This document shows positions 1 to 44,428 of a stretch of DNA of 44,428 nucleotides, in pieces. Source of the stretch: a virus. The notes beneath the pieces were generated by a model. That model ran no database searches. It had not been told where the DNA came from and worked only from the letters and a program-made list of their open reading frames with translations. Location of the stretch: IMG/VR virus record IMGVR_UViG_3300042923_000423, positions 1 to 44,428 of that record. One strand, written 5' to 3'. The position numbers were made by a program, and so were the translations under genes. Positions within the stretch are counted from its first letter, which is position 1. Every line of letters starts with the position of its first letter.

Positions 1-2
1 AA

Positions 3-53
3 CGGTATAGCAGGGAACCGAGGATTGAAATTGAGGTGAAGGAGGTCAGCTAA
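3..53 (+). CDS. C-terminal end of an upstream gene (partial)
   Basis: An open frame runs in from the window edge and stops at TAA 51-53, immediately before the ATG of the next gene. The 16 visible residues end in RIEIEVKEVS, and the next gene's ribosome site lies inside this tail, as in tightly packed phage operons. No function can be read. Confidence 0.45.
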   Translation, partial: RYSREPRIEIEVKEVS

Positions 54-260
54 ATGTACGTCAGGATCATGTCCGTATCAAAGCCTTGGTTATGGTATCG
101 GGGGATGGTCGGGAAAACATTTCGAGTTGAGCCAAGTTTATTCGGGTATCGGGTGGATGAATATGGACAAAGTTGGAATGAAGTCATACTAAAACGAGAT
201 TGTGTTGTTCTAACGAGCCACAATGGCCGTAAAGACGCTTCAATGCGCAAGGTAATGTAA
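54..260 (+). CDS. small phage protein, unknown function
   Basis: 68 residues, basic and aromatic, with no signal peptide or membrane segment. The start is set by AAGGAGG about 9 bases upstream of the ATG. It follows the partial upstream gene without a gap, so both are probably in one operon. Family not recognised. Confidence 0.6.
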   Translation: MYVRIMSVSKPWLWYRGMVGKTFRVEPSLFGYRVDEYGQSWNEVILKRDCVVLTSHNGRKDASMRKVM

Positions 261-341
261 ATACATGTCCGCACTTTTTAACGTCTTAAAACGGATTATA
301 CGAGGTTGAAAGACTGATACTCTATCAAAGGGGGTGAAACC

Positions 342-482
342 ATGTTCAAATGGCTGAAACGATTGTCCGGTACGAGCGACCCACCGAAGACGTACAGCAT
401 CGACACGACGGTCCCAAGGAGTGATAAACAAGCCCCCGTAAAGGTAACATGGCCAAGGAATAAAAAGTCCGGAAACCCTTGA
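342..482 (+). CDS. 46-residue basic microprotein
   Basis: A short frame starting MFKWLKRLSG behind a GGGGTG ribosome site 7 bases from the ATG. It is rich in Lys, Arg and Pro and has no recognisable domain. The amphipathic N-terminus with W4 is typical of small phage early peptides. It is supported mainly by its ribosome site and position. Confidence 0.45.
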   Translation: MFKWLKRLSGTSDPPKTYSIDTTVPRSDKQAPVKVTWPRNKKSGNP

Positions 483-520
483 TACATAAGGGATTCCAGC
501 TATCAATTTAACCAAAAGCA

Positions 521-529
521 TGCTATAAT
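521..529 (+). promoter_or_regulatory. extended -10 promoter for the coiled-coil gene
   Basis: TGCTATAAT is a perfect TGn-TATAAT extended -10 element with no good -35. Transcription should start near 536, about 44 bases before the ATG at 580. Confidence 0.6.
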
Positions 530-579
530 TTAGGTATATGTTCGATTGTTCGGCAACAATAAAACTTTGGAGGTTAACC

Positions 580-1605
580 ATGCAAACATTGAACGAGCGT
601 CTTGAAGAACTGAAAGCAACACTCGCCGGACTGGAACAAGCGAGCCCGCGGAATCAAAGCCTGATCGATTCGACCACGCAGGAAATCGCACGGGTAACGG
701 AACAAATCAACGAGTCGGAAGCTCGGGAGCAAAAGACGGAATCGTATATCGGTGAATACTCCGACATGCTGGTCGTTATGTTCGAAACGCTTTGGCCGGA
801 GCAATATAAATCAATCGTCGGAATCGAAGCGTATGAAACCATGCGGCAAGATTACATGCGGATGCATACGGCGTACAATGCCGATCAATTGGCACGGATT
901 AGTGCGGATCACGTAGCGGAAATCGGAAAATGGCGCGAGAAATGTGACGACATGAACGAATTATCCACGGGACTGCAAAACAAGGTTTCAGAGCAGGAAG
1001 AAGTGATTCAGGAGTACAAGGATAAAATATCAGACATTGAAGAGGAACGGGACAAAGCTTGCGAGTTCTCTGCAATGGCTAAATCGGACATTCGAAAATT
1101 GGAAGAACAACTCGAAAAAGCGAAAGCTGCTGAGTTGGAGAATGTGAGTCTCCGAAAACAGATCGTAGAGTTGGAAGAAAAGCTGGCGAAGTCCAAAGAA
1201 CCAGTCAAAAACGAAGCGCTGGACAGCGTAATAAACGAAATCAAATCCCGCAAACAAGACGATCCGGACGCCGTGATGCAACGATTCCTGGCACGTCAAG
1301 TGAACGGACCAAAGGTTATGTCAATCGACCATGGTGCACACCCTGAATTGCCGGTGTTGCAGTTTCGTCCCGAAGTGGCTCCGACAGTGGTGGAACAAGG
1401 TGCCGATCCTCTTCCGATCGTAGACAGTCAGTTTCAAAGCCCCGAAGGGAATCAACCTATCGGATTACCAGTTTCTGAGGACGGGTCCAGTGGCGGAGTG
1501 GAAGAATCGCCAGTTACGCGAGATGAAATCGAAGCGCGGTTCAAGCGGATCGAAGACCAACTCGGGTTGATGGCGTGGGATCTTCATAGAGATTACGTCG
1601 CTTAA
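580..1605 (+). CDS. coiled-coil phage protein, unknown function
   Basis: 341 residues. Residues about 1-55 and 105-225 show heptad-rich, Glu/Lys/Gln-rich coiled coil (for example IEEERDKACE and KLEEQLEKAK). The rest is a low-complexity acidic Pro/Gln stretch and a short C-terminal helix (EARFKRIEDQLGLMAWD). The start at 580 has GGAGG 6 bases upstream; an in-frame ATG at 538 lacks a ribosome site and overlaps the promoter. The gene has its own extended -10 promoter. A structural or scaffolding role is possible but cannot be read from sequence. Confidence 0.7.
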   Translation: MQTLNERLEELKATLAGLEQASPRNQSLIDSTTQEIARVTEQINESEAREQKTESYIGEYSDMLVVMFETLWPEQYKSIVGIEAYETMRQDYMRMHTAYNADQLARISADHVAEIGKWREKCDDMNELSTGLQNKVSEQEEVIQEYKDKISDIEEERDKACEFSAMAKSDIRKLEEQLEKAKAAELENVSLRKQIVELEEKLAKSKEPVKNEALDSVINEIKSRKQDDPDAVMQRFLARQVNGPKVMSIDHGAHPELPVLQFRPEVAPTVVEQGADPLPIVDSQFQSPEGNQPIGLPVSEDGSSGGVEESPVTRDEIEARFKRIEDQLGLMAWDLHRDYVA

Positions 1606-1607
1606 TT

Positions 1608-1668
1608 GGCCGAACGGCCATCGATACCGACCGAACATGCTTAGGGACAGAGTCCCGGAGGCCGATTC
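1608..1668 (-). repeat. conserved intergenic structured element, copy 1
   Basis: Copy of a repeated motif whose reference strand reads TCGGCCYCC, a variable hairpin, then TTCGGTCG and a TTC-loop hairpin. Here the reference strand is minus. The plus strand shows GGCCGAACGGCC (1608-1619), CGACCGAA (1628-1635), a perfect GGGAC-AGA-GTCCC hairpin (1644-1656) and GGAGGCCGAT (1657-1666). It starts three bases after the stop of the coiled-coil gene. Confidence 0.6.
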
Positions 1669-1692
1669 CGGGGCTCCTAAGGGGGAAAGACA

Positions 1693-1830
1693 ATGAAATG
1701 GTTTAAGCAATTATTGTGCAAGCACCAATATAGCGATCCTAAGTCGGTCTTATATGATTCCGGAATGGCGAAGTATTGGTATAAAACGTGCAAAAAATGT
1801 GGTCGTGATAAGGTGTGTGATTGGTTGTGA
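1693..1830 (+). CDS. zinc-ribbon microprotein
   Basis: 45 residues with CKH near residue 9 and CKKC near residue 35, two likely metal-binding knuckles. It resembles small prophage proteins of the DUF1660 kind, but that is only a guess from the layout. The ribosome site is AGGGGGAAAG. Its stop codon overlaps the GTG start of the next gene, implying coupled translation. Confidence 0.6.
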   Translation: MKWFKQLLCKHQYSDPKSVLYDSGMAKYWYKTCKKCGRDKVCDWL

Positions 1831-2192
1831 AACCATATACATGGAGTCCAGACCAAACGCTGGAGGAACAGAAGAACGGAGCATACTGGGAACGGAACAT
1901 GCTCGCCCTGCACTGTGCAATCATAGCCAACGAATCATGGGCAGACGATCCACGCCGAATTGATTGCGGATGGTACATGCACGGTGAATGGGAAGGCTGG
2001 AGCCGCGTCATATCGCTTTATAACGGGCAAGTCACTTTCCACATACCGGATGATTTCGACATAGGGAACTTGCGGGAAATCGAACCGAACTGGGACGGAC
2101 ACACGACGGATCAGAAATGGCTAAAAGTCATGAAGTGGTGCGGAATTTTAGGGGATAGCGAGGTGAAACCACATGAACCTAGAATGGGATGA
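1827..2192 (+). CDS. hypothetical phage protein
   Basis: 121 residues, Trp-rich (about ten Trp) and acidic. I chose the GTG at 1827 because it overlaps the previous stop as GTGA and has AAGGTG 11 bases upstream. A TTG two codons earlier is less well placed. No known motif; soluble. It overlaps the sigma-like gene by 20 bases, so it is probably in the same operon. Confidence 0.6.
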   Translation: MKPYTWSPDQTLEEQKNGAYWERNMLALHCAIIANESWADDPRRIDCGWYMHGEWEGWSRVISLYNGQVTFHIPDDFDIGNLREIEPNWDGHTTDQKWLKVMKWCGILGDSEVKPHEPRMG

Positions 2193-2682
2193 CCGAGATA
2201 CACCATGCACAATAGAGGCATATCGGAGATCCCGCAAGCGACTGACCGAAGGGACGTACAGCGAGTCGGAATTACCGCATGTGAACGCTATGATACGGGA
2301 TATCGATTACATCCTCGAGTGGATGGAAACCGGTAGGAGGCCGGGGAACAAACGGGGCGTGGAGCGATTGGCGGCGTATCAACGGGAGATACCTGTCGAC
2401 ATCATGGAACGATACGCAGCTCCACCGGCTCACCTGACCGTGCAAACGAACGATAGTCTCGAGTGGGAATACCGGAAGATGGAATACATTCTAAGTCTTC
2501 TAACGGACCGTGAACGGCAATGCTACGAGATGAACATCGGCGGCATGTACAGCGAACGAGAGATTGCCCAAATGATCGGAATCGCCCAACCTACGGTGCA
2601 TGAGAACCTGAAACGGGCCCAAAACAAAATCAAGCAGTACAAGTCGCGTCCGATGCCTTTGCTTCTTGAGATCGTCGTATAA
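2173..2682 (+). CDS. sigma-70 region 4-like phage late transcription regulator
   Basis: 169 residues. The C-terminal half (about 100-160) carries a sigma-region-4 helix-turn-helix: LLTDRERQCYEMNIGGMYSE then REIAQMIGIAQPTVHENLKR, ending in a basic helix. Proteins with only region 4, such as Xpf of PBSX and ArpU-type regulators, turn on phage late genes with host RNA polymerase. Position just before the terminase genes fits that job. The N-terminal half is helical and not recognised. Late-gene activation is inferred. Confidence 0.75.
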   Translation: MNLEWDDRDTPCTIEAYRRSRKRLTEGTYSESELPHVNAMIRDIDYILEWMETGRRPGNKRGVERLAAYQREIPVDIMERYAAPPAHLTVQTNDSLEWEYRKMEYILSLLTDRERQCYEMNIGGMYSEREIAQMIGIAQPTVHENLKRAQNKIKQYKSRPMPLLLEIVV

Positions 2683-2687
2683 AAAGA

Positions 2688-2714
2688 ACCCGCCTGGCTT
2701 AATCGCTGGCGGGT
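2688..2714. terminator. bidirectional terminator between convergent genes
   Basis: ACCCGCC and GGCGGGT form a 7-bp stem with a 13-base loop. On the minus strand it is followed by TTCTTTTTAT, a good U tract. On the plus strand the tail is weak. It separates the sigma-like gene from the minus-strand operon and overlaps the 3' end of the HTH gene. Confidence 0.6.
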
Positions 2715-2851
2715 ATTTCAATCAACCAAACTCCATGAACATTCTTCGCCTTAAGCTTACCGGATTCGCACATACGCTGGACCGTACGGATATGCAAACC
2801 GTGGTCGATTGCATACCCTTTGACGGTAGTCACGCGGTCCAGCGGGCTCAC
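2699..2851 (-). CDS. excisionase-like small helix-turn-helix protein
   Basis: 50 residues. YAIDHGLHIRTVQRMCESGK followed by LKAKNVHGVWLIE is the MerR/Xis-type winged-helix pattern: helix, turn, recognition helix, then a Gly-x-Trp wing. The GTG start overlaps the upstream gene's stop (GTGA) and has GAGGTGG upstream. It could be a recombination directionality factor for the serine integrase or a small regulator. It is far from the integrase gene, so a regulatory role is equally likely. Confidence 0.6.
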   Translation of the reverse strand: MSPLDRVTTVKGYAIDHGLHIRTVQRMCESGKLKAKNVHGVWLIEIPASD

Positions 2852-3240
2852 TTTCCCACCTCAACAATTTCCTGTACCCAAGCTCCTTTGATGCGGATTT
2901 CGTCATCATCAACGTACCGATCGCGTTCGATATCCCATCCTGCGAACAAAATCGTTTGACCGCCGTCACCATACCCCATTGTCGCGAATTTCTTAACTAC
3001 TTCCGCGATCCGTTCGGCCAACTCCTCGGCAGACTCGACGTCGGTGTCGATACGAACTCCGCAAGTACCTCCAGCCGTTTCTTTAGTTGTGAAGTATGTA
3101 GAGCAGTCATTTTCGAGGTCCCAATCGTAGCTTTCGCGGCATTCGTCTTCGACTTCATATTCCTCGTCTTTCCGAGTTGCACGAATACCAAGGTGCCACT
3201 TATTAGCCAAAACTTCTTTCGCGGTGTCCAAGTATTTCAT
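2848..3240 (-). CDS. hypothetical protein, first gene of minus-strand operon
   Basis: 130 residues starting MKYLDTAKEV, acidic, with four Cys in the middle (about residues 34-63: ECRES, NDCST, GGTCG). The start at 3240 has GGAGG upstream; an ORF extension to 3312 would run through the promoter. It is read from a well-formed promoter with twin palindromes. Family not recognised. Confidence 0.6.
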   Translation of the reverse strand: MKYLDTAKEVLANKWHLGIRATRKDEEYEVEDECRESYDWDLENDCSTYFTTKETAGGTCGVRIDTDVESAEELAERIAEVVKKFATMGYGDGGQTILFAGWDIERDRYVDDDEIRIKGAWVQEIVEVGK

Positions 3241-3257
3241 TTGAATCGCCTCCGGTT

Positions 3258-3312
3258 GTCGTATGTACGACTTGATGAACTCAATATAACAAGTCGCATG
3301 TGCGACAGTCAA
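3258..3312 (-). promoter_or_regulatory. promoter with twin palindromic operators
   Basis: On the minus strand TTGACT (3312-3307), 18 bases, then TATATT (3288-3283). The spacer contains GTCGCACATGCGAC (3306-3293), and GTCGTACATACGAC (3271-3258) lies just after the start site. Both have the form GTCGYACATRCGAC, 35 bp centre to centre, flanking the -10. This is a typical repressor-operator layout. The regulator is unknown; the excisionase-like HTH protein of the same operon is one candidate. Confidence 0.65.
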
Positions 3313-3332
3313 TGGGGTTTTAAAAGTTTTTT

Positions 3333-3373
3333 CTTCGTCCCGACCGAATAATCCCAGTGAAACGGGGGCCGAG
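3333..3373 (-). repeat. conserved intergenic structured element, copy 2
   Basis: Minus strand reads CTCGGCCCCC, a short CCC/GGG hairpin, then GGGATTATTCGGTCG and GACGAAGAAAAAA. It lies upstream of the promoter of the minus-strand operon. The plus strand shows CGACCGAA (3341-3348) and GGGGGCCGA (3364-3372). Confidence 0.65.
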
Positions 3374-3458
3374 CCAAGAATACCCTATCGTTTGCCACCA
3401 ATAAGTGAATAAGAAAACGCGTTTCTTATAACCTAATGTTATAAGAGAGAGTAAAATT

Positions 3459-3638
3459 ATGAAATGCGCATTTTGCGGGAGTGACACAGACGAACGATAC
3501 AACCAACGCAACATCACGGTATTCGCCCATTTCTGGTGCCTCGAAGATCGCATGCGAGATATGGACACAACAGACTGGACGAAATGCTTAGAATACGAGG
3601 ATTGGATACGCGATGAAGGCAAAAGAGAAAAGGCGTAA
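3459..3638 (+). CDS. zinc-finger microprotein
   Basis: 59 residues starting MKCAFCGSDT, with CxxC at 3-6 and HFWC near residue 24-27, a likely single-zinc fold. The upstream ribosome site is GAGAG, moderate. The next small gene starts inside it in another frame. Function unknown. Confidence 0.55.
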   Translation: MKCAFCGSDTDERYNQRNITVFAHFWCLEDRMRDMDTTDWTKCLEYEDWIRDEGKREKA

Positions 3639-3789
3639 AGCCAACATGCAAGCAGCACTATCAAAGCTGCAACAACGGATAGACCGGGGAGAGGTAGACA
3701 ACCCGGAGGAACGGATAGAGCAGATCAAACGGGCGTTTGGGGAAGTTATAAAAATTGAACAGCAGAATAGTTCATTAAAATTGGATTGA
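3613..3789 (+). CDS. small charged helical protein upstream of terminase
   Basis: 58 residues, strongly helical and rich in Lys, Arg, Glu and Gln (LQQRIDRGEVDNPEERIEQI). It overlaps the previous gene by 26 bases. The start at 3613 has GAGG about 12 bases upstream; an in-frame ATG at 3646 is possible. No known family. Confidence 0.5.
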   Translation: MKAKEKRRKANMQAALSKLQQRIDRGEVDNPEERIEQIKRAFGEVIKIEQQNSSLKLD

Positions 3790-3846
3790 AATACCGCATA
3801 ATACCGAGTATGTAGCAAGATAGTTCATAAAGGGTGGTGAAAGGAT

Positions 3847-4353
3847 ATGGCATTGACGGATAAGCAGCTCAATTTCATAAATGAGTACATCAAGGACATG
3901 AACGCGAGCGCGGCTTACCTTCGTGCCGGGTACAATTGTTCAGAAGAAGCCGCAAGACGGGCTGCTTCCCGTTTGTTGACAAATGTTGACGTTCAGGACG
4001 AAATAAAGCGGAGAACGGACAAAATTGCACAGGATTCGGACATTTCGGTGCAATGGGTGTTGACATCGTTCAAGGAAATAGCCGAAAGGTGCATGCAAGC
4101 CGTAGAGGTGACGGATAGAGAAGGTAACTCAACAGGGGAATACCGATTCGATTCCAGTGGAGCGAACAAAGCTTTGGAGAACATTGGAAAGTACCTTGGT
4201 ATGTTCACGGATAAAGTCAAAATGGATATGAGTGGAACGATGCATAGCACCATGCAGGACGTAACCGGGCTATCCCCGGAAGAACGGAGGGCGAGGATAG
4301 ATGAGCTTAACCGCCGCCGAGGAAATGGAACTCATAGCGCTGCTGGAGGTTGA
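3847..4353 (+). CDS. terS: terminase small subunit
   Basis: 168 residues. The N-terminal pattern MALTDKQLNFINEYIKDMNA, SAAYLRAGYN and AARRAASRLL is the terminase_2-type DNA-recognition domain of small terminases. The rest is a central oligomerisation helix region and a charged tail. It recognises the packaging site and recruits the large subunit. It overlaps the large subunit gene by 53 bases, a usual arrangement. The ribosome site is GGTGGTGAAAGG. Confidence 0.88.
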   Translation: MALTDKQLNFINEYIKDMNASAAYLRAGYNCSEEAARRAASRLLTNVDVQDEIKRRTDKIAQDSDISVQWVLTSFKEIAERCMQAVEVTDREGNSTGEYRFDSSGANKALENIGKYLGMFTDKVKMDMSGTMHSTMQDVTGLSPEERRARIDELNRRRGNGTHSAAGG

Positions 4354-5854
4354 GGAGAAGCACCAGGCTAAAACCGATTATTACAGTTATGTGCAATACA
4401 CGCACAAACTGATATACCAATATACGCGGCATGGCGAGTTCATCTGCAATGTGCTTAATGAGGCTGTGAAGCAACGTAAACGGATGAAGGCTGGAGAAAT
4501 ACCGGTACAAACTCAATATTTTATGTTCAGTGTACCGGCACAACATGGCAAGTCGATGCACATCACCGAGACATTTCCGAGTTTCTTTCTCGGTCACTTC
4601 CCGCAAGAGGGCGTAATCGAGATTAGCTATAACTCCGACTTTGCTTCCAAGTTCGGTGGGCGCAATAAGGACAAGGTGAAAGAGTATGGTATGGAACTGT
4701 TCGGGATCAATGTAGCAAGTGACAAGGCCAGCAGCGACGAATGGGATATCGTAGACAAGGATGGAAAGAAGACGCGCGGAGGCATGATTTCACGCGGTAT
4801 CATGTCGGGTATAACCGGTTCTTCGCTCGGCGATTGTATCATCATTGACGATCCGATCAAGAACGCAGAGGAAGCCAATTCTGAAACTATGCGGAAAAAG
4901 CAATGGGAAGAATGGCGAGATTCCATTCGCCGGCGTATTCACCCCGGTGCTATCGTGATATTGATCAACACGCGCTGGCATGAGGATGATCTATGGGGAA
5001 GGCTGCTTAATCCTGAGTACGCCAAGCCGTTCCCGTGGCAAGTATATAACCTACCGTTGGAGTGCGATCAGACGCATATCGACAAAGAAGGAAATCCACT
5101 GAACCGGAAGCTGGGAGAACCATTATGGCCAGAGCGATACGGGTATGAACACATCGCGGAGGCGAAAGGCTATCCCAGCTCATTCAATGCAATGGACCAA
5201 GGTAGGCCGACAGCTGAGGAAGGCAACATCATCAAAAAGCATTGGTGGCGTTGGGTTGACACCATACCGAAGCTCGAAACGAAGATTCTTTCCGTGGATG
5301 CGAGTTTCAAGGACACAGATGACAGCGCCAAGTGCTCCATTCAGGTATGGGGCAAGGAAGGCGGATATATTTATCAGGTGGACAACGATACGCGCCGTAT
5401 GGACTTTGTAACGGCCATACAAGCCATTCGCAATATGCTCCATAAACATCAGGACATTCGTGCAAAATACGTCGAGGATAAGGCTAATGGATCAGCAATC
5501 ATCAACGTCATGAATCGCAAGATTGGTGGATTCATACCGGTTAAAGCTGATGCAGGTACGGGGGGCAAGGAAGCCCGAGCCAAAGCGGTGACCCCTTGGA
5601 TCGAATCGGGCAATACGTTCCTACCGAGAGGCACAGAATGGGCAAATGATTTCGTTGAGGAATGCGCATCGTTCCCGAAAGGGACATATGCCGACCAAGT
5701 GGACGCGATGAGCCAAGGAATGCAGAAGATCATAGACATGATCGGCAGCGCAATGCCATGGAGTGCCACGCCTGAAGATCGACCCAACAAATCGGAACTG
5801 GATAGCGAATTTGACGACTTCGCCAATATAAGCGCAGGAAGCGCATGGAGTTGA
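4301..5854 (+). CDS. terL: terminase large subunit (ATPase-nuclease)
   Basis: 517 residues. It powers DNA packaging and cuts the concatemer. ATPase part: Walker A-like VPAQHGKSM (78-86), Walker B CIIIDD (179-184) and INTRWHEDD (222-230), typical of large terminases. Nuclease part (RNase H-like): D333 in SVDASFKD, E392 in YVEDKANG and D465/D468 in ADQVDAMSQG. The ATG at 4301 has GGAGGGCGAGG upstream. Length and motif order are complete. Confidence 0.93.
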   Translation: MSLTAAEEMELIALLEVEEKHQAKTDYYSYVQYTHKLIYQYTRHGEFICNVLNEAVKQRKRMKAGEIPVQTQYFMFSVPAQHGKSMHITETFPSFFLGHFPQEGVIEISYNSDFASKFGGRNKDKVKEYGMELFGINVASDKASSDEWDIVDKDGKKTRGGMISRGIMSGITGSSLGDCIIIDDPIKNAEEANSETMRKKQWEEWRDSIRRRIHPGAIVILINTRWHEDDLWGRLLNPEYAKPFPWQVYNLPLECDQTHIDKEGNPLNRKLGEPLWPERYGYEHIAEAKGYPSSFNAMDQGRPTAEEGNIIKKHWWRWVDTIPKLETKILSVDASFKDTDDSAKCSIQVWGKEGGYIYQVDNDTRRMDFVTAIQAIRNMLHKHQDIRAKYVEDKANGSAIINVMNRKIGGFIPVKADAGTGGKEARAKAVTPWIESGNTFLPRGTEWANDFVEECASFPKGTYADQVDAMSQGMQKIIDMIGSAMPWSATPEDRPNKSELDSEFDDFANISAGSAWS

Positions 5855-5858
5855 GGCA

Positions 5859-6116
5859 ATGAGCGTAACTGAATTAGCAACATTATCACTCGTCGTTTGC
5901 GGGTTATTCCTCATGGCGTTTATCGTGCAGACATACGAACGCCGTGCATTACAACGCACCATAGACCGCCAGAACGACACGATACAGCGCCTAATCAACC
6001 GTGAGCCTGTGACGTATGCGGAGGTAGGAACGAATCCAAGCAAACCGGTACGTGAGCGTTACGCAGCTTGGGGCGCACAGATGGTCAATCTGGACGAAGA
6101 CGAAAGTCGCTCATAA
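5859..6116 (+). CDS. single-span membrane protein
   Basis: 85 residues. One transmembrane segment at about 6-24 (LATLSLVVCGLFLMAFIV) is followed by a basic helix and a soluble tail. It sits between terminase and portal, four bases after the large-subunit stop. Small membrane proteins at this place occur in phages but have no fixed role. The ribosome site is weak (GAGG, about 3 bases from the ATG). Confidence 0.6.
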   Translation: MSVTELATLSLVVCGLFLMAFIVQTYERRALQRTIDRQNDTIQRLINREPVTYAEVGTNPSKPVRERYAAWGAQMVNLDEDESRS

Positions 6117-6131
6117 TGGGCGTCTTTTTTA
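6098..6131 (+). terminator. weak hairpin with T tract before the portal gene
   Basis: AAAGTCGC and GCGTCTTT pair with one mismatch around a loop that includes the stop codon, followed by TTTTTT. It may lower transcription before the portal gene. The stem is short, so this is uncertain. Confidence 0.35.
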
Positions 6132-6151
6132 TTTCACAATGGGGGTGACAT

Positions 6152-8299
6152 ATGGCTAAGCTACTCGATAAAACCGCCGAGATATTCGGTGCCGTCGCCG
6201 GGATATTCAACAACACGGAACCGAAACAGGAAGTTACGGACGAGGACATAAACACCGAAGATGAACAAAAACTTCTGCTGATGGTCGATTATGACTACCA
6301 GATATTCAAGGAAAAGCGCTCGGGCATAGAGGACGTATGGCGTAAGGAACAGCAGATGTGGAAAGGCGATCAGTGGAGAGATTTGAGACCGCCTGATACT
6401 GGACCCTACCCTGAGCGCATGGAATACGTTGGGAACTACGCTGGAAGTCAGATCGAATCTATCGTATCGCGCCTTACCGGTTGGATGCCGGAACCGACTT
6501 TCGAAGCGACAGAGCCGGGAGACGAGCAGAATGCAGCTCTCCTTAACGTGTTCATCCCGTATGAACTCAACTGCATCAAGTTCAAGCAAAAGCACCTACG
6601 CGCGGTGCGTAGGATGGCGATACACGGGCCTTTGATATACGAGGTCATGCACGACCCTACCGTACAGGGTGGGCGCGGAATGAATCGTTGGACCGGACAA
6701 AACGATATCGTGCCGTTGAACTTCGGAAGCTTCTTCCCGGATCCGGCGATCAAGGATTTCATTTACCTCCAAAAAGGCCGGGCACATATCATCAATTACC
6801 TGATGACACTCGATTATGTACGGGAGCGCTGGCCGAAACAAGGCGCTAAGGTCATGCCAGATAATAGATCGAGCGAAACGGAAATTTTCGACCGTGACAG
6901 CATGACGATCGTTGGCACGACCATGAAAACCGAAGACAACCGTACAACCGTTAACGTGCTTCGCTATATGTACAAGGGCCAGCCGAAGTATATGAGCGAC
7001 GACGACATCAAGAAGTTCAAGGAACGGGCAGCAGAAAAACTTTCGGAAGGTAAAGACCCGACCGAGGATATCGCCAAATCGCAGGGTAAGGCCAAGGGAA
7101 TTCATTTCATCTACGTCACGACCAACGGCGTGTTTCTCGAACACGTCTCTTACGTATACGATCACGGTCAATACCCGATCGTGGCACGGACGCTGTTCCC
7201 CGAGGAAGACAATCCATGGGGGAAAGGCTACATGCGCGACCTGATGGCCCCTCAGACAATGTACAATCGGTTCTGCGAACTTGCCATTGAGGTTACGAGT
7301 AAGATGGGTAATTCGGCCATTGTGTACGGCATGGGTTCGGGTATAACAGACCCTCTTAAAAAGATATGGCAAATGATGCGGGGTAAAGCCGGGGGCATGT
7401 TACCCGTACAAGGCGACGTTAACCAGGTCAAGGAGCTGCAAGGTGTACCACCAAATCCGGGCATATTCCAGTACATTCAGCACTTTCTCGAAATGATGCA
7501 GAAGATACCGGGGATGTTCGACTCTGCCAATGGTGCATCTAACCCGAATGTAACGAGTGGCCGTCAGTCCGAAGCACTAATCGCTGCAGCTCAGGGACGA
7601 TTAAGCAGCGCGGCAGAATTGATCGAGGACGCTGTACAAGAGGTTATGGAGCAACTTATCGAGCTTGATGCGCAGTTCTACACAACCGAACGTATGGCGC
7701 GTATAACCGGGCAAGACGTTTCGTTCAGCCGGGACAGCATTACAAAAAGTGTTGAAGTTCCGTATGAAATAACGGCCATTGATCCCGAGACAGGACAAGA
7801 AGTTTCAGAATCCATAATGGTCCAAGAGGAATACGTGCCGAAATACGATGTCAAGGTGTCTATTGGGGTAGAGAAGCCGAAGGATCGGGAGTACTGGATT
7901 CAGACCGCACAGAATCTTTTCCAGACAGTCAATCCGATGACTGGATTACCTATGATCGATGCGAAAGCATTGCAATATACCGTTGAAAATGGTCGTATGG
8001 AGCCGTTCAGCGTCATTGACCAACGTTTGCAGTCAGAACAAATGGTCATGCAAAAAATGCAGGATTTGGAACAGCAGAACCAGCAGCTTTCCGCTCAAGT
8101 ACAACAAATGGGCCAAGAGCTTCAGCGAAACGACGCCATGAAAACTCAGGCCGAAATGGAGCGTACGGAGTTTGAACGTGAAAAGGCAATCGGCCAGCAA
8201 GAACTTGAATGGGCTAAAGTGAACCAACAAGGTGAACAAAATCGCATGAATGCTGCATTGCAGATGGAAAAGATGAGACAACCAGTAGGTGCAAGATAA
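6152..8299 (+). CDS. portal protein
   Basis: 715 residues, the size of P22-like portals. The protein forms the ring at the packaging vertex. Seen in sequence: an N-terminal helical region, a central part with RGKAGGMLPVQGDVNQVKEL and the conserved SGRQSEALIAAAQGRLSSAA helix, typical of podovirus portals. The Gln/Glu-rich C-terminal coiled coil (about 635-705) resembles the barrel helix of P22 gp1. The ribosome site is GGGGGTGA. It is followed by the scaffold, matching the P22 order. Confidence 0.85.
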   Translation: MAKLLDKTAEIFGAVAGIFNNTEPKQEVTDEDINTEDEQKLLLMVDYDYQIFKEKRSGIEDVWRKEQQMWKGDQWRDLRPPDTGPYPERMEYVGNYAGSQIESIVSRLTGWMPEPTFEATEPGDEQNAALLNVFIPYELNCIKFKQKHLRAVRRMAIHGPLIYEVMHDPTVQGGRGMNRWTGQNDIVPLNFGSFFPDPAIKDFIYLQKGRAHIINYLMTLDYVRERWPKQGAKVMPDNRSSETEIFDRDSMTIVGTTMKTEDNRTTVNVLRYMYKGQPKYMSDDDIKKFKERAAEKLSEGKDPTEDIAKSQGKAKGIHFIYVTTNGVFLEHVSYVYDHGQYPIVARTLFPEEDNPWGKGYMRDLMAPQTMYNRFCELAIEVTSKMGNSAIVYGMGSGITDPLKKIWQMMRGKAGGMLPVQGDVNQVKELQGVPPNPGIFQYIQHFLEMMQKIPGMFDSANGASNPNVTSGRQSEALIAAAQGRLSSAAELIEDAVQEVMEQLIELDAQFYTTERMARITGQDVSFSRDSITKSVEVPYEITAIDPETGQEVSESIMVQEEYVPKYDVKVSIGVEKPKDREYWIQTAQNLFQTVNPMTGLPMIDAKALQYTVENGRMEPFSVIDQRLQSEQMVMQKMQDLEQQNQQLSAQVQQMGQELQRNDAMKTQAEMERTEFEREKAIGQQELEWAKVNQQGEQNRMNAALQMEKMRQPVGAR

Positions 8300-8300
8300 C

Positions 8301-8331
8301 GGGGCGTTTCCAGCCGTGGGGCGCCCTTTTG
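8301..8331 (+). terminator. possible weak terminator after the portal gene
   Basis: GGGCG and CGCCC pair around a 15-base loop and are followed by TTTT. The stem is only five pairs, so it is probably an attenuator at most. Confidence 0.35.
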
Positions 8332-8383
8332 ATTTGCCCATTTCTAACGGTCACCATGCCGTATTCGAATAGGAGTGTTACCC

Positions 8384-9385
8384 ATGAGTGAACCAATCGC
8401 CAACCATAGCGACGAGTCACCGGAAGTTGAAATTCAACGCGACGCTGAAACGGAGGTGATTTACGAAACCTTCGGATTGCCGCGACAAGCAGCAGAAAAG
8501 AAAGACATCCAATTCCCTATGATGGACGAACCGGTACAAACAGACGAGGAACAAACTCTCACCACGGAGGAAGATTCCAAGACGGATGATGCCGGATCGA
8601 AACGCACGTTCAAAGTTAAGTATCTCGGAGAAGACAAAGACGTCGACGAAGACGAAGCCCCTACGTGGATCCAAAAGGGAATGAATCACGACCGACTGCA
8701 AGAAAAACTCACTGAGCAGCAAAAGGCGCTTGACGAGGTTGCCAAGATGCAGGGTTACAAGGACCATGCAGACCTCATTGCGAACCTTCCGAAATTGCGC
8801 GAACAGCAGGAGCAAAAAGAGAAGGAACGCTTGCAGAAACAAGCAGATGACTTCGACGCGCTGAAACAACAAGTTGTTCAAGAACTCATTGACTATGGTG
8901 TAGACGAGCAGAAAGCCAAGGAGTATGCCGAGAACAACCCACTCGTTAAACACGCCAGAACGGCCTTGCAGGACTTGGAGAGCAAGCAGCAACAAAGCAA
9001 GGCAGAAGCCGAGGCCGCGCAAATTCAGCAAAAATGGGCGGAATTGTTCAGGGAGTACCCGGATTTGCTGGAGTCCGCAAAAGGCGAAGAAACTCCCGCA
9101 TGGCTTACACCTGATATGGATCGTCGCATAAAGTCAGGTTACGACCCCATCGACGCCTATCGGTTAGCACATTCTGATAAGCTTCAGGCCCAATCCAAGA
9201 AAGCAGCAGAACAGAAGATCATCAAGGAACAGCACCTTGGTTTGCGAGGTCATATCAACGAACAAACGGCTACTCCACCCAATGAAGAATCGCTAACTCC
9301 CACACAAATGACACTTGCGGAGGAATTTGGCGTTGACATGAAGGGAGTTCAGCGGCAAAAACAACTACTTAAAAGCAGGAGGTAA
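8384..9385 (+). CDS. scaffold protein (head assembly)
   Basis: 333 residues, acidic N-terminus and long helical coiled-coil middle (about 90-230; Gln, Lys, Glu-rich) with a basic C-terminal tail (QRQKQLLKSRR). That composition and the place between portal and coat are typical of phage scaffolding proteins, which guide coat assembly and leave the head. The ATG at 8384 has AGGAGTG upstream; a GTG three codons earlier lies inside that ribosome site. Confidence 0.75.
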   Translation: MSEPIANHSDESPEVEIQRDAETEVIYETFGLPRQAAEKKDIQFPMMDEPVQTDEEQTLTTEEDSKTDDAGSKRTFKVKYLGEDKDVDEDEAPTWIQKGMNHDRLQEKLTEQQKALDEVAKMQGYKDHADLIANLPKLREQQEQKEKERLQKQADDFDALKQQVVQELIDYGVDEQKAKEYAENNPLVKHARTALQDLESKQQQSKAEAEAAQIQQKWAELFREYPDLLESAKGEETPAWLTPDMDRRIKSGYDPIDAYRLAHSDKLQAQSKKAAEQKIIKEQHLGLRGHINEQTATPPNEESLTPTQMTLAEEFGVDMKGVQRQKQLLKSRR

Positions 9386-9391
9386 AAACAT

Positions 9392-9820
9392 ATGGCATTC
9401 GTTTGGCATCAAAATAGCGATTCGAGACAGCCGAAGGTGATTAGCAATATCCCTTTCACGGCTTCGACTACCTTCACATATGGTCAGGCTCTGATTGTCT
9501 CCAGTTCGACCGGTAAATGGGTTACAGCTGCAGCAGGTGGGCCGATCGGGGGCGTCTACAACGGCCCTACGGTGACGACTCCGGCCAGTCCGGACCAATA
9601 CCCGGACATTATCGAGGCTCGTCCAGGTGACGAATTCATTGCGGATTACGTAGGTACACCGGATGCAACGTTCCTTCCCGGTCAAGCAGCAGCGGACATT
9701 TCGTCCGGTGGTTTGACGCTGAATGCTGCCGATGTAACGGGCGGTCCTTGCACCATTCTTTCGATCAATACTGCAAAAGCGCAGGCGGTAGTACGTGTCA
9801 AAAACCGCCAGTTCAGCTAA
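9392..9820 (+). CDS. probable head decoration protein
   Basis: 142 residues, mostly beta, rich in Gly, Thr, Ala and Ser, with no charged helices. It lies between scaffold and coat genes, where many phages encode a small capsid-stabilising protein. Ribosome site AGGAGG 8 bases from the ATG. Assignment rests on position and composition, not on a catalytic motif. Confidence 0.55.
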   Translation: MAFVWHQNSDSRQPKVISNIPFTASTTFTYGQALIVSSSTGKWVTAAAGGPIGGVYNGPTVTTPASPDQYPDIIEARPGDEFIADYVGTPDATFLPGQAAADISSGGLTLNAADVTGGPCTILSINTAKAQAVVRVKNRQFS

Positions 9821-9836
9821 GGGAGGCGATTAGATC

Positions 9837-10829
9837 ATGACCATTATGACAGGTACGTTTAAATCGATGAAGGAAGTCAACACGATCTATGAACCGATCG
9901 TGCGCGAAGTATATACGCAAACGGTAAGCCAGCAAATCGACTACATTCCGTTGCTTTGCGACGTGGGCAAGACATCGAAAGAACGCGAGCATTATGAGGG
10001 CGTAGGAGCCCGTGGAATGATGAAAAAATGGACGGATACCGGCCGTTCGGTGTATTACGAAGATCGTGAAAAGCTGTTCCCGACTCAGATTCCACAGGTG
10101 AAATACTCGACCGGTACGCAGATTGACCGCGATTGGTTCGACTTCAACAAGCATCAGGAGATCAAGGATGAAGTGACGAACCTTGCGGACTCGGTTTACA
10201 ATACCCGGCAGCTTCAGATCGTGGAGCCGTTCAAGAACGCGTTTTCCACTACCGGAACGGATTATGAAGGGACAACGATCACCGGAGGAACGGCGATTCC
10301 TGACGGCAAAGCCTTGTGTGCTACAGACCATCCTTACAGCCCGACGAACTCGTCCCAAACGAACAGCAACAAAATTTCGTTGTCGCTGGACTATGACTCG
10401 TGGCATGAAGTACAGGTTATGGGTCAAAACTTCTCTGATTCCAAGGGCAACAAAATGCCGGTTATGTTCGACCTGTTGATGGTTTCGCCGCGCCTCATGT
10501 CCGTCGCCTACCAATTGGCCGGCATGAACGCGAAAAAAGCCGACAATGCGCAAGCGCTGTATGTACCTGAACAGGCTAACTTCTCGCTGAACATTTATCG
10601 CGGGACGTTCGATGTCATCGTCAATCCGTACCTGCCCAACGCTTACAACTGGTTTGCGATCAACAAAAGCCGCATGCGCCGTTACCACAAATGGAACGAA
10701 TTCCGTAAGCCGGACTTCAAAAACGAAACGGACTTCGACTCCGAGGTATTCAAATACGCCGTTATCGGTCTGTGGGGACACGGCATTATCGATTGGTCGT
10801 GGATCATCGGCAGCGATGCTTCGAGCTAA
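9837..10829 (+). CDS. major capsid protein
   Basis: 330 residues. The gene follows scaffold and decoration genes. The product has the HK97-fold-like pattern of coat proteins: an N-terminal arm, TLDYDSW-type spine region, and a C-terminal stretch with LYVPEQANFSLNIYRGTFDV and VNPYLPNAYNWFAINKSRM. It resembles Mu-type major head subunits more than HK97 gp5, and no protease gene is present. GGGAGG lies 12 bases before the ATG; a second ATG at 9846 is possible. Confidence 0.85.
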   Translation: MTIMTGTFKSMKEVNTIYEPIVREVYTQTVSQQIDYIPLLCDVGKTSKEREHYEGVGARGMMKKWTDTGRSVYYEDREKLFPTQIPQVKYSTGTQIDRDWFDFNKHQEIKDEVTNLADSVYNTRQLQIVEPFKNAFSTTGTDYEGTTITGGTAIPDGKALCATDHPYSPTNSSQTNSNKISLSLDYDSWHEVQVMGQNFSDSKGNKMPVMFDLLMVSPRLMSVAYQLAGMNAKKADNAQALYVPEQANFSLNIYRGTFDVIVNPYLPNAYNWFAINKSRMRRYHKWNEFRKPDFKNETDFDSEVFKYAVIGLWGHGIIDWSWIIGSDASS

Positions 10830-10841
10830 GGAGGCGACGAC

Positions 10842-11189
10842 ATGGGTGGCGTGAATTTCAGCAACAATGCTGGAACAGGGTTTGTACGGGCTGATGGTTT
10901 TCAAACGAGCGATGGCGTTACCACGCCTAAAGTGGCTATCAACACAACGTTAACCATTGATCCCCCCTCCCTGACTACAGGGGCTTTTGCAGAATCTGAC
11001 TTCGCTCTGTCAGGTGTGGCGTTAGGGGATTCAATCGAATTGTACCCACCGTACGATATGCAAGGCATCATGTACCAAGCATCCGTACAGGCAGCAAACA
11101 ACATCACCGTGGCGTTTTCAAGCTGTAACACTGGAACGGTTGATCTTGCTTCCGGCTCATGGGGCGTTGTTGTGAAACGGAGGGCATGA
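10842..11189 (+). CDS. beta-rich head or neck accessory protein
   Basis: 115 residues. The C-terminal 60 residues (SGVALGDSIELYPP, GIMYQASVQAANNITVAFSS) match a small beta domain often found in phage decoration proteins and fibre tips. Ribosome site GGAGG. It directly follows the coat gene. Exact role unknown. Confidence 0.55.
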   Translation: MGGVNFSNNAGTGFVRADGFQTSDGVTTPKVAINTTLTIDPPSLTTGAFAESDFALSGVALGDSIELYPPYDMQGIMYQASVQAANNITVAFSSCNTGTVDLASGSWGVVVKRRA

Positions 11190-11190
11190 T

Positions 11191-11382
11191 ATGTCGGATA
11201 ACGTTTGGAAGGTAGGGACCCGAAACGGTGAGGTAAAGGTGGTCTCTAGCCGCCCTAAACTCGCTCATCGCCCCCCGTTCGACATCAACGACAAGATGCC
11301 GAAGAACCAAGTACCCTTTGCATCCGGATGGAATGAAATGCGCGAAAGACTCATATTACTGGGCGAAATGGAATCAAAGTAA
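11191..11382 (+). CDS. small phage protein, unknown
   Basis: 63 residues, basic, no known motif. It starts one base after the previous stop; the upstream ribosome site ACGGAGGG lies inside the previous gene. A terminator follows directly, so it probably ends the head operon. Confidence 0.5.
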   Translation: MSDNVWKVGTRNGEVKVVSSRPKLAHRPPFDINDKMPKNQVPFASGWNEMRERLILLGEMESK

Positions 11383-11411
11383 GAGGGGCCGAGTGCTCCT
11401 CTTTTCTTTTT
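11381..11411 (+). terminator. Rho-independent terminator after the head genes
   Basis: AAGAGGGG and CTCCTCTT make an 8-bp stem (one G-U pair) with a 7-base loop, followed by TTCTTTTT. It is the strongest terminator in the structural block and may set head proteins apart from tail proteins. Confidence 0.75.
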
Positions 11412-11423
11412 GTAGGAGGGACT

Positions 11424-11606
11424 ATGAGTCAATTGGAATACGACATGTTGAAACGATTGGTAAAGGCGCAAGAGCGCACAAACGAACTGCTAGTAGAGAT
11501 TAAGGAGGCTGTTACAAATGGGCGGACAACTACCCGGAAGAGTGATGTTCCCGAAGGCGAAGGAACCATTCGACGGAAGCGCGGACCAAACCGTAACGTT
11601 CAATGA
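11424..11606 (+). CDS. short coiled-coil protein
   Basis: 60 residues. Residues 2-31 form a helix (YDMLKRLVKAQERTNELLVE) and the tail is basic. Ribosome site GTAGGAGGG. The next gene starts inside it in another frame with its own strong ribosome site, so both may be translated. No known family. Confidence 0.5.
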   Translation: MSQLEYDMLKRLVKAQERTNELLVEIKEAVTNGRTTTRKSDVPEGEGTIRRKRGPNRNVQ

Positions 11607-11778
11607 TCGGATGTACGGATTATACATTTCGAATGACGGTGCGAGTGATATAACGATAACGGTCAACAGTGAGACGTTCACGGTCAAGGCAGGAAAGGAA
11701 TTCCGTGAGTACTTCGATCCGTTCATCACGTTCGATATAACGGCTGCTGTTGAATATCACGGCTACGGATTAGGTTAA
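11518..11778 (+). CDS. small beta-rich structural protein
   Basis: 86 residues of predicted beta strands (TVTFNDRMYGLYISNDG, TITVNSETFTVKAG). The ATG has TAAGGAGG upstream. It overlaps the preceding gene by 89 bases. Composition suggests a decoration or neck component; this is an inference from position. Confidence 0.55.
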   Translation: MGGQLPGRVMFPKAKEPFDGSADQTVTFNDRMYGLYISNDGASDITITVNSETFTVKAGKEFREYFDPFITFDITAAVEYHGYGLG

Positions 11779-11790
11779 GGGGGATGCAAG

Positions 11791-12336
11791 ATGCTGCTAT
11801 CCGAGGTGGTCAATAAAATAACTGAAAAATGGCCGGCAGGCGTGAACTTAAGCATTCCATCCGTAATTAGCGATGTAAGTGAACTAAGACGACGATTAAT
11901 CCGAAATTACTGCACCGATATTGATACATCGACCACCGATTTACTCGAAGATACTCCAGAATATCCACTACCATGCGCGCAAAGCGACATTAAAGAAGTT
12001 GTTGTGAACGGGTGTCCATACGTAAGAGGTTCGCTCGGTTCATCCGTTCCTTGTCAATACTATTACATCCTCGATAATACCATCGGGATCTATCCAACAC
12101 CGACAACCACGGTGACGGAAGGCCTGATGATTTTCCATACAAAATCAACGAAGGAATTAACACAAGGCGATTGGAACGTCGACGCAGGATTAGATAAAGA
12201 TCACGATATGCTCTTGGTATACGGAGTGTTGAAAGAAATAGATCCGAAATACAAGGTTCAGTACGACGAATTGTTCAGTAGTTTTTGGTCCGCAAACCTA
12301 ACTCCTGACAATAGCGTTATTCGTGGGAGGTGGTAA
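11791..12336 (+). CDS. head-tail adaptor-like protein 1
   Basis: 181 residues. The pattern YPLPCAQSDIKEVVVNGCPY, YYILDNTIGIYPTPTTTVTE and HDMLLVYGVLKEIDPKY is that of gp6/gp11-type adaptor proteins, which bind the portal and link it to the tail. The protein at 14563 shows the same pattern, so the phage has two such genes flanking the tailspike. Ribosome site AGGGGGATG. Confidence 0.6.
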   Translation: MLLSEVVNKITEKWPAGVNLSIPSVISDVSELRRRLIRNYCTDIDTSTTDLLEDTPEYPLPCAQSDIKEVVVNGCPYVRGSLGSSVPCQYYYILDNTIGIYPTPTTTVTEGLMIFHTKSTKELTQGDWNVDAGLDKDHDMLLVYGVLKEIDPKYKVQYDELFSSFWSANLTPDNSVIRGRW

Positions 12337-12338
12337 TT

Positions 12339-14075
12339 GTGTGGTCAACACCGGGCATTGCAAGTCAAGCAAAAGTAACTTATTTAGATTATAAAAAGAT
12401 AAAAGAATTCGATGGAGTCGGGTACTTCCTTGAAAACTACGTGGTTGATGGAGCATTCGTTACAAAAAATGTTTACAAGAGCGACTACATTGACATTACA
12501 GAAGCGCAAGTTAACCTTAAAGGTCAATTTACCGTTCGCGCAGCCACATCTTTACGAACGAGTGCGAAAAATGCCACTTACTACCTTGATTTTAAAGACG
12601 GTGACTTCACATTCGCAACGTCGCATCCATCCGGAACGGTTAACGTTGATTACCTCCAGATTGCGACGGTTACCACAGATTCGAACGGGACAGTATCAAC
12701 AATAACGGATAATGTTGGAGACCGCGGGGGGTTTAGACTCAAGCCAGGGTATGAGTTCCCAGAAATTGCTGAACTTCAGGCAGATAATGCGTCACGGGCA
12801 ATTAATGTTATGTATCCACCGAATGGATTGACGGCATTAGTAGCCGATGATTCAACAGACAATGCAACGGCTATCCAAGCAATGATTGATTACCTCGTAA
12901 CGCTTAAAGGTGGAAAACTCTTCTTTCCGGTGGGTAATTTTAAGTTTGGAACTACATTAACCTGGCCCAAGTCGTGGCCGATTGAACTCGAAGGCGCTGG
13001 CATCGACGCCACAGTCCTCCATTACTCAGGAACGGATGATGCATTCAATATTGTCGGCATTTCGGGAACGATGGTCGTCAAAAGTGGCATCACAAATATG
13101 CGTATTACCGGGAATGCCAGTGCATTGAATGGGATTGACTTGCAATATGCATATTCATTCTATATGCGAAATGTATCGATCGATACATTTACGAATGGAA
13201 TACGAACGCAAAATAGTTGGAAAATATTATTTGATTTCGTGACGGTTACTCAGTGTACAGCACAGGGGATTATACTTTCTGACGATTCCAATAATGTGAC
13301 ATTGATTGGTTGTGAGTTTTTTAATGTCGGCAACGCCGGGGTATTTGTCAATGGCGGAAGGTCGGTTAACGTAATAAGCTGCACATTAGAAAGCAACAAG
13401 TATGGAGCATATGTTACTAGCGATGCAAATGGTACATCGCACAGCATCGAGTTCTACGATTGCTACATCGAAGGGAATACCACAAATGACATTATTGTGA
13501 CGAAAGCAGATGGCGTGGCTCCGACAGCGATAAATATAAGAGATTGTTATTTTGTATGCATGTCTGGAGGAGCATCACTATCAGTACGATTGGAGCACGC
13601 TATTTCTGTGACTGTCGATGGTTGTTATTTTAGCGATGGGACGTCTTCGTATTTACATTCCCTGTACAACTCTGACGGAGCAACCCTAACTAACATTAAG
13701 TTTGGGTTTAATCAAGATTCCAGCGATAACGGAGTATACCAAGGAACAGGTACATCGTATTACAACGAGGCTCGACAACATGTAAAAGCTTGGGGGAGAT
13801 TTACGGTAGCAGGTGGCGATATTGCCACGATTAATGCCTTTGGGGTGCAGAGTATCGCTTATATAGAAGCCGGGACCTACGAGGTTACGTTAAAAGAGGC
13901 AATGGTTGGAACCGACTCATGCATTTTAGTAACGGCGGAAAACAGAGCAAATTACAACTTAATGTTAGCGTCTGCAGGTCAGCCTACCTCGACAACTGTA
14001 TTCCGTATTTATACAGGTACATCGTCATCCACCCTAGCCGACGCCAGGACAGTTAGTTTTAACGTGACGAGTTAG
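12339..14075 (+). CDS. tailspike / parallel beta-helix receptor-binding protein
   Basis: 578 residues. The head-binding N-terminal part (about 1-150) is followed by a pectate-lyase-like beta-helix: DNATAIQAMIDYLVTLKGGK LFFP is the classical entry motif, then repeated NVSIDTF, NVTLIGCEFFN, SVNVISCTLESN and NIRDCYF rungs to about 470, and a C-terminal beta domain. Such spikes bind and often cleave host surface polysaccharide. GTG at 12339 has GGGAGG 8 bases upstream; an upstream GTG at 12330 overlaps that site. AT-rich wording compared with neighbours suggests exchange. Confidence 0.8.
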   Translation: MWSTPGIASQAKVTYLDYKKIKEFDGVGYFLENYVVDGAFVTKNVYKSDYIDITEAQVNLKGQFTVRAATSLRTSAKNATYYLDFKDGDFTFATSHPSGTVNVDYLQIATVTTDSNGTVSTITDNVGDRGGFRLKPGYEFPEIAELQADNASRAINVMYPPNGLTALVADDSTDNATAIQAMIDYLVTLKGGKLFFPVGNFKFGTTLTWPKSWPIELEGAGIDATVLHYSGTDDAFNIVGISGTMVVKSGITNMRITGNASALNGIDLQYAYSFYMRNVSIDTFTNGIRTQNSWKILFDFVTVTQCTAQGIILSDDSNNVTLIGCEFFNVGNAGVFVNGGRSVNVISCTLESNKYGAYVTSDANGTSHSIEFYDCYIEGNTTNDIIVTKADGVAPTAINIRDCYFVCMSGGASLSVRLEHAISVTVDGCYFSDGTSSYLHSLYNSDGATLTNIKFGFNQDSSDNGVYQGTGTSYYNEARQHVKAWGRFTVAGGDIATINAFGVQSIAYIEAGTYEVTLKEAMVGTDSCILVTAENRANYNLMLASAGQPTSTTVFRIYTGTSSSTLADARTVSFNVTS

Positions 14076-14093
14076 CCGATAAGGAGGCGCTTT

Positions 14094-14363
14094 ATGGCAG
14101 TTTCGATAAACTATAGCAAGGAGATTCACGGTAAGCCCATCACCTTTGAGAACTGTTATGTAAAGGTCGTAAGTGCTTTTACCACGAAAGAATATTGTGT
14201 TGCACACGTCATTGTTTATATTGATTCGCAAAAATCAGACGCGGTAAGCGAATTGCGGTATCAATTTCCTCCAAATATGAATGATGGATCGGCAAACAAT
14301 ATTAAGCAAGCCTATCTGCACATAAAAACACTGCCCGAATTCGAAGGGGCGATTGATTGCTAA
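14094..14363 (+). CDS. small protein after the tailspike, unknown
   Basis: 89 residues, mixed alpha/beta, with no known motif. Ribosome site AAGGAGG. It could be a tailspike chaperone or fibre accessory by position only. Confidence 0.5.
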   Translation: MAVSINYSKEIHGKPITFENCYVKVVSAFTTKEYCVAHVIVYIDSQKSDAVSELRYQFPPNMNDGSANNIKQAYLHIKTLPEFEGAIDC

Positions 14364-14408
14364 TAGACCATACTGCAAGTAATGACGTCGTAAACGAATG
14401 AGGGAATC

Positions 14409-14546
14409 ATGCTTACTTTATACCATATGATCGCCTATGGGTATCACTCGCTCATGAGGCGATTTCATAAACGTAAGGGAAAATGGCAAACAGCGGGTTT
14501 TGAGCACCACCATCAACAAATGAAGCATCACCGTAGTTATTTCTAA
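14409..14546 (+). CDS. histidine-rich microprotein
   Basis: 45 residues with nine His, including EHHHQQMKHH. GAGGG lies 4 bases before the ATG, which is close. The N-terminus MLTLYHMIAYGYHSLM is hydrophobic. The gene lies in a 200-base gap between two structural genes and has no known family. Confidence 0.4.
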   Translation: MLTLYHMIAYGYHSLMRRFHKRKGKWQTAGFEHHHQQMKHHRSYF

Positions 14547-14562
14547 GTTATGAGGTGATAGA

Positions 14563-15117
14563 GTGGCCTTAACTCTTCAACAGATCATGGATGAAGCCGA
14601 CGAGATTGTACCAAACGAATACGGAACACCGATGAAAACGTCCTGGTTGAACGACATTAATCAGGATTTTTTTAATGTCGTGAAAATACCGAAGATTGCA
14701 AAGTTTACGACGACAACCTCGGCTACCTACACACTTTCAAGCGACGTTAGAGAGAAGAATATCGATCTCGTAAACGTGGGTTTGCTTCGATATAAGAGTT
14801 TCGCACGTGATGATGTTCCACCCTTGCACAACGGCTACTATTTCGATGACAGTACGTATGTAATAACCTTATCCCCTCCACCTTATATGGCGGGTCTAGA
14901 ATCGATTGTACGCTTTCGTAGGAGGGCAACAAGTACATTCTTATCATCAAACCTAGCCGCGTCTCCTGACGCACCAGAGGAGTACCATTGGACGTATGTC
15001 CCGGCTCTGTGCGAATACATCTGCTTGGCGATGGACGATCCCAAGGCGGCTAGCTTCAACGCACAGAAAACGGCCGCTTGGAATAGCGCTGCAGCAGACT
15101 ATCGGGGTGGGCCATGA
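14563..15117 (+). CDS. head-tail adaptor-like protein 2
   Basis: 184 residues. YTLSSDVREKNIDLVNVGLL, YYFDDSTYVITLSPPPYMAG, RFRRRATSTF and YVPALCEYICLAMDDPKAAS follow the adaptor pattern of P22 gp4 and T7 gp11 relatives. GTG start with GAGGTGAT upstream. It overlaps the gp10-like gene by four bases, matching the gp4-gp10 order of P22. I take this as the true tail adaptor, with the 11791 product its relative. Confidence 0.6.
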   Translation: MALTLQQIMDEADEIVPNEYGTPMKTSWLNDINQDFFNVVKIPKIAKFTTTTSATYTLSSDVREKNIDLVNVGLLRYKSFARDDVPPLHNGYYFDDSTYVITLSPPPYMAGLESIVRFRRRATSTFLSSNLAASPDAPEEYHWTYVPALCEYICLAMDDPKAASFNAQKTAAWNSAAADYRGGP

Positions 15118-16532
15118 AGCCTTTGATTCAGCGTGAGCCGGTCAAATATCAATCGGTTACCGGTATGATGGAACCCACTGTGATTCGCGAGTTTCGAGGG
15201 GTAAATACCTTCGACCCCTTTTCGATCGCTGATGGGTTCTTTACCGATATGTCCAACATGACCACGGACGATTATCCGGCAGTATCTGTAAGGCCGGGGT
15301 ATTCGGTTATTGGCACTACAGGAACGAAAGTTCTCGGCCTTGGCAGCTACAAGGACCAGAAGATCGTTGCTGTCTTTAATGACGGTTCGATGAAAAGTTG
15401 GGACGGTTCGACCTGGACGACATTGAAAACCGGACTTAGCACTAGCGCTATGTTTAGTTTCGCGGCTTTCGAGGGGAATCTGACAGGCGTAAATCTGATT
15501 GGGGCCAATGGGGTAGATGGGTTGCATAGATATGACGGTTCCACGGTGCAAACGTTCGGTGACGCTCCAGCGGATATTAACTACATCACGAGTTTTTCCA
15601 ATAGGCTGTGGGGTGGATCCGGTAAGGAATTACGGGCCAGCTCGCTCGACAAGCCTGATAAATGGAATGAGTTCGATATCAATACCTACGGCGACGAAGC
15701 CAGCTACGCGAAGGATATAGAGAGTACGCGTGGCGAAAATATCAACTTCCTCTCCGGTGAGTTGACCAAACTTGTCATCGGCATGCCAAATAGCCGGAAA
15801 GAGTTGTACGGGAATTTGCCCTCTGACTTCAACGATCGGCTTATCTCTGATAACTCCGGTTTCGCTAACAACAATAGCGCAGTAACAAAAGACGGCGTTA
15901 TACGGTCCATGCACAATACGGGGATATACGAATACGTGAGCGGTGGAATGAGTCCGAATAACTCGTTCTCCGAAATCGTAGAAAGGTACACCCAAACGAT
16001 AACGTCGAACGCTGCAGCCGGGTTCGATGGTGTTAAGCAGTACTTCTCAACGGATTACGGCGATATGCTCGTATACGATCCTCGTTCCGGCGTTCAAGCA
16101 TGGAGTGTATGGAATGATATCCAGGCAACGTGCTTCCTGAAATTCCAGAACGATCTATACATCGGAGATAATCTCGGCCGGGTGCTGAAACTCGGGGGAA
16201 CTTCAGACAATGGCACGGCAATCAACTGGTACGCCATCACGAAGCCATTCACGAACGGCTCGATCGCCCAGAAGCAACGATGGATCAAGTTATGGACCGT
16301 ATGGGAACTGGCAGTAGGTACGACCCTGAACGTATACCTTTCGAACACCGTTGATGGTAACGATTGGGAACTGGTCCATACCGTAACAGGCGCAGGATTG
16401 GGCATTCAGCGAGTCATTGTCCCGATCCAGAAATACGCCCTCGTCAATACCATCCGGGTGAAATTCGAGGGTACAGGATGGGCAAGGATGCATGAACATT
16501 CGCGGCAAGTGAGACAACTGCCGTTGTACTAG
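15114..16532 (+). CDS. gp10-like tail hub / packaged DNA stabilisation protein
   Basis: 472 residues, the length of P22 gp10. It is a repeated beta structure: FRGVNTFDPFSIADGFFTD, MTTDDYPAVSVRPGYS, then propeller-like blades (KVLGLGSYKDQKIVAVFNDG, ISFSNRLWGG-type, WYAITKPFTNGSIAQKQRW). This family closes the portal channel and holds the tailspikes. The position after the adaptor agrees. Confidence 0.72.
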   Translation: MKPLIQREPVKYQSVTGMMEPTVIREFRGVNTFDPFSIADGFFTDMSNMTTDDYPAVSVRPGYSVIGTTGTKVLGLGSYKDQKIVAVFNDGSMKSWDGSTWTTLKTGLSTSAMFSFAAFEGNLTGVNLIGANGVDGLHRYDGSTVQTFGDAPADINYITSFSNRLWGGSGKELRASSLDKPDKWNEFDINTYGDEASYAKDIESTRGENINFLSGELTKLVIGMPNSRKELYGNLPSDFNDRLISDNSGFANNNSAVTKDGVIRSMHNTGIYEYVSGGMSPNNSFSEIVERYTQTITSNAAAGFDGVKQYFSTDYGDMLVYDPRSGVQAWSVWNDIQATCFLKFQNDLYIGDNLGRVLKLGGTSDNGTAINWYAITKPFTNGSIAQKQRWIKLWTVWELAVGTTLNVYLSNTVDGNDWELVHTVTGAGLGIQRVIVPIQKYALVNTIRVKFEGTGWARMHEHSRQVRQLPLY

Positions 16533-16543
16533 GAGGTCTATCA

Positions 16544-17359
16544 ATGAGTACATGGAACAGTCCGCCGCAAGTACCTAACGTTCCAGCACCACCCCACAAC
16601 GCTGAGATTGACGCATACGTGCGCGCTCTATACGAATACATCAAGATGATGGCAAACGTATTGTCGGCCTTGAAAAACGATATGGAATTCTTTATCAATG
16701 GTAATTTGGACGTTTCTAATATCCGCGCAAACGGTATTGAAACCAAGAATCTTAAAGCCGGGTCTATCACAACAGAAAAGATTGATGCTGGAGCTGTTAC
16801 GGCCGATAAGATCACCGTTTCTGAGTTGTCGGCTATAAGCGCCGATCTTGGGCATATCACGGCTGGACTCGTTGAAGCGATTACGATGATCGCCTCTACG
16901 ATCACGGGTTCGTTGATTCAGACGGCCGTGGCAGGGTCGTATCCTAGGGTCGAATTATCGAGTACGGCAAACTTGTTGAAAGCAGAATACGACGCGGGCA
17001 GCTCCGTAGAGATACGGCCAGATGCTACAACAGGAAACCCGGGGTTGAGATTCGATAAAGGGTTGGTCGGGTCTACGATTGCGCCTTCAACCGTTAGCAC
17101 AGGTGGGCCGTTTGACGGAGTGCGATTTCTTAGTAATCCGGGACTTGCGAATATTGAGATCAACGCAGGAATAGATTTACTTCTAAACGCTTTTGGCTCT
17201 GTTTTATTAGATAGTTGGTCAAAACTCAAAAACAGTGGTTCCAGCCAGACACTTCAACAAGCCCTAGATGGTAAAAAGAACATTGGCGGATTTAGCGGAA
17301 CAATCCCCCCGGGGTCAACTATTTTTGTAAGCAACGGTGAGATAACCGGGTATATTTAA
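16544..17359 (+). CDS. tail fibre-like protein
   Basis: 271 residues. The Pro-rich N-terminus (PPQVPNVPAPPHNAEIDAYV) and helix precede a fibre motif seen in many Gram-positive phages: NIRANGIETKNLKAGSITTE, KIDAGAVTADKITVSEL. The rest is Gly/Ser/Thr-rich beta. A distal fibre or receptor-binding role is likely. It is the last structural gene before the accessory island. Confidence 0.65.
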   Translation: MSTWNSPPQVPNVPAPPHNAEIDAYVRALYEYIKMMANVLSALKNDMEFFINGNLDVSNIRANGIETKNLKAGSITTEKIDAGAVTADKITVSELSAISADLGHITAGLVEAITMIASTITGSLIQTAVAGSYPRVELSSTANLLKAEYDAGSSVEIRPDATTGNPGLRFDKGLVGSTIAPSTVSTGGPFDGVRFLSNPGLANIEINAGIDLLLNAFGSVLLDSWSKLKNSGSSQTLQQALDGKKNIGGFSGTIPPGSTIFVSNGEITGYI

Positions 17360-17380
17360 GATCACACACTATTCGGTGTA

Positions 17381-17389
17381 TGGTATAAT
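17381..17389 (+). promoter_or_regulatory. extended -10 promoter of the stalk-domain gene
   Basis: TGGTATAAT is a TGn-TATAAT element with a poor -35, placed 32 bases before the ATG. It gives the following gene its own transcription, as expected for a moron expressed in the lysogen. Confidence 0.6.
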
Positions 17390-17420
17390 TTACCGTAAAA
17401 ACCGAAAGGGTGTGATAATT

Positions 17421-17903
17421 ATGAAGAAATTCGTTATGGGTATTGTCGTGGGTGCGGTATTATCATTCGGTGTGTCGTCTTATGCTGATGAAATCTCACA
17501 ATTAATAGGTAAACAGGTTGATAATGAATACCCGGTGGTTCTGAATGGACAAAAGCTCGAAAACGTTGCTCCTTCGATTGAGGGAACGAGTTATGCGCCA
17601 GTTCGCGAGATTTCAGAAAAACTCGGTCTAGACGTAGAATTCAAGGATGATACCGTAATTTTATCGAAACCTCAACAAAGTGAGGTGAAAAACGTGGATG
17701 GTAATGCGCCAATACAAGAAAATGCTCCTGATATTGAGGCGATTGAACGCCAGATATTCTCTACTAAATTGTATTTATCGGCAGCCGAAGAATCATACAA
17801 GTCCGCTAGTCCAGAAGCTAAACCTACGATTGAAAAGTATGTGAATGAGTACAAAGCTAAACTCGCCGATCTGGAAAAGCAGAAGGCTGAGTTGTTGAAA
17901 TAG
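17421..17903 (+). CDS. secreted stalk-domain (copper amine oxidase N-terminal type) protein
   Basis: 160 residues. Signal peptide: MKKFVMGIVVGAVLSFGVSSYA, with cleavage after the SYA. Residues about 35-75 (YPVVLNGQKLENVAPSIEG, SYAPVREISEKLGLDVEF) match the copper amine oxidase N-terminal/stalk domain that is common in Paenibacillaceae surface proteins. The C-terminus is a coiled coil (KAKLADLEKQKAELLK). It lacks any enzyme part. Role unknown; probably outside the cell, perhaps a lysogenic conversion gene. The ATG at 17421 has AAAGGGTGTG upstream. Confidence 0.7.
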   Translation: MKKFVMGIVVGAVLSFGVSSYADEISQLIGKQVDNEYPVVLNGQKLENVAPSIEGTSYAPVREISEKLGLDVEFKDDTVILSKPQQSEVKNVDGNAPIQENAPDIEAIERQIFSTKLYLSAAEESYKSASPEAKPTIEKYVNEYKAKLADLEKQKAELLK

Positions 17904-17907
17904 GAGA

Positions 17908-17931
17908 ACGCAATTTTGCGTTTTCCAAAAT
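17908..17931 (+). terminator. hairpin after the stalk-domain gene
   Basis: GAGAACGCA and TGCGTTTTC pair around ATTT with one G-U. No clear T tract follows beyond the stem's own TTTT. A second hairpin, CACTCCCCAA/TTGGAGAGTG (17964-17985, one mismatch), lies just downstream. Together they probably end the transcript. Confidence 0.5.
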
Positions 17932-17995
17932 ATTAGAAAACGCTCGACGTCGCGCGATTTGCTCACTCCCCAAAATTGGAGAGTGAAAAAGGACC

Positions 17996-18016
17996 CCACA
18001 ATTTTGTGGAGACCCC
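17996..18016 (+). repeat. 21-bp sequence identical to part of the rha gene
   Basis: CCACAATTTTGTGG plus GAGACCC C is identical to 32864-32884 inside the Rha-type antirepressor gene. Here it lies between a hairpin region and the promoter at 18028. The first 14 bases are an imperfect palindrome (CCACAA-TT-TTGTGG). Confidence 0.55.
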
Positions 18017-18027
18017 TGATGAGGTTA

Positions 18028-18036
18028 TGCTACAAT
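18028..18036 (+). promoter_or_regulatory. extended -10 promoter for the CRISPR-like repeat transcript
   Basis: TGCTACAAT is a TGn-TACAAT extended -10. Its predicted start near 18043 would give a transcript of about 330 bases: the small coiled-coil gene, the solitary repeat and the terminator at 18348. Confidence 0.5.
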
Positions 18037-18064
18037 AGCAGTACCAAACCCGGAGCGTGATACG

Positions 18065-18271
18065 ATGGAAGAAATGTTGAAGCTAATCCTGACCAAGCTC
18101 GATACGATGGATGAGAAAATTGATCGGATCGAGGCTAAACTTGACGCTAACTTCGAACAAACGGTTAAGGTATCGGAAGATGTGTCGGATATCCGCGAGA
18201 AAATCCGGTACGTCAATCGCCGTGTGGCTGATGTGGAGTTGGAGTTTCAGGGGATGAAGCCGCAACAGTAG
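18065..18271 (+). CDS. small coiled-coil protein linked to the solitary CRISPR-like repeat
   Basis: 68 residues, almost wholly heptad-like helix: MLKLILTKLDTMDEKIDRIE and VKVSEDVSDIREKIRYVNRR. It has no transmembrane part, unlike XhlA-type hemolysin proteins. GGAGCG lies about 10 bases before the ATG. The last codons (QGMKPQQ stop) are duplicated just after the repeat. It may be an unrelated moron, or a partner such as an anti-CRISPR or a CRISPR-guarded toxin; nothing in the sequence proves either. Confidence 0.6.
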   Translation: MEEMLKLILTKLDTMDEKIDRIEAKLDANFEQTVKVSEDVSDIREKIRYVNRRVADVELEFQGMKPQQ

Positions 18272-18336
18272 TTTCTTGTTGTCGCACTCCATACGGAGTG
18301 TGCGGATTGAAACAGGGGATGAAGCAGCAATAATAT
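18249..18336 (+). repeat. imperfect direct repeat flanking the CRISPR-like repeat
   Basis: CAGGGGATGAAGC at 18249 (gene end) recurs at 18313, overlapping the last C of the repeat. Similarity continues as GCAA and then decays. The spacer-like segment after the repeat thus shares its first 12 bases with the sequence at 18250-18261, which is preceded by TTC, the usual type I-C PAM. Confidence 0.6.
18281..18313 (+). ncRNA. solitary type I-C CRISPR-like repeat (candidate RNA anti-CRISPR)
   Basis: The 33 bases begin GTCGCACTCC and end GGATTGAAAC, the hallmark ends of type I-C repeats. CGCACTCC-ATAC-GGAGTGTG forms an 8-bp stem with one G-U pair and a 4-base loop, leaving the conserved 3' tail. There is only one copy and no cas gene. 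It lies on the plus strand in the predicted transcript from 18043. Phages are known to carry solitary repeat units (Racr) that bind Cas proteins and block interference; another known use of a lone repeat-like RNA is CreA in CreTA modules. About 36 spacer-length bases separate it from the terminator. The repeat likeness is seen directly; function is inferred. Confidence 0.7.
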
Positions 18337-18347
18337 ATGAATGAAGA

Positions 18348-18378
18348 AAGGACCTCCTATTGGGGGTCCTTATTCTTT
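18348..18378. terminator. bidirectional terminator
   Basis: AAGGACCTCC-TATT-GGGGGTCCTT is a 10-bp stem (one G-U) followed by ATTCTTT on plus and by CTTTCTTC on minus. It ends the repeat transcript and the converging XRE gene, whose stop codon lies inside the stem. Confidence 0.75.
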
Positions 18379-18929
18379 GGAGATTCGTATTTGGGAAATA
18401 GATAGATGAATTGACCTTTAATTTGAGATTGGTCATCCACATATTGTTGATATCGAGAATCCCATCCTTCTTCCAATAATAATTTTTCATTTATGGAGGG
18501 GATCTTTTGGAGTTGAGAAACAAGTTTGATAAATGCTTTTCTGACGTTTTCTTCGAGTACAAGAAGTTCCTCCTTCAATTCGATTAATCTTGTAATGCGA
18601 AGTTCTGAGTTAATTTCTTGGACTTGCTTAAGCGTATCAGTTCCGATTTGAATACGCTTCTGAACATGGTCACGTTCTTGCCTCAACCAAAAGTAGAAAT
18701 ACTGCAACTGCATTGATTCGTGATCAATATCTCGTACACCAAGCAAGAAATCGAGATCCTCATCAAAGAGAGTCCGAATTTTATAAAGAACTTCCAGATT
18801 GGGTTCACCAGTACCTTTTTCGAATTTATTGTAATATTGCTGAGATACATTTAGTGATTCTGCTACTTCTTTTTGGGAAAGCATTTTCTTTTCGCGCAGC
18901 CAACGTAAGCGCTCGGAAAAAATAGTCAA
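18357..18929 (-). CDS. XRE-family repressor of the second switch
   Basis: 190 residues. N-terminal helix-turn-helix: FSERLRWLREKKMLSQKEVA, ESLNVSQQYYNKFEKG. The C-terminal half is a long helical region that could oligomerise. No LexA/CI peptidase motif is seen, so relief of repression would need an antirepressor. TTG at 18929 has GGAGG 9 bases upstream; a TTG three codons earlier is too close to it. Divergent from a small XRE gene, as in lysogeny switches. Confidence 0.75.
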   Translation of the reverse strand: MTIFSERLRWLREKKMLSQKEVAESLNVSQQYYNKFEKGTGEPNLEVLYKIRTLFDEDLDFLLGVRDIDHESMQLQYFYFWLRQERDHVQKRIQIGTDTLKQVQEINSELRITRLIELKEELLVLEENVRKAFIKLVSQLQKIPSINEKLLLEEGWDSRYQQYVDDQSQIKGQFIYLFPKYESPKNKDPQ

Positions 18930-18948
18930 ACAAAACAACCTCCATCTA

Positions 18949-18977
18949 TTGATTAAATTAACAAATGGTTGTATTAT
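18949..18977 (+). promoter_or_regulatory. promoter of the Cro-like gene in the second switch
   Basis: TTGATT, a 17-base spacer, then TATTAT. It drives the gene starting at 19011. Two ATTAAC blocks lie within and just after it and could be operator half-sites, but no clear palindrome stands out. Confidence 0.55.
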
Positions 18978-19010
18978 TAACGTATAGGATGTTGAAAGGG
19001 GTGAACTTTA

Positions 19011-19217
19011 ATGGCGCAACCTAAAACCAAGATCGAGTATCTGCGAAAAATTAACTTTCTAAGTCAGAAAGAAGTTGCAGCAGGACTGAATATGTCTCAG
19101 CAATATTATTGCAAGCTAGAAAAACAGCCAGAGAAATTTTCATTAGGTGATGCATCCAAACTTAAGGAAATTCTCAAAGCAAATCACATCGACGATCTTA
19201 TTGGAGAAGTTGTATAA
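19011..19217 (+). CDS. Cro-like XRE regulator of the second switch
   Basis: 68 residues, a bare helix-turn-helix: LSQKEVAAGLNMSQQYYCKL. It shares the SQKEVA..LN.SQQYY core with the divergent repressor at 18357, so both probably read the same operators and derive from one ancestor. Ribosome site AAAGGGGTGA. Confidence 0.72.
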   Translation: MAQPKTKIEYLRKINFLSQKEVAAGLNMSQQYYCKLEKQPEKFSLGDASKLKEILKANHIDDLIGEVV

Positions 19218-19273
19218 CAACTGGTAGTTTAATTTTACACCTAAATCTAAGTCGAATACAAGGGAGGATTCAA

Positions 19274-20113
19274 ATGGAGACCGTAATGCTTGTCGTAGAC
19301 GACTATCAACATGAATTAACGATCAAAGAATACAAAGGATTTCGAATAGTTACCTTACGCGATGTAGATGAATTGCACAAAAGGGCAGAAGGAACAGCTC
19401 GTGACAGGTTTAACAATAACAAAAAAAGATTTATAGAAGGTGAAGATTATTTCGTATGTAATACATACGAAGCCAAAACATTATTTGGAGTCAAGGCTCC
19501 ACACGGATTAATTCTTTTAACCGAATCCGGATACCTTATGGTTGTGAAACTATTTTCAGACGATCTTGCTTGGAAAGTTCAACGTCAACTTGTTAAAACG
19601 TACTTTAAAGCAAAAGAGGTTGCATCTACACAAAGTGACACATCGTCACTTAGTCCTTTACTACAAGTTCTTATAAATATCGAAACACGACAAAATGCAC
19701 TCGAATCTGCTCTGAAGGATAAGGCGAATGAGATAGAGAATGTTCGTGAAGCTGTTGCGACCATGACTGACAATATTAATAGAGCGCCTGATAGTGCAGT
19801 TGTAAATCGTACAATAAATGAGTTGTGCCGTTGGACTCGACTAGAGCATGAAGAAATATACAACAAGGCTTATGATATTTTCAAACAAAAACACGGTATT
19901 GACATCCCTCGTCGTGTCGCGAATGAAAGACAAAAGATACAAGATGAAAGAATTGAGAAGACAGGTAAACCATATGCCGAATCTACTTTAAAGAGCAAAG
20001 TGAATGGTTTGGATATTATGGTTAGATCAGAATGTTTGGATTTGTTTCACGAGGTATTGGTGGCATGGCTTGCGAAGGAAAAAACAAAAAGCACACTAAG
20101 GCTGGTGCAGTAA
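19274..20113 (+). CDS. ORF6N-domain antirepressor
   Basis: 279 residues. The N-terminus (about 15-105) is an ORF6N domain: YKGFRIVTLRDVDELHKRAE, ARDRFNNNKKRFIEGEDYF, LTESGYLMVVKLFSDDLAWK VQRQL. The C-terminal part (about 180-270) has DNA-binding-like helices seen in related phage antirepressors. Such proteins overcome repressors by binding them. It follows the Cro-like gene in one operon. AGGGAGG lies upstream of the ATG. Confidence 0.75.
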   Translation: METVMLVVDDYQHELTIKEYKGFRIVTLRDVDELHKRAEGTARDRFNNNKKRFIEGEDYFVCNTYEAKTLFGVKAPHGLILLTESGYLMVVKLFSDDLAWKVQRQLVKTYFKAKEVASTQSDTSSLSPLLQVLINIETRQNALESALKDKANEIENVREAVATMTDNINRAPDSAVVNRTINELCRWTRLEHEEIYNKAYDIFKQKHGIDIPRRVANERQKIQDERIEKTGKPYAESTLKSKVNGLDIMVRSECLDLFHEVLVAWLAKEKTKSTLRLVQ

Positions 20114-20407
20114 ATGAGCGTATTTAAAACTTTGCCTGATTTTGTTTGGGTCATAGCATCTGCCAATGATAACGGGATGTATAAAATTCATGCTAAAACT
20201 CATCCGAATGGCAATTATAAAACTTATCCCCAAGAAGTTGACTTGCATGCAGCACTTGGTATGTTGCAGGACATGCAAAAAGTTCTAGGGCTTCCTGATG
20301 AAGCTGTAATGTTACACGTTAATAAAGCAGTAACTCAACAAACGAATATCTGGAACAGAAAATTGAAAAATTTTGTTGAATCGAAAGGGCTGAAATTTAA
20401 TAAATAA
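20114..20407 (+). CDS. small protein coupled to the ORF6N antirepressor, unknown
   Basis: 97 residues, no recognised domain. Its ATG directly follows the antirepressor stop (TAAATG), so translation is coupled. A hairpin AATCG-C-CTTC-ATAA-GAAG-A-CGATT (20408-20432) follows and may end the operon, although no T tract is present. Confidence 0.55.
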   Translation: MSVFKTLPDFVWVIASANDNGMYKIHAKTHPNGNYKTYPQEVDLHAALGMLQDMQKVLGLPDEAVMLHVNKAVTQQTNIWNRKLKNFVESKGLKFNK

Positions 20408-20565
20408 AAATCGCCTTCATAAGAAGACGATTCACCGGCACCTTACCTCCGACCAAGAAGAATAGGTGACCACTCGAAACGGGCAAACGCCCTATACCAC
20501 CATTATATCACAACTTACATAATTCATACACGTATAGTGGTGTTTGCCCTCCAATAGGAGGACGC
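20408..20565 (+). other. gene-free stretch with hairpins and inverted repeat
   Basis: It holds the hairpin at 20408-20432, a GGGC-AAAC-GCCC hairpin (20481-20492) and an 8-bp inverted repeat GGGCAAAC (20481-20488) with GTTTGCCC (20542-20549). The last arm lies just before the ribosome site of the 33-residue gene. No clear promoter. Confidence 0.4.
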
Positions 20566-20667
20566 ATGGAGTATAACATAACATCGGAGTTTCTCGTTTC
20601 TATCGGGTACTCGCAAAAAGATGCAGAAAAGTTCATGAAACGATTGCTGAATATGGTAAAGAAATAA
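20566..20667 (+). CDS. 33-residue microprotein
   Basis: MEYNITSEFLVSIGYSQKDA continues with a basic helix ending NMVKK. It has a very strong ribosome site, TAGGAGG, 5 bases before the ATG and is followed at once by a terminator, so it is likely translated. It could be a small HTH-like peptide; function unknown. Confidence 0.45.
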   Translation: MEYNITSEFLVSIGYSQKDAEKFMKRLLNMVKK

Positions 20668-20670
20668 TCA

Positions 20671-20699
20671 GAAGGCCTCCTACCGGGGGCTTTTCTCAT
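20671..20699 (+). terminator. terminator between convergent genes
   Basis: GCCTCC-TACC-GGGGGC (one G-U), extended by GAAG/TTTTC, followed by TTTTCTC. It ends the plus-strand microprotein transcript and lies beyond the stop of the minus-strand HNH gene. Confidence 0.65.
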
Positions 20700-21070
20700 G
20701 GGAGAAGGTGAAGGGATGCACGATCCACCAGGTTAGAACCTTTGCATTCATTGCATGACTTGCATGCACAAACGCAGTTATCGAATGTACGTAAGCCACC
20801 TTTTGACTTTGGAATAACATGGTCAACCGTATCGCCGTAGGATCCACAATAGTGGCAGATGAAATTGTCACGAAACAAAATGATGGAATTAAACTCTTTT
20901 TTCGAGTAGATCATTCTTATTCTGTGTCGGTCTTCAACATAGGCCACCTTAGCGTCAACGAGGGCACGTGCGGTTTTCAGGTTAACAGTATGCCTAGTGT
21001 ATTTAGGAGGGCCGGACACTCTGATTTGCCCGTGTATGGCCTCTAGAACTGATGGGTCGAAAGGATTCAA
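20696..21070 (-). CDS. HNH endonuclease-like protein
   Basis: 124 residues. The C-terminal 55 residues hold an HNH/His-Me fold: CHYCG, then DTVDHVIPKSKGG, FDNCVCACKSCNECKG, i.e. two CxxC knuckles with the DH and N residues. It could be a homing enzyme or a defence or packaging HNH. It lies alone on the minus strand inside the island, not beside terminase, so a homing role fits better. TTG start with GGGGTGG upstream. Confidence 0.75.
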   Translation of the reverse strand: MNPFDPSVLEAIHGQIRVSGPPKYTRHTVNLKTARALVDAKVAYVEDRHRIRMIYSKKEFNSIILFRDNFICHYCGSYGDTVDHVIPKSKGGLRTFDNCVCACKSCNECKGSNLVDRASLHLLP

Positions 21071-21127
21071 ACTTTACCACCCCATTTACATGTTGCATGT
21101 ATATATATCACGTGATAACATAAAACT

Positions 21128-21275
21128 AGAAATAGCCGCAGATGCTGGAACATCTGCGGCGGGCACAATAGCCGCTTTTAAGGGCGGTTGGCTTGTGACA
21201 GCAACAAAGTGACAGGGTTACCCAAAAAGAGATAGACCGAATCCTTTGGATCTAGGGCGGTCTATTTCTTTTTGT
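21128..21275 (+). ncRNA. candidate antisense RNA antitoxin (RatA/SR4-like)
   Basis: A weak promoter, TTGCAT-17-TAACAT (21093-21121), starts a highly structured region: a perfect GCCGCAGATG-CTGGAA-CATCTGCGGC hairpin (21135-21160) and a second folded part (21170-21195), ending at the terminator at 21232-21273. The last 14 or so bases of the stem region overlap the 3' end of the minus-strand toxin gene, so the two RNAs would pair at their 3' ends as in TxpA/RatA and BsrG/SR4. Existence of the RNA is inferred. Confidence 0.45.
21232..21273. terminator. bidirectional terminator shared by toxin and antisense RNA
   Basis: ATAGACCG (21232-21239) pairs with CGGTCTAT (21258-21265), with an inner ATCC-TTT-GGAT hairpin. 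T tracts follow on both strands (TTCTTTTT on plus, CTCTTTTT on minus). Confidence 0.7.
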
Positions 21276-21375
21276 CTTGGTTAAGCGCAATGATGATGGT
21301 AACGACTAGCGATAGTAGCGCGACAACAAACGCGCCAAAGCCGATCATTAACGTCAAAGCGTCCTTTACCTCCAC
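21262..21375 (-). CDS. type I holin-like toxin peptide (TxpA/BsrG type)
   Basis: 37 residues from the GTG start: EVKDALTLMIGFGAFVVALL continues through SLVVTIIIALNQDKKK. This is the Hol_Tox pattern: short N-terminus, LMIGFG..., one hydrophobic helix and a KKK tail. Such peptides damage the membrane and are silenced by an antisense RNA. I prefer GTG at 21375 because GGGAGG is 7 bases upstream; the ATG at 21381 is only one base from it. The ribosome site is in a CCTCTC-GGAA-GGGAGG hairpin, typical of type I toxins. Confidence 0.7.
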   Translation of the reverse strand: MEVKDALTLMIGFGAFVVALLSLVVTIIIALNQDKKK

Positions 21376-21382
21376 AGGCATC

Positions 21383-21398
21383 CCTCCCTTCCGAGAGG
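21383..21398 (-). promoter_or_regulatory. ribosome-site-hiding hairpin of the toxin mRNA
   Basis: On the minus strand CCTCTC-GGAA-GGGAGG folds over the toxin's ribosome site, which would keep translation low. Confidence 0.5.
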
Positions 21399-21441
21399 AT
21401 AGCCGACCGCCCTTACAAGCCGTTCTATGTACTTGTCCTAT

Positions 21442-21450
21442 ATATTACCA
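21442..21450 (-). promoter_or_regulatory. extended -10 promoter of the toxin gene
   Basis: TGGTAATAT on the minus strand is a TGn-TAATAT element about 67 bases before the toxin GTG. No good -35 is present. Confidence 0.45.
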
Positions 21451-21501
21451 TAAGTCGCCTTGTGCGGCTTATTTTATTTCATCCAAACAAGGGGTGATAC
21501 C

Positions 21502-22872
21502 ATGGCAACAGCATCGTGGGAAGAAGCTAAAAAATTCGCGCTTGCCGGGGGAACGGCGAAGTACGGAGACTACGATAATTACGTGAAACAAGCATCAACA
21601 AAGATGGCGTCGATGTACAGTCCTACGGCGCCCACAGCGGCCACACAGCCGACGACACCGAAGCCGCCAACGGATTACCGATCGGCGCTTACGAATGCAG
21701 CGAATCAACTGTCACAATCACGTCCACAGTTTCAATATAATGCCGCCAGCGATGATGCGCTAAAAGCTGCGGCGAATATAGTTCGTTCAGGTGTTGGATT
21801 GGCTCAGGCTAACACAAACGCTCGGTTACGCGCCGGTGGTCAAGGCCGGTCGTCGTATTCTGAAGCCGTGGGGCATCAGATTGCACAGAACGCCGAGAAC
21901 GACATCAATACGCGCCTTGTTCCAATGTACGAGGAAAGAGCCTACAACCGTTTCAACACGGATCAGGAACGCGCTAGACAGGCTGCAATCGATATGTTGA
22001 CGGTAGGCCAAGGGTTCAACACGTTGGATCAGCAGGACCGTGATCAGACGTACCGGGACGAGACGTTGGCGCTCGATAAAGGGCAAGTAACCGGCTCGTA
22101 TCTGCCACCTGTGGCCCAACGATACATCGAAGAAGCATTGGCGAATAAGCGTAAATGGTTGTCGGCAGCTCCGGAGGAACAACAGCGACTGGCCGCACGT
22201 AACCAAGAACTTTATGGAGCATTGCAGGGAATGAACATCGATCCAAGTTCGATTAACCAGGACGTGGACATTTCGGATGCGGTAGGAAATGCGACGAGAT
22301 TGGGTATTCCTACACTTCAAAGACAGCAGATGGATTATAACCAACAAACAGACCAACGTGATTTCAATCGTTTAGTAAGTCGGGATGCTCGTACTGACCA
22401 GGTTGAGGATCGGAATTTTAACGCAGGTCAAGAAGACTTGGAGTACAATCGTGCCTATCAAGCAACGCGTGATCTTATCGAAGATGATAAATGGAAAATG
22501 AAATTCGATGAAGATGTCCGCCAGTATGGAATCGATTCTGCGCTACAGCGTCAAGTTCAACTCGGAAACCTTTCCATCGCGCAAGCCAACCAAGCATTGT
22601 CGCAACAACGCCTTGATTTCGACAAGAAGCAAGCGAGTCAACCGAAGGAACAGAAAACAAGCCCCAGCGCTTATAAATCAAGTCCGGATTATGCGCAAGA
22701 TTATCAATTCGTGAAAAACAACCCGGAGCAAGCAAAACAATCGCTCCAAACGAACGCCGCGGACTTTATTAACGAGTACGGATTCGATGGTTACATGGAT
22801 CTGTTGAAGGGTCTGCCTAAAGAAGATCAAGACGAAACGATGAAACTCCTGGAATCAATCTTAGGAGGTTGA
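21502..22872 (+). CDS. virion internal / ejection-type protein
   Basis: 456 residues, Gln/Asp/Asn-rich and helical. An Ala/Pro/Thr linker (about 35-60) precedes long helices. The stretch about 75-140 (AGGQGRSSYSEAVGHQIAQN) suggests a lytic or assembly-associated domain but no catalytic motif is clear. Its neighbour at 22877 is a very large internal-type protein, so both probably enter the cell with the DNA as P22 gp7/gp16/gp20 do. ATG at 21502 has GGGGTGAT upstream. Start of the second virion block after the island. Confidence 0.6.
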   Translation: MATASWEEAKKFALAGGTAKYGDYDNYVKQASTKMASMYSPTAPTAATQPTTPKPPTDYRSALTNAANQLSQSRPQFQYNAASDDALKAAANIVRSGVGLAQANTNARLRAGGQGRSSYSEAVGHQIAQNAENDINTRLVPMYEERAYNRFNTDQERARQAAIDMLTVGQGFNTLDQQDRDQTYRDETLALDKGQVTGSYLPPVAQRYIEEALANKRKWLSAAPEEQQRLAARNQELYGALQGMNIDPSSINQDVDISDAVGNATRLGIPTLQRQQMDYNQQTDQRDFNRLVSRDARTDQVEDRNFNAGQEDLEYNRAYQATRDLIEDDKWKMKFDEDVRQYGIDSALQRQVQLGNLSIAQANQALSQQRLDFDKKQASQPKEQKTSPSAYKSSPDYAQDYQFVKNNPEQAKQSLQTNAADFINEYGFDGYMDLLKGLPKEDQDETMKLLESILGG

Positions 22873-22876
22873 TCAT

Positions 22877-25800
22877 ATGGCGGTATTTGACCGCATTTCG
22901 AAACAAGAGAATGGTTCATCTGGCGGTGTATTTGGTAGACTCCAGCCAGAGAAACCAAAATACGATACAGGCGGGGTTGTCTCGGCCATGAAAACCGGGG
23001 CAGCTCCTTCGATGGACGTGAGGCAATCTCCACTCGTTCAACAGGTGGAAGAGAGACCGATTGTCGAGGAGCAAAAGCCGGCGCTTTATCGTGTACAGAA
23101 AGCCATCTATGACAAGACGCTTAAACCCGTGACAGATGCCGCGTTGCGGGTTGCAGCGAATATTGCCGATCCATTTCATATTACTCGGGGTATCGCAGAA
23201 CGAGAGGGAATCGATTTACGAGAAAACCCAATCTTCCAAGGCATGAGCGCGCCAGAAACAACGGCTGAAAAGGCGACTGACGTAGTAGGTCAGATCGCGG
23301 GTACGATTGCACCGGCTGCAGCAGCGTATAAAACGGGTGGGAAACTTGCCGGGAGTGTATTTTCGAGACTCCTTCCAAACGCTCCTAAACTGGCTCAAAC
23401 GGCAATAAGGGGTGCAGGTGCGGGGGCAACTTTTGGGGTCGCTAGAGAAGCGCTAGAAGCTGCTACAGGGGATGAACAAACTATCGGGGGAAGGGCAAAG
23501 GACATTGCCATAGATACGGCTATTGGTGGCGTTGGGGATGCAGCAATAAGCGCTATAGGACGATATCTTGGACCAAAAGTCGGTTCTGTTTTCAGTAAGT
23601 TACGAGAACGATCGGCCACACCTCAAGACGAAGCACTCCAGCAGATTATGCAAGCTCCTGAGACGCCTAGACCCGGGACACAAGAGTTACGCCCATTGAG
23701 TGGCACTGAGACATTAAATCGTGTAATGGAACGGATTAAACCGATTGTAGAAAGCCGTAGGACTCCACCATTAGAGAATCCTAATGAGCTTGCAAAATAC
23801 GTCAGGGATGGACTATCCCGACAAGGCGCTGACGTATCTCTTAATGAGGTGCGCAAAGTGCCATTCGAGGGTTTACGGGAAATGGCCGAAGAAATCCGGT
23901 CTTCCTTTGGCGTTTATGACGAAGCAGTTAAGGCGGCTAAGGAAATTGGTTTTGACTTGCCGAAATTGTTAGATGGAAAGTCGCCTAACTTGTCCGGTCG
24001 TGTGACTGCTGATGCTCAAAAAAGAGCATACGGGATATATCCGGAGTCTTTGCCAACGGTTAGTCGGAGATTGGCTAAAACTATGGAAGTTAAGACGTCT
24101 CCTGTTCAAGAGACGGACGAAATATTGAAGGCTGTACAAGAACCTCGAATCCGAGATCGGGTATATTCGTATTTGGATGAAGCTGAGAAAGCAGCCCGGG
24201 AACGGTTGTCTGCAAAGAAAAATACCTTATCGTCACTGCCGGTTGATCAATATGCGGACCATGCGATTATTATGGCGGCAAAACTCGGAAAAGGAACGAT
24301 TAAGGCGACCGACTTTGCGGAAGAACTGGTTAAGGAGTTCGGTGAGCAGATACGGCCACAGGCCGAACGGATATTCCGACAGACAAAAGAGGTACTACGA
24401 CAGCAGGAACGAAGAGTTTCGAAAGAAGGACAGGACGCAATGGCCTTTAATGAAAGTGGCATTGGTGATGATGCGTCATTTGATACGAAGATCAGTCGCG
24501 GGCAGCAAAAGAAATCGACTCCATTCCATCAGCGTTGGGAGAAAATCCGAACTCAATTCGTTGATGACCTTGCACCACTGGAAGGGTTAGAGAAGCGCGT
24601 AAGAGGCTCCGTATCAAGCGCGGAGGACAGCCTATACAAAGCTGCAAGGATGTTCAAGGGAACGCCAGAAAGGGCAAGCCAGATCGTCAGGGAACGCCTA
24701 TCACCGGTCGTTGAAGCCGTAGAGAAATCAGGATATACCGCTGACGACCTTGGGCGGTACGCTCTCGCCAAACATGCCAAAGATGTAAATGCTGCTGGCT
24801 TTAAATCTGGATTCACAAATAAGGAAATCGAGTCTGTATTGCAAAAGTACGGCACACCAGAAATGGAAGCAGCGCAACAACAACTGGTTAAAATCAATAA
24901 CGATATGCTGCAAGAATTGGTTAAAAGCGGTGTGGTAAGCAAGGATCTTGCGGATACCCTGAATGAACGTTGGAAGAACTATGTTCCGTTGTTTCGGGCG
25001 TTCGATGATGAAAAAGTAGAATTTAGCCAAGGCCTTTCCGGCGCTCTTGCCAATGTAGCCAACCCTATCCAGAAGTTGAAGGGATCCGAACGGGCTGTCG
25101 TGGATCCTCTTGAGAACATGGTGAAAAACATATTCCAGTCCATAAACTCGGCCGAACGGAATAAGGTGGCACGACAATTAGCGAAACTGGCTAGGGAAGA
25201 TACAGAAAGTTTGTTCATTCGAAAGCTTGATCCAAATGAACAAGTTGGACGGAAGAACGTTGTCAACGTCAAGGAAAACGGTGAAAGCATCAAGTATGAG
25301 GTTGAACCGGAAGTGTACAAAGCATTGCTGAATCTGGATCAAGAATCCGGCAACATGCTGATGAACATCTTGGCAAAACCGGCTTCCTTGTTACGTGCTG
25401 GAGCTACCTTGACACCAGAGTTTTCCCTGCGAAATCCAATGCGCGACGTGCTGCAGGCGTTCGTTACAAGTGAATCCGGATTCAATCCGATTACTGACTT
25501 TACGACCGGGTTAATCCAAACGATCAAAAAGGGCAATTTGTACAAAGAATGGGTAGATAACCTCGGGGCGTACGGAAACGTAATATCCATGGACCGCGAC
25601 GTACACCGGCAAGCTTTGGAGAAAGTATTAAAACAGCCGGCAAGCAAAAAGTTCGTGAATATCGTGAATGGGAAAGGACTCATCAACCTGTTACGGGCGA
25701 TTTCGGATACAACCGAATCCGCGACAAAGGTCGGAGAGTACCGGGCAGCTCTACGCAAGGGAGCAACACCTCAAGAGGCCGCGTATCGTTCGCGCGATCT

Positions 25801-26881
25801 CATGGACTTTGCACGTGCAGGGACCAGTGTACGGCAAGCAAACCGGATCGTGGCGTTTCTGAATGCAAATATACAAGGGAAATCGAAATTGATTCGGGCG
25901 ATTAAGAATAACCCGGGCGGCACGATATCAAGGATGTTCACTGCTGTAACACTGCCTACAGTAGCCGTATATGCAAGCAATCATTACCTAGCGAATGAGA
26001 CGCAGAAAAAGACAATTGCGGATGCACCGGATTGGCAGAAGGACACCTTTTGGCTTGTCGCTATACCTGGGACGGATACTGTTGCTCGTATTCCAAAGCC
26101 GTTCGATATTGCACCAATCTTTGCAAACCTACCGGAACGAGCAATGCAATTTGCCATCGATAAGGATCCGGAAGCATTTGACGGATTCGTGCGACGGACT
26201 TTATCTGATGGAGCGCTTCCGGTGCAGATCAGCGGACTATGGCCGTTTATCGAAGGCATGGCGGATTATTCGTTCTTCCGGGAAGGATCGATTATTCCGC
26301 AACGTGAAAAGGGCTTGGAGTTCAAAGACCAATACGATCCGATCCGGACGACTGAATCAGCGAAGTTACTTGCGGCCGGCGCAGAAAAGCTAACAGGCGG
26401 AAAAGGGATGTTGAAAAATTTCTCATCGCCGCGGATTATGGACAATACCATTAAGGGACTTACTGCCGGATTGGGTACGTATGCGACAAGCGCCATTGAT
26501 ACGATCCTCGATAAGACCGGGGCCGTAGACAGGCCGACTGCACCACAAAAGAATTTGGAACAACGACCACTCGCGAAAGCTTTCCTAGTCGATCCACTTG
26601 CGAGTACAAAGTCCATGGACAAGTTCTATGAAGAACGCGAAAAGCTTACAAACGAAAAGAATTCCGCCAAAATTAACGAACGTGAATTCAAGGGTGAAGC
26701 GAAACTGAAAGTACTGGATGCATCACAAAAGTTAATTGGCGACATCAACAAGGCCGTGCGAACGATCGAGGCAAACACCACGATGAGCGCTAAGGAAAAG
26801 CGCGAAAAAATCGATAAGCTGAACACGGCAAGAAACGAAATCGCCCGCAAGGTGATGGAAAAATTGAAGAATGTTAAATAG
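22877..26881 (+). CDS. giant internal virion / ejection protein (LPD38-like region)
   Basis: 1334 residues, the largest gene here. N-terminus: low-complexity, then Ala-rich amphipathic segments (about 125-215) like those of membrane-penetrating ejection proteins. The middle is coiled coil. Residues about 700-1150 (LRAGATLTPEFSLRNPMRDV, SRDLMDFARAGTSVRQANRI, FLNANIQGKSKLIRAIKNNP) resemble the large polyvalent protein-associated domain 38 found in giant phage proteins. A C-terminal coiled coil follows. No tape measure exists in the window, so this probably forms or follows the ejection channel. AGGAGG lies upstream of the ATG. Confidence 0.65.
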   Translation: MAVFDRISKQENGSSGGVFGRLQPEKPKYDTGGVVSAMKTGAAPSMDVRQSPLVQQVEERPIVEEQKPALYRVQKAIYDKTLKPVTDAALRVAANIADPFHITRGIAEREGIDLRENPIFQGMSAPETTAEKATDVVGQIAGTIAPAAAAYKTGGKLAGSVFSRLLPNAPKLAQTAIRGAGAGATFGVAREALEAATGDEQTIGGRAKDIAIDTAIGGVGDAAISAIGRYLGPKVGSVFSKLRERSATPQDEALQQIMQAPETPRPGTQELRPLSGTETLNRVMERIKPIVESRRTPPLENPNELAKYVRDGLSRQGADVSLNEVRKVPFEGLREMAEEIRSSFGVYDEAVKAAKEIGFDLPKLLDGKSPNLSGRVTADAQKRAYGIYPESLPTVSRRLAKTMEVKTSPVQETDEILKAVQEPRIRDRVYSYLDEAEKAARERLSAKKNTLSSLPVDQYADHAIIMAAKLGKGTIKATDFAEELVKEFGEQIRPQAERIFRQTKEVLRQQERRVSKEGQDAMAFNESGIGDDASFDTKISRGQQKKSTPFHQRWEKIRTQFVDDLAPLEGLEKRVRGSVSSAEDSLYKAARMFKGTPERASQIVRERLSPVVEAVEKSGYTADDLGRYALAKHAKDVNAAGFKSGFTNKEIESVLQKYGTPEMEAAQQQLVKINNDMLQELVKSGVVSKDLADTLNERWKNYVPLFRAFDDEKVEFSQGLSGALANVANPIQKLKGSERAVVDPLENMVKNIFQSINSAERNKVARQLAKLAREDTESLFIRKLDPNEQVGRKNVVNVKENGESIKYEVEPEVYKALLNLDQESGNMLMNILAKPASLLRAGATLTPEFSLRNPMRDVLQAFVTSESGFNPITDFTTGLIQTIKKGNLYKEWVDNLGAYGNVISMDRDVHRQALEKVLKQPASKKFVNIVNGKGLINLLRAISDTTESATKVGEYRAALRKGATPQEAAYRSRDLMDFARAGTSVRQANRIVAFLNANIQGKSKLIRAIKNNPGGTISRMFTAVTLPTVAVYASNHYLANETQKKTIADAPDWQKDTFWLVAIPGTDTVARIPKPFDIAPIFANLPERAMQFAIDKDPEAFDGFVRRTLSDGALPVQISGLWPFIEGMADYSFFREGSIIPQREKGLEFKDQYDPIRTTESAKLLAAGAEKLTGGKGMLKNFSSPRIMDNTIKGLTAGLGTYATSAIDTILDKTGAVDRPTAPQKNLEQRPLAKAFLVDPLASTKSMDKFYEEREKLTNEKNSAKINEREFKGEAKLKVLDASQKLIGDINKAVRTIEANTTMSAKEKREKIDKLNTARNEIARKVMEKLKNVK

Positions 26882-26902
26882 ACGCCTACGGGCGTCTTTT
26901 CT
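26880..26902 (+). terminator. terminator after the structural genes
   Basis: AGACGCC-TACG-GGCGTCT is a perfect 7-bp stem with a tetraloop, followed by TTTC. It overlaps the stop codon of the 1334-residue gene. Confidence 0.7.
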
Positions 26903-26924
26903 ATTGCAATTATGGAGGTGACCT

Positions 26925-27128
26925 ATGATCCATATGATTGTTCCATGGTGTTGCGTCATGGATAAGCCGGCTGACCAAAGCGAATTTTACCGGACCATAT
27001 GCGAATTGTACGACAAGGAAACGGCTGACCGGTATACCTATGAGCAGATCATCCCCCCGTTGGAGGACGTATGTACGACTGGATCATCGATTCGCTCAAT
27101 GCCGTATGGAGACATGGTTGGAGCTTAA
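26925..27128 (+). CDS. small protein at the start of the lysis region
   Basis: 67 residues, acidic, no membrane segment, no known family. TGGAGGTG lies 5 bases before the ATG. The next gene starts inside it in another frame, giving a 58-base overlap. Confidence 0.5.
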   Translation: MIHMIVPWCCVMDKPADQSEFYRTICELYDKETADRYTYEQIIPPLEDVCTTGSSIRSMPYGDMVGA

Positions 27129-27661
27129 CGGCGCTAGGAACGGCCATATTCGCGCTATTGAAGCAACGCAAGGTAAAGGCGCAGCTACGGAAGCTCATTC
27201 CGTGGCTCTTTGCTGATGACTCCGAGATCCGGCAGTACGTCCAGAATCAGCAGCGTATCGAATCCAAAATAGACGAGCTGCTCGAGAAAGAGGGGATCGT
27301 ATGGCAAAGTGCAAGCTCGAATGGTACAACCGGCAAAGTATCGACAAGAAGAATTGGTTTTACGTCTTTCTCGGCGGTCAGATCAGTTGTCCGTGGTGTC
27401 GTCAGGTGCATCATTTACCTTATATCGAAAGGAAGGAAGCACATGAATAAGCTAAAGAGTCGGAAATTTTGGATGAGCGTCGTATCGGCTATATTGGTAC
27501 TGGCTAATGACGGTTTGGACCTCGGACTTGATACCAATACCGTGTTAGCTTTTGCAGGGATAGTGATGTCATTTATCTTCGGGGAGGCTTACGTAGACGG
27601 AAAGAAGGTGAAAAACGATGCAGACTCGGGGTATACAAATACCTTCCAATCTAATAGATGA
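27071..27661 (+). CDS. membrane protein in frame with the holin (possible dual-start gene)
   Basis: 196 codons are open without a stop. Residues 1-77 look like a real small lysis protein: a hydrophobic N-terminal segment (SLTALGTAIFALL), then a coiled coil (QYVQNQQRIESKIDELLEKE). Residues about 78-124 look like out-of-frame sequence because the zinc-knuckle gene at 27301 is read there in another frame. Codons 125-196 are the holin, which has its own ATG and ribosome site at 27443. Either a stop codon was lost between two genes, or a long and a short form are both made. GGAGG precedes the ATG. Confidence 0.5.
   Translation: MYDWIIDSLNAVWRHGWSLTALGTAIFALLKQRKVKAQLRKLIPWLFADDSEIRQYVQNQQRIESKIDELLEKEGIVWQSASSNGTTGKVSTRRIGFTSFSAVRSVVRGVVRCIIYLISKGRKHMNKLKSRKFWMSVVSAILVLANDGLDLGLDTNTVLAFAGIVMSFIFGEAYVDGKKVKNDADSGYTNTFQSNR
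27301..27450 (+). CDS. zinc-knuckle microprotein nested in the lysis region
   Basis: 49 residues, WYNRQSIDKKNWFYVFLGGQ followed by ISCPWCRQVHHLPYIE, with CPWC and a following HH. The sequence looks more natural than the overlapping frame, so I believe it is coding. The upstream ribosome site is GAGGGG. It overlaps the holin start by 8 bases. Confidence 0.5.
   Translation: MAKCKLEWYNRQSIDKKNWFYVFLGGQISCPWCRQVHHLPYIERKEAHE
27443..27661 (+). CDS. holin
   Basis: 72 residues with a basic start (MNKLKSRKFW) and two membrane segments (SVVSAILVLA and TVLAFAGIVMSFIFG) joined by an acidic loop, then a hydrophilic tail. This is the layout of small two-span Gram-positive phage holins. GGAAGG lies 7 bases before the ATG. 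It overlaps the amidase gene by 44 bases, as lysis cassettes do. It releases the amidase to the wall at lysis time. Confidence 0.72.
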   Translation: MNKLKSRKFWMSVVSAILVLANDGLDLGLDTNTVLAFAGIVMSFIFGEAYVDGKKVKNDADSGYTNTFQSNR

Positions 27662-28397
27662 GTTGAAGATTCCGCAGATCATCGACATTACGGACGACCT
27701 CCCTAAGCGTGGCAAAACAGGCTGGGACGCTCTTAACAAGCCAAGAGATATAAACGCATTAACAGACATAGCGTGGCATCATACGGCTGAATTTGAGGAC
27801 GACGACATCTCACCTGAGACTCATGCTAATAATCACATCCGGGCTGGAGAAGGCGGATTTCCGTATCATTTTTACATCAAGAAGGGTACGATTTACCAAG
27901 GGAATGATATCCTGACATTCACTTATGGGATAAAATCGAATAACTATCAAACGGTTCATTGTTCAGTAGAGGGATGTTATGCACCGGATAAAGGTAGGCC
28001 TGCCGATGAGTTGTCAGATGAAAATCTAAGGGCGATGATTGGCCTAGAATTGACATTACGGCAAGTGTTGCCAGCGTATAAAAAGACGAACGGTCACAAC
28101 TACTACGATAGAACACTCTGTCCCGGCTACAGCATGACCAAGTTCCGGGAAAGCATCCTCGAAATTGAAAAGAAAATCGAGTGGAAGAATACGAGCCAAT
28201 ACCGGTCCGAACTGGCTTTTCGAATCGCCAATTCTATCCTATGGACACGGAACACCTCGATGGGAATTGACCAATTCGGCAAAACCCATAACGAGGATGG
28301 AACGCCCACGGTTAAGGAAGAACATAAAGCATGGGCTGTAGATCGTCTATTGCTGCTCGAGCCGAAAGTCCGCGAATTAGGATTTCTATTTGATTAA
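27618..28397 (+). CDS. endolysin, N-acetylmuramoyl-L-alanine amidase
   Basis: 259 residues. Amidase_2/PGRP fold: ALTDIAWHHTAEF with H54/H55, FPYHFYIKKGTIYQG, YQTVHCSVEG and GHNYYDRTLCPGY with H160 and C168, the expected zinc ligands. It cuts the amide bond between the glycan and stem peptide. The C-terminal about 60 residues (QYRSELAFRIANSILWTRNT...) may bind the wall but match no family I can name. No signal peptide, so export through the holin. The ribosome site is AAGAAGGTG. Confidence 0.88.
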   Translation: MQTRGIQIPSNLIDELKIPQIIDITDDLPKRGKTGWDALNKPRDINALTDIAWHHTAEFEDDDISPETHANNHIRAGEGGFPYHFYIKKGTIYQGNDILTFTYGIKSNNYQTVHCSVEGCYAPDKGRPADELSDENLRAMIGLELTLRQVLPAYKKTNGHNYYDRTLCPGYSMTKFRESILEIEKKIEWKNTSQYRSELAFRIANSILWTRNTSMGIDQFGKTHNEDGTPTVKEEHKAWAVDRLLLLEPKVRELGFLFD

Positions 28398-28401
28398 CCC
28401 T

Positions 28402-28431
28402 AACCCCACTTTAACCGAGTGGGGTTTTTTT
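28402..28431 (+). terminator. strong Rho-independent terminator after lysis genes
   Basis: AACCCCACT-TTAACCG-AGTGGGGTT is a perfect 9-bp stem followed by a run of T. Confidence 0.9.
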
Positions 28432-28432
28432 G

Positions 28433-28455
28433 TGCTATCATAAGAACATACGTTC
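28433..28455 (+). promoter_or_regulatory. extended -10 promoter with LexA-type box (YolD gene)
   Basis: TGCTATCAT (28433-28441) is directly followed by GAACATACGTTC (28444-28455), a perfect GAAC-N4-GTTC palindrome of the Gram-positive LexA type. It covers the likely start site, so the YolD gene should rise after DNA damage. Confidence 0.7.
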
Positions 28456-28471
28456 TATTTGGAGGTGCTAC

Positions 28472-28786
28472 ATGGGGAAAAAACTCGAAGCAAACGGACT
28501 GTGGGAATCCTCCCGCATGATGCTGCCGGAACATGTTAAGACGATCATCCAACACAAGGAATGGTTTAAGGCGGATCCGCAAGAACGTCCCGTCCTAGAT
28601 GAACAGGAAATCGAGGACATGAGCCGGAAACTGTACGAGTCGAAGGAGGAGCAAACGGCCGTTACCGTGGAGAGATGGGAACGCGATCCGGCGCGGGGGA
28701 TCGTACAGTTGATCGATATGAGGAAACGAATCGTCGTGGTCGGTCAGGAAATCGTGAAGATTGATGATATAATTGGAGTGGAGTAA
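28472..28786 (+). CDS. YolD-like protein
   Basis: 104 residues. LWESSRMMLPEHVKTIIQHK (conserved YolD N-terminal W-S-RMMLPEH), then a beta-rich C-terminus (KRIVVVGQEIVKIDDIIGVE). YolD proteins are SOS-controlled partners of Y-family polymerase UvrX/YqjW; no such polymerase lies beside it here. The ATG has GGAGGTG upstream. A LexA-type box lies in the promoter. Confidence 0.8.
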   Translation: MGKKLEANGLWESSRMMLPEHVKTIIQHKEWFKADPQERPVLDEQEIEDMSRKLYESKEEQTAVTVERWERDPARGIVQLIDMRKRIVVVGQEIVKIDDIIGVE

Positions 28787-28861
28787 GCGCCGAGGAAGCT
28801 ACTAATCGCTACTTTCTATTTATCAAGTGGATCCTTGGCGAATACAACGTTACGATTTCGA

Positions 28862-30334
28862 TTAAGAGTTAAACTCAAAATCCGAAACATACACTCGAAC
28901 ACGACGACCGGGGCCACCTTTGGCTTCGGTTTCTTTTGTATTGATCGTGATGGTTTCGAACAGATCGTTGATGAACATTTTCTTCGCGGTTTGGTCCTTA
29001 ATCTCACTAAATGAATCCTTGATACTTTTCAATTGGTCGATGATTTCGTCATACGATAGGGACTGCTTAGGTGTATCGATTTTTTTCAACTGCTCATTTA
29101 GACGTTTCTCAAGGTCGTCTTCTTCGGACATTCGCAGTTTCAGGTCTTGAATCGTAATCGCGTCGTTGGCAAAAGCGAACTGCCATTTCTTCTTGCGCTT
29201 TTCAATCTGCTCGAGATCCTTACGAATAATATCGGCTTGGGTATTTGTCTCACGAACCAACTTCATCGGCTCTTGCTTAAGGAGCGCGGCGTATTGCTCG
29301 ATGTTATAGTCTAAGGACTCGAAAAACGCTTCCTCGACGCTTTCTTCCGCGATTAGGGGCATATCACACATTCCTAAATTAAAGCGTCCAGAACACTTAT
29401 ACGCGCGTTTACGCCCTGTTAATACCTTTCGGCTTGTCCCGTGCATCGGTTTACTGCAACGTTCGCATACCAGGACGCCCGTAAAGGCGTAATCCGATGT
29501 CGCGGCCTTACCTTTTTGCGAACGCATCTCCATAAGCTTTTGCGCGCGGTCAAATGTTTCTTTATCGAGAATGGGCATATGGGTTCCTTGGACAGTGATT
29601 TCTTTGCCCGTCAATTTCCCTGTAGACTTCCGATTGTTCCATCTTATCTGTCCGATATAGACCGGGTTGGTCAGAATATAGTATACGGTGAAGTCATTCC
29701 ACATACCTTGTTTTGGATGCGGGTAAAGATGTGGGTTGCGATTGAAGGTCTTTGCAATCCATCGGATACTACGGTTTTGTAGATAAAATTCAAACATGCT
29801 TTTGACAAGTTCGGCTTCCTGCTCGTTTACGACAAGTTCTTTTTCAACGAGATCGTATCCAATGGGCGCAGCAGCTCCGTTCCGTTTCCCCTTCAAAGCA
29901 AGCTCATACATAGTAGAATGGACGTTCTCGGATATCTGCTCGAGTTCGCCCTGCGCGACGGATACTAAAATATTTGTTACCATTCGCCCGGATGCTGACG
30001 TCGTATCGATTTCCTCCGTCATACTCTTCAACTCGATGCGGTGATCGTTAAATAACTCATACAGATATATTTTGTCTTTCAATATACGAGTAAGCCGGTT
30101 TTGTCTCCAAAAGACGAGAAGATCGAATTTCTTTTCGGGGATATCCTTGATCATTCGCTGAATATCTTTCCGTTTCAGATTCTTGGCGGAATATCCTTCG
30201 TCTATATATTCATCGACCAGCGTGTGACCTTTCTCCAAAATCCATCGTAAACAAACTTCGCGTTGAGCTTCTATGCTATATCCTTCCCGGGCCTGTTCTT
30301 CTGTCGAAACGCGGATATATATAACGGCTCTCAT
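28862..30334 (-). CDS. large serine recombinase (phage integrase)
   Basis: 490 residues. Catalytic Ser10 in YIRVSTEEQ; resolvase domain about 1-140 with WRQNRLTRI; recombinase domain about 160-270 (GAAAPIGYDL, YYILTNPVYIGQIRWNNRKS); zinc ribbon with CERC and a later C-x6-C near 285-325; then a coiled coil (IRKDLEQIEKRKKKWQ) and C-terminal tail. It integrates the phage at attB. attP should be near its gene, but no site can be named because the host junctions are not in the window. The gene has an ATG start. Confidence 0.92.
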   Translation of the reverse strand: MRAVIYIRVSTEEQAREGYSIEAQREVCLRWILEKGHTLVDEYIDEGYSAKNLKRKDIQRMIKDIPEKKFDLLVFWRQNRLTRILKDKIYLYELFNDHRIELKSMTEEIDTTSASGRMVTNILVSVAQGELEQISENVHSTMYELALKGKRNGAAAPIGYDLVEKELVVNEQEAELVKSMFEFYLQNRSIRWIAKTFNRNPHLYPHPKQGMWNDFTVYYILTNPVYIGQIRWNNRKSTGKLTGKEITVQGTHMPILDKETFDRAQKLMEMRSQKGKAATSDYAFTGVLVCERCSKPMHGTSRKVLTGRKRAYKCSGRFNLGMCDMPLIAEESVEEAFFESLDYNIEQYAALLKQEPMKLVRETNTQADIIRKDLEQIEKRKKKWQFAFANDAITIQDLKLRMSEEDDLEKRLNEQLKKIDTPKQSLSYDEIIDQLKSIKDSFSEIKDQTAKKMFINDLFETITINTKETEAKGGPGRRVRVYVSDFEFNS

Positions 30335-30346
30335 GCGGTGTTCCTC

Positions 30347-30550
30347 CTAAAATAAAGTCGGTTGAATGGGGTAGACGTGTTGTTCATCGGGGTAATCCGA
30401 ATATCCGTTCGCCATAGCAACGTATCCCCATTCTATCGCGTTCCTGTTTGAGCTACAACCACATTTCGGACATGTGCCATACTTGCCAATGTCAAACCTC
30501 CATCGGTCTCTGTGCGTGGCGTAGCAGCAGTGTGAGCACCATAAGTACAT
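30347..30550 (-). CDS. zinc-ribbon protein upstream of the integrase
   Basis: 67 residues with CSHCC near 5-9 and CPKCGC near 27-32. Likely two-knuckle zinc ribbon. AAGGAAGG lies 8 bases before the ATG. Co-oriented with the integrase, 12 bases apart, so probably one operon. Function unknown; a role in recombination control is only a guess. Confidence 0.6.
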   Translation of the reverse strand: MYLWCSHCCYATHRDRWRFDIGKYGTCPKCGCSSNRNAIEWGYVAMANGYSDYPDEQHVYPIQPTLF

Positions 30551-30616
30551 GTTTTATACCTTCCTTGCGAATGTTATTAGTAGTTGATGCCGATACTACT
30601 CGCGAGGTGATAACAA

Positions 30617-30991
30617 ATGATGCCAGTAATGACGAGGGACGGTAAAGGGATCATGCTAGACTTTAGGCAGATTGTTTTCATCGAACGGCGAGCAAGGGAA
30701 CTTATATATCATACAAAGACTGACGAATACAGAGCCATTACATCGATTGAAAAGATGACGGAAGCCTTGGAGCCAATGGGGTTCAGTAGATTAGACCAAT
30801 CTAATGTTGTCAATCTGTCCAGCATTAAAAAGTATGACCTATCACGGAACGTTGTTGTCTTTGATCACGTTCAGGACAGTAAGAGTAAAGAAGTCTATGT
30901 ATCACGGGAAAACCGATCATCACTGTCTCAATATGTCCATGAGCACAGATCCGAAATTAGCGTAATATACCATAGAAACGGAAAAAAGTAA
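30617..30991 (+). CDS. LytTR-domain transcription regulator
   Basis: 124 residues, a stand-alone LytTR DNA-binding domain: DFRQIVFIERRARELIYHT, YRAITSIEKMTEALEPMGFS, RLDQSNVVNLSSIKKYD. It lacks a receiver domain. Divergent from the zinc-ribbon and integrase genes, so it may regulate lysogeny or a host quorum path. GCGAGGTGAT lies before the ATG. Confidence 0.75.
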   Translation: MMPVMTRDGKGIMLDFRQIVFIERRARELIYHTKTDEYRAITSIEKMTEALEPMGFSRLDQSNVVNLSSIKKYDLSRNVVVFDHVQDSKSKEVYVSRENRSSLSQYVHEHRSEISVIYHRNGKK

Positions 30992-31189
30992 ACAACAGAA
31001 TATACCGCGTATTCGGTAGTTGTTGGTAAGTCTTGGATGAGGCATAATGTAATTACGTCGAGGGCATGTCATATTTTGTGGGGGTACAAACCATAAGCAA
31101 ATTCTGACAAATGACATGGTACATATATCCTGAGTCGAAGGAATTGTCAGATAAACACTACTCAAACCTATCATAAAGTGTTATATTGA
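30992..31189 (+). other. gene-free stretch with inverted repeats before the riboswitch
   Basis: AACAAC-TACCG pairs with CGGTA-GTTGTT (30992-31026, with a bulge). CATGTCAT (31065-31072) and ATGACATG (31111-31118) form a perfect 8-bp inverted repeat, and CTGACAA (31104-31110) with TTGTCAG (31144-31150) forms another. These may be binding sites, for instance for the LytTR protein. An extended -10 element, TGTTATATT (31179-31187), lies at the end and would start the riboswitch RNA. Confidence 0.5.
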
Positions 31190-31290
31190 AAGCACTTACA
31201 TACTTGGCAAACCTGTTGAAAAGCAGGGACGCAAAGCTACGGGGCTAAGTCTTCTGATACGCTCGCCGGGTTGCCCGTTTGGTGGGAATA
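31190..31290 (+). ncRNA. cyclic-di-GMP-I (GEMM) riboswitch
   Basis: The conserved core is complete: TTGGCAAACC, a GAAAA-loop stem (CCTG/CAGG), GGGACGCAAAGC, then ACGGGGCTAAGT and GCTCGCCGGGTTGCC. ACTTGG pairs with CTAAGT as P1. The aptamer is preceded by an extended -10 promoter and followed at once by a terminator, so it controls transcription. No plus-strand gene follows within 440 bases; the next gene is on the minus strand. Confidence 0.85.
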
Positions 31291-31317
31291 TCCATCTCTA
31301 AAGGGTGGATTTTTTTG
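31290..31317 (+). terminator. terminator serving as riboswitch expression platform
   Basis: ATCCATC and GGTGGAT (one G-U) pair around TCTAAAG... and are followed by TTTTTT. Readthrough would run antisense to the XRE gene at 31395-31607. Confidence 0.75.
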
Positions 31318-31394
31318 TCTTATACGATGTATGATTGTGGTAGTACGAAACGTTGACCGGAGGGGCAGAGTAGAAACACTACTCTGTTAATGGC

Positions 31395-31607
31395 CTACTC
31401 CTCAATCCATACGTACAGATCGTCCATCGGCAGCCCTAAAGCGTTTGCGACCGTTTTTAACGTGTCGATGGACATCTTCCTTTTATTCTTCGAGTATACA
31501 TAATATTGCTGCTTTGACCATCCGAGAGATTCGTAAAACCTCACCGGATCGATCTTCCGATCACGAAGGATTTGAGAGAGTAGGCACTTATCGGCACGGA
31601 TAGCCAT
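31395..31607 (-). CDS. small XRE-like regulator
   Basis: 70 residues. RADKCLLSQILRDRKIDPV and YESLGWSKQQYYVYSKNKRK with SIDTLKTVANALGLPMDDLY form a compact XRE helix-turn-helix. ATG at 31607 with GAGGGG upstream; a longer frame reaches 31667 without a ribosome site. A LexA-type sequence lies 35 bases upstream. It is opposite to the riboswitch readthrough. Confidence 0.7.
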   Translation of the reverse strand: MAIRADKCLLSQILRDRKIDPVRFYESLGWSKQQYYVYSKNKRKMSIDTLKTVANALGLPMDDLYVWIEE

Positions 31608-31641
31608 GAAGTACCCCTCAAAAAAATTTTTCCCTAAAACA

Positions 31642-31706
31642 GAACATACGTTTCCTTTTATTGTCAAGCATTGTCTGAAGTGTAAACCTAATAAGAACTA
31701 GTGTTC
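31642..31706. promoter_or_regulatory. two LexA-type sequences and a -35-like element
   Basis: GAACATACGTTT (31642-31653) differs by one base from the perfect box of the YolD promoter. GAACTAGTGTTC (31695-31706) also has GAAC-N4-GTTC. On the minus strand TTGACA (31667-31662) is a consensus -35 upstream of the first box. Both the minus XRE gene and the plus gene at 31760 could be SOS-controlled. Confidence 0.5.
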
Positions 31707-31759
31707 TTGTGTAATGCGTAATATACTTTATTCAACATGACGAATGGGACGGTGATTCT

Positions 31760-31960
31760 ATGGATTCATATGAGTTAACAAGGGAGTTTTTGATTCAAAT
31801 TGGTGTTGACCCGGATAAACTTGCCATGAAAGTTAGAGCAGCAGAAATTAAGACCACAACCCACTGTATTGCATACCGAAGGTTTCGTAAGTTAATGGAG
31901 TGTTCTAATTGCCCATCTTGCCCGCTCGCTCATACCGAACGTAATCTCGAAACTTCTTAA
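31760..31960 (+). CDS. small Cys-rich protein
   Basis: 66 residues ending with CSNCPSCPLA, a CxxCxxC cluster that may bind metal. GGGACGGTGAT lies before the ATG. Its 3' end overlaps the converging repressor gene by 56 bases. No known family. Confidence 0.5.
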   Translation: MDSYELTREFLIQIGVDPDKLAMKVRAAEIKTTTHCIAYRRFRKLMECSNCPSCPLAHTERNLETS

Positions 31961-32276
31961 TTTGATCTTCTGTCAATGGTATCCCATCAATGGTAATAGT
32001 GTTATTTTTAATAAATTCTTCATCTGTTAGCTCGAGCTTATCGACAAAGCTTCGCGCTTCCTCGGACATAGTTAGATTTGGATCGTCTGTACGTCCAACA
32101 AGGTAGTCAATTGACACGTTGTAAATATCGGCCATTTTCTGCAAAAGTTCATTATCTGGTTGGACATGTTCATTTTCATAATGGGAATAACGTGCTCTTG
32201 CGATATTCAACATATTTGCAATTTCTTGTTGAGTCCTTTTTCCTCTGAGTTTTTTTAACCTCTTCCCCAGCAACAC
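31905..32276 (-). CDS. main lysogeny repressor, XRE family (cI-like)
   Basis: 123 residues. LKKLRGKRTQQEIANMLNIA and RARYSHYENEHVQPDNELLQ form the HTH, then a small dimerising tail (NLTMSEEARSFVDKLELTD). It lacks a self-cleavage domain. GTG start with GGAGG upstream. It diverges from the Cro-like gene across four of the five operators, so it represses both promoters and keeps the prophage silent. Confidence 0.82.
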   Translation of the reverse strand: MLLGKRLKKLRGKRTQQEIANMLNIARARYSHYENEHVQPDNELLQKMADIYNVSIDYLVGRTDDPNLTMSEEARSFVDKLELTDEEFIKNNTITIDGIPLTEDQIKKFRDYVRYERAGKMGN

Positions 32277-32311
32277 AGCAGCCTCCTTTCATTAACGTGC
32301 TACACCATATC

Positions 32312-32340
32312 ATTATAGATAAATAATGTATCATCTAAAA
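32312..32340 (-). promoter_or_regulatory. promoter of the main repressor
   Basis: On the minus strand TTTTAG, 17 bases, then TATAAT (32317-32312). Operator 1 fills the spacer, giving autoregulation. Confidence 0.55.
32318..32332. promoter_or_regulatory. operator 1 (GATAAATAATGTATC)
   Basis: Imperfect palindrome with GATAA/TATC arms, in the repressor promoter spacer. Confidence 0.7.
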
Positions 32341-32345
32341 GAAAT

Positions 32346-32360
32346 GATAAAAGATTTATC
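32346..32360. promoter_or_regulatory. operator 2 (GATAAAAGATTTATC)
   Basis: Palindrome GATAAA-AGA-TTTATC between the two divergent promoters. Confidence 0.75.
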
Positions 32361-32368
32361 AAAAACTA

Positions 32369-32397
32369 TTGACGATAAATAATTTATCGTTTATGAT
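32369..32397 (+). promoter_or_regulatory. promoter of the Cro-like gene
   Basis: TTGACG, 17 bases, then TATGAT, a strong sigma-A-type promoter. Operator 3 lies inside its spacer, so repressor binding blocks RNA polymerase directly. Confidence 0.8.
32374..32388. promoter_or_regulatory. operator 3 (GATAAATAATTTATC)
   Basis: Perfect GATAAAT-A-ATTTATC palindrome, the best operator, in the core of the early promoter. Confidence 0.8.
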
Positions 32398-32406
32398 GTG
32401 ATTGTT

Positions 32407-32421
32407 GATAAGAAATTTATC
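32407..32421. promoter_or_regulatory. operator 4 (GATAAGAAATTTATC)
   Basis: Lies just after the early start site, before the Cro-like gene. It shares 19 bases, TGATAAGAAATTTATCAAA, with operator 5. Confidence 0.75.
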
Positions 32422-32438
32422 AAACTGGAGGTGATAAG

Positions 32439-32678
32439 ATGAAGCGTGATCGCTTGATACTTGAACGTAATAAAAGGAAATTGACACGCGATGAACTTGC
32501 GAAGCACCTAGGAATATCCGAGGTATATGTTCGTAAGATCGAGTCGGGAAGTGTCAAGCCGGGCCGAGACACAATGATAAAATTCGAAGAGTTCTACAGT
32601 CTCGGTATGAAAACTTTGTTTCCAGATATTTTTTTGACCAAAAATGATAAGAAATTTATCAAAACAGGAACGGAGTGA
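32439..32678 (+). CDS. Cro-like XRE regulator
   Basis: 79 residues. RDELAKHLGISEVYVRKIES is the HTH; the C-terminus is short. GGAGGTGAT lies before the ATG. As the first gene rightward it should repress the repressor gene and favour lytic growth. Operator 5 lies in its last codons. Confidence 0.78.
   Translation: MKRDRLILERNKRKLTRDELAKHLGISEVYVRKIESGSVKPGRDTMIKFEEFYSLGMKTLFPDIFLTKNDKKFIKTGTE
32646..32660. promoter_or_regulatory. operator 5 inside the Cro-like gene
   Basis: An exact copy of operator 4 within the coding sequence (KKFIK), 25 bases before the antirepressor ATG. It could allow DNA looping or block transcription into the antirepressor. Confidence 0.65.
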
Positions 32679-32684
32679 TAAAAA

Positions 32685-33491
32685 ATGCGACAACTTGTTT
32701 TCATCGAAAATAATCGTCCATTAACGGATACTTTGATTGTTTCGGCGAAATTTGGAAAAAGGCATGATTCTGTTATGAGAGATGTTAGAGATATCCTTGA
32801 AAAACTCAACACAGACATTCCTGATGACCCAGTGAGAACAAACATTAATCGAAGTTTTGCATTCCACAATTTTGTGGAGACCCCCTATGTGAGCTTACAG
32901 AACAACCAAACATATATGAAGTTCAACTTAACTGAAGAAGCTTTCAACTTGGTTGTAATGGGCTTTACTGGATTTGACGCGATGACCTATAAAGTTGCTT
33001 TCATAAATGAATTCATTCGAATGCGAGAAGAAATAAAGTTCGGACTTACCAAGCCTTCGTATATGATCGACGATCCGATTGGTCGTGCTGAGCGCTGGAT
33101 TCAAGAAGAGCGACAAAGACAAGAACTTGAAGAACTGAATAAAAAGCGGGAAGAACAGTTAACCTTGCAAGCTCCAAAAGTTGCCCTATATGAAACCGCT
33201 ATGAATGCTAAAAACAATTTTACGATGGAGCGTGTTTCGAAAACACTTGGATATGGTCGAAATAAACTGTTTGAATTCCTAAGAGAACAAAAAGTACTTC
33301 GATTCAATAACTTGCCATACCAAGAGTACATTGACCGAAAATATTTTGATGTCCGACAGTATAGTATTACTCACAATACGACTGGAATCGAAAATAAAAA
33401 TCAAACGCTTGTAACTCCTAAAGGGGTTGCATACATTCATAAATTGTTAATCGAAAACGGCAAGATTCCAGGTGATCAAAAACATGCATAA
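32685..33491 (+). CDS. Rha/KilAC-type antirepressor
   Basis: 268 residues. The N-terminal Rha domain (about 5-110): RHDSVMRDVRDILEKL, NLTEEAFNLVVMGFTGFDAM and YKVAFINEFIRM. The C-terminal KilAC/ANT domain (about 160-265): GYGRNKLFEFLREQKVL, YFDVRQYSI and VTPKGVAYIHKLL. Such two-domain proteins relieve repression or switch lysogeny control. Contains the 21-bp repeat (32864-32884) that also lies before the CRISPR-like repeat gene. ATG preceded by GGAGTGAT. Confidence 0.82.
   Translation: MRQLVFIENNRPLTDTLIVSAKFGKRHDSVMRDVRDILEKLNTDIPDDPVRTNINRSFAFHNFVETPYVSLQNNQTYMKFNLTEEAFNLVVMGFTGFDAMTYKVAFINEFIRMREEIKFGLTKPSYMIDDPIGRAERWIQEERQRQELEELNKKREEQLTLQAPKVALYETAMNAKNNFTMERVSKTLGYGRNKLFEFLREQKVLRFNNLPYQEYIDRKYFDVRQYSITHNTTGIENKNQTLVTPKGVAYIHKLLIENGKIPGDQKHA
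32864..32884 (+). repeat. 21-bp repeat, copy in the rha gene
   Basis: Encodes HNFVETP; identical to 17996-18016. Confidence 0.6.
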
Positions 33492-33747
33492 AGATGTCCT
33501 GATAACCATTGTCGATAGCCATCTTGAACGAATTCGTAACGGAGAAATTCTTACCCAGCATGAATTGATGGAATTACTTGATGCTCAGGCAAAGTGGGTC
33601 TTCTCCGAATACAAAGATATGGTACACCTTTATAAAGATCAGCGAAGTACGATCAGAATTTATGATCTCTTCCTTTCAAACAAAGGACTTGATGGAGAGT
33701 TTGATAATTTTCATCACCGAATAATCAAGCGTAAATTCAAGAAATGA
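33484..33747 (+). CDS. small helical protein after the antirepressor
   Basis: 87 residues, helical and charged (SHLERIRNGEILTQHELMEL). ATG at 33484 overlaps the antirepressor stop region with AGGTGAT upstream; a GTG four codons earlier is possible. No recognised family. Confidence 0.55.
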   Translation: MHKDVLITIVDSHLERIRNGEILTQHELMELLDAQAKWVFSEYKDMVHLYKDQRSTIRIYDLFLSNKGLDGEFDNFHHRIIKRKFKK

Positions 33748-33797
33748 CCAATCAAGCCCAACCGAATAATAACGACCTAACGAAAGGAGCCACCCCC

Positions 33798-33914
33798 ATG
33801 AAAGGACCGGTAAAAATCACGATACCACCTAAACGGTTAGCAGAAGCAGCGATCAAATATCTGGCCCCTGCACTAGCCGATCAAACGAAGGATACGAAGA
33901 AGCAAGGAGCATAG
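33798..33914 (+). CDS. 38-residue microprotein
   Basis: MKGPVKITIPPKRLAEAAIK continues to a basic KDTKKQGA tail. AAAGGAG lies upstream. It ends directly before the DnaA-box cluster. Confidence 0.45.
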   Translation: MKGPVKITIPPKRLAEAAIKYLAPALADQTKDTKKQGA

Positions 33915-33956
33915 TTATCAACACACTATCCACAAGTTATCAACACCTTATCCACA
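33915..33956 (+). other. four DnaA boxes in 11-bp phase (candidate origin)
   Basis: TTATCAACA (33915), CTATCCACA (33926), TTATCAACA (33937) and TTATCCACA (33948) are all on the same strand and start exactly 11 bp apart, i.e. on one face of the helix. The last is the consensus DnaA box. An AT-rich stretch follows. A DnaA-bound origin or control site is likely. Confidence 0.7.
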
Positions 33957-33998
33957 ATACGCTATCATACCATAACTTACTGGGTATATAAACCAATA

Positions 33999-34040
33999 TT
34001 CGGCCCCCACTTTGTTGGGTGATTCGGTCGACTCGAAGGA
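33999..34040 (+). repeat. conserved intergenic structured element, copy 3
   Basis: TTCGGCCCCCA, a CCCA/TGGG hairpin, then GATTCGGTCG and ACTCGAAGG. It lies between the DnaA boxes and the next gene. Confidence 0.65.
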
Positions 34041-34059
34041 AAGACGGGAGAGTGACAGC

Positions 34060-34455
34060 GTGACACGCGATGAAATATGGAGGATGGACGCAGGGCGAGA
34101 ATTGGACGCGTTAGTGTCAGAGAAATTAATGGGTTGGACAGAATTTTCACCAATCGATCCAAAGATTGATTACGGTGTTGGAGTAAATGGTTATCGCCGT
34201 AACTACGCCAAGGACCCGGACGGTAGACTAACGTGGTTTCCATTTTACTCAACCGACATCACAGCAGCATGGGAAATAATAGGGAAGTTTGACGAAATAT
34301 CTGTACGAAAATATCAAACTGTTAGTCCCGGTTTTAGATACATTTGCAGAATTGATATAGATGGGGAGGATGTAATTGCTAACGGCCTGACAGCCCCAGA
34401 AGCCATATGCAAAGCCGCATTACTCACCTTGATCGAACGGGGTGAATCATTTTGA
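34060..34455 (+). CDS. phage ABA-sandwich domain protein (BC1872-like)
   Basis: 131 residues. TRDEIWRMDAGRELDALVSE, LMGW, FYSTDITAAWEIIGKF, APEAICKAALLTLIERGE follow a phage protein family of about 130 residues known as BC1872 or Phage_ABA_S. GTG at 34060 has GGGAG upstream. First gene after the candidate origin. Role unknown. Confidence 0.65.
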   Translation: MTRDEIWRMDAGRELDALVSEKLMGWTEFSPIDPKIDYGVGVNGYRRNYAKDPDGRLTWFPFYSTDITAAWEIIGKFDEISVRKYQTVSPGFRYICRIDIDGEDVIANGLTAPEAICKAALLTLIERGESF

Positions 34456-34637
34456 ACACAGTAGGAGATAAAGGAACATGCCCGAAGGACGGATCGCTAT
34501 TAACTCCAGTGGTCGAGCGTCATCAGAAGGAGTACAAGATAACGCTGGTTTGCTATCAGTGTAAGTACGAAGCTTCCTGCTGCTTACCATGGTCGGAATT
34601 TCAGGAGGACACGCCAAATGATCGAAGTCGAAAATAA
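34452..34637 (+). CDS. zinc-ribbon microprotein
   Basis: 61 residues with CPKD and CYQCKYEASCC. TTG start with GGGGTGA upstream, overlapping the previous stop. Typical early phage small protein. Confidence 0.5.
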   Translation: MNTVGDKGTCPKDGSLLTPVVERHQKEYKITLVCYQCKYEASCCLPWSEFQEDTPNDRSRK

Positions 34638-34788
34638 TGTCGTGAATGAGCGTTTGCACCCAATCCGATACATTACCCCTGTAAGCTATAAGCCAGAATG
34701 CGATTGTGGCAGTTGGGCCAAATTGAAGATCAACGGGCAGTATCGCTGTTGGGAGTGCGCTGAATGTGAGGGGGTCGAGCGAGTATGA
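34618..34788 (+). CDS. zinc-ribbon microprotein
   Basis: 56 residues with CDCG near residue 28 and CWECAEC near 44-50, a likely two-knuckle zinc site. AGGAGG upstream. It overlaps both neighbours. Confidence 0.55.
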   Translation: MIEVENNVVNERLHPIRYITPVSYKPECDCGSWAKLKINGQYRCWECAECEGVERV

Positions 34789-34925
34789 CCAGTGAAGAAA
34801 TGGCAAAGAACCTCGGAGACTTAATCGACTGGCTTGATGTGGAGATACCGGAGCTAAAGGAACATATGCGGAAAGAGCAGGAGTACCAGGCGAGATTGGT
34901 AGAGAGGAAGGTTAAGAGCGCATGA
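34785..34925 (+). CDS. small helical protein
   Basis: 46 residues, one charged helix (LGDLIDWLDVEIPELKEHMR). Start ATGA overlaps the previous stop. Translationally coupled. Confidence 0.5.
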   Translation: MTSEEMAKNLGDLIDWLDVEIPELKEHMRKEQEYQARLVERKVKSA

Positions 34926-35098
34926 GGGAGATTAAATATATCGAACTCGCCAAAGTAGAAATGGCGCACAACGGAAGGTCGGCTCTGTTCTGGCACATCT
35001 TAGCGAATCGTCGCCGTCTGCTGCTGAAAGAGATGAAAGAATTCGCTCAGCATGAAGACAACATAAAAACGCTGACCATGGCCCCGGTCAGCGCATAA
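34922..35098 (+). CDS. small basic helical protein
   Basis: 58 residues with a basic run NRRRLLLKEMKEF. ATGA overlap with the previous gene. A perfect CGCTGACC/GGTCAGCG hairpin (35070-35093) lies in its last codons, without a T tract. Confidence 0.5.
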   Translation: MREIKYIELAKVEMAHNGRSALFWHILANRRRLLLKEMKEFAQHEDNIKTLTMAPVSA

Positions 35099-35146
35099 AC
35101 CAAATATACCAATTGAATTATACCACAACTCCGAGAAGGTGGGTAT

Positions 35147-35419
35147 ATGGAAACCAAAACTCGGTTAGCGCTGCAACACATTGAATCTGGACTGTTCCTG
35201 AGCTGGTCGCCGGATAATTACCCTCATACCCGCAAGATTGATCAAGCCCGGCGATTCTACAGCATGGATGAACTGTCACTGTTTCTAACTCACAGCCCAT
35301 ATAAACCGGATGAACCGGAATTATACGAGATTATCGAAATTGAAATCACCTATCGCAAGAAGGAGGTAAACGCAGATGTGCGAGTACCTGAAAGCCCTGC
35401 AAATGCCGTTTCCGGCTGA
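35147..35419 (+). CDS. hypothetical early protein
   Basis: 90 residues, no known domain. GAAGGTGGG before the ATG. It overlaps the annealing protein gene by 44 bases; the long overlap makes the two co-translated. Confidence 0.5.
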   Translation: METKTRLALQHIESGLFLSWSPDNYPHTRKIDQARRFYSMDELSLFLTHSPYKPDEPELYEIIEIEITYRKKEVNADVRVPESPANAVSG

Positions 35420-36218
35420 GGACATAGAATGGCGCGTATCACACGCTGTACAGGGTAAGAACGGCGCTAGAGCCCTTGTGCTGGCTTATGTAACAAACCG
35501 AGCCATTATGGAACGATTGGACGATGTATTCGGAATATCGGGATGGAAAAACGAATACCAGGAATGGCGCGGTAAGGGTGTAAAGTGCACACTCACATGC
35601 AAAGTTGATGGTGAATGGATATCGAAGGAAGACGGAGCCGACGAGACGGATATGGAAGCCACGAAAGGCGGTTTCTCCAACTCCATGAAGCGCGCAGCAG
35701 TGCAATGGGGGATTGGCCGGTATCTCTACAATCTCGATCAAACATGGGTCGAAATCAGGGAACGCGGACAGAACTACATCAATACATCCGTAGGCCCGCG
35801 GGATCGGAAAGAACAAGTAAAGGGATATTGGGACACGCCCAAGCTTCCACAATGGGCCTTACCGGAAGGATATGAACCGAAAGGATCAATACCACAGGAG
35901 CCGCATATTGAACCAGATATAGGCGGATACAGCGACCAAGACGCACCGCCAAGCACGGATGACCTGAATAACCTACAAGAAAAGCCGACTGAACAACCTA
36001 AAGAGCCGCAGAAAAAGCAGACAACAACAGATACACCGATGTCTGATGCGCAGCGTAAGTACATCTTCAAGATGAAGAATGACAAGAAGATCGGCGATGA
36101 CGATTTCAAACGGATGGTAGCCGAGTTGGCAAACGGAAAGACGGATGTTTCCGAGTTAAACAAGTCGGAGGCAAGCAAGGTCATCAACTTCTTGGCGAAT
36201 TATCAGGTGGCATCATGA
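35376..36218 (+). CDS. Rad52-family single-strand annealing protein
   Basis: 280 residues. The N-terminal Rad52/22 domain (about 15-135): EWRVSHAVQGKNGARALVLAY, DDVFGISGWKNEYQEW, KEDGADETDMEATKGGFSNS and MKRAAVQWGIGRYLYNLD. A Pro/Gln linker follows and then a C-terminal helical domain (SDAQRKYIFKMKNDKKIGDD). It anneals complementary single strands during phage recombination. AAGGAGG lies upstream of the ATG. It pairs with replication genes further on. Confidence 0.85.
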   Translation: MCEYLKALQMPFPAEDIEWRVSHAVQGKNGARALVLAYVTNRAIMERLDDVFGISGWKNEYQEWRGKGVKCTLTCKVDGEWISKEDGADETDMEATKGGFSNSMKRAAVQWGIGRYLYNLDQTWVEIRERGQNYINTSVGPRDRKEQVKGYWDTPKLPQWALPEGYEPKGSIPQEPHIEPDIGGYSDQDAPPSTDDLNNLQEKPTEQPKEPQKKQTTTDTPMSDAQRKYIFKMKNDKKIGDDDFKRMVAELANGKTDVSELNKSEASKVINFLANYQVAS

Positions 36219-36556
36219 TCGTCCGATCATTAGCCAATCAGCCGGTACAGGGATACTCGAAAGATAAGCAAACGGAACATAACCGTGTTAAGCTCACACG
36301 CACTCAGAGAAGCGAATTACCGGCCAAGGAAGTAAAGAGACTGTACGCCCGTTCGAATCGCGTATGCGAGAAATGCGACCGTCAGAGAGCCACGGAAAAA
36401 GCGCATATCGAACGGCGCTGGAAAAGCGAATCCCGGCCTACGGCAGAAGACTTCGCCCACCTGTGTAAAACCTGTCATCAATTTTGCGATGGTTCGAAGG
36501 AAGGCCGGGCGTGGCTCATATCATTTCAAACTAAATTGTTGGGGGAAGCCAAATGA
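36215..36556 (+). CDS. HNH-like zinc protein
   Basis: 113 residues. CEKCDRQRATEKAHIERRW and HLCKTCHQFCDGSKEGRAW: two CxxC knuckles with an H-rich centre, an HNH-type arrangement often found next to phage recombination genes. Start ATGA overlaps the Rad52-like gene. Nuclease activity is not certain. Confidence 0.6.
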   Translation: MIVRSLANQPVQGYSKDKQTEHNRVKLTRTQRSELPAKEVKRLYARSNRVCEKCDRQRATEKAHIERRWKSESRPTAEDFAHLCKTCHQFCDGSKEGRAWLISFQTKLLGEAK

Positions 36557-36846
36557 AAGTATATATCGGAGACATGTTCGATTGGCAGGATGAGGAAGCG
36601 AAGAAAATGTGGATTACGTCCGACTCGCGGCAGTTTACGATTTCGGTGGAACGGACGCACAAGGACGGCAAGACCGGTGAGACGGTAACGAATCTCGTCG
36701 CGGAATACTACTACACCAACTTATCGGCACTCATTAACAAATTGGTCACGATGCGAGTTAAGGAATCAACAGCCGCGACGTTCACAGAGCTTCTAGAGGA
36801 CATCAAGTCCATCCGCCGGCATGTCGAAAATGCAATTGTGATCTAG
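36553..36846 (+). CDS. hypothetical early protein
   Basis: 97 residues, beta-rich then a helix (FTELLEDIKSIRRHVENAIV). ATGA overlap with the HNH-like gene; no known motif. Confidence 0.5.
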   Translation: MKVYIGDMFDWQDEEAKKMWITSDSRQFTISVERTHKDGKTGETVTNLVAEYYYTNLSALINKLVTMRVKESTAATFTELLEDIKSIRRHVENAIVI

Positions 36847-36857
36847 TAGAGGTTAGA

Positions 36858-36892
36858 GGGGGGGGAGTAAGGTATATACTCCCTAACCCCCC
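36858..36892 (+). repeat. G-rich/C-rich nested hairpin before element copy 4
   Basis: GGGAGTA-AGGTATA-TACTCCC (36863-36883) is nested in a run of G (36858-) and C (36887-36892). The same GGGAGTA/TACTCCC stem recurs at 38162-38180 before copy 5. Confidence 0.55.
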
Positions 36893-36895
36893 GGA

Positions 36896-36936
36896 TACGG
36901 CCCCCGTAAACTGAGCGGATTCGGTCGAATCGAAGC
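36896..36936 (+). repeat. conserved intergenic structured element, copy 4
   Basis: ACGGCCCCCG, variable loop, then GATTCGGTCG and AATCGAAG, 28 bases before the GTG of the PAPS-reductase-like gene. Confidence 0.65.
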
Positions 36937-36963
36937 AAGATCAAATCACAAGGAGGTACAACG

Positions 36964-37956
36964 GTGAACACTGTAAATGTACTTTCCATATCCGGCGGCA
37001 AGGACAGTACGGCCATGTGGATATTGGCTAAGTTGGAAATGGGCGTCGAAGTCCTCCCGGTATTTGCAGACACGGGTCATGAACACCCGATGACATATGA
37101 ATATCTCGATTACTTGGAAACGGTTCTTGGGCCGATCCGCCGAGTTAAGGCAGACTTTTCAGTGAGGATTGCAAAGAAACGGGATTATGTTGTCAATCAC
37201 TGGCCGCGAAAGCTGACGATGGATGTTCCCGGACATTGGCAAACAGAGGAAGGCGATGAATCCGTCTGGGTTCCTGAACAAAAGGGCATGAGTGAAAGTG
37301 AAGCATCGGCTGTTGTAGAAAGGGCGCTTAAAGCACTTGTTCCGACTGGAATCCCCTTTCTTGACTTATGCATCTGGAAAGGTCGATTCCCTTCAACGAA
37401 AGCTCGTTTTTGCACGCAATTCCTAAAAGTAGAAGTCATACAGGACCAGATATACGAACCGATCATCGCGGTGGGCGACAGTATTATTAGCTGGCAGGGT
37501 GTTCGGGCCGACGAAAGTCTAGCTCGTTCGAAGCTTACGGAGCGTGAGGACGGGGAAGGGTTTAGCGTATACCGGCCATTAATCAGGTGGACAGCCGATG
37601 ACGTATTCGCGATGCACCGGAAGCATGGAATCGAACCCAATCCATTATACAAACTGGGAATGAGTCGAGTTGGCTGCATGCCTTGCATTAATTCCAACAA
37701 AGCAGAATTATTCGAAATCGCTCGTAGGTTCCCGGAAGAAGTCGCACGGGTGAGAGAGTGGGAGCAAATCGTAAAGCTTGCATCCAAACGCCAAGCTGCA
37801 ACCTTCTTCCCAACGGCCCACGGACAAGGGAATGGAATAGACGAGTGGGTGGAATGGTCCAAAACCTCTTATGGCGGTAAAAGCTATGACATGCTTAAAT
37901 CCATCGAATTCGAGAATGTCCCAACATGTTCTAGCGCCTACGGGCTATGCGAATGA
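36964..37956 (+). CDS. phosphoadenosine-phosphosulfate reductase-like (PP-loop) protein
   Basis: 330 residues. PP-loop SGGKDST (10-16), then VFADTGHEHPMTYEYLDYLE, an FCTQFLK segment and WQGVRADES, with paired Cys near the end (GCMPCINS). These proteins use ATP to activate sulfate or sulfur donors; DndC is a relative. Phage copies may act in DNA or nucleotide sulfur modification. No other dnd genes are seen, so the exact reaction is open. GTG start with AAGGAGG upstream. Confidence 0.75.
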   Translation: MNTVNVLSISGGKDSTAMWILAKLEMGVEVLPVFADTGHEHPMTYEYLDYLETVLGPIRRVKADFSVRIAKKRDYVVNHWPRKLTMDVPGHWQTEEGDESVWVPEQKGMSESEASAVVERALKALVPTGIPFLDLCIWKGRFPSTKARFCTQFLKVEVIQDQIYEPIIAVGDSIISWQGVRADESLARSKLTEREDGEGFSVYRPLIRWTADDVFAMHRKHGIEPNPLYKLGMSRVGCMPCINSNKAELFEIARRFPEEVARVREWEQIVKLASKRQAATFFPTAHGQGNGIDEWVEWSKTSYGGKSYDMLKSIEFENVPTCSSAYGLCE

Positions 37957-38153
37957 GACGATTCCACGAATTCAATTGTCCGAAGTGTGGAGATGCCGGG
38001 GAGCGTAAACGACGTGTTGACCTGAAACGGCAATGCCCCTGGTCGATCATCCTAACAATGGAATGCCTGCATGGACACCGTTGGACCACATATGAAAAAG
38101 ACGAAAGTCGCTGCACGGAATACGATTTTTTCGAAGACGATGAAACAGCGTAA
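37947..38153 (+). CDS. zinc-knuckle protein
   Basis: 68 residues with CPKCGD near 10-15 and ECLHGHRW; likely metal-binding. Starts inside the previous gene's last codons (ATG at 37947 or 37953). Confidence 0.55.
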   Translation: MRMRRFHEFNCPKCGDAGERKRRVDLKRQCPWSIILTMECLHGHRWTTYEKDESRCTEYDFFEDDETA

Positions 38154-38161
38154 AGCGATAA

Positions 38162-38220
38162 GGGAGTACTAGATACTCCCTCCTTAAAAAATAATGGTGT
38201 AACCCCTCCTAACAAGGAGG
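38162..38220 (+). repeat. two hairpins upstream of element copy 5
   Basis: GGGAGTA-CTAGA-TACTCCC (38162-38180) is a perfect 7-bp stem with the same arms as at 36863. CCTCCT-AACA-AGGAGG (38205-38220) is a perfect 6-bp stem that contains a ribosome-site-like AGGAGG with no start codon after it. Confidence 0.55.
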
Positions 38221-38232
38221 TAATCCCCCCTG

Positions 38233-38296
38233 ATACGGCTACCATCCCTTCGGGATTAGGATTATTCGGTCGAGCCGATGGCAGCTTCGCTGTAAA
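38233..38296 (+). repeat. conserved intergenic structured element, copy 5
   Basis: ACGGCTACC, hairpin ATCCC-TTC-GGGAT, then GGATTATTCGGTCG and a TTC-loop hairpin CAGC-TTC-GCTG. It lies before the methylase gene. The TTC-loop hairpin is shared with copies 1, 6 and 8. Confidence 0.65.
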
Positions 38297-38317
38297 AGAC
38301 GAAGGAGGTACACATCA

Positions 38318-38962
38318 TTGAATGCTCTAGATTTATATTGCTGTGGTGGCGGTGTGTCAGTAGGTTTGCATCAAGCTGGATTTAAAGTAACTGGCGTTGA
38401 CATAGAAGTACAAAAAAACTATCCATTCGACTTTATACAAGCTAATGTACTGGATTTATCAATAGATTTCCTTAAAACATTCGACTTCATATGGGCATCT
38501 CCACCATGCCAGAAGTACACAATGGCAGGAACTCAATGGAGGCTGGAAGGTAAGGAATACCCGGACTTAATCGAGCCCACCAGAGAAATGCTCCAACTAA
38601 GCGGAAAGCCATACGTCATTGAAAATGTACCTGGATCCCCATTAATCAATCCTGTGCTATTGTGTGGAACAATGTTCGATTTGAGGACTTATAGGCACAG
38701 GTTGTTCGAAACCAACTTTCCAGTAATCCAACCGATACACATGGGTCATGTACATAAAAATGCCAAGATGGGACGTCCGCCAAAGGACGATGAGTTCTTG
38801 CAAATAGTCGGTCATTTCAGTGGTGTGCCATTAGCTCGGGAAATAATGGGTCTACCAAATTTGAATCAATATGAGCTTGCCCAAGCAATTCCACCGGCTT
38901 ATTCAAAATACCTTGCTGAGCAGTATTTAGAAAATAAACACCTGTTTGAGAGAGGTGCTTGA
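38318..38962 (+). CDS. DNA (cytosine-5) methyltransferase
   Basis: 214 residues, short for the family. Motif I LYCCGGGVSVGLHQAG with VTGVDIE, motif IV WASPPCQ with catalytic Cys64, motif VI ENV (IENVPG near 101) and YRHRLFETN, then a C-terminal helix. The target domain seems small. It may protect phage DNA from host restriction. TTG start with GAAGGAGG upstream. Beside a PAPS-reductase-like gene, so a modification cluster is possible. Confidence 0.8.
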   Translation: MNALDLYCCGGGVSVGLHQAGFKVTGVDIEVQKNYPFDFIQANVLDLSIDFLKTFDFIWASPPCQKYTMAGTQWRLEGKEYPDLIEPTREMLQLSGKPYVIENVPGSPLINPVLLCGTMFDLRTYRHRLFETNFPVIQPIHMGHVHKNAKMGRPPKDDEFLQIVGHFSGVPLAREIMGLPNLNQYELAQAIPPAYSKYLAEQYLENKHLFERGA

Positions 38963-39165
38963 CACTGGACAAGAACTGGATGCATGGAACGATGACCGTA
39001 AATACGCTTTCTCCAGGAACGATAATTCGGATAACAATAGAGGACGCGGTCACGAAAGACCCGTTTTGTGTAATCGAGATGCAACCGGAAGAATTCGCAC
39101 TAGCAATCACAAAAAATGGAGCTCAACGCGGTAAGTATCTCAACATCTACAAAAAGAATTCATAG
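38959..39165 (+). CDS. small protein coupled to the methylase, unknown
   Basis: 68 residues, beta-rich (TIIRITIEDAVTKDPFCVIE). TTG start overlaps the methylase stop with GAGAGAGGTG upstream. Followed directly by element copy 6. Confidence 0.5.
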   Translation: MTLDKNWMHGTMTVNTLSPGTIIRITIEDAVTKDPFCVIEMQPEEFALAITKNGAQRGKYLNIYKKNS

Positions 39166-39216
39166 GCCGAAGGCCTTCGCTCGACCGCAATACCTAGCGT
39201 CAGCGGAGGCCGATCC
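39165..39216 (-). repeat. conserved intergenic structured element, copy 6
   Basis: On plus: GGCCGAAGGCC (39165-39175), CGACCG (39182), a variable middle and GGAGGCCGAT (39205-39214). The minus reading gives TCGGCCTCC ... GCGGTCG and an AGGCC-TTC-GGCCT hairpin. It begins at the last base of the upstream stop codon. Confidence 0.6.
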
Positions 39217-39252
39217 AAGGGGTACCTATCAAATCAAAGAGGAGTAACCCAA

Positions 39253-39798
39253 ATGAATAAGCACCTGATTAAAGAAGCCAAAGCCGGAGCCGCAGCGCTT
39301 CGGTGGGACGGAAAATATTCCGAAGCTGATGCCATAGACAGTTTGGCCGATGAAGTGAAACATTACGAATCCAAACGGCAAGAACGGTCCACGCTCAAGA
39401 AAGGCGATACAGTCGTCATGCACACCTGCATGGAAGCCAACAACCCGAAGTACCTCGGAAGAATATGGACCTGCAAAACGGACGCTTATCGCAACAAGGG
39501 ATATGACTACGACGTGATATTTCTGGAGGGGTTCAGCGGCTCGTTTGCGGCGGAATTCTTGCAAAAGGTGAACGTGTCGGACGATACCGAAATCCAGCAT
39601 CTAAGGGAAGAGAACGCAGCACAGGCCGAAGAGATCAAAAAATTACAGACGTATATGTACAGGGTTTTATCTTTCTACGGAACGGGACTTTCCGTATTGA
39701 ACTGGCATGACAACGGAGACTCCGAACCATGGGATAGCTTCTTCGACGACAACATGGATGCAGAAGATATTGAACGGTTACGGAAGTTGGAGGGGTAG
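39253..39798 (+). CDS. hypothetical early protein with coiled coil
   Basis: 181 residues. A helical N-terminus, a beta middle (GDTVVMHTCMEANNP, RIWTCKTDAYRNKGYDYDVI) and a coiled coil (EIQHLREENAAQAEEIKKLQ). Not recognised. AAAGAGGAG lies upstream of the ATG. Confidence 0.55.
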   Translation: MNKHLIKEAKAGAAALRWDGKYSEADAIDSLADEVKHYESKRQERSTLKKGDTVVMHTCMEANNPKYLGRIWTCKTDAYRNKGYDYDVIFLEGFSGSFAAEFLQKVNVSDDTEIQHLREENAAQAEEIKKLQTYMYRVLSFYGTGLSVLNWHDNGDSEPWDSFFDDNMDAEDIERLRKLEG

Positions 39799-39803
39799 AG
39801 GAT

Positions 39804-39869
39804 ATGAGGGATACAAGGATAGCTATTAAGGCTCTACAAGGGGAGGATACCCATGGAACCAGTAAATAG
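39804..39869 (+). CDS. 21-residue possible leader peptide
   Basis: MRDTRIAIKALQGEDTHGTS plus K, behind GAGGGGTAGAGG. It overlaps the next gene's start in another frame and could act as a translational leader. Weak evidence. Confidence 0.3.
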   Translation: MRDTRIAIKALQGEDTHGTSK

Positions 39870-40107
39870 ACGATACAATCCGGGCGTCAAAGTTAGACTG
39901 ATAGAGGGAATTCGCTTGGAAGATGGCGGTATGAGCGAAACGCTGCCAGAAGGTACGGAAGGAATCATATTTTCGGTGGAAAAAAATTGTCACGGTGAAT
40001 GGTGCAACATTGAGTTTCCGTACATCGATGTCGATATCCCTTTATCGGAAATGGATGAAACGGTGGAAATCATCGAGGAAGGTGAAATAGATGGAACCAG
40101 TAAGTAA
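39853..40107 (+). CDS. small beta-rich early protein
   Basis: 84 residues, acidic (YIDVDIPLSEMDETVEIIEE). GGGGAGGAT lies upstream. It overlaps the next gene by 17 bases, and both starts begin MEPV. Family unknown. Confidence 0.5.
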   Translation: MEPVNRRYNPGVKVRLIEGIRLEDGGMSETLPEGTEGIIFSVEKNCHGEWCNIEFPYIDVDIPLSEMDETVEIIEEGEIDGTSK

Positions 40108-40477
40108 TGCTGATAAGTTGGACCTGAATAAAATCGAAGAATCTATACAGCAAAGGCTTGTTGATTACCCTTTTCTGAAAGCCGAACTTAAATCAGTAAC
40201 GGAATTAGGATTGAAGTATCAGGAAGAGAACCGGAAACTGCGGGAAGAAATAGACCGCGAAAAATCGGAATGGCTTGAAGTTATGCGCCGTGAACAATCC
40301 GAACGTCGAGAATTGCTTCAAGCGATCCAATCCATACAGCAGGAAAGGGATAAGCTCGTTGCAGGGCTGCAAGTCATGATCTGCTCCAAGGATAAGTGGT
40401 ATGTCAACATGACCTCAATGCAAGATTATGCCGCCAAACTGTTGGAGGATATCGGAGTAGGGGAGGAAAGGACATGA
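40091..40477 (+). CDS. coiled-coil early protein
   Basis: 128 residues with long helices (YQEENRKLREEIDREKSEWL, LLQAIQSIQQERDKLVAGLQ). GGAAGGTG upstream. Function unknown. Confidence 0.55.
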   Translation: MEPVSNADKLDLNKIEESIQQRLVDYPFLKAELKSVTELGLKYQEENRKLREEIDREKSEWLEVMRREQSERRELLQAIQSIQQERDKLVAGLQVMICSKDKWYVNMTSMQDYAAKLLEDIGVGEERT

Positions 40478-40758
40478 ATGGAACCAATTTGACGGAAGAA
40501 AAATATTTTTACATCGGTGTAACAGCAGACAAACTCCAAGAAGCGAGACAGATTATTAACGAAGCGCCATCCACATCCCTAAGAACCTTCACCAAGGATT
40601 ACATGGGAGACTTGGAACAGAATATTCGTTCCCTCCAACAACAAGTAAGGACACTAACGCAACTGATTTCAAACACAGGTGATATGCGGTTAATTGTTCA
40701 GATGGAATTAGCCCTACAGTCTATAAAGGAATCCCCGAGGGAGGAGCAGACCCCATGA
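40474..40758 (+). CDS. small helical early protein
   Basis: 94 residues, mostly helix (LEQNIRSLQQQVRTLTQLIS). Start ATG at 40474 has GGGGAGG upstream and overlaps the previous stop; an ORF extension upstream is a shadow. Confidence 0.55.
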   Translation: MNGTNLTEEKYFYIGVTADKLQEARQIINEAPSTSLRTFTKDYMGDLEQNIRSLQQQVRTLTQLISNTGDMRLIVQMELALQSIKESPREEQTP

Positions 40759-41114
40759 ATAACCGGTGGAGACAAGTTGCAAAGTTCATCGAAGATAAGC
40801 ATGACCGGTGGGAATATGAGGGCGATAACGCATATAAGCCGCCTACATGCCAGTGTTGCGGCAGTAGATTGATAACGGCTAGTTGGTACGATGTCGGTTG
40901 CGTAGAGACGCTGGAGCGCTGTCAATGCGGGTACGAAGAGCATTGGGCATATGGTCAAACGGATTTGAAGGTAGGCAACTGGAGCGAGACGTATCAGTAC
41001 AATACTCCAGAAGATCAGATCATGAAAATACGCAATGAATTTGATCGGCAAATTAGCAAGTTCAGAGCGAAACAGAAGAGATACAACCAATCGTTAAGGC
41101 CCAATAGGGGATAA
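40755..41114 (+). CDS. zinc-ribbon protein
   Basis: 119 residues with CQCCG near 32-36 and CQCG near 56-59, followed by a basic helix (NEFDRQISKFRAKQKRYNQS). Start ATGA overlaps the previous stop. Nucleic-acid binding is plausible. Confidence 0.55.
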   Translation: MNNRWRQVAKFIEDKHDRWEYEGDNAYKPPTCQCCGSRLITASWYDVGCVETLERCQCGYEEHWAYGQTDLKVGNWSETYQYNTPEDQIMKIRNEFDRQISKFRAKQKRYNQSLRPNRG

Positions 41115-41129
41115 AGGAGAAGAGGATCT

Positions 41130-41357
41130 ATGGTTGCGCCAATCGTGTGGCAGTTGCCCGTTAAGCAAAGCAATAAGACGGACCGTGATTGGATTCATCC
41201 ACGGACAAATTTTCACGCATTTCAAAGCAATAAAAGCATATGTGGGAAGTATTTCCAAGACACGGACTTTTTTGAAACGAATATGCCCGAAGGAACCGAC
41301 CAGAAGCGTATGTGTAAAGTGTGCTTCAAGAAACGGGATAGAGGAGTAGAAGGGTAA
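41130..41357 (+). CDS. zinc-binding microprotein
   Basis: 75 residues. CGKYF and CKVCFKKRD suggest one metal site together with an upstream HAFQ. GGAGAAGAGG before the ATG. Unknown role. Confidence 0.5.
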   Translation: MVAPIVWQLPVKQSNKTDRDWIHPRTNFHAFQSNKSICGKYFQDTDFFETNMPEGTDQKRMCKVCFKKRDRGVEG

Positions 41358-41376
41358 CGTACCTATAACCCCCTTT

Positions 41377-41417
41377 ATCGGCCCCCGCAAGCTGGGATTA
41401 TTCGGTCGGAATCGAAG
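41377..41417 (+). repeat. conserved intergenic structured element, copy 7
   Basis: ATCGGCCCCCG, CCC/GGG hairpin, GGGATTATTCGGTCG, then GAATCGAAGAAAAA. It lies just before the gene at 41441 and almost matches copy 2. Confidence 0.65.
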
Positions 41418-41440
41418 AAAAACAAAAGGAGCGAATACGA

Positions 41441-41626
41441 ATGGCAAAAGTACGCTTGACTGTAACCTACACTTACGAATACGAGATCGTTCCAGAATAC
41501 TACGATAACTGCGACACCGACGAACAACGCATGAACCAGGACATCGAATCGTATAGGAACGAACCGACGATGCTCGATATGATGGACGCGAAAACGTTTG
41601 ATATTAAAGGCGAACTGATGAAATAG
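41441..41626 (+). CDS. small acidic early protein
   Basis: 61 residues, beta then helix, rich in Asp, Glu and Tyr (TYTYEYEIVPEYYDNCDTDE). AAAGGAG upstream. Element copy 8 starts at its stop codon. Confidence 0.5.
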   Translation: MAKVRLTVTYTYEYEIVPEYYDNCDTDEQRMNQDIESYRNEPTMLDMMDAKTFDIKGELMK

Positions 41627-41677
41627 GCCGAAGGCGATCGATCGACAGAATAGGCTTAACGTAGTGGAGGCCGATGG
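41626..41677 (-). repeat. conserved intergenic structured element, copy 8
   Basis: On plus: GGCCGAAGGC, CGACAGAATA (41643), GGAGGCCGAT (41666-41675). The minus reading gives TCGGCCTCC ... TTCTGTCG and a GCC-TTC-GGC hairpin. The most divergent copy. Confidence 0.55.
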
Positions 41678-41742
41678 AGTTCCTTGAAAATTGAATAGCG
41701 CGGTAGCATACTGTATATTTTTAACAAGAGGAGGGATGGAGT

Positions 41743-41934
41743 ATGTCTCACATTAACAACTGGTATTTTAATTCCACGGAACCATTGCCCAAAAACATCG
41801 TTAAGCCTGAGTGGGCTGGTAAAGAGGTTTATGTATTCCGTCGAGAACACCCTGATCACGGAGTAATGTGGATCAATGTAATCGCCTCAGATGGAAAAGA
41901 AGCACGAAAAATTATTTCGGATATAACAAAATAA
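41743..41934 (+). CDS. small early protein
   Basis: 63 residues, alpha/beta (WAGKEVYVFRREHPDHGVMW). GAGGAGGG before the ATG. Unknown family. Confidence 0.5.
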   Translation: MSHINNWYFNSTEPLPKNIVKPEWAGKEVYVFRREHPDHGVMWINVIASDGKEARKIISDITK

Positions 41935-41935
41935 C

Positions 41936-41979
41936 AAAATGCCGCGCTGTTCAAAACAGTATGCGGCATTTTTATTTTC
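41936..41979 (+). terminator. strong terminator
   Basis: AAAATGCCGC pairs with GCGGCATTTT, with an inner CTGTT/AACAG stem, then TATTTTCC. It ends the transcript with the gene at 41743. Confidence 0.8.
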
Positions 41980-42003
41980 CAAGGCTAGGGAAGGAGTAAC
42001 CCC

Positions 42004-42255
42004 ATGAAACCCAATATAGCGGAGACATTGGACAAGCAGAAATTACTCGATGCTCTGGACGAGGAAATATTTGTTTACGAAACGGCAGATTCAAAGTTTG
42101 ACGAAGGTGTTCTGTATCTCGCCAAAAAGTTGAAGGCAACAATAGCGCTGCATGTATTCGATGCTCAAGGTTCGGGGGAAGTAGAGAGACAGGCCGAAGA
42201 AATCGAGAGACTTCAAGCGCATATCGAAAAAATCGAACGTGCTGGATACGTATGA
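42004..42255 (+). CDS. small helical protein
   Basis: 83 residues, two helices and a coiled-coil end (ERQAEEIERLQAHIEKIERA). AAGGAGTAAC before the ATG. Unknown. Confidence 0.5.
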   Translation: MKPNIAETLDKQKLLDALDEEIFVYETADSKFDEGVLYLAKKLKATIALHVFDAQGSGEVERQAEEIERLQAHIEKIERAGYV

Positions 42256-42278
42256 TTGGCTAGGGAGGCACTAAGGAC

Positions 42279-42518
42279 ATGATCCAATGCGGTACATGTA
42301 CAGCTACCCAAAGCTTTACCCAGACGATCGGCGTATTCGAAATCAAACGATGCGCCCAATGCGGGGGACTGATGGAGGAAAGGAGAGATCGCCATGAACG
42401 AAACCGGGAAAGTCCAGCGTTGGAAACCGACGATACGGGACGCACCATGGTTCCTCTACTGGACGATTCGTTACTTGATCAACCAGGTACGCCGAGGGAA
42501 AGGATAAGGGAGGCTTAA
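42279..42518 (+). CDS. zinc-ribbon microprotein
   Basis: 79 codons. CGTC near 4-7 and CAQCGG near 25-30 form a zinc ribbon in the first 33 residues. The tail overlaps another gene and is Arg/Glu/Asp/Pro-rich, perhaps only carried along. AAGG lies 4 bases before the ATG. Confidence 0.5.
   Translation: MIQCGTCTATQSFTQTIGVFEIKRCAQCGGLMEERRDRHERNRESPALETDDTGRTMVPLLDDSLLDQPGTPRERIREA
42394..42507 (+). CDS. Trp-rich microprotein
   Basis: 37 residues, MNETGKVQRWKPTIRDAPWF then LYWTIRYLINQVRRGKG, amphipathic with four aromatic clusters. AAAGGAGAG lies 8 bases before the ATG. It is nested in the preceding gene in another frame. Confidence 0.45.
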   Translation: MNETGKVQRWKPTIRDAPWFLYWTIRYLINQVRRGKG

Positions 42519-42670
42519 TCCCCTTCCTTCTCCCCTTTGACGAAATCGCGCAGTATTTTGTTAATCATCGAGCTGACGGATCGATCGTCCTTTTCCGCAA
42601 GTTTGGATATGATCTCGTATACGTCAGGATCCAGCGTCAGAGTCGTCCGGACCTTGTTAAATTGTTTCAT
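42515..42670 (-). CDS. ribbon-helix-helix (CopG/Arc-type) regulator
   Basis: 51 residues. The strand KVRTTLTLDPDVYEII and helices ISKLAEKDDRSVSSMINKIL are the RHH fold. Divergent from another RHH-like gene. AGGTGATGAT before the ATG. It probably represses the replication operon and itself. Confidence 0.7.
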   Translation of the reverse strand: MKQFNKVRTTLTLDPDVYEIISKLAEKDDRSVSSMINKILRDFVKGEKEGD

Positions 42671-42788
42671 ACATCATCACCTAGTATACGATTATATCAC
42701 ACCAAATTTTTTTAGCTAAAAACATCATATTGTATATACAAAAGTATGATAGTATATGATACAATGTGATTAAAGGAGGCGGTTTACT
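42671..42788. promoter_or_regulatory. divergent control region of the two RHH genes
   Basis: AT-rich, with repeated GTATA blocks: TAGTATACGAT, TTGTATATACAA, AAGTATGATAGTATATGAT. TTGTAT-17-TATATG and the extended -10 TGATACAAT face the plus gene. The repeats are likely RHH operators. Confidence 0.5.
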
Positions 42789-42938
42789 ATGAAAGAAACT
42801 CAAACGGTACTGATGCGAGTCGACCGCAAGTTTTTGGAGCGAATCGACCAAAAATGGAAATCGGAAAATTTCAAAACGCGCACCGAATACATTATGTTTC
42901 TTGTCCGAAATGACGTTGCCAAAAGCAAAGTGGTTTAG
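42789..42938 (+). CDS. ribbon-helix-helix-like protein
   Basis: 49 residues. TQTVLMRVDRKFLERIDQKW and FKTRTEYIMFLVRNDVAK follow the RHH pattern of a strand and two helices. AAAGGAGG upstream. It is the first gene of the replication operon and may control it with its divergent partner. Confidence 0.6.
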   Translation: MKETQTVLMRVDRKFLERIDQKWKSENFKTRTEYIMFLVRNDVAKSKVV

Positions 42939-42949
42939 GTGGTGGTCAT

Positions 42950-43762
42950 GTGCAGGGCTACATAAAGGACTACCGCAAAGAGGTTGAGTCTGATGTCTGG
43001 ATCATGCCCCCCCTGTACCATCGCACATGGCAATGGTTGAAATATAACGTAAACCACGAGGAAAACGAGATACCCATGAGGGACGGAACGAAGCTCCTGA
43101 TCAAGAGGGGCCAACGCCTCACATCGGTTCGCGACCTCGCAAAATCGATCGGATGGTACGAAGGAACGAAGTGGAAAGAGCCAAATCCAAAGACAGTTTC
43201 CGTCATTTTGGAGTGGATGGAGAAACAAGGCATGATTTCGATAGATCGCGGTCAGGGTAACAGGCAGTACACACTCATAACCCTTATAAATTGGGCTGTA
43301 TACAACCCTAAAACGGATCAGGGTAACAGTACGGTAACACCTCGTACACACCTCGTGGATATAAACAATAATGATAATAATGATTCTATAACTACTACTA
43401 CTGAACCGGAGACGGTAGACGAGGTTCATCAAAAAGTATTTAGGACGATGTTCATGAACGGGTTAATGTCAGATTACGTTCGCGAACTGAAATTAAAAGG
43501 GTACACGGATAGATTTGTAATCGAACTTATGCTGGAAACCGGGGAAAGTGGAAACAACCCAAGTCTTCGACTCATGAAGACCATCGGAGATAGATGGATA
43601 AAGGATGGAATCTATACCCGCATGGAGGCGAAACGAAGAAAAGGATTGCAACTCGTAGTTGGCGGGCATGTAGAGAACAATAGACGTCCCTATCAAAGCC
43701 GACAGGAGAGCCAGACGGAAAAATTGATGAGAGATATTCAGGAGGGAGAACCGCATGAATGA
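42950..43762 (+). CDS. phage replication initiator / replisome organizer
   Basis: 270 residues. An N-terminal winged-helix part (about 60-120: TSVRDLAKSIGWYEGTKWK, PKTVSVILEWMEKQGMISID) is followed by a low-complexity linker (NNNDNNDSITTTTEP) and a DnaD-like helical C-terminus. The order initiator, loader, helicase is that of SPP1 genes 38-39-40. It binds the origin and brings in the helicase. GTG start with TAGGTGGTG upstream. Direct repeats and an AT-rich stretch lie in its middle. Confidence 0.75.
   Translation: MQGYIKDYRKEVESDVWIMPPLYHRTWQWLKYNVNHEENEIPMRDGTKLLIKRGQRLTSVRDLAKSIGWYEGTKWKEPNPKTVSVILEWMEKQGMISIDRGQGNRQYTLITLINWAVYNPKTDQGNSTVTPRTHLVDINNNDNNDSITTTTEPETVDEVHQKVFRTMFMNGLMSDYVRELKLKGYTDRFVIELMLETGESGNNPSLRLMKTIGDRWIKDGIYTRMEAKRRKGLQLVVGGHVENNRRPYQSRQESQTEKLMRDIQEGEPHE
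43253..43400 (+). other. candidate origin repeats inside the initiator gene
   Basis: CAGGGTAACAG occurs at 43253-43263 and 43319-43329, with GGTAACA again at 43333; ACACCTCGT occurs at 43337 and 43348, 11 bp apart. An AT-rich stretch (43361-43400) follows. Origins inside the initiator gene are known in SPP1-type and lambdoid phages. Confidence 0.45.
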
Positions 43763-44123
43763 GATTGAGGTCAAAAAGCTATTCTTGATCATCAACGAGA
43801 CGTATTCGAATTTCTCTATCAGTGACGTGAAAATAACAATATGGGCGGACTTACTGCGAGAGGTGCCATTCGACCGGGCCCAACGGAATCTGCGATCGTA
43901 TGTGATGGACTCGAACAATAAGTTTCCTCCTCATCCGGGGGAACTGGCGAAGTCCCATCTGCAGGAGGCACAAGGCCGATACGTACCCGATGCTGCAGAA
44001 ACAAGAGCGCTGATTGAGGCCCAGAAACAGGATGCCTCGGGTGTGATGATGCTCCCTCAATGTGCAATCGATATGAAAGAGAGGTTGAAGCAGCTTGCAG
44101 GATCCCAACATTACTTCTCATGA
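43755..44123 (+). CDS. helicase loader / inhibitor (G39P-like)
   Basis: 122 residues. EVKKLFLIINETYSNFSISD, WADLLREVPFDRAQRNLRSY and FPPHPGELAKSH match the family of loader and inhibitor of phage G40P helicase. The C-terminal half is flexible. It overlaps both the initiator and helicase genes, as in SPP1. GGAGGG upstream. Confidence 0.75.
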   Translation: MNEIEVKKLFLIINETYSNFSISDVKITIWADLLREVPFDRAQRNLRSYVMDSNNKFPPHPGELAKSHLQEAQGRYVPDAAETRALIEAQKQDASGVMMLPQCAIDMKERLKQLAGSQHYFS

Positions 44124-44428
44124 AATGCCGATGCCGCGGAATATCGAGGCTGAATACGCGGTGCTCGGTGCAATTCTGAAAGAACCGGAAATGATGGACA
44201 TGGCCGATGAAATTTTCAAAGGCGACGAATTCTACCACCCAGGCAACCAAAAGATATTCGCAGCCATGCGAGACGTAAGCGACGAAGGAAATCCGATCGA
44301 TCTCGTCATGGTGGCATCAAAACTGCAGGATAAAGGGCAGCTTGAAATGATTGGCGGGATCGGTCATCTGTCGGAGATTATCCAATCCGTACCGACGGCA
44401 GCAAACTTTAGCCACTATGCCGGCATCG
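44095..44428 (+). CDS. dnaB: DnaB-type replicative helicase, N-terminal part (cut by window end)
   Basis: 111 residues visible. NIEAEYAVLGAILKEPEMMD, DEFYHPGNQKIFAAMRDVSD, DLVMVASKLQDKGQLEMIGG and LSEIIQSVPTAANF are the DnaB N-terminal domain. The ATPase domain is beyond the window. TTG at 44095 with AGAGGTTG upstream is my choice because it keeps the usual coupling with the loader; ATG 44125 is the other option. Confidence 0.88.
   Translation, partial: MQDPNITSHEMPMPRNIEAEYAVLGAILKEPEMMDMADEIFKGDEFYHPGNQKIFAAMRDVSDEGNPIDLVMVASKLQDKGQLEMIGGIGHLSEIIQSVPTAANFSHYAGI

Follow-up and report, generated by a model that had tools for sequence, protein, structure and literature searches.

What does a c-di-GMP riboswitch control in a temperate phage when no gene stands directly behind it? 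Temperate phages are known to read the state of their host through DNA damage, peptides and small-molecule signals, and how they sense its physiological state is an active question. The window analyzed here, 44,428 bases long, comprises an entire IMG/VR virus record and is identified as a phage by its terminase small and large subunits, portal, head protease, amidase, serine integrase, repressor and antirepressor. The large terminase is ~50% identical to that of Bacillus phage Page and its kin, and the integrase finds its best genome match (41%) in Brevibacillus migulae. A C-5 cytosine methylase match at 38318-38962 is confined to the N-terminal third of its Pfam profile and marks a short or truncated gene. 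The best hypothesis, held tentatively and at close to an even chance, is that a functional c-di-GMP-I riboswitch lies directly behind a phage promoter facing an operon of an XRE regulator, a 67-aa protein and the integrase, on which it would act by antisense control.

The Aptamer and Its Terminator

The aptamer (31196-31278, plus strand) belongs to the c-di-GMP-I (GEMM-I) family, Rfam RF01051. A search of the whole window aligns it to all 87 model positions (1-87) with 72.4 bits (E 2.1e-12), against a gathering cut-off of 35 bits. This score rules out a false or degenerate aptamer, and the family search that the original prediction had proposed as its own check thus gives anything but a poor match. 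Across all 44,428 bases, RF01051 is the sole Rfam match to exceed its threshold, and a permissive Rfam search of 30300-32700 finds no RNA besides c-di-GMP-I. A purpose-built covariance model scores the aptamer, which is one of that model's training sequences, at 75.5 bits. The core motif GGCAAA ... GACGCAAAG is present, with GGCAAACC at 31206-31213 and GACGCAAAG at 31228-31236 in the RF01051 alignment. At the presumed ligand-recognition position, the aptamer has a guanine and not an adenine, which places it with the c-di-GMP rather than the cGAMP type; its predicted ligand is c-di-GMP. Searched in annotated phages, the riboswitch DNA gives weak matches only. The aptamer is followed by an intrinsic terminator (31290-31317, plus strand), consisting of a hairpin with an 8-bp stem (31290-31310) and then T7 (U7 in the RNA), and the complete core and terminator that had been claimed are both present.

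In the minimum free energy structure (ViennaRNA), the predicted P1 5' strand CUUAC (31195-31199, plus strand) pairs with GUGGG (31282-31286), forming a modest helix of 5 bp that includes two G-U pairs. Folding of the growing transcript predicts an antiterminator hairpin (31281-31296, plus strand), in which GGUGG (31281-31285) pairs with CCAUC (31292-31296), and no two of P1, antiterminator and terminator can form together. This arrangement suggests an OFF switch, in which c-di-GMP would favor termination, and such a polarity fits most c-di-GMP-I riboswitches of C. difficile (PMC3649979). The polarity is only a guess, because the antiterminator is no stronger than those of shuffled sequences (P ~0.2), P1 is weak, and the terminator is predicted in the full-length RNA with or without the aptamer.

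The Promoter Is Shared With Riboswitch-Free Relatives

A promoter block spans 31142-31199 on the plus strand and comprises a AATTGTCAGA box, an extended -10 element TGTTATATT (31179-31187) and a CACTTAC start region. A good -35 box is absent from this predicted promoter. Deduced from the extended -10 element, transcription is predicted to start at ~31194, and the riboswitch begins at this very site. On the minus strand, 31188-31201 reads TGTAAGTGCTTTCA, which overlaps the predicted start site, is similar in the related contig L009 and presumably resembles a CcpA cre site.

Several viral contigs (L003, L005 and L008, which are one record, and L006, L007 and L009) share with the window the 67-aa gene beside the integrase, and the protein is 73-83% identical in four related phages. 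In genome contigs and in Brevibacillales, searches with this protein return nothing useful, and a class-wide search yields weak matches in other contexts. The order XRE, cargo, 67-aa gene, integrase is also found in L003, L006 and L009, where the cargo differs and encodes membrane or copper-amine-oxidase-N-domain proteins. The window's terminase has no match in the four module relatives, which therefore possess different structural modules or are fragments. Neither the loci of the relatives nor their whole records contain a c-di-GMP-I riboswitch. The promoter block aligns in the riboswitch-free L003, L006 and L009, in the form AATTGTCWGA, TGKTATATT (the extended -10 element) and a leader resembling RAARCACTTAC, and TGKTATATT faces XRE within 250 nt in 4/4 members of the window's clade vs 2/93 other XRE loci. 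Because it is kept where the riboswitch is missing, this plus-strand promoter belongs to the module of the phage; the aptamer and terminator were either inserted behind it or lost from the relatives. The riboswitch is a single copy, and no relative carrying it at the same site was found.

Where the related phages carry their cargo genes, the window has instead a gene for a 124-aa LytTR DNA-binding-domain protein (30617-30991, plus strand; Pfam LytTR 2.2e-13), which lacks a receiver domain and lies upstream of the riboswitch. No relative of this protein was found in viral contigs at the sensitivity used. In a Paenibacillaceae prophage (L160), the same cargo slot, between the serine integrase and the XRE/cargo genes, is occupied by a match to Rfam BsrG, a type I antitoxin family, at 3982-4217.

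An Apparent SOS-Induced Operon Opposite the Riboswitch

The XRE gene on which the original prediction relied is real: it encodes a 70-aa XRE/HTH_26 regulator (31395-31607, minus strand; Pfam HTH_26 1.4e-8) that is 77% identical in L003. Just past its 3' end lies an inverted repeat, CAGAGTAG-N5-CTACTCTG (31366-31386), with an equivalent in L003. Upstream of the gene there is a LexA/SOS-type box, GAACATACGTTT (31642-31653). Four LexA-type matches occur in the window vs 0.58 expected, two of them being both strands of one palindrome. Boxes of this type precede XRE in all three relatives (L003, L006 and L009) and in 19/93 other XRE loci, vs 3/93 for an equally long control stretch, and by its box the XRE gene ranks as a member of the SOS regulon. 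A perfect palindromic LexA box, GAACATACGTTC (28444-28455), lies at the start of a YolD-like gene (28430-28786, plus strand) that follows the amidase gene (27618-28397, plus strand). This makes the YolD-like gene another SOS target of the phage; its listed start codon is probably too early.

On the same strand as XRE are found the gene of the 67-aa CxxC-type cysteine-rich protein (30347-30550, minus strand), which adjoins the integrase and is conserved there, and that of the serine integrase itself (28862-30334, minus strand; Pfam Resolvase/Recombinase/Zn ribbon; PHROG integrase 7.9e-125). No strong terminator was found between XRE and the integrase, and the three genes form an apparent SOS-induced operon headed by XRE. 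On the other side of XRE are located the main phage repressor (31905-32258, minus strand; Pfam HTH_3 2e-12; PHROG transcriptional regulator), a Cro-like gene (32439-32678, plus strand) and the antirepressor (from 32685, plus strand).

The riboswitch is transcribed towards XRE from the opposite strand, with the end of the aptamer 117 nt and the terminator 78 nt from the XRE stop codon. Both distances lie within the 500 nt, counted to the 3' end of a gene on the other strand, by which antisense-acting riboswitches are recognized (PMC9943018). Orientation and coordinates bear out the proposal that a readthrough transcript would run antisense to XRE before arriving at the gene at 31760, and the main repressor does lie beside that gene. 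The claim that no gene lies downstream holds for ~440 nt past the terminator, in that no plus-strand ORF in 31318-31759 is preceded by a credible ribosome site; it fails beyond that point, where a sense gene of 66 aa exists (31760-31960, plus strand; convergent with the repressor). The likeliest target appears to be the XRE-integrase operon and not the switch of the main repressor, because the promoter is kept in riboswitch-free relatives, XRE carries an SOS box and XRE heads the apparent operon.

A Possible Mechanism

From the aptamer, the terminator, their orientation, the promoter of the relatives, the LexA box and the gene order, all of which are read from the sequence, we infer the transcription, the OFF polarity and the effects on XRE, integrase and lysogeny that antisense control would involve. 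RNA polymerase would start at ~31194 and transcribe the aptamer. With c-di-GMP bound, P1 would hold GUGGG, the terminator at 31290-31317 would form, and an RNA of ~120 nt that stops short of XRE would be released. With little c-di-GMP, readthrough would produce RNA antisense to the entire SOS-inducible XRE gene, and possibly continue into the 66-aa gene. Such antisense transcription would lower XRE expression, and integrase expression could be lowered through XRE or by polymerase collision. Against this mechanism count the single copy of the riboswitch and its absence from the 80 Paenibacillaceae XRE loci described below, the antiterminator that does not exceed chance, the missing -35 box and the sense ORF behind the riboswitch of prophage L153.

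A fuller claim, which is conceivable but on balance doubtful, is that the phage has wired host c-di-GMP into the SOS-inducible XRE-integrase operon by a riboswitch-gated antisense transcript, so that the biofilm or motility state of the host sets how strongly DNA damage can switch on the excision genes. If true, this would constitute a direct RNA link from biofilm signaling to prophage behavior, exerted through antisense transcription across an integrase operon under SOS control, and the biofilm or motility state of the host could influence whether the phage stays put. To our knowledge, riboswitch-gated antisense control in prophages is so far known only at C. difficile toxin-antitoxin loci, and would thereby be extended to a lysogeny module.

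c-di-GMP-I Riboswitches in Other Phages

A pattern scan for c-di-GMP-I-like cores returns 107 stretches in viral contigs. Many belong to C. difficile prophages, with a T-run at ~+65, and several of these that were inspected have a 58-aa sense ORF near +140. Two other inspected matches (L063 and L101) sit inside a gene and probably arose by chance, and L002 was discarded as a phage case, its riboswitch match being followed by putative host signaling genes.

Two further phages have such an element in this kind of lysogeny module. In IMGVR_UViG_3300033752_000152 (L060), a c-di-GMP-I riboswitch with a terminator (13761-13842, minus strand; 69.7 bits) has as its neighbors a divergent serine integrase (13946-15367 of the contig) and a convergent cargo gene of the copper-amine-oxidase-N-domain type; no same-strand gene follows it for ~1.1 kb. 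In a prophage of genome G123 (L153), a riboswitch of 76.1 bits (5560-5712, minus strand) is flanked by the phage repressor and XRE, both of which are encoded on the other strand, and is the direct leader of a 38-aa ORF, MTECSAKISEIMETSECLSNLNPDQLRELIISLIIIDD (beginning MTECSAKISEIM), with an AGGAGG ribosome site. c-di-GMP-I riboswitches thus occur in such lysogeny modules in three unlike phages, and rarely.

Sense Control, Relict or Free RNA

The most serious rival, unlikely yet deserving real weight, is an ordinary sense riboswitch with a long leader, whose target is the 66-aa gene and whose overlap with XRE on the other strand is a by-product or of secondary importance. The element could then be a leader of ~560 nt that crosses XRE, a length with a parallel in C. 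difficile flgB, where a 496-nt leader lies behind a 160-nt terminated riboswitch RNA (PMC3649979). The position also recurs: the ORF led by the L153 riboswitch, between repressor and XRE, is the positional equivalent of the gene at 31760, and in L060 a small gene next to the repressor lies downstream of the riboswitch in the same orientation. However, no homology is detectable between the small ORF of L153 and that of the window. The DNA upstream of the 31760 gene is separately conserved in L006 and L009 and probably holds that gene's own promoter. An enrichment of small divergent ORFs next to XRE was not upheld either (27/92 vs 23/92 in the control). A single transcript serving both as leader of the small gene and as antisense RNA to XRE would satisfy the sense and the antisense reading alike. 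Small divergent ORFs beside XRE or the repressor in L003, L203, L205, L236 and L060 share an F(I/L)xxA(T/S)xEQ(L/I)-like pattern and are possibly a small-protein family of lysogeny modules, the alignment having been built from these same sequences.

It is also unlikely that the element is without present function, being either a recently acquired host riboswitch that landed behind the promoter or a relict whose gene has been lost. Its absence from the closest relatives is consistent with such an origin, as is the count of 0/80 Paenibacillaceae XRE loci with a c-di-GMP-I riboswitch, and a source is at hand in related hosts, where the class is plentiful (11 in the Brevibacillus migulae genome). 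Against this speaks that neither aptamer nor terminator has decayed, that the predicted transcription start site is where the riboswitch begins, and that P1 makes use of the conserved leader sequence. Least probable by far is a stand-alone RNA of ~120 nt, acting as a decoy or a trans-acting small RNA with no need of readthrough: the terminator is strong and folding favors the terminated form whether the aptamer is included or left out, but titration of c-di-GMP by a single aptamer RNA is unlikely.

Comparison With Known Systems

Antisense control, the preferred reading, has its closest proven precedent in C. difficile, where the prophage riboswitches Cdi1_4 and Cdi1_5 precede the antisense antitoxin RNAs RCd11 and RCd12 (phiCD630-1 and -2) and readthrough depends on c-di-GMP (PMC7699646). 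As in that system, the window has a phage-borne c-di-GMP-I riboswitch with predicted premature termination and no protein gene directly downstream, and its readthrough RNA, here predicted from the sequence, would be antisense to a prophage gene (PMC7699646). The targets differ: for Cdi1_4 and Cdi1_5 it is a type I toxin encoded in the lysis region, where there is a second, stronger antisense promoter, whereas the element in the window faces an XRE regulator before an integrase. Unlike the RCd11/RCd12 loci, the window locus revealed no toxin-like ORF, and a riboswitch-linked type I toxin of the RCd11 type is rejected by the lack of any hydrophobic small minus-strand ORF with a ribosome site in 30950-31760. 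It counts against antisense control in the window that silencing in C. difficile does not require the antisense RNA under riboswitch control (PMC7699646). Riboswitches with no detected downstream coding sequence account for 5/12 of class I in that species (PMC6200980).

The sense riboswitch of C. difficile flgB likewise combines aptamer, terminator and a long leader and is of the OFF type, which in the window is a prediction (PMC3649979). By contrast with flgB, the leader in the window would have to traverse an entire gene on the other strand ahead of any sense ORF. In the library of papers searched, no publication was found on a c-di-GMP riboswitch acting on a phage lysogeny or integrase operon.

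Antisense action has been predicted for 152 c-di-GMP riboswitches in a genome survey, the strongest tendency of any class, and the predicted c-di-GMP-I cases include one against an XRE gene in Paenibacillus FSL P4-0081 (PMC9943018). Other antisense-acting riboswitches are those of the C. acetobutylicum SAM/ubiG operon and of Listeria cobalamin/pocR (PMC9943018). Like them, the element in the window lies at the 3' end of a gene, within 500 nt, and is transcribed against it; the genes described for those systems are bacterial metabolic or biofilm genes, whereas in the window the gene belongs to a phage lysogeny module (PMC9943018). By its sequence, the arrangement is a variant of the antisense-acting riboswitches, with a putative function in that module.
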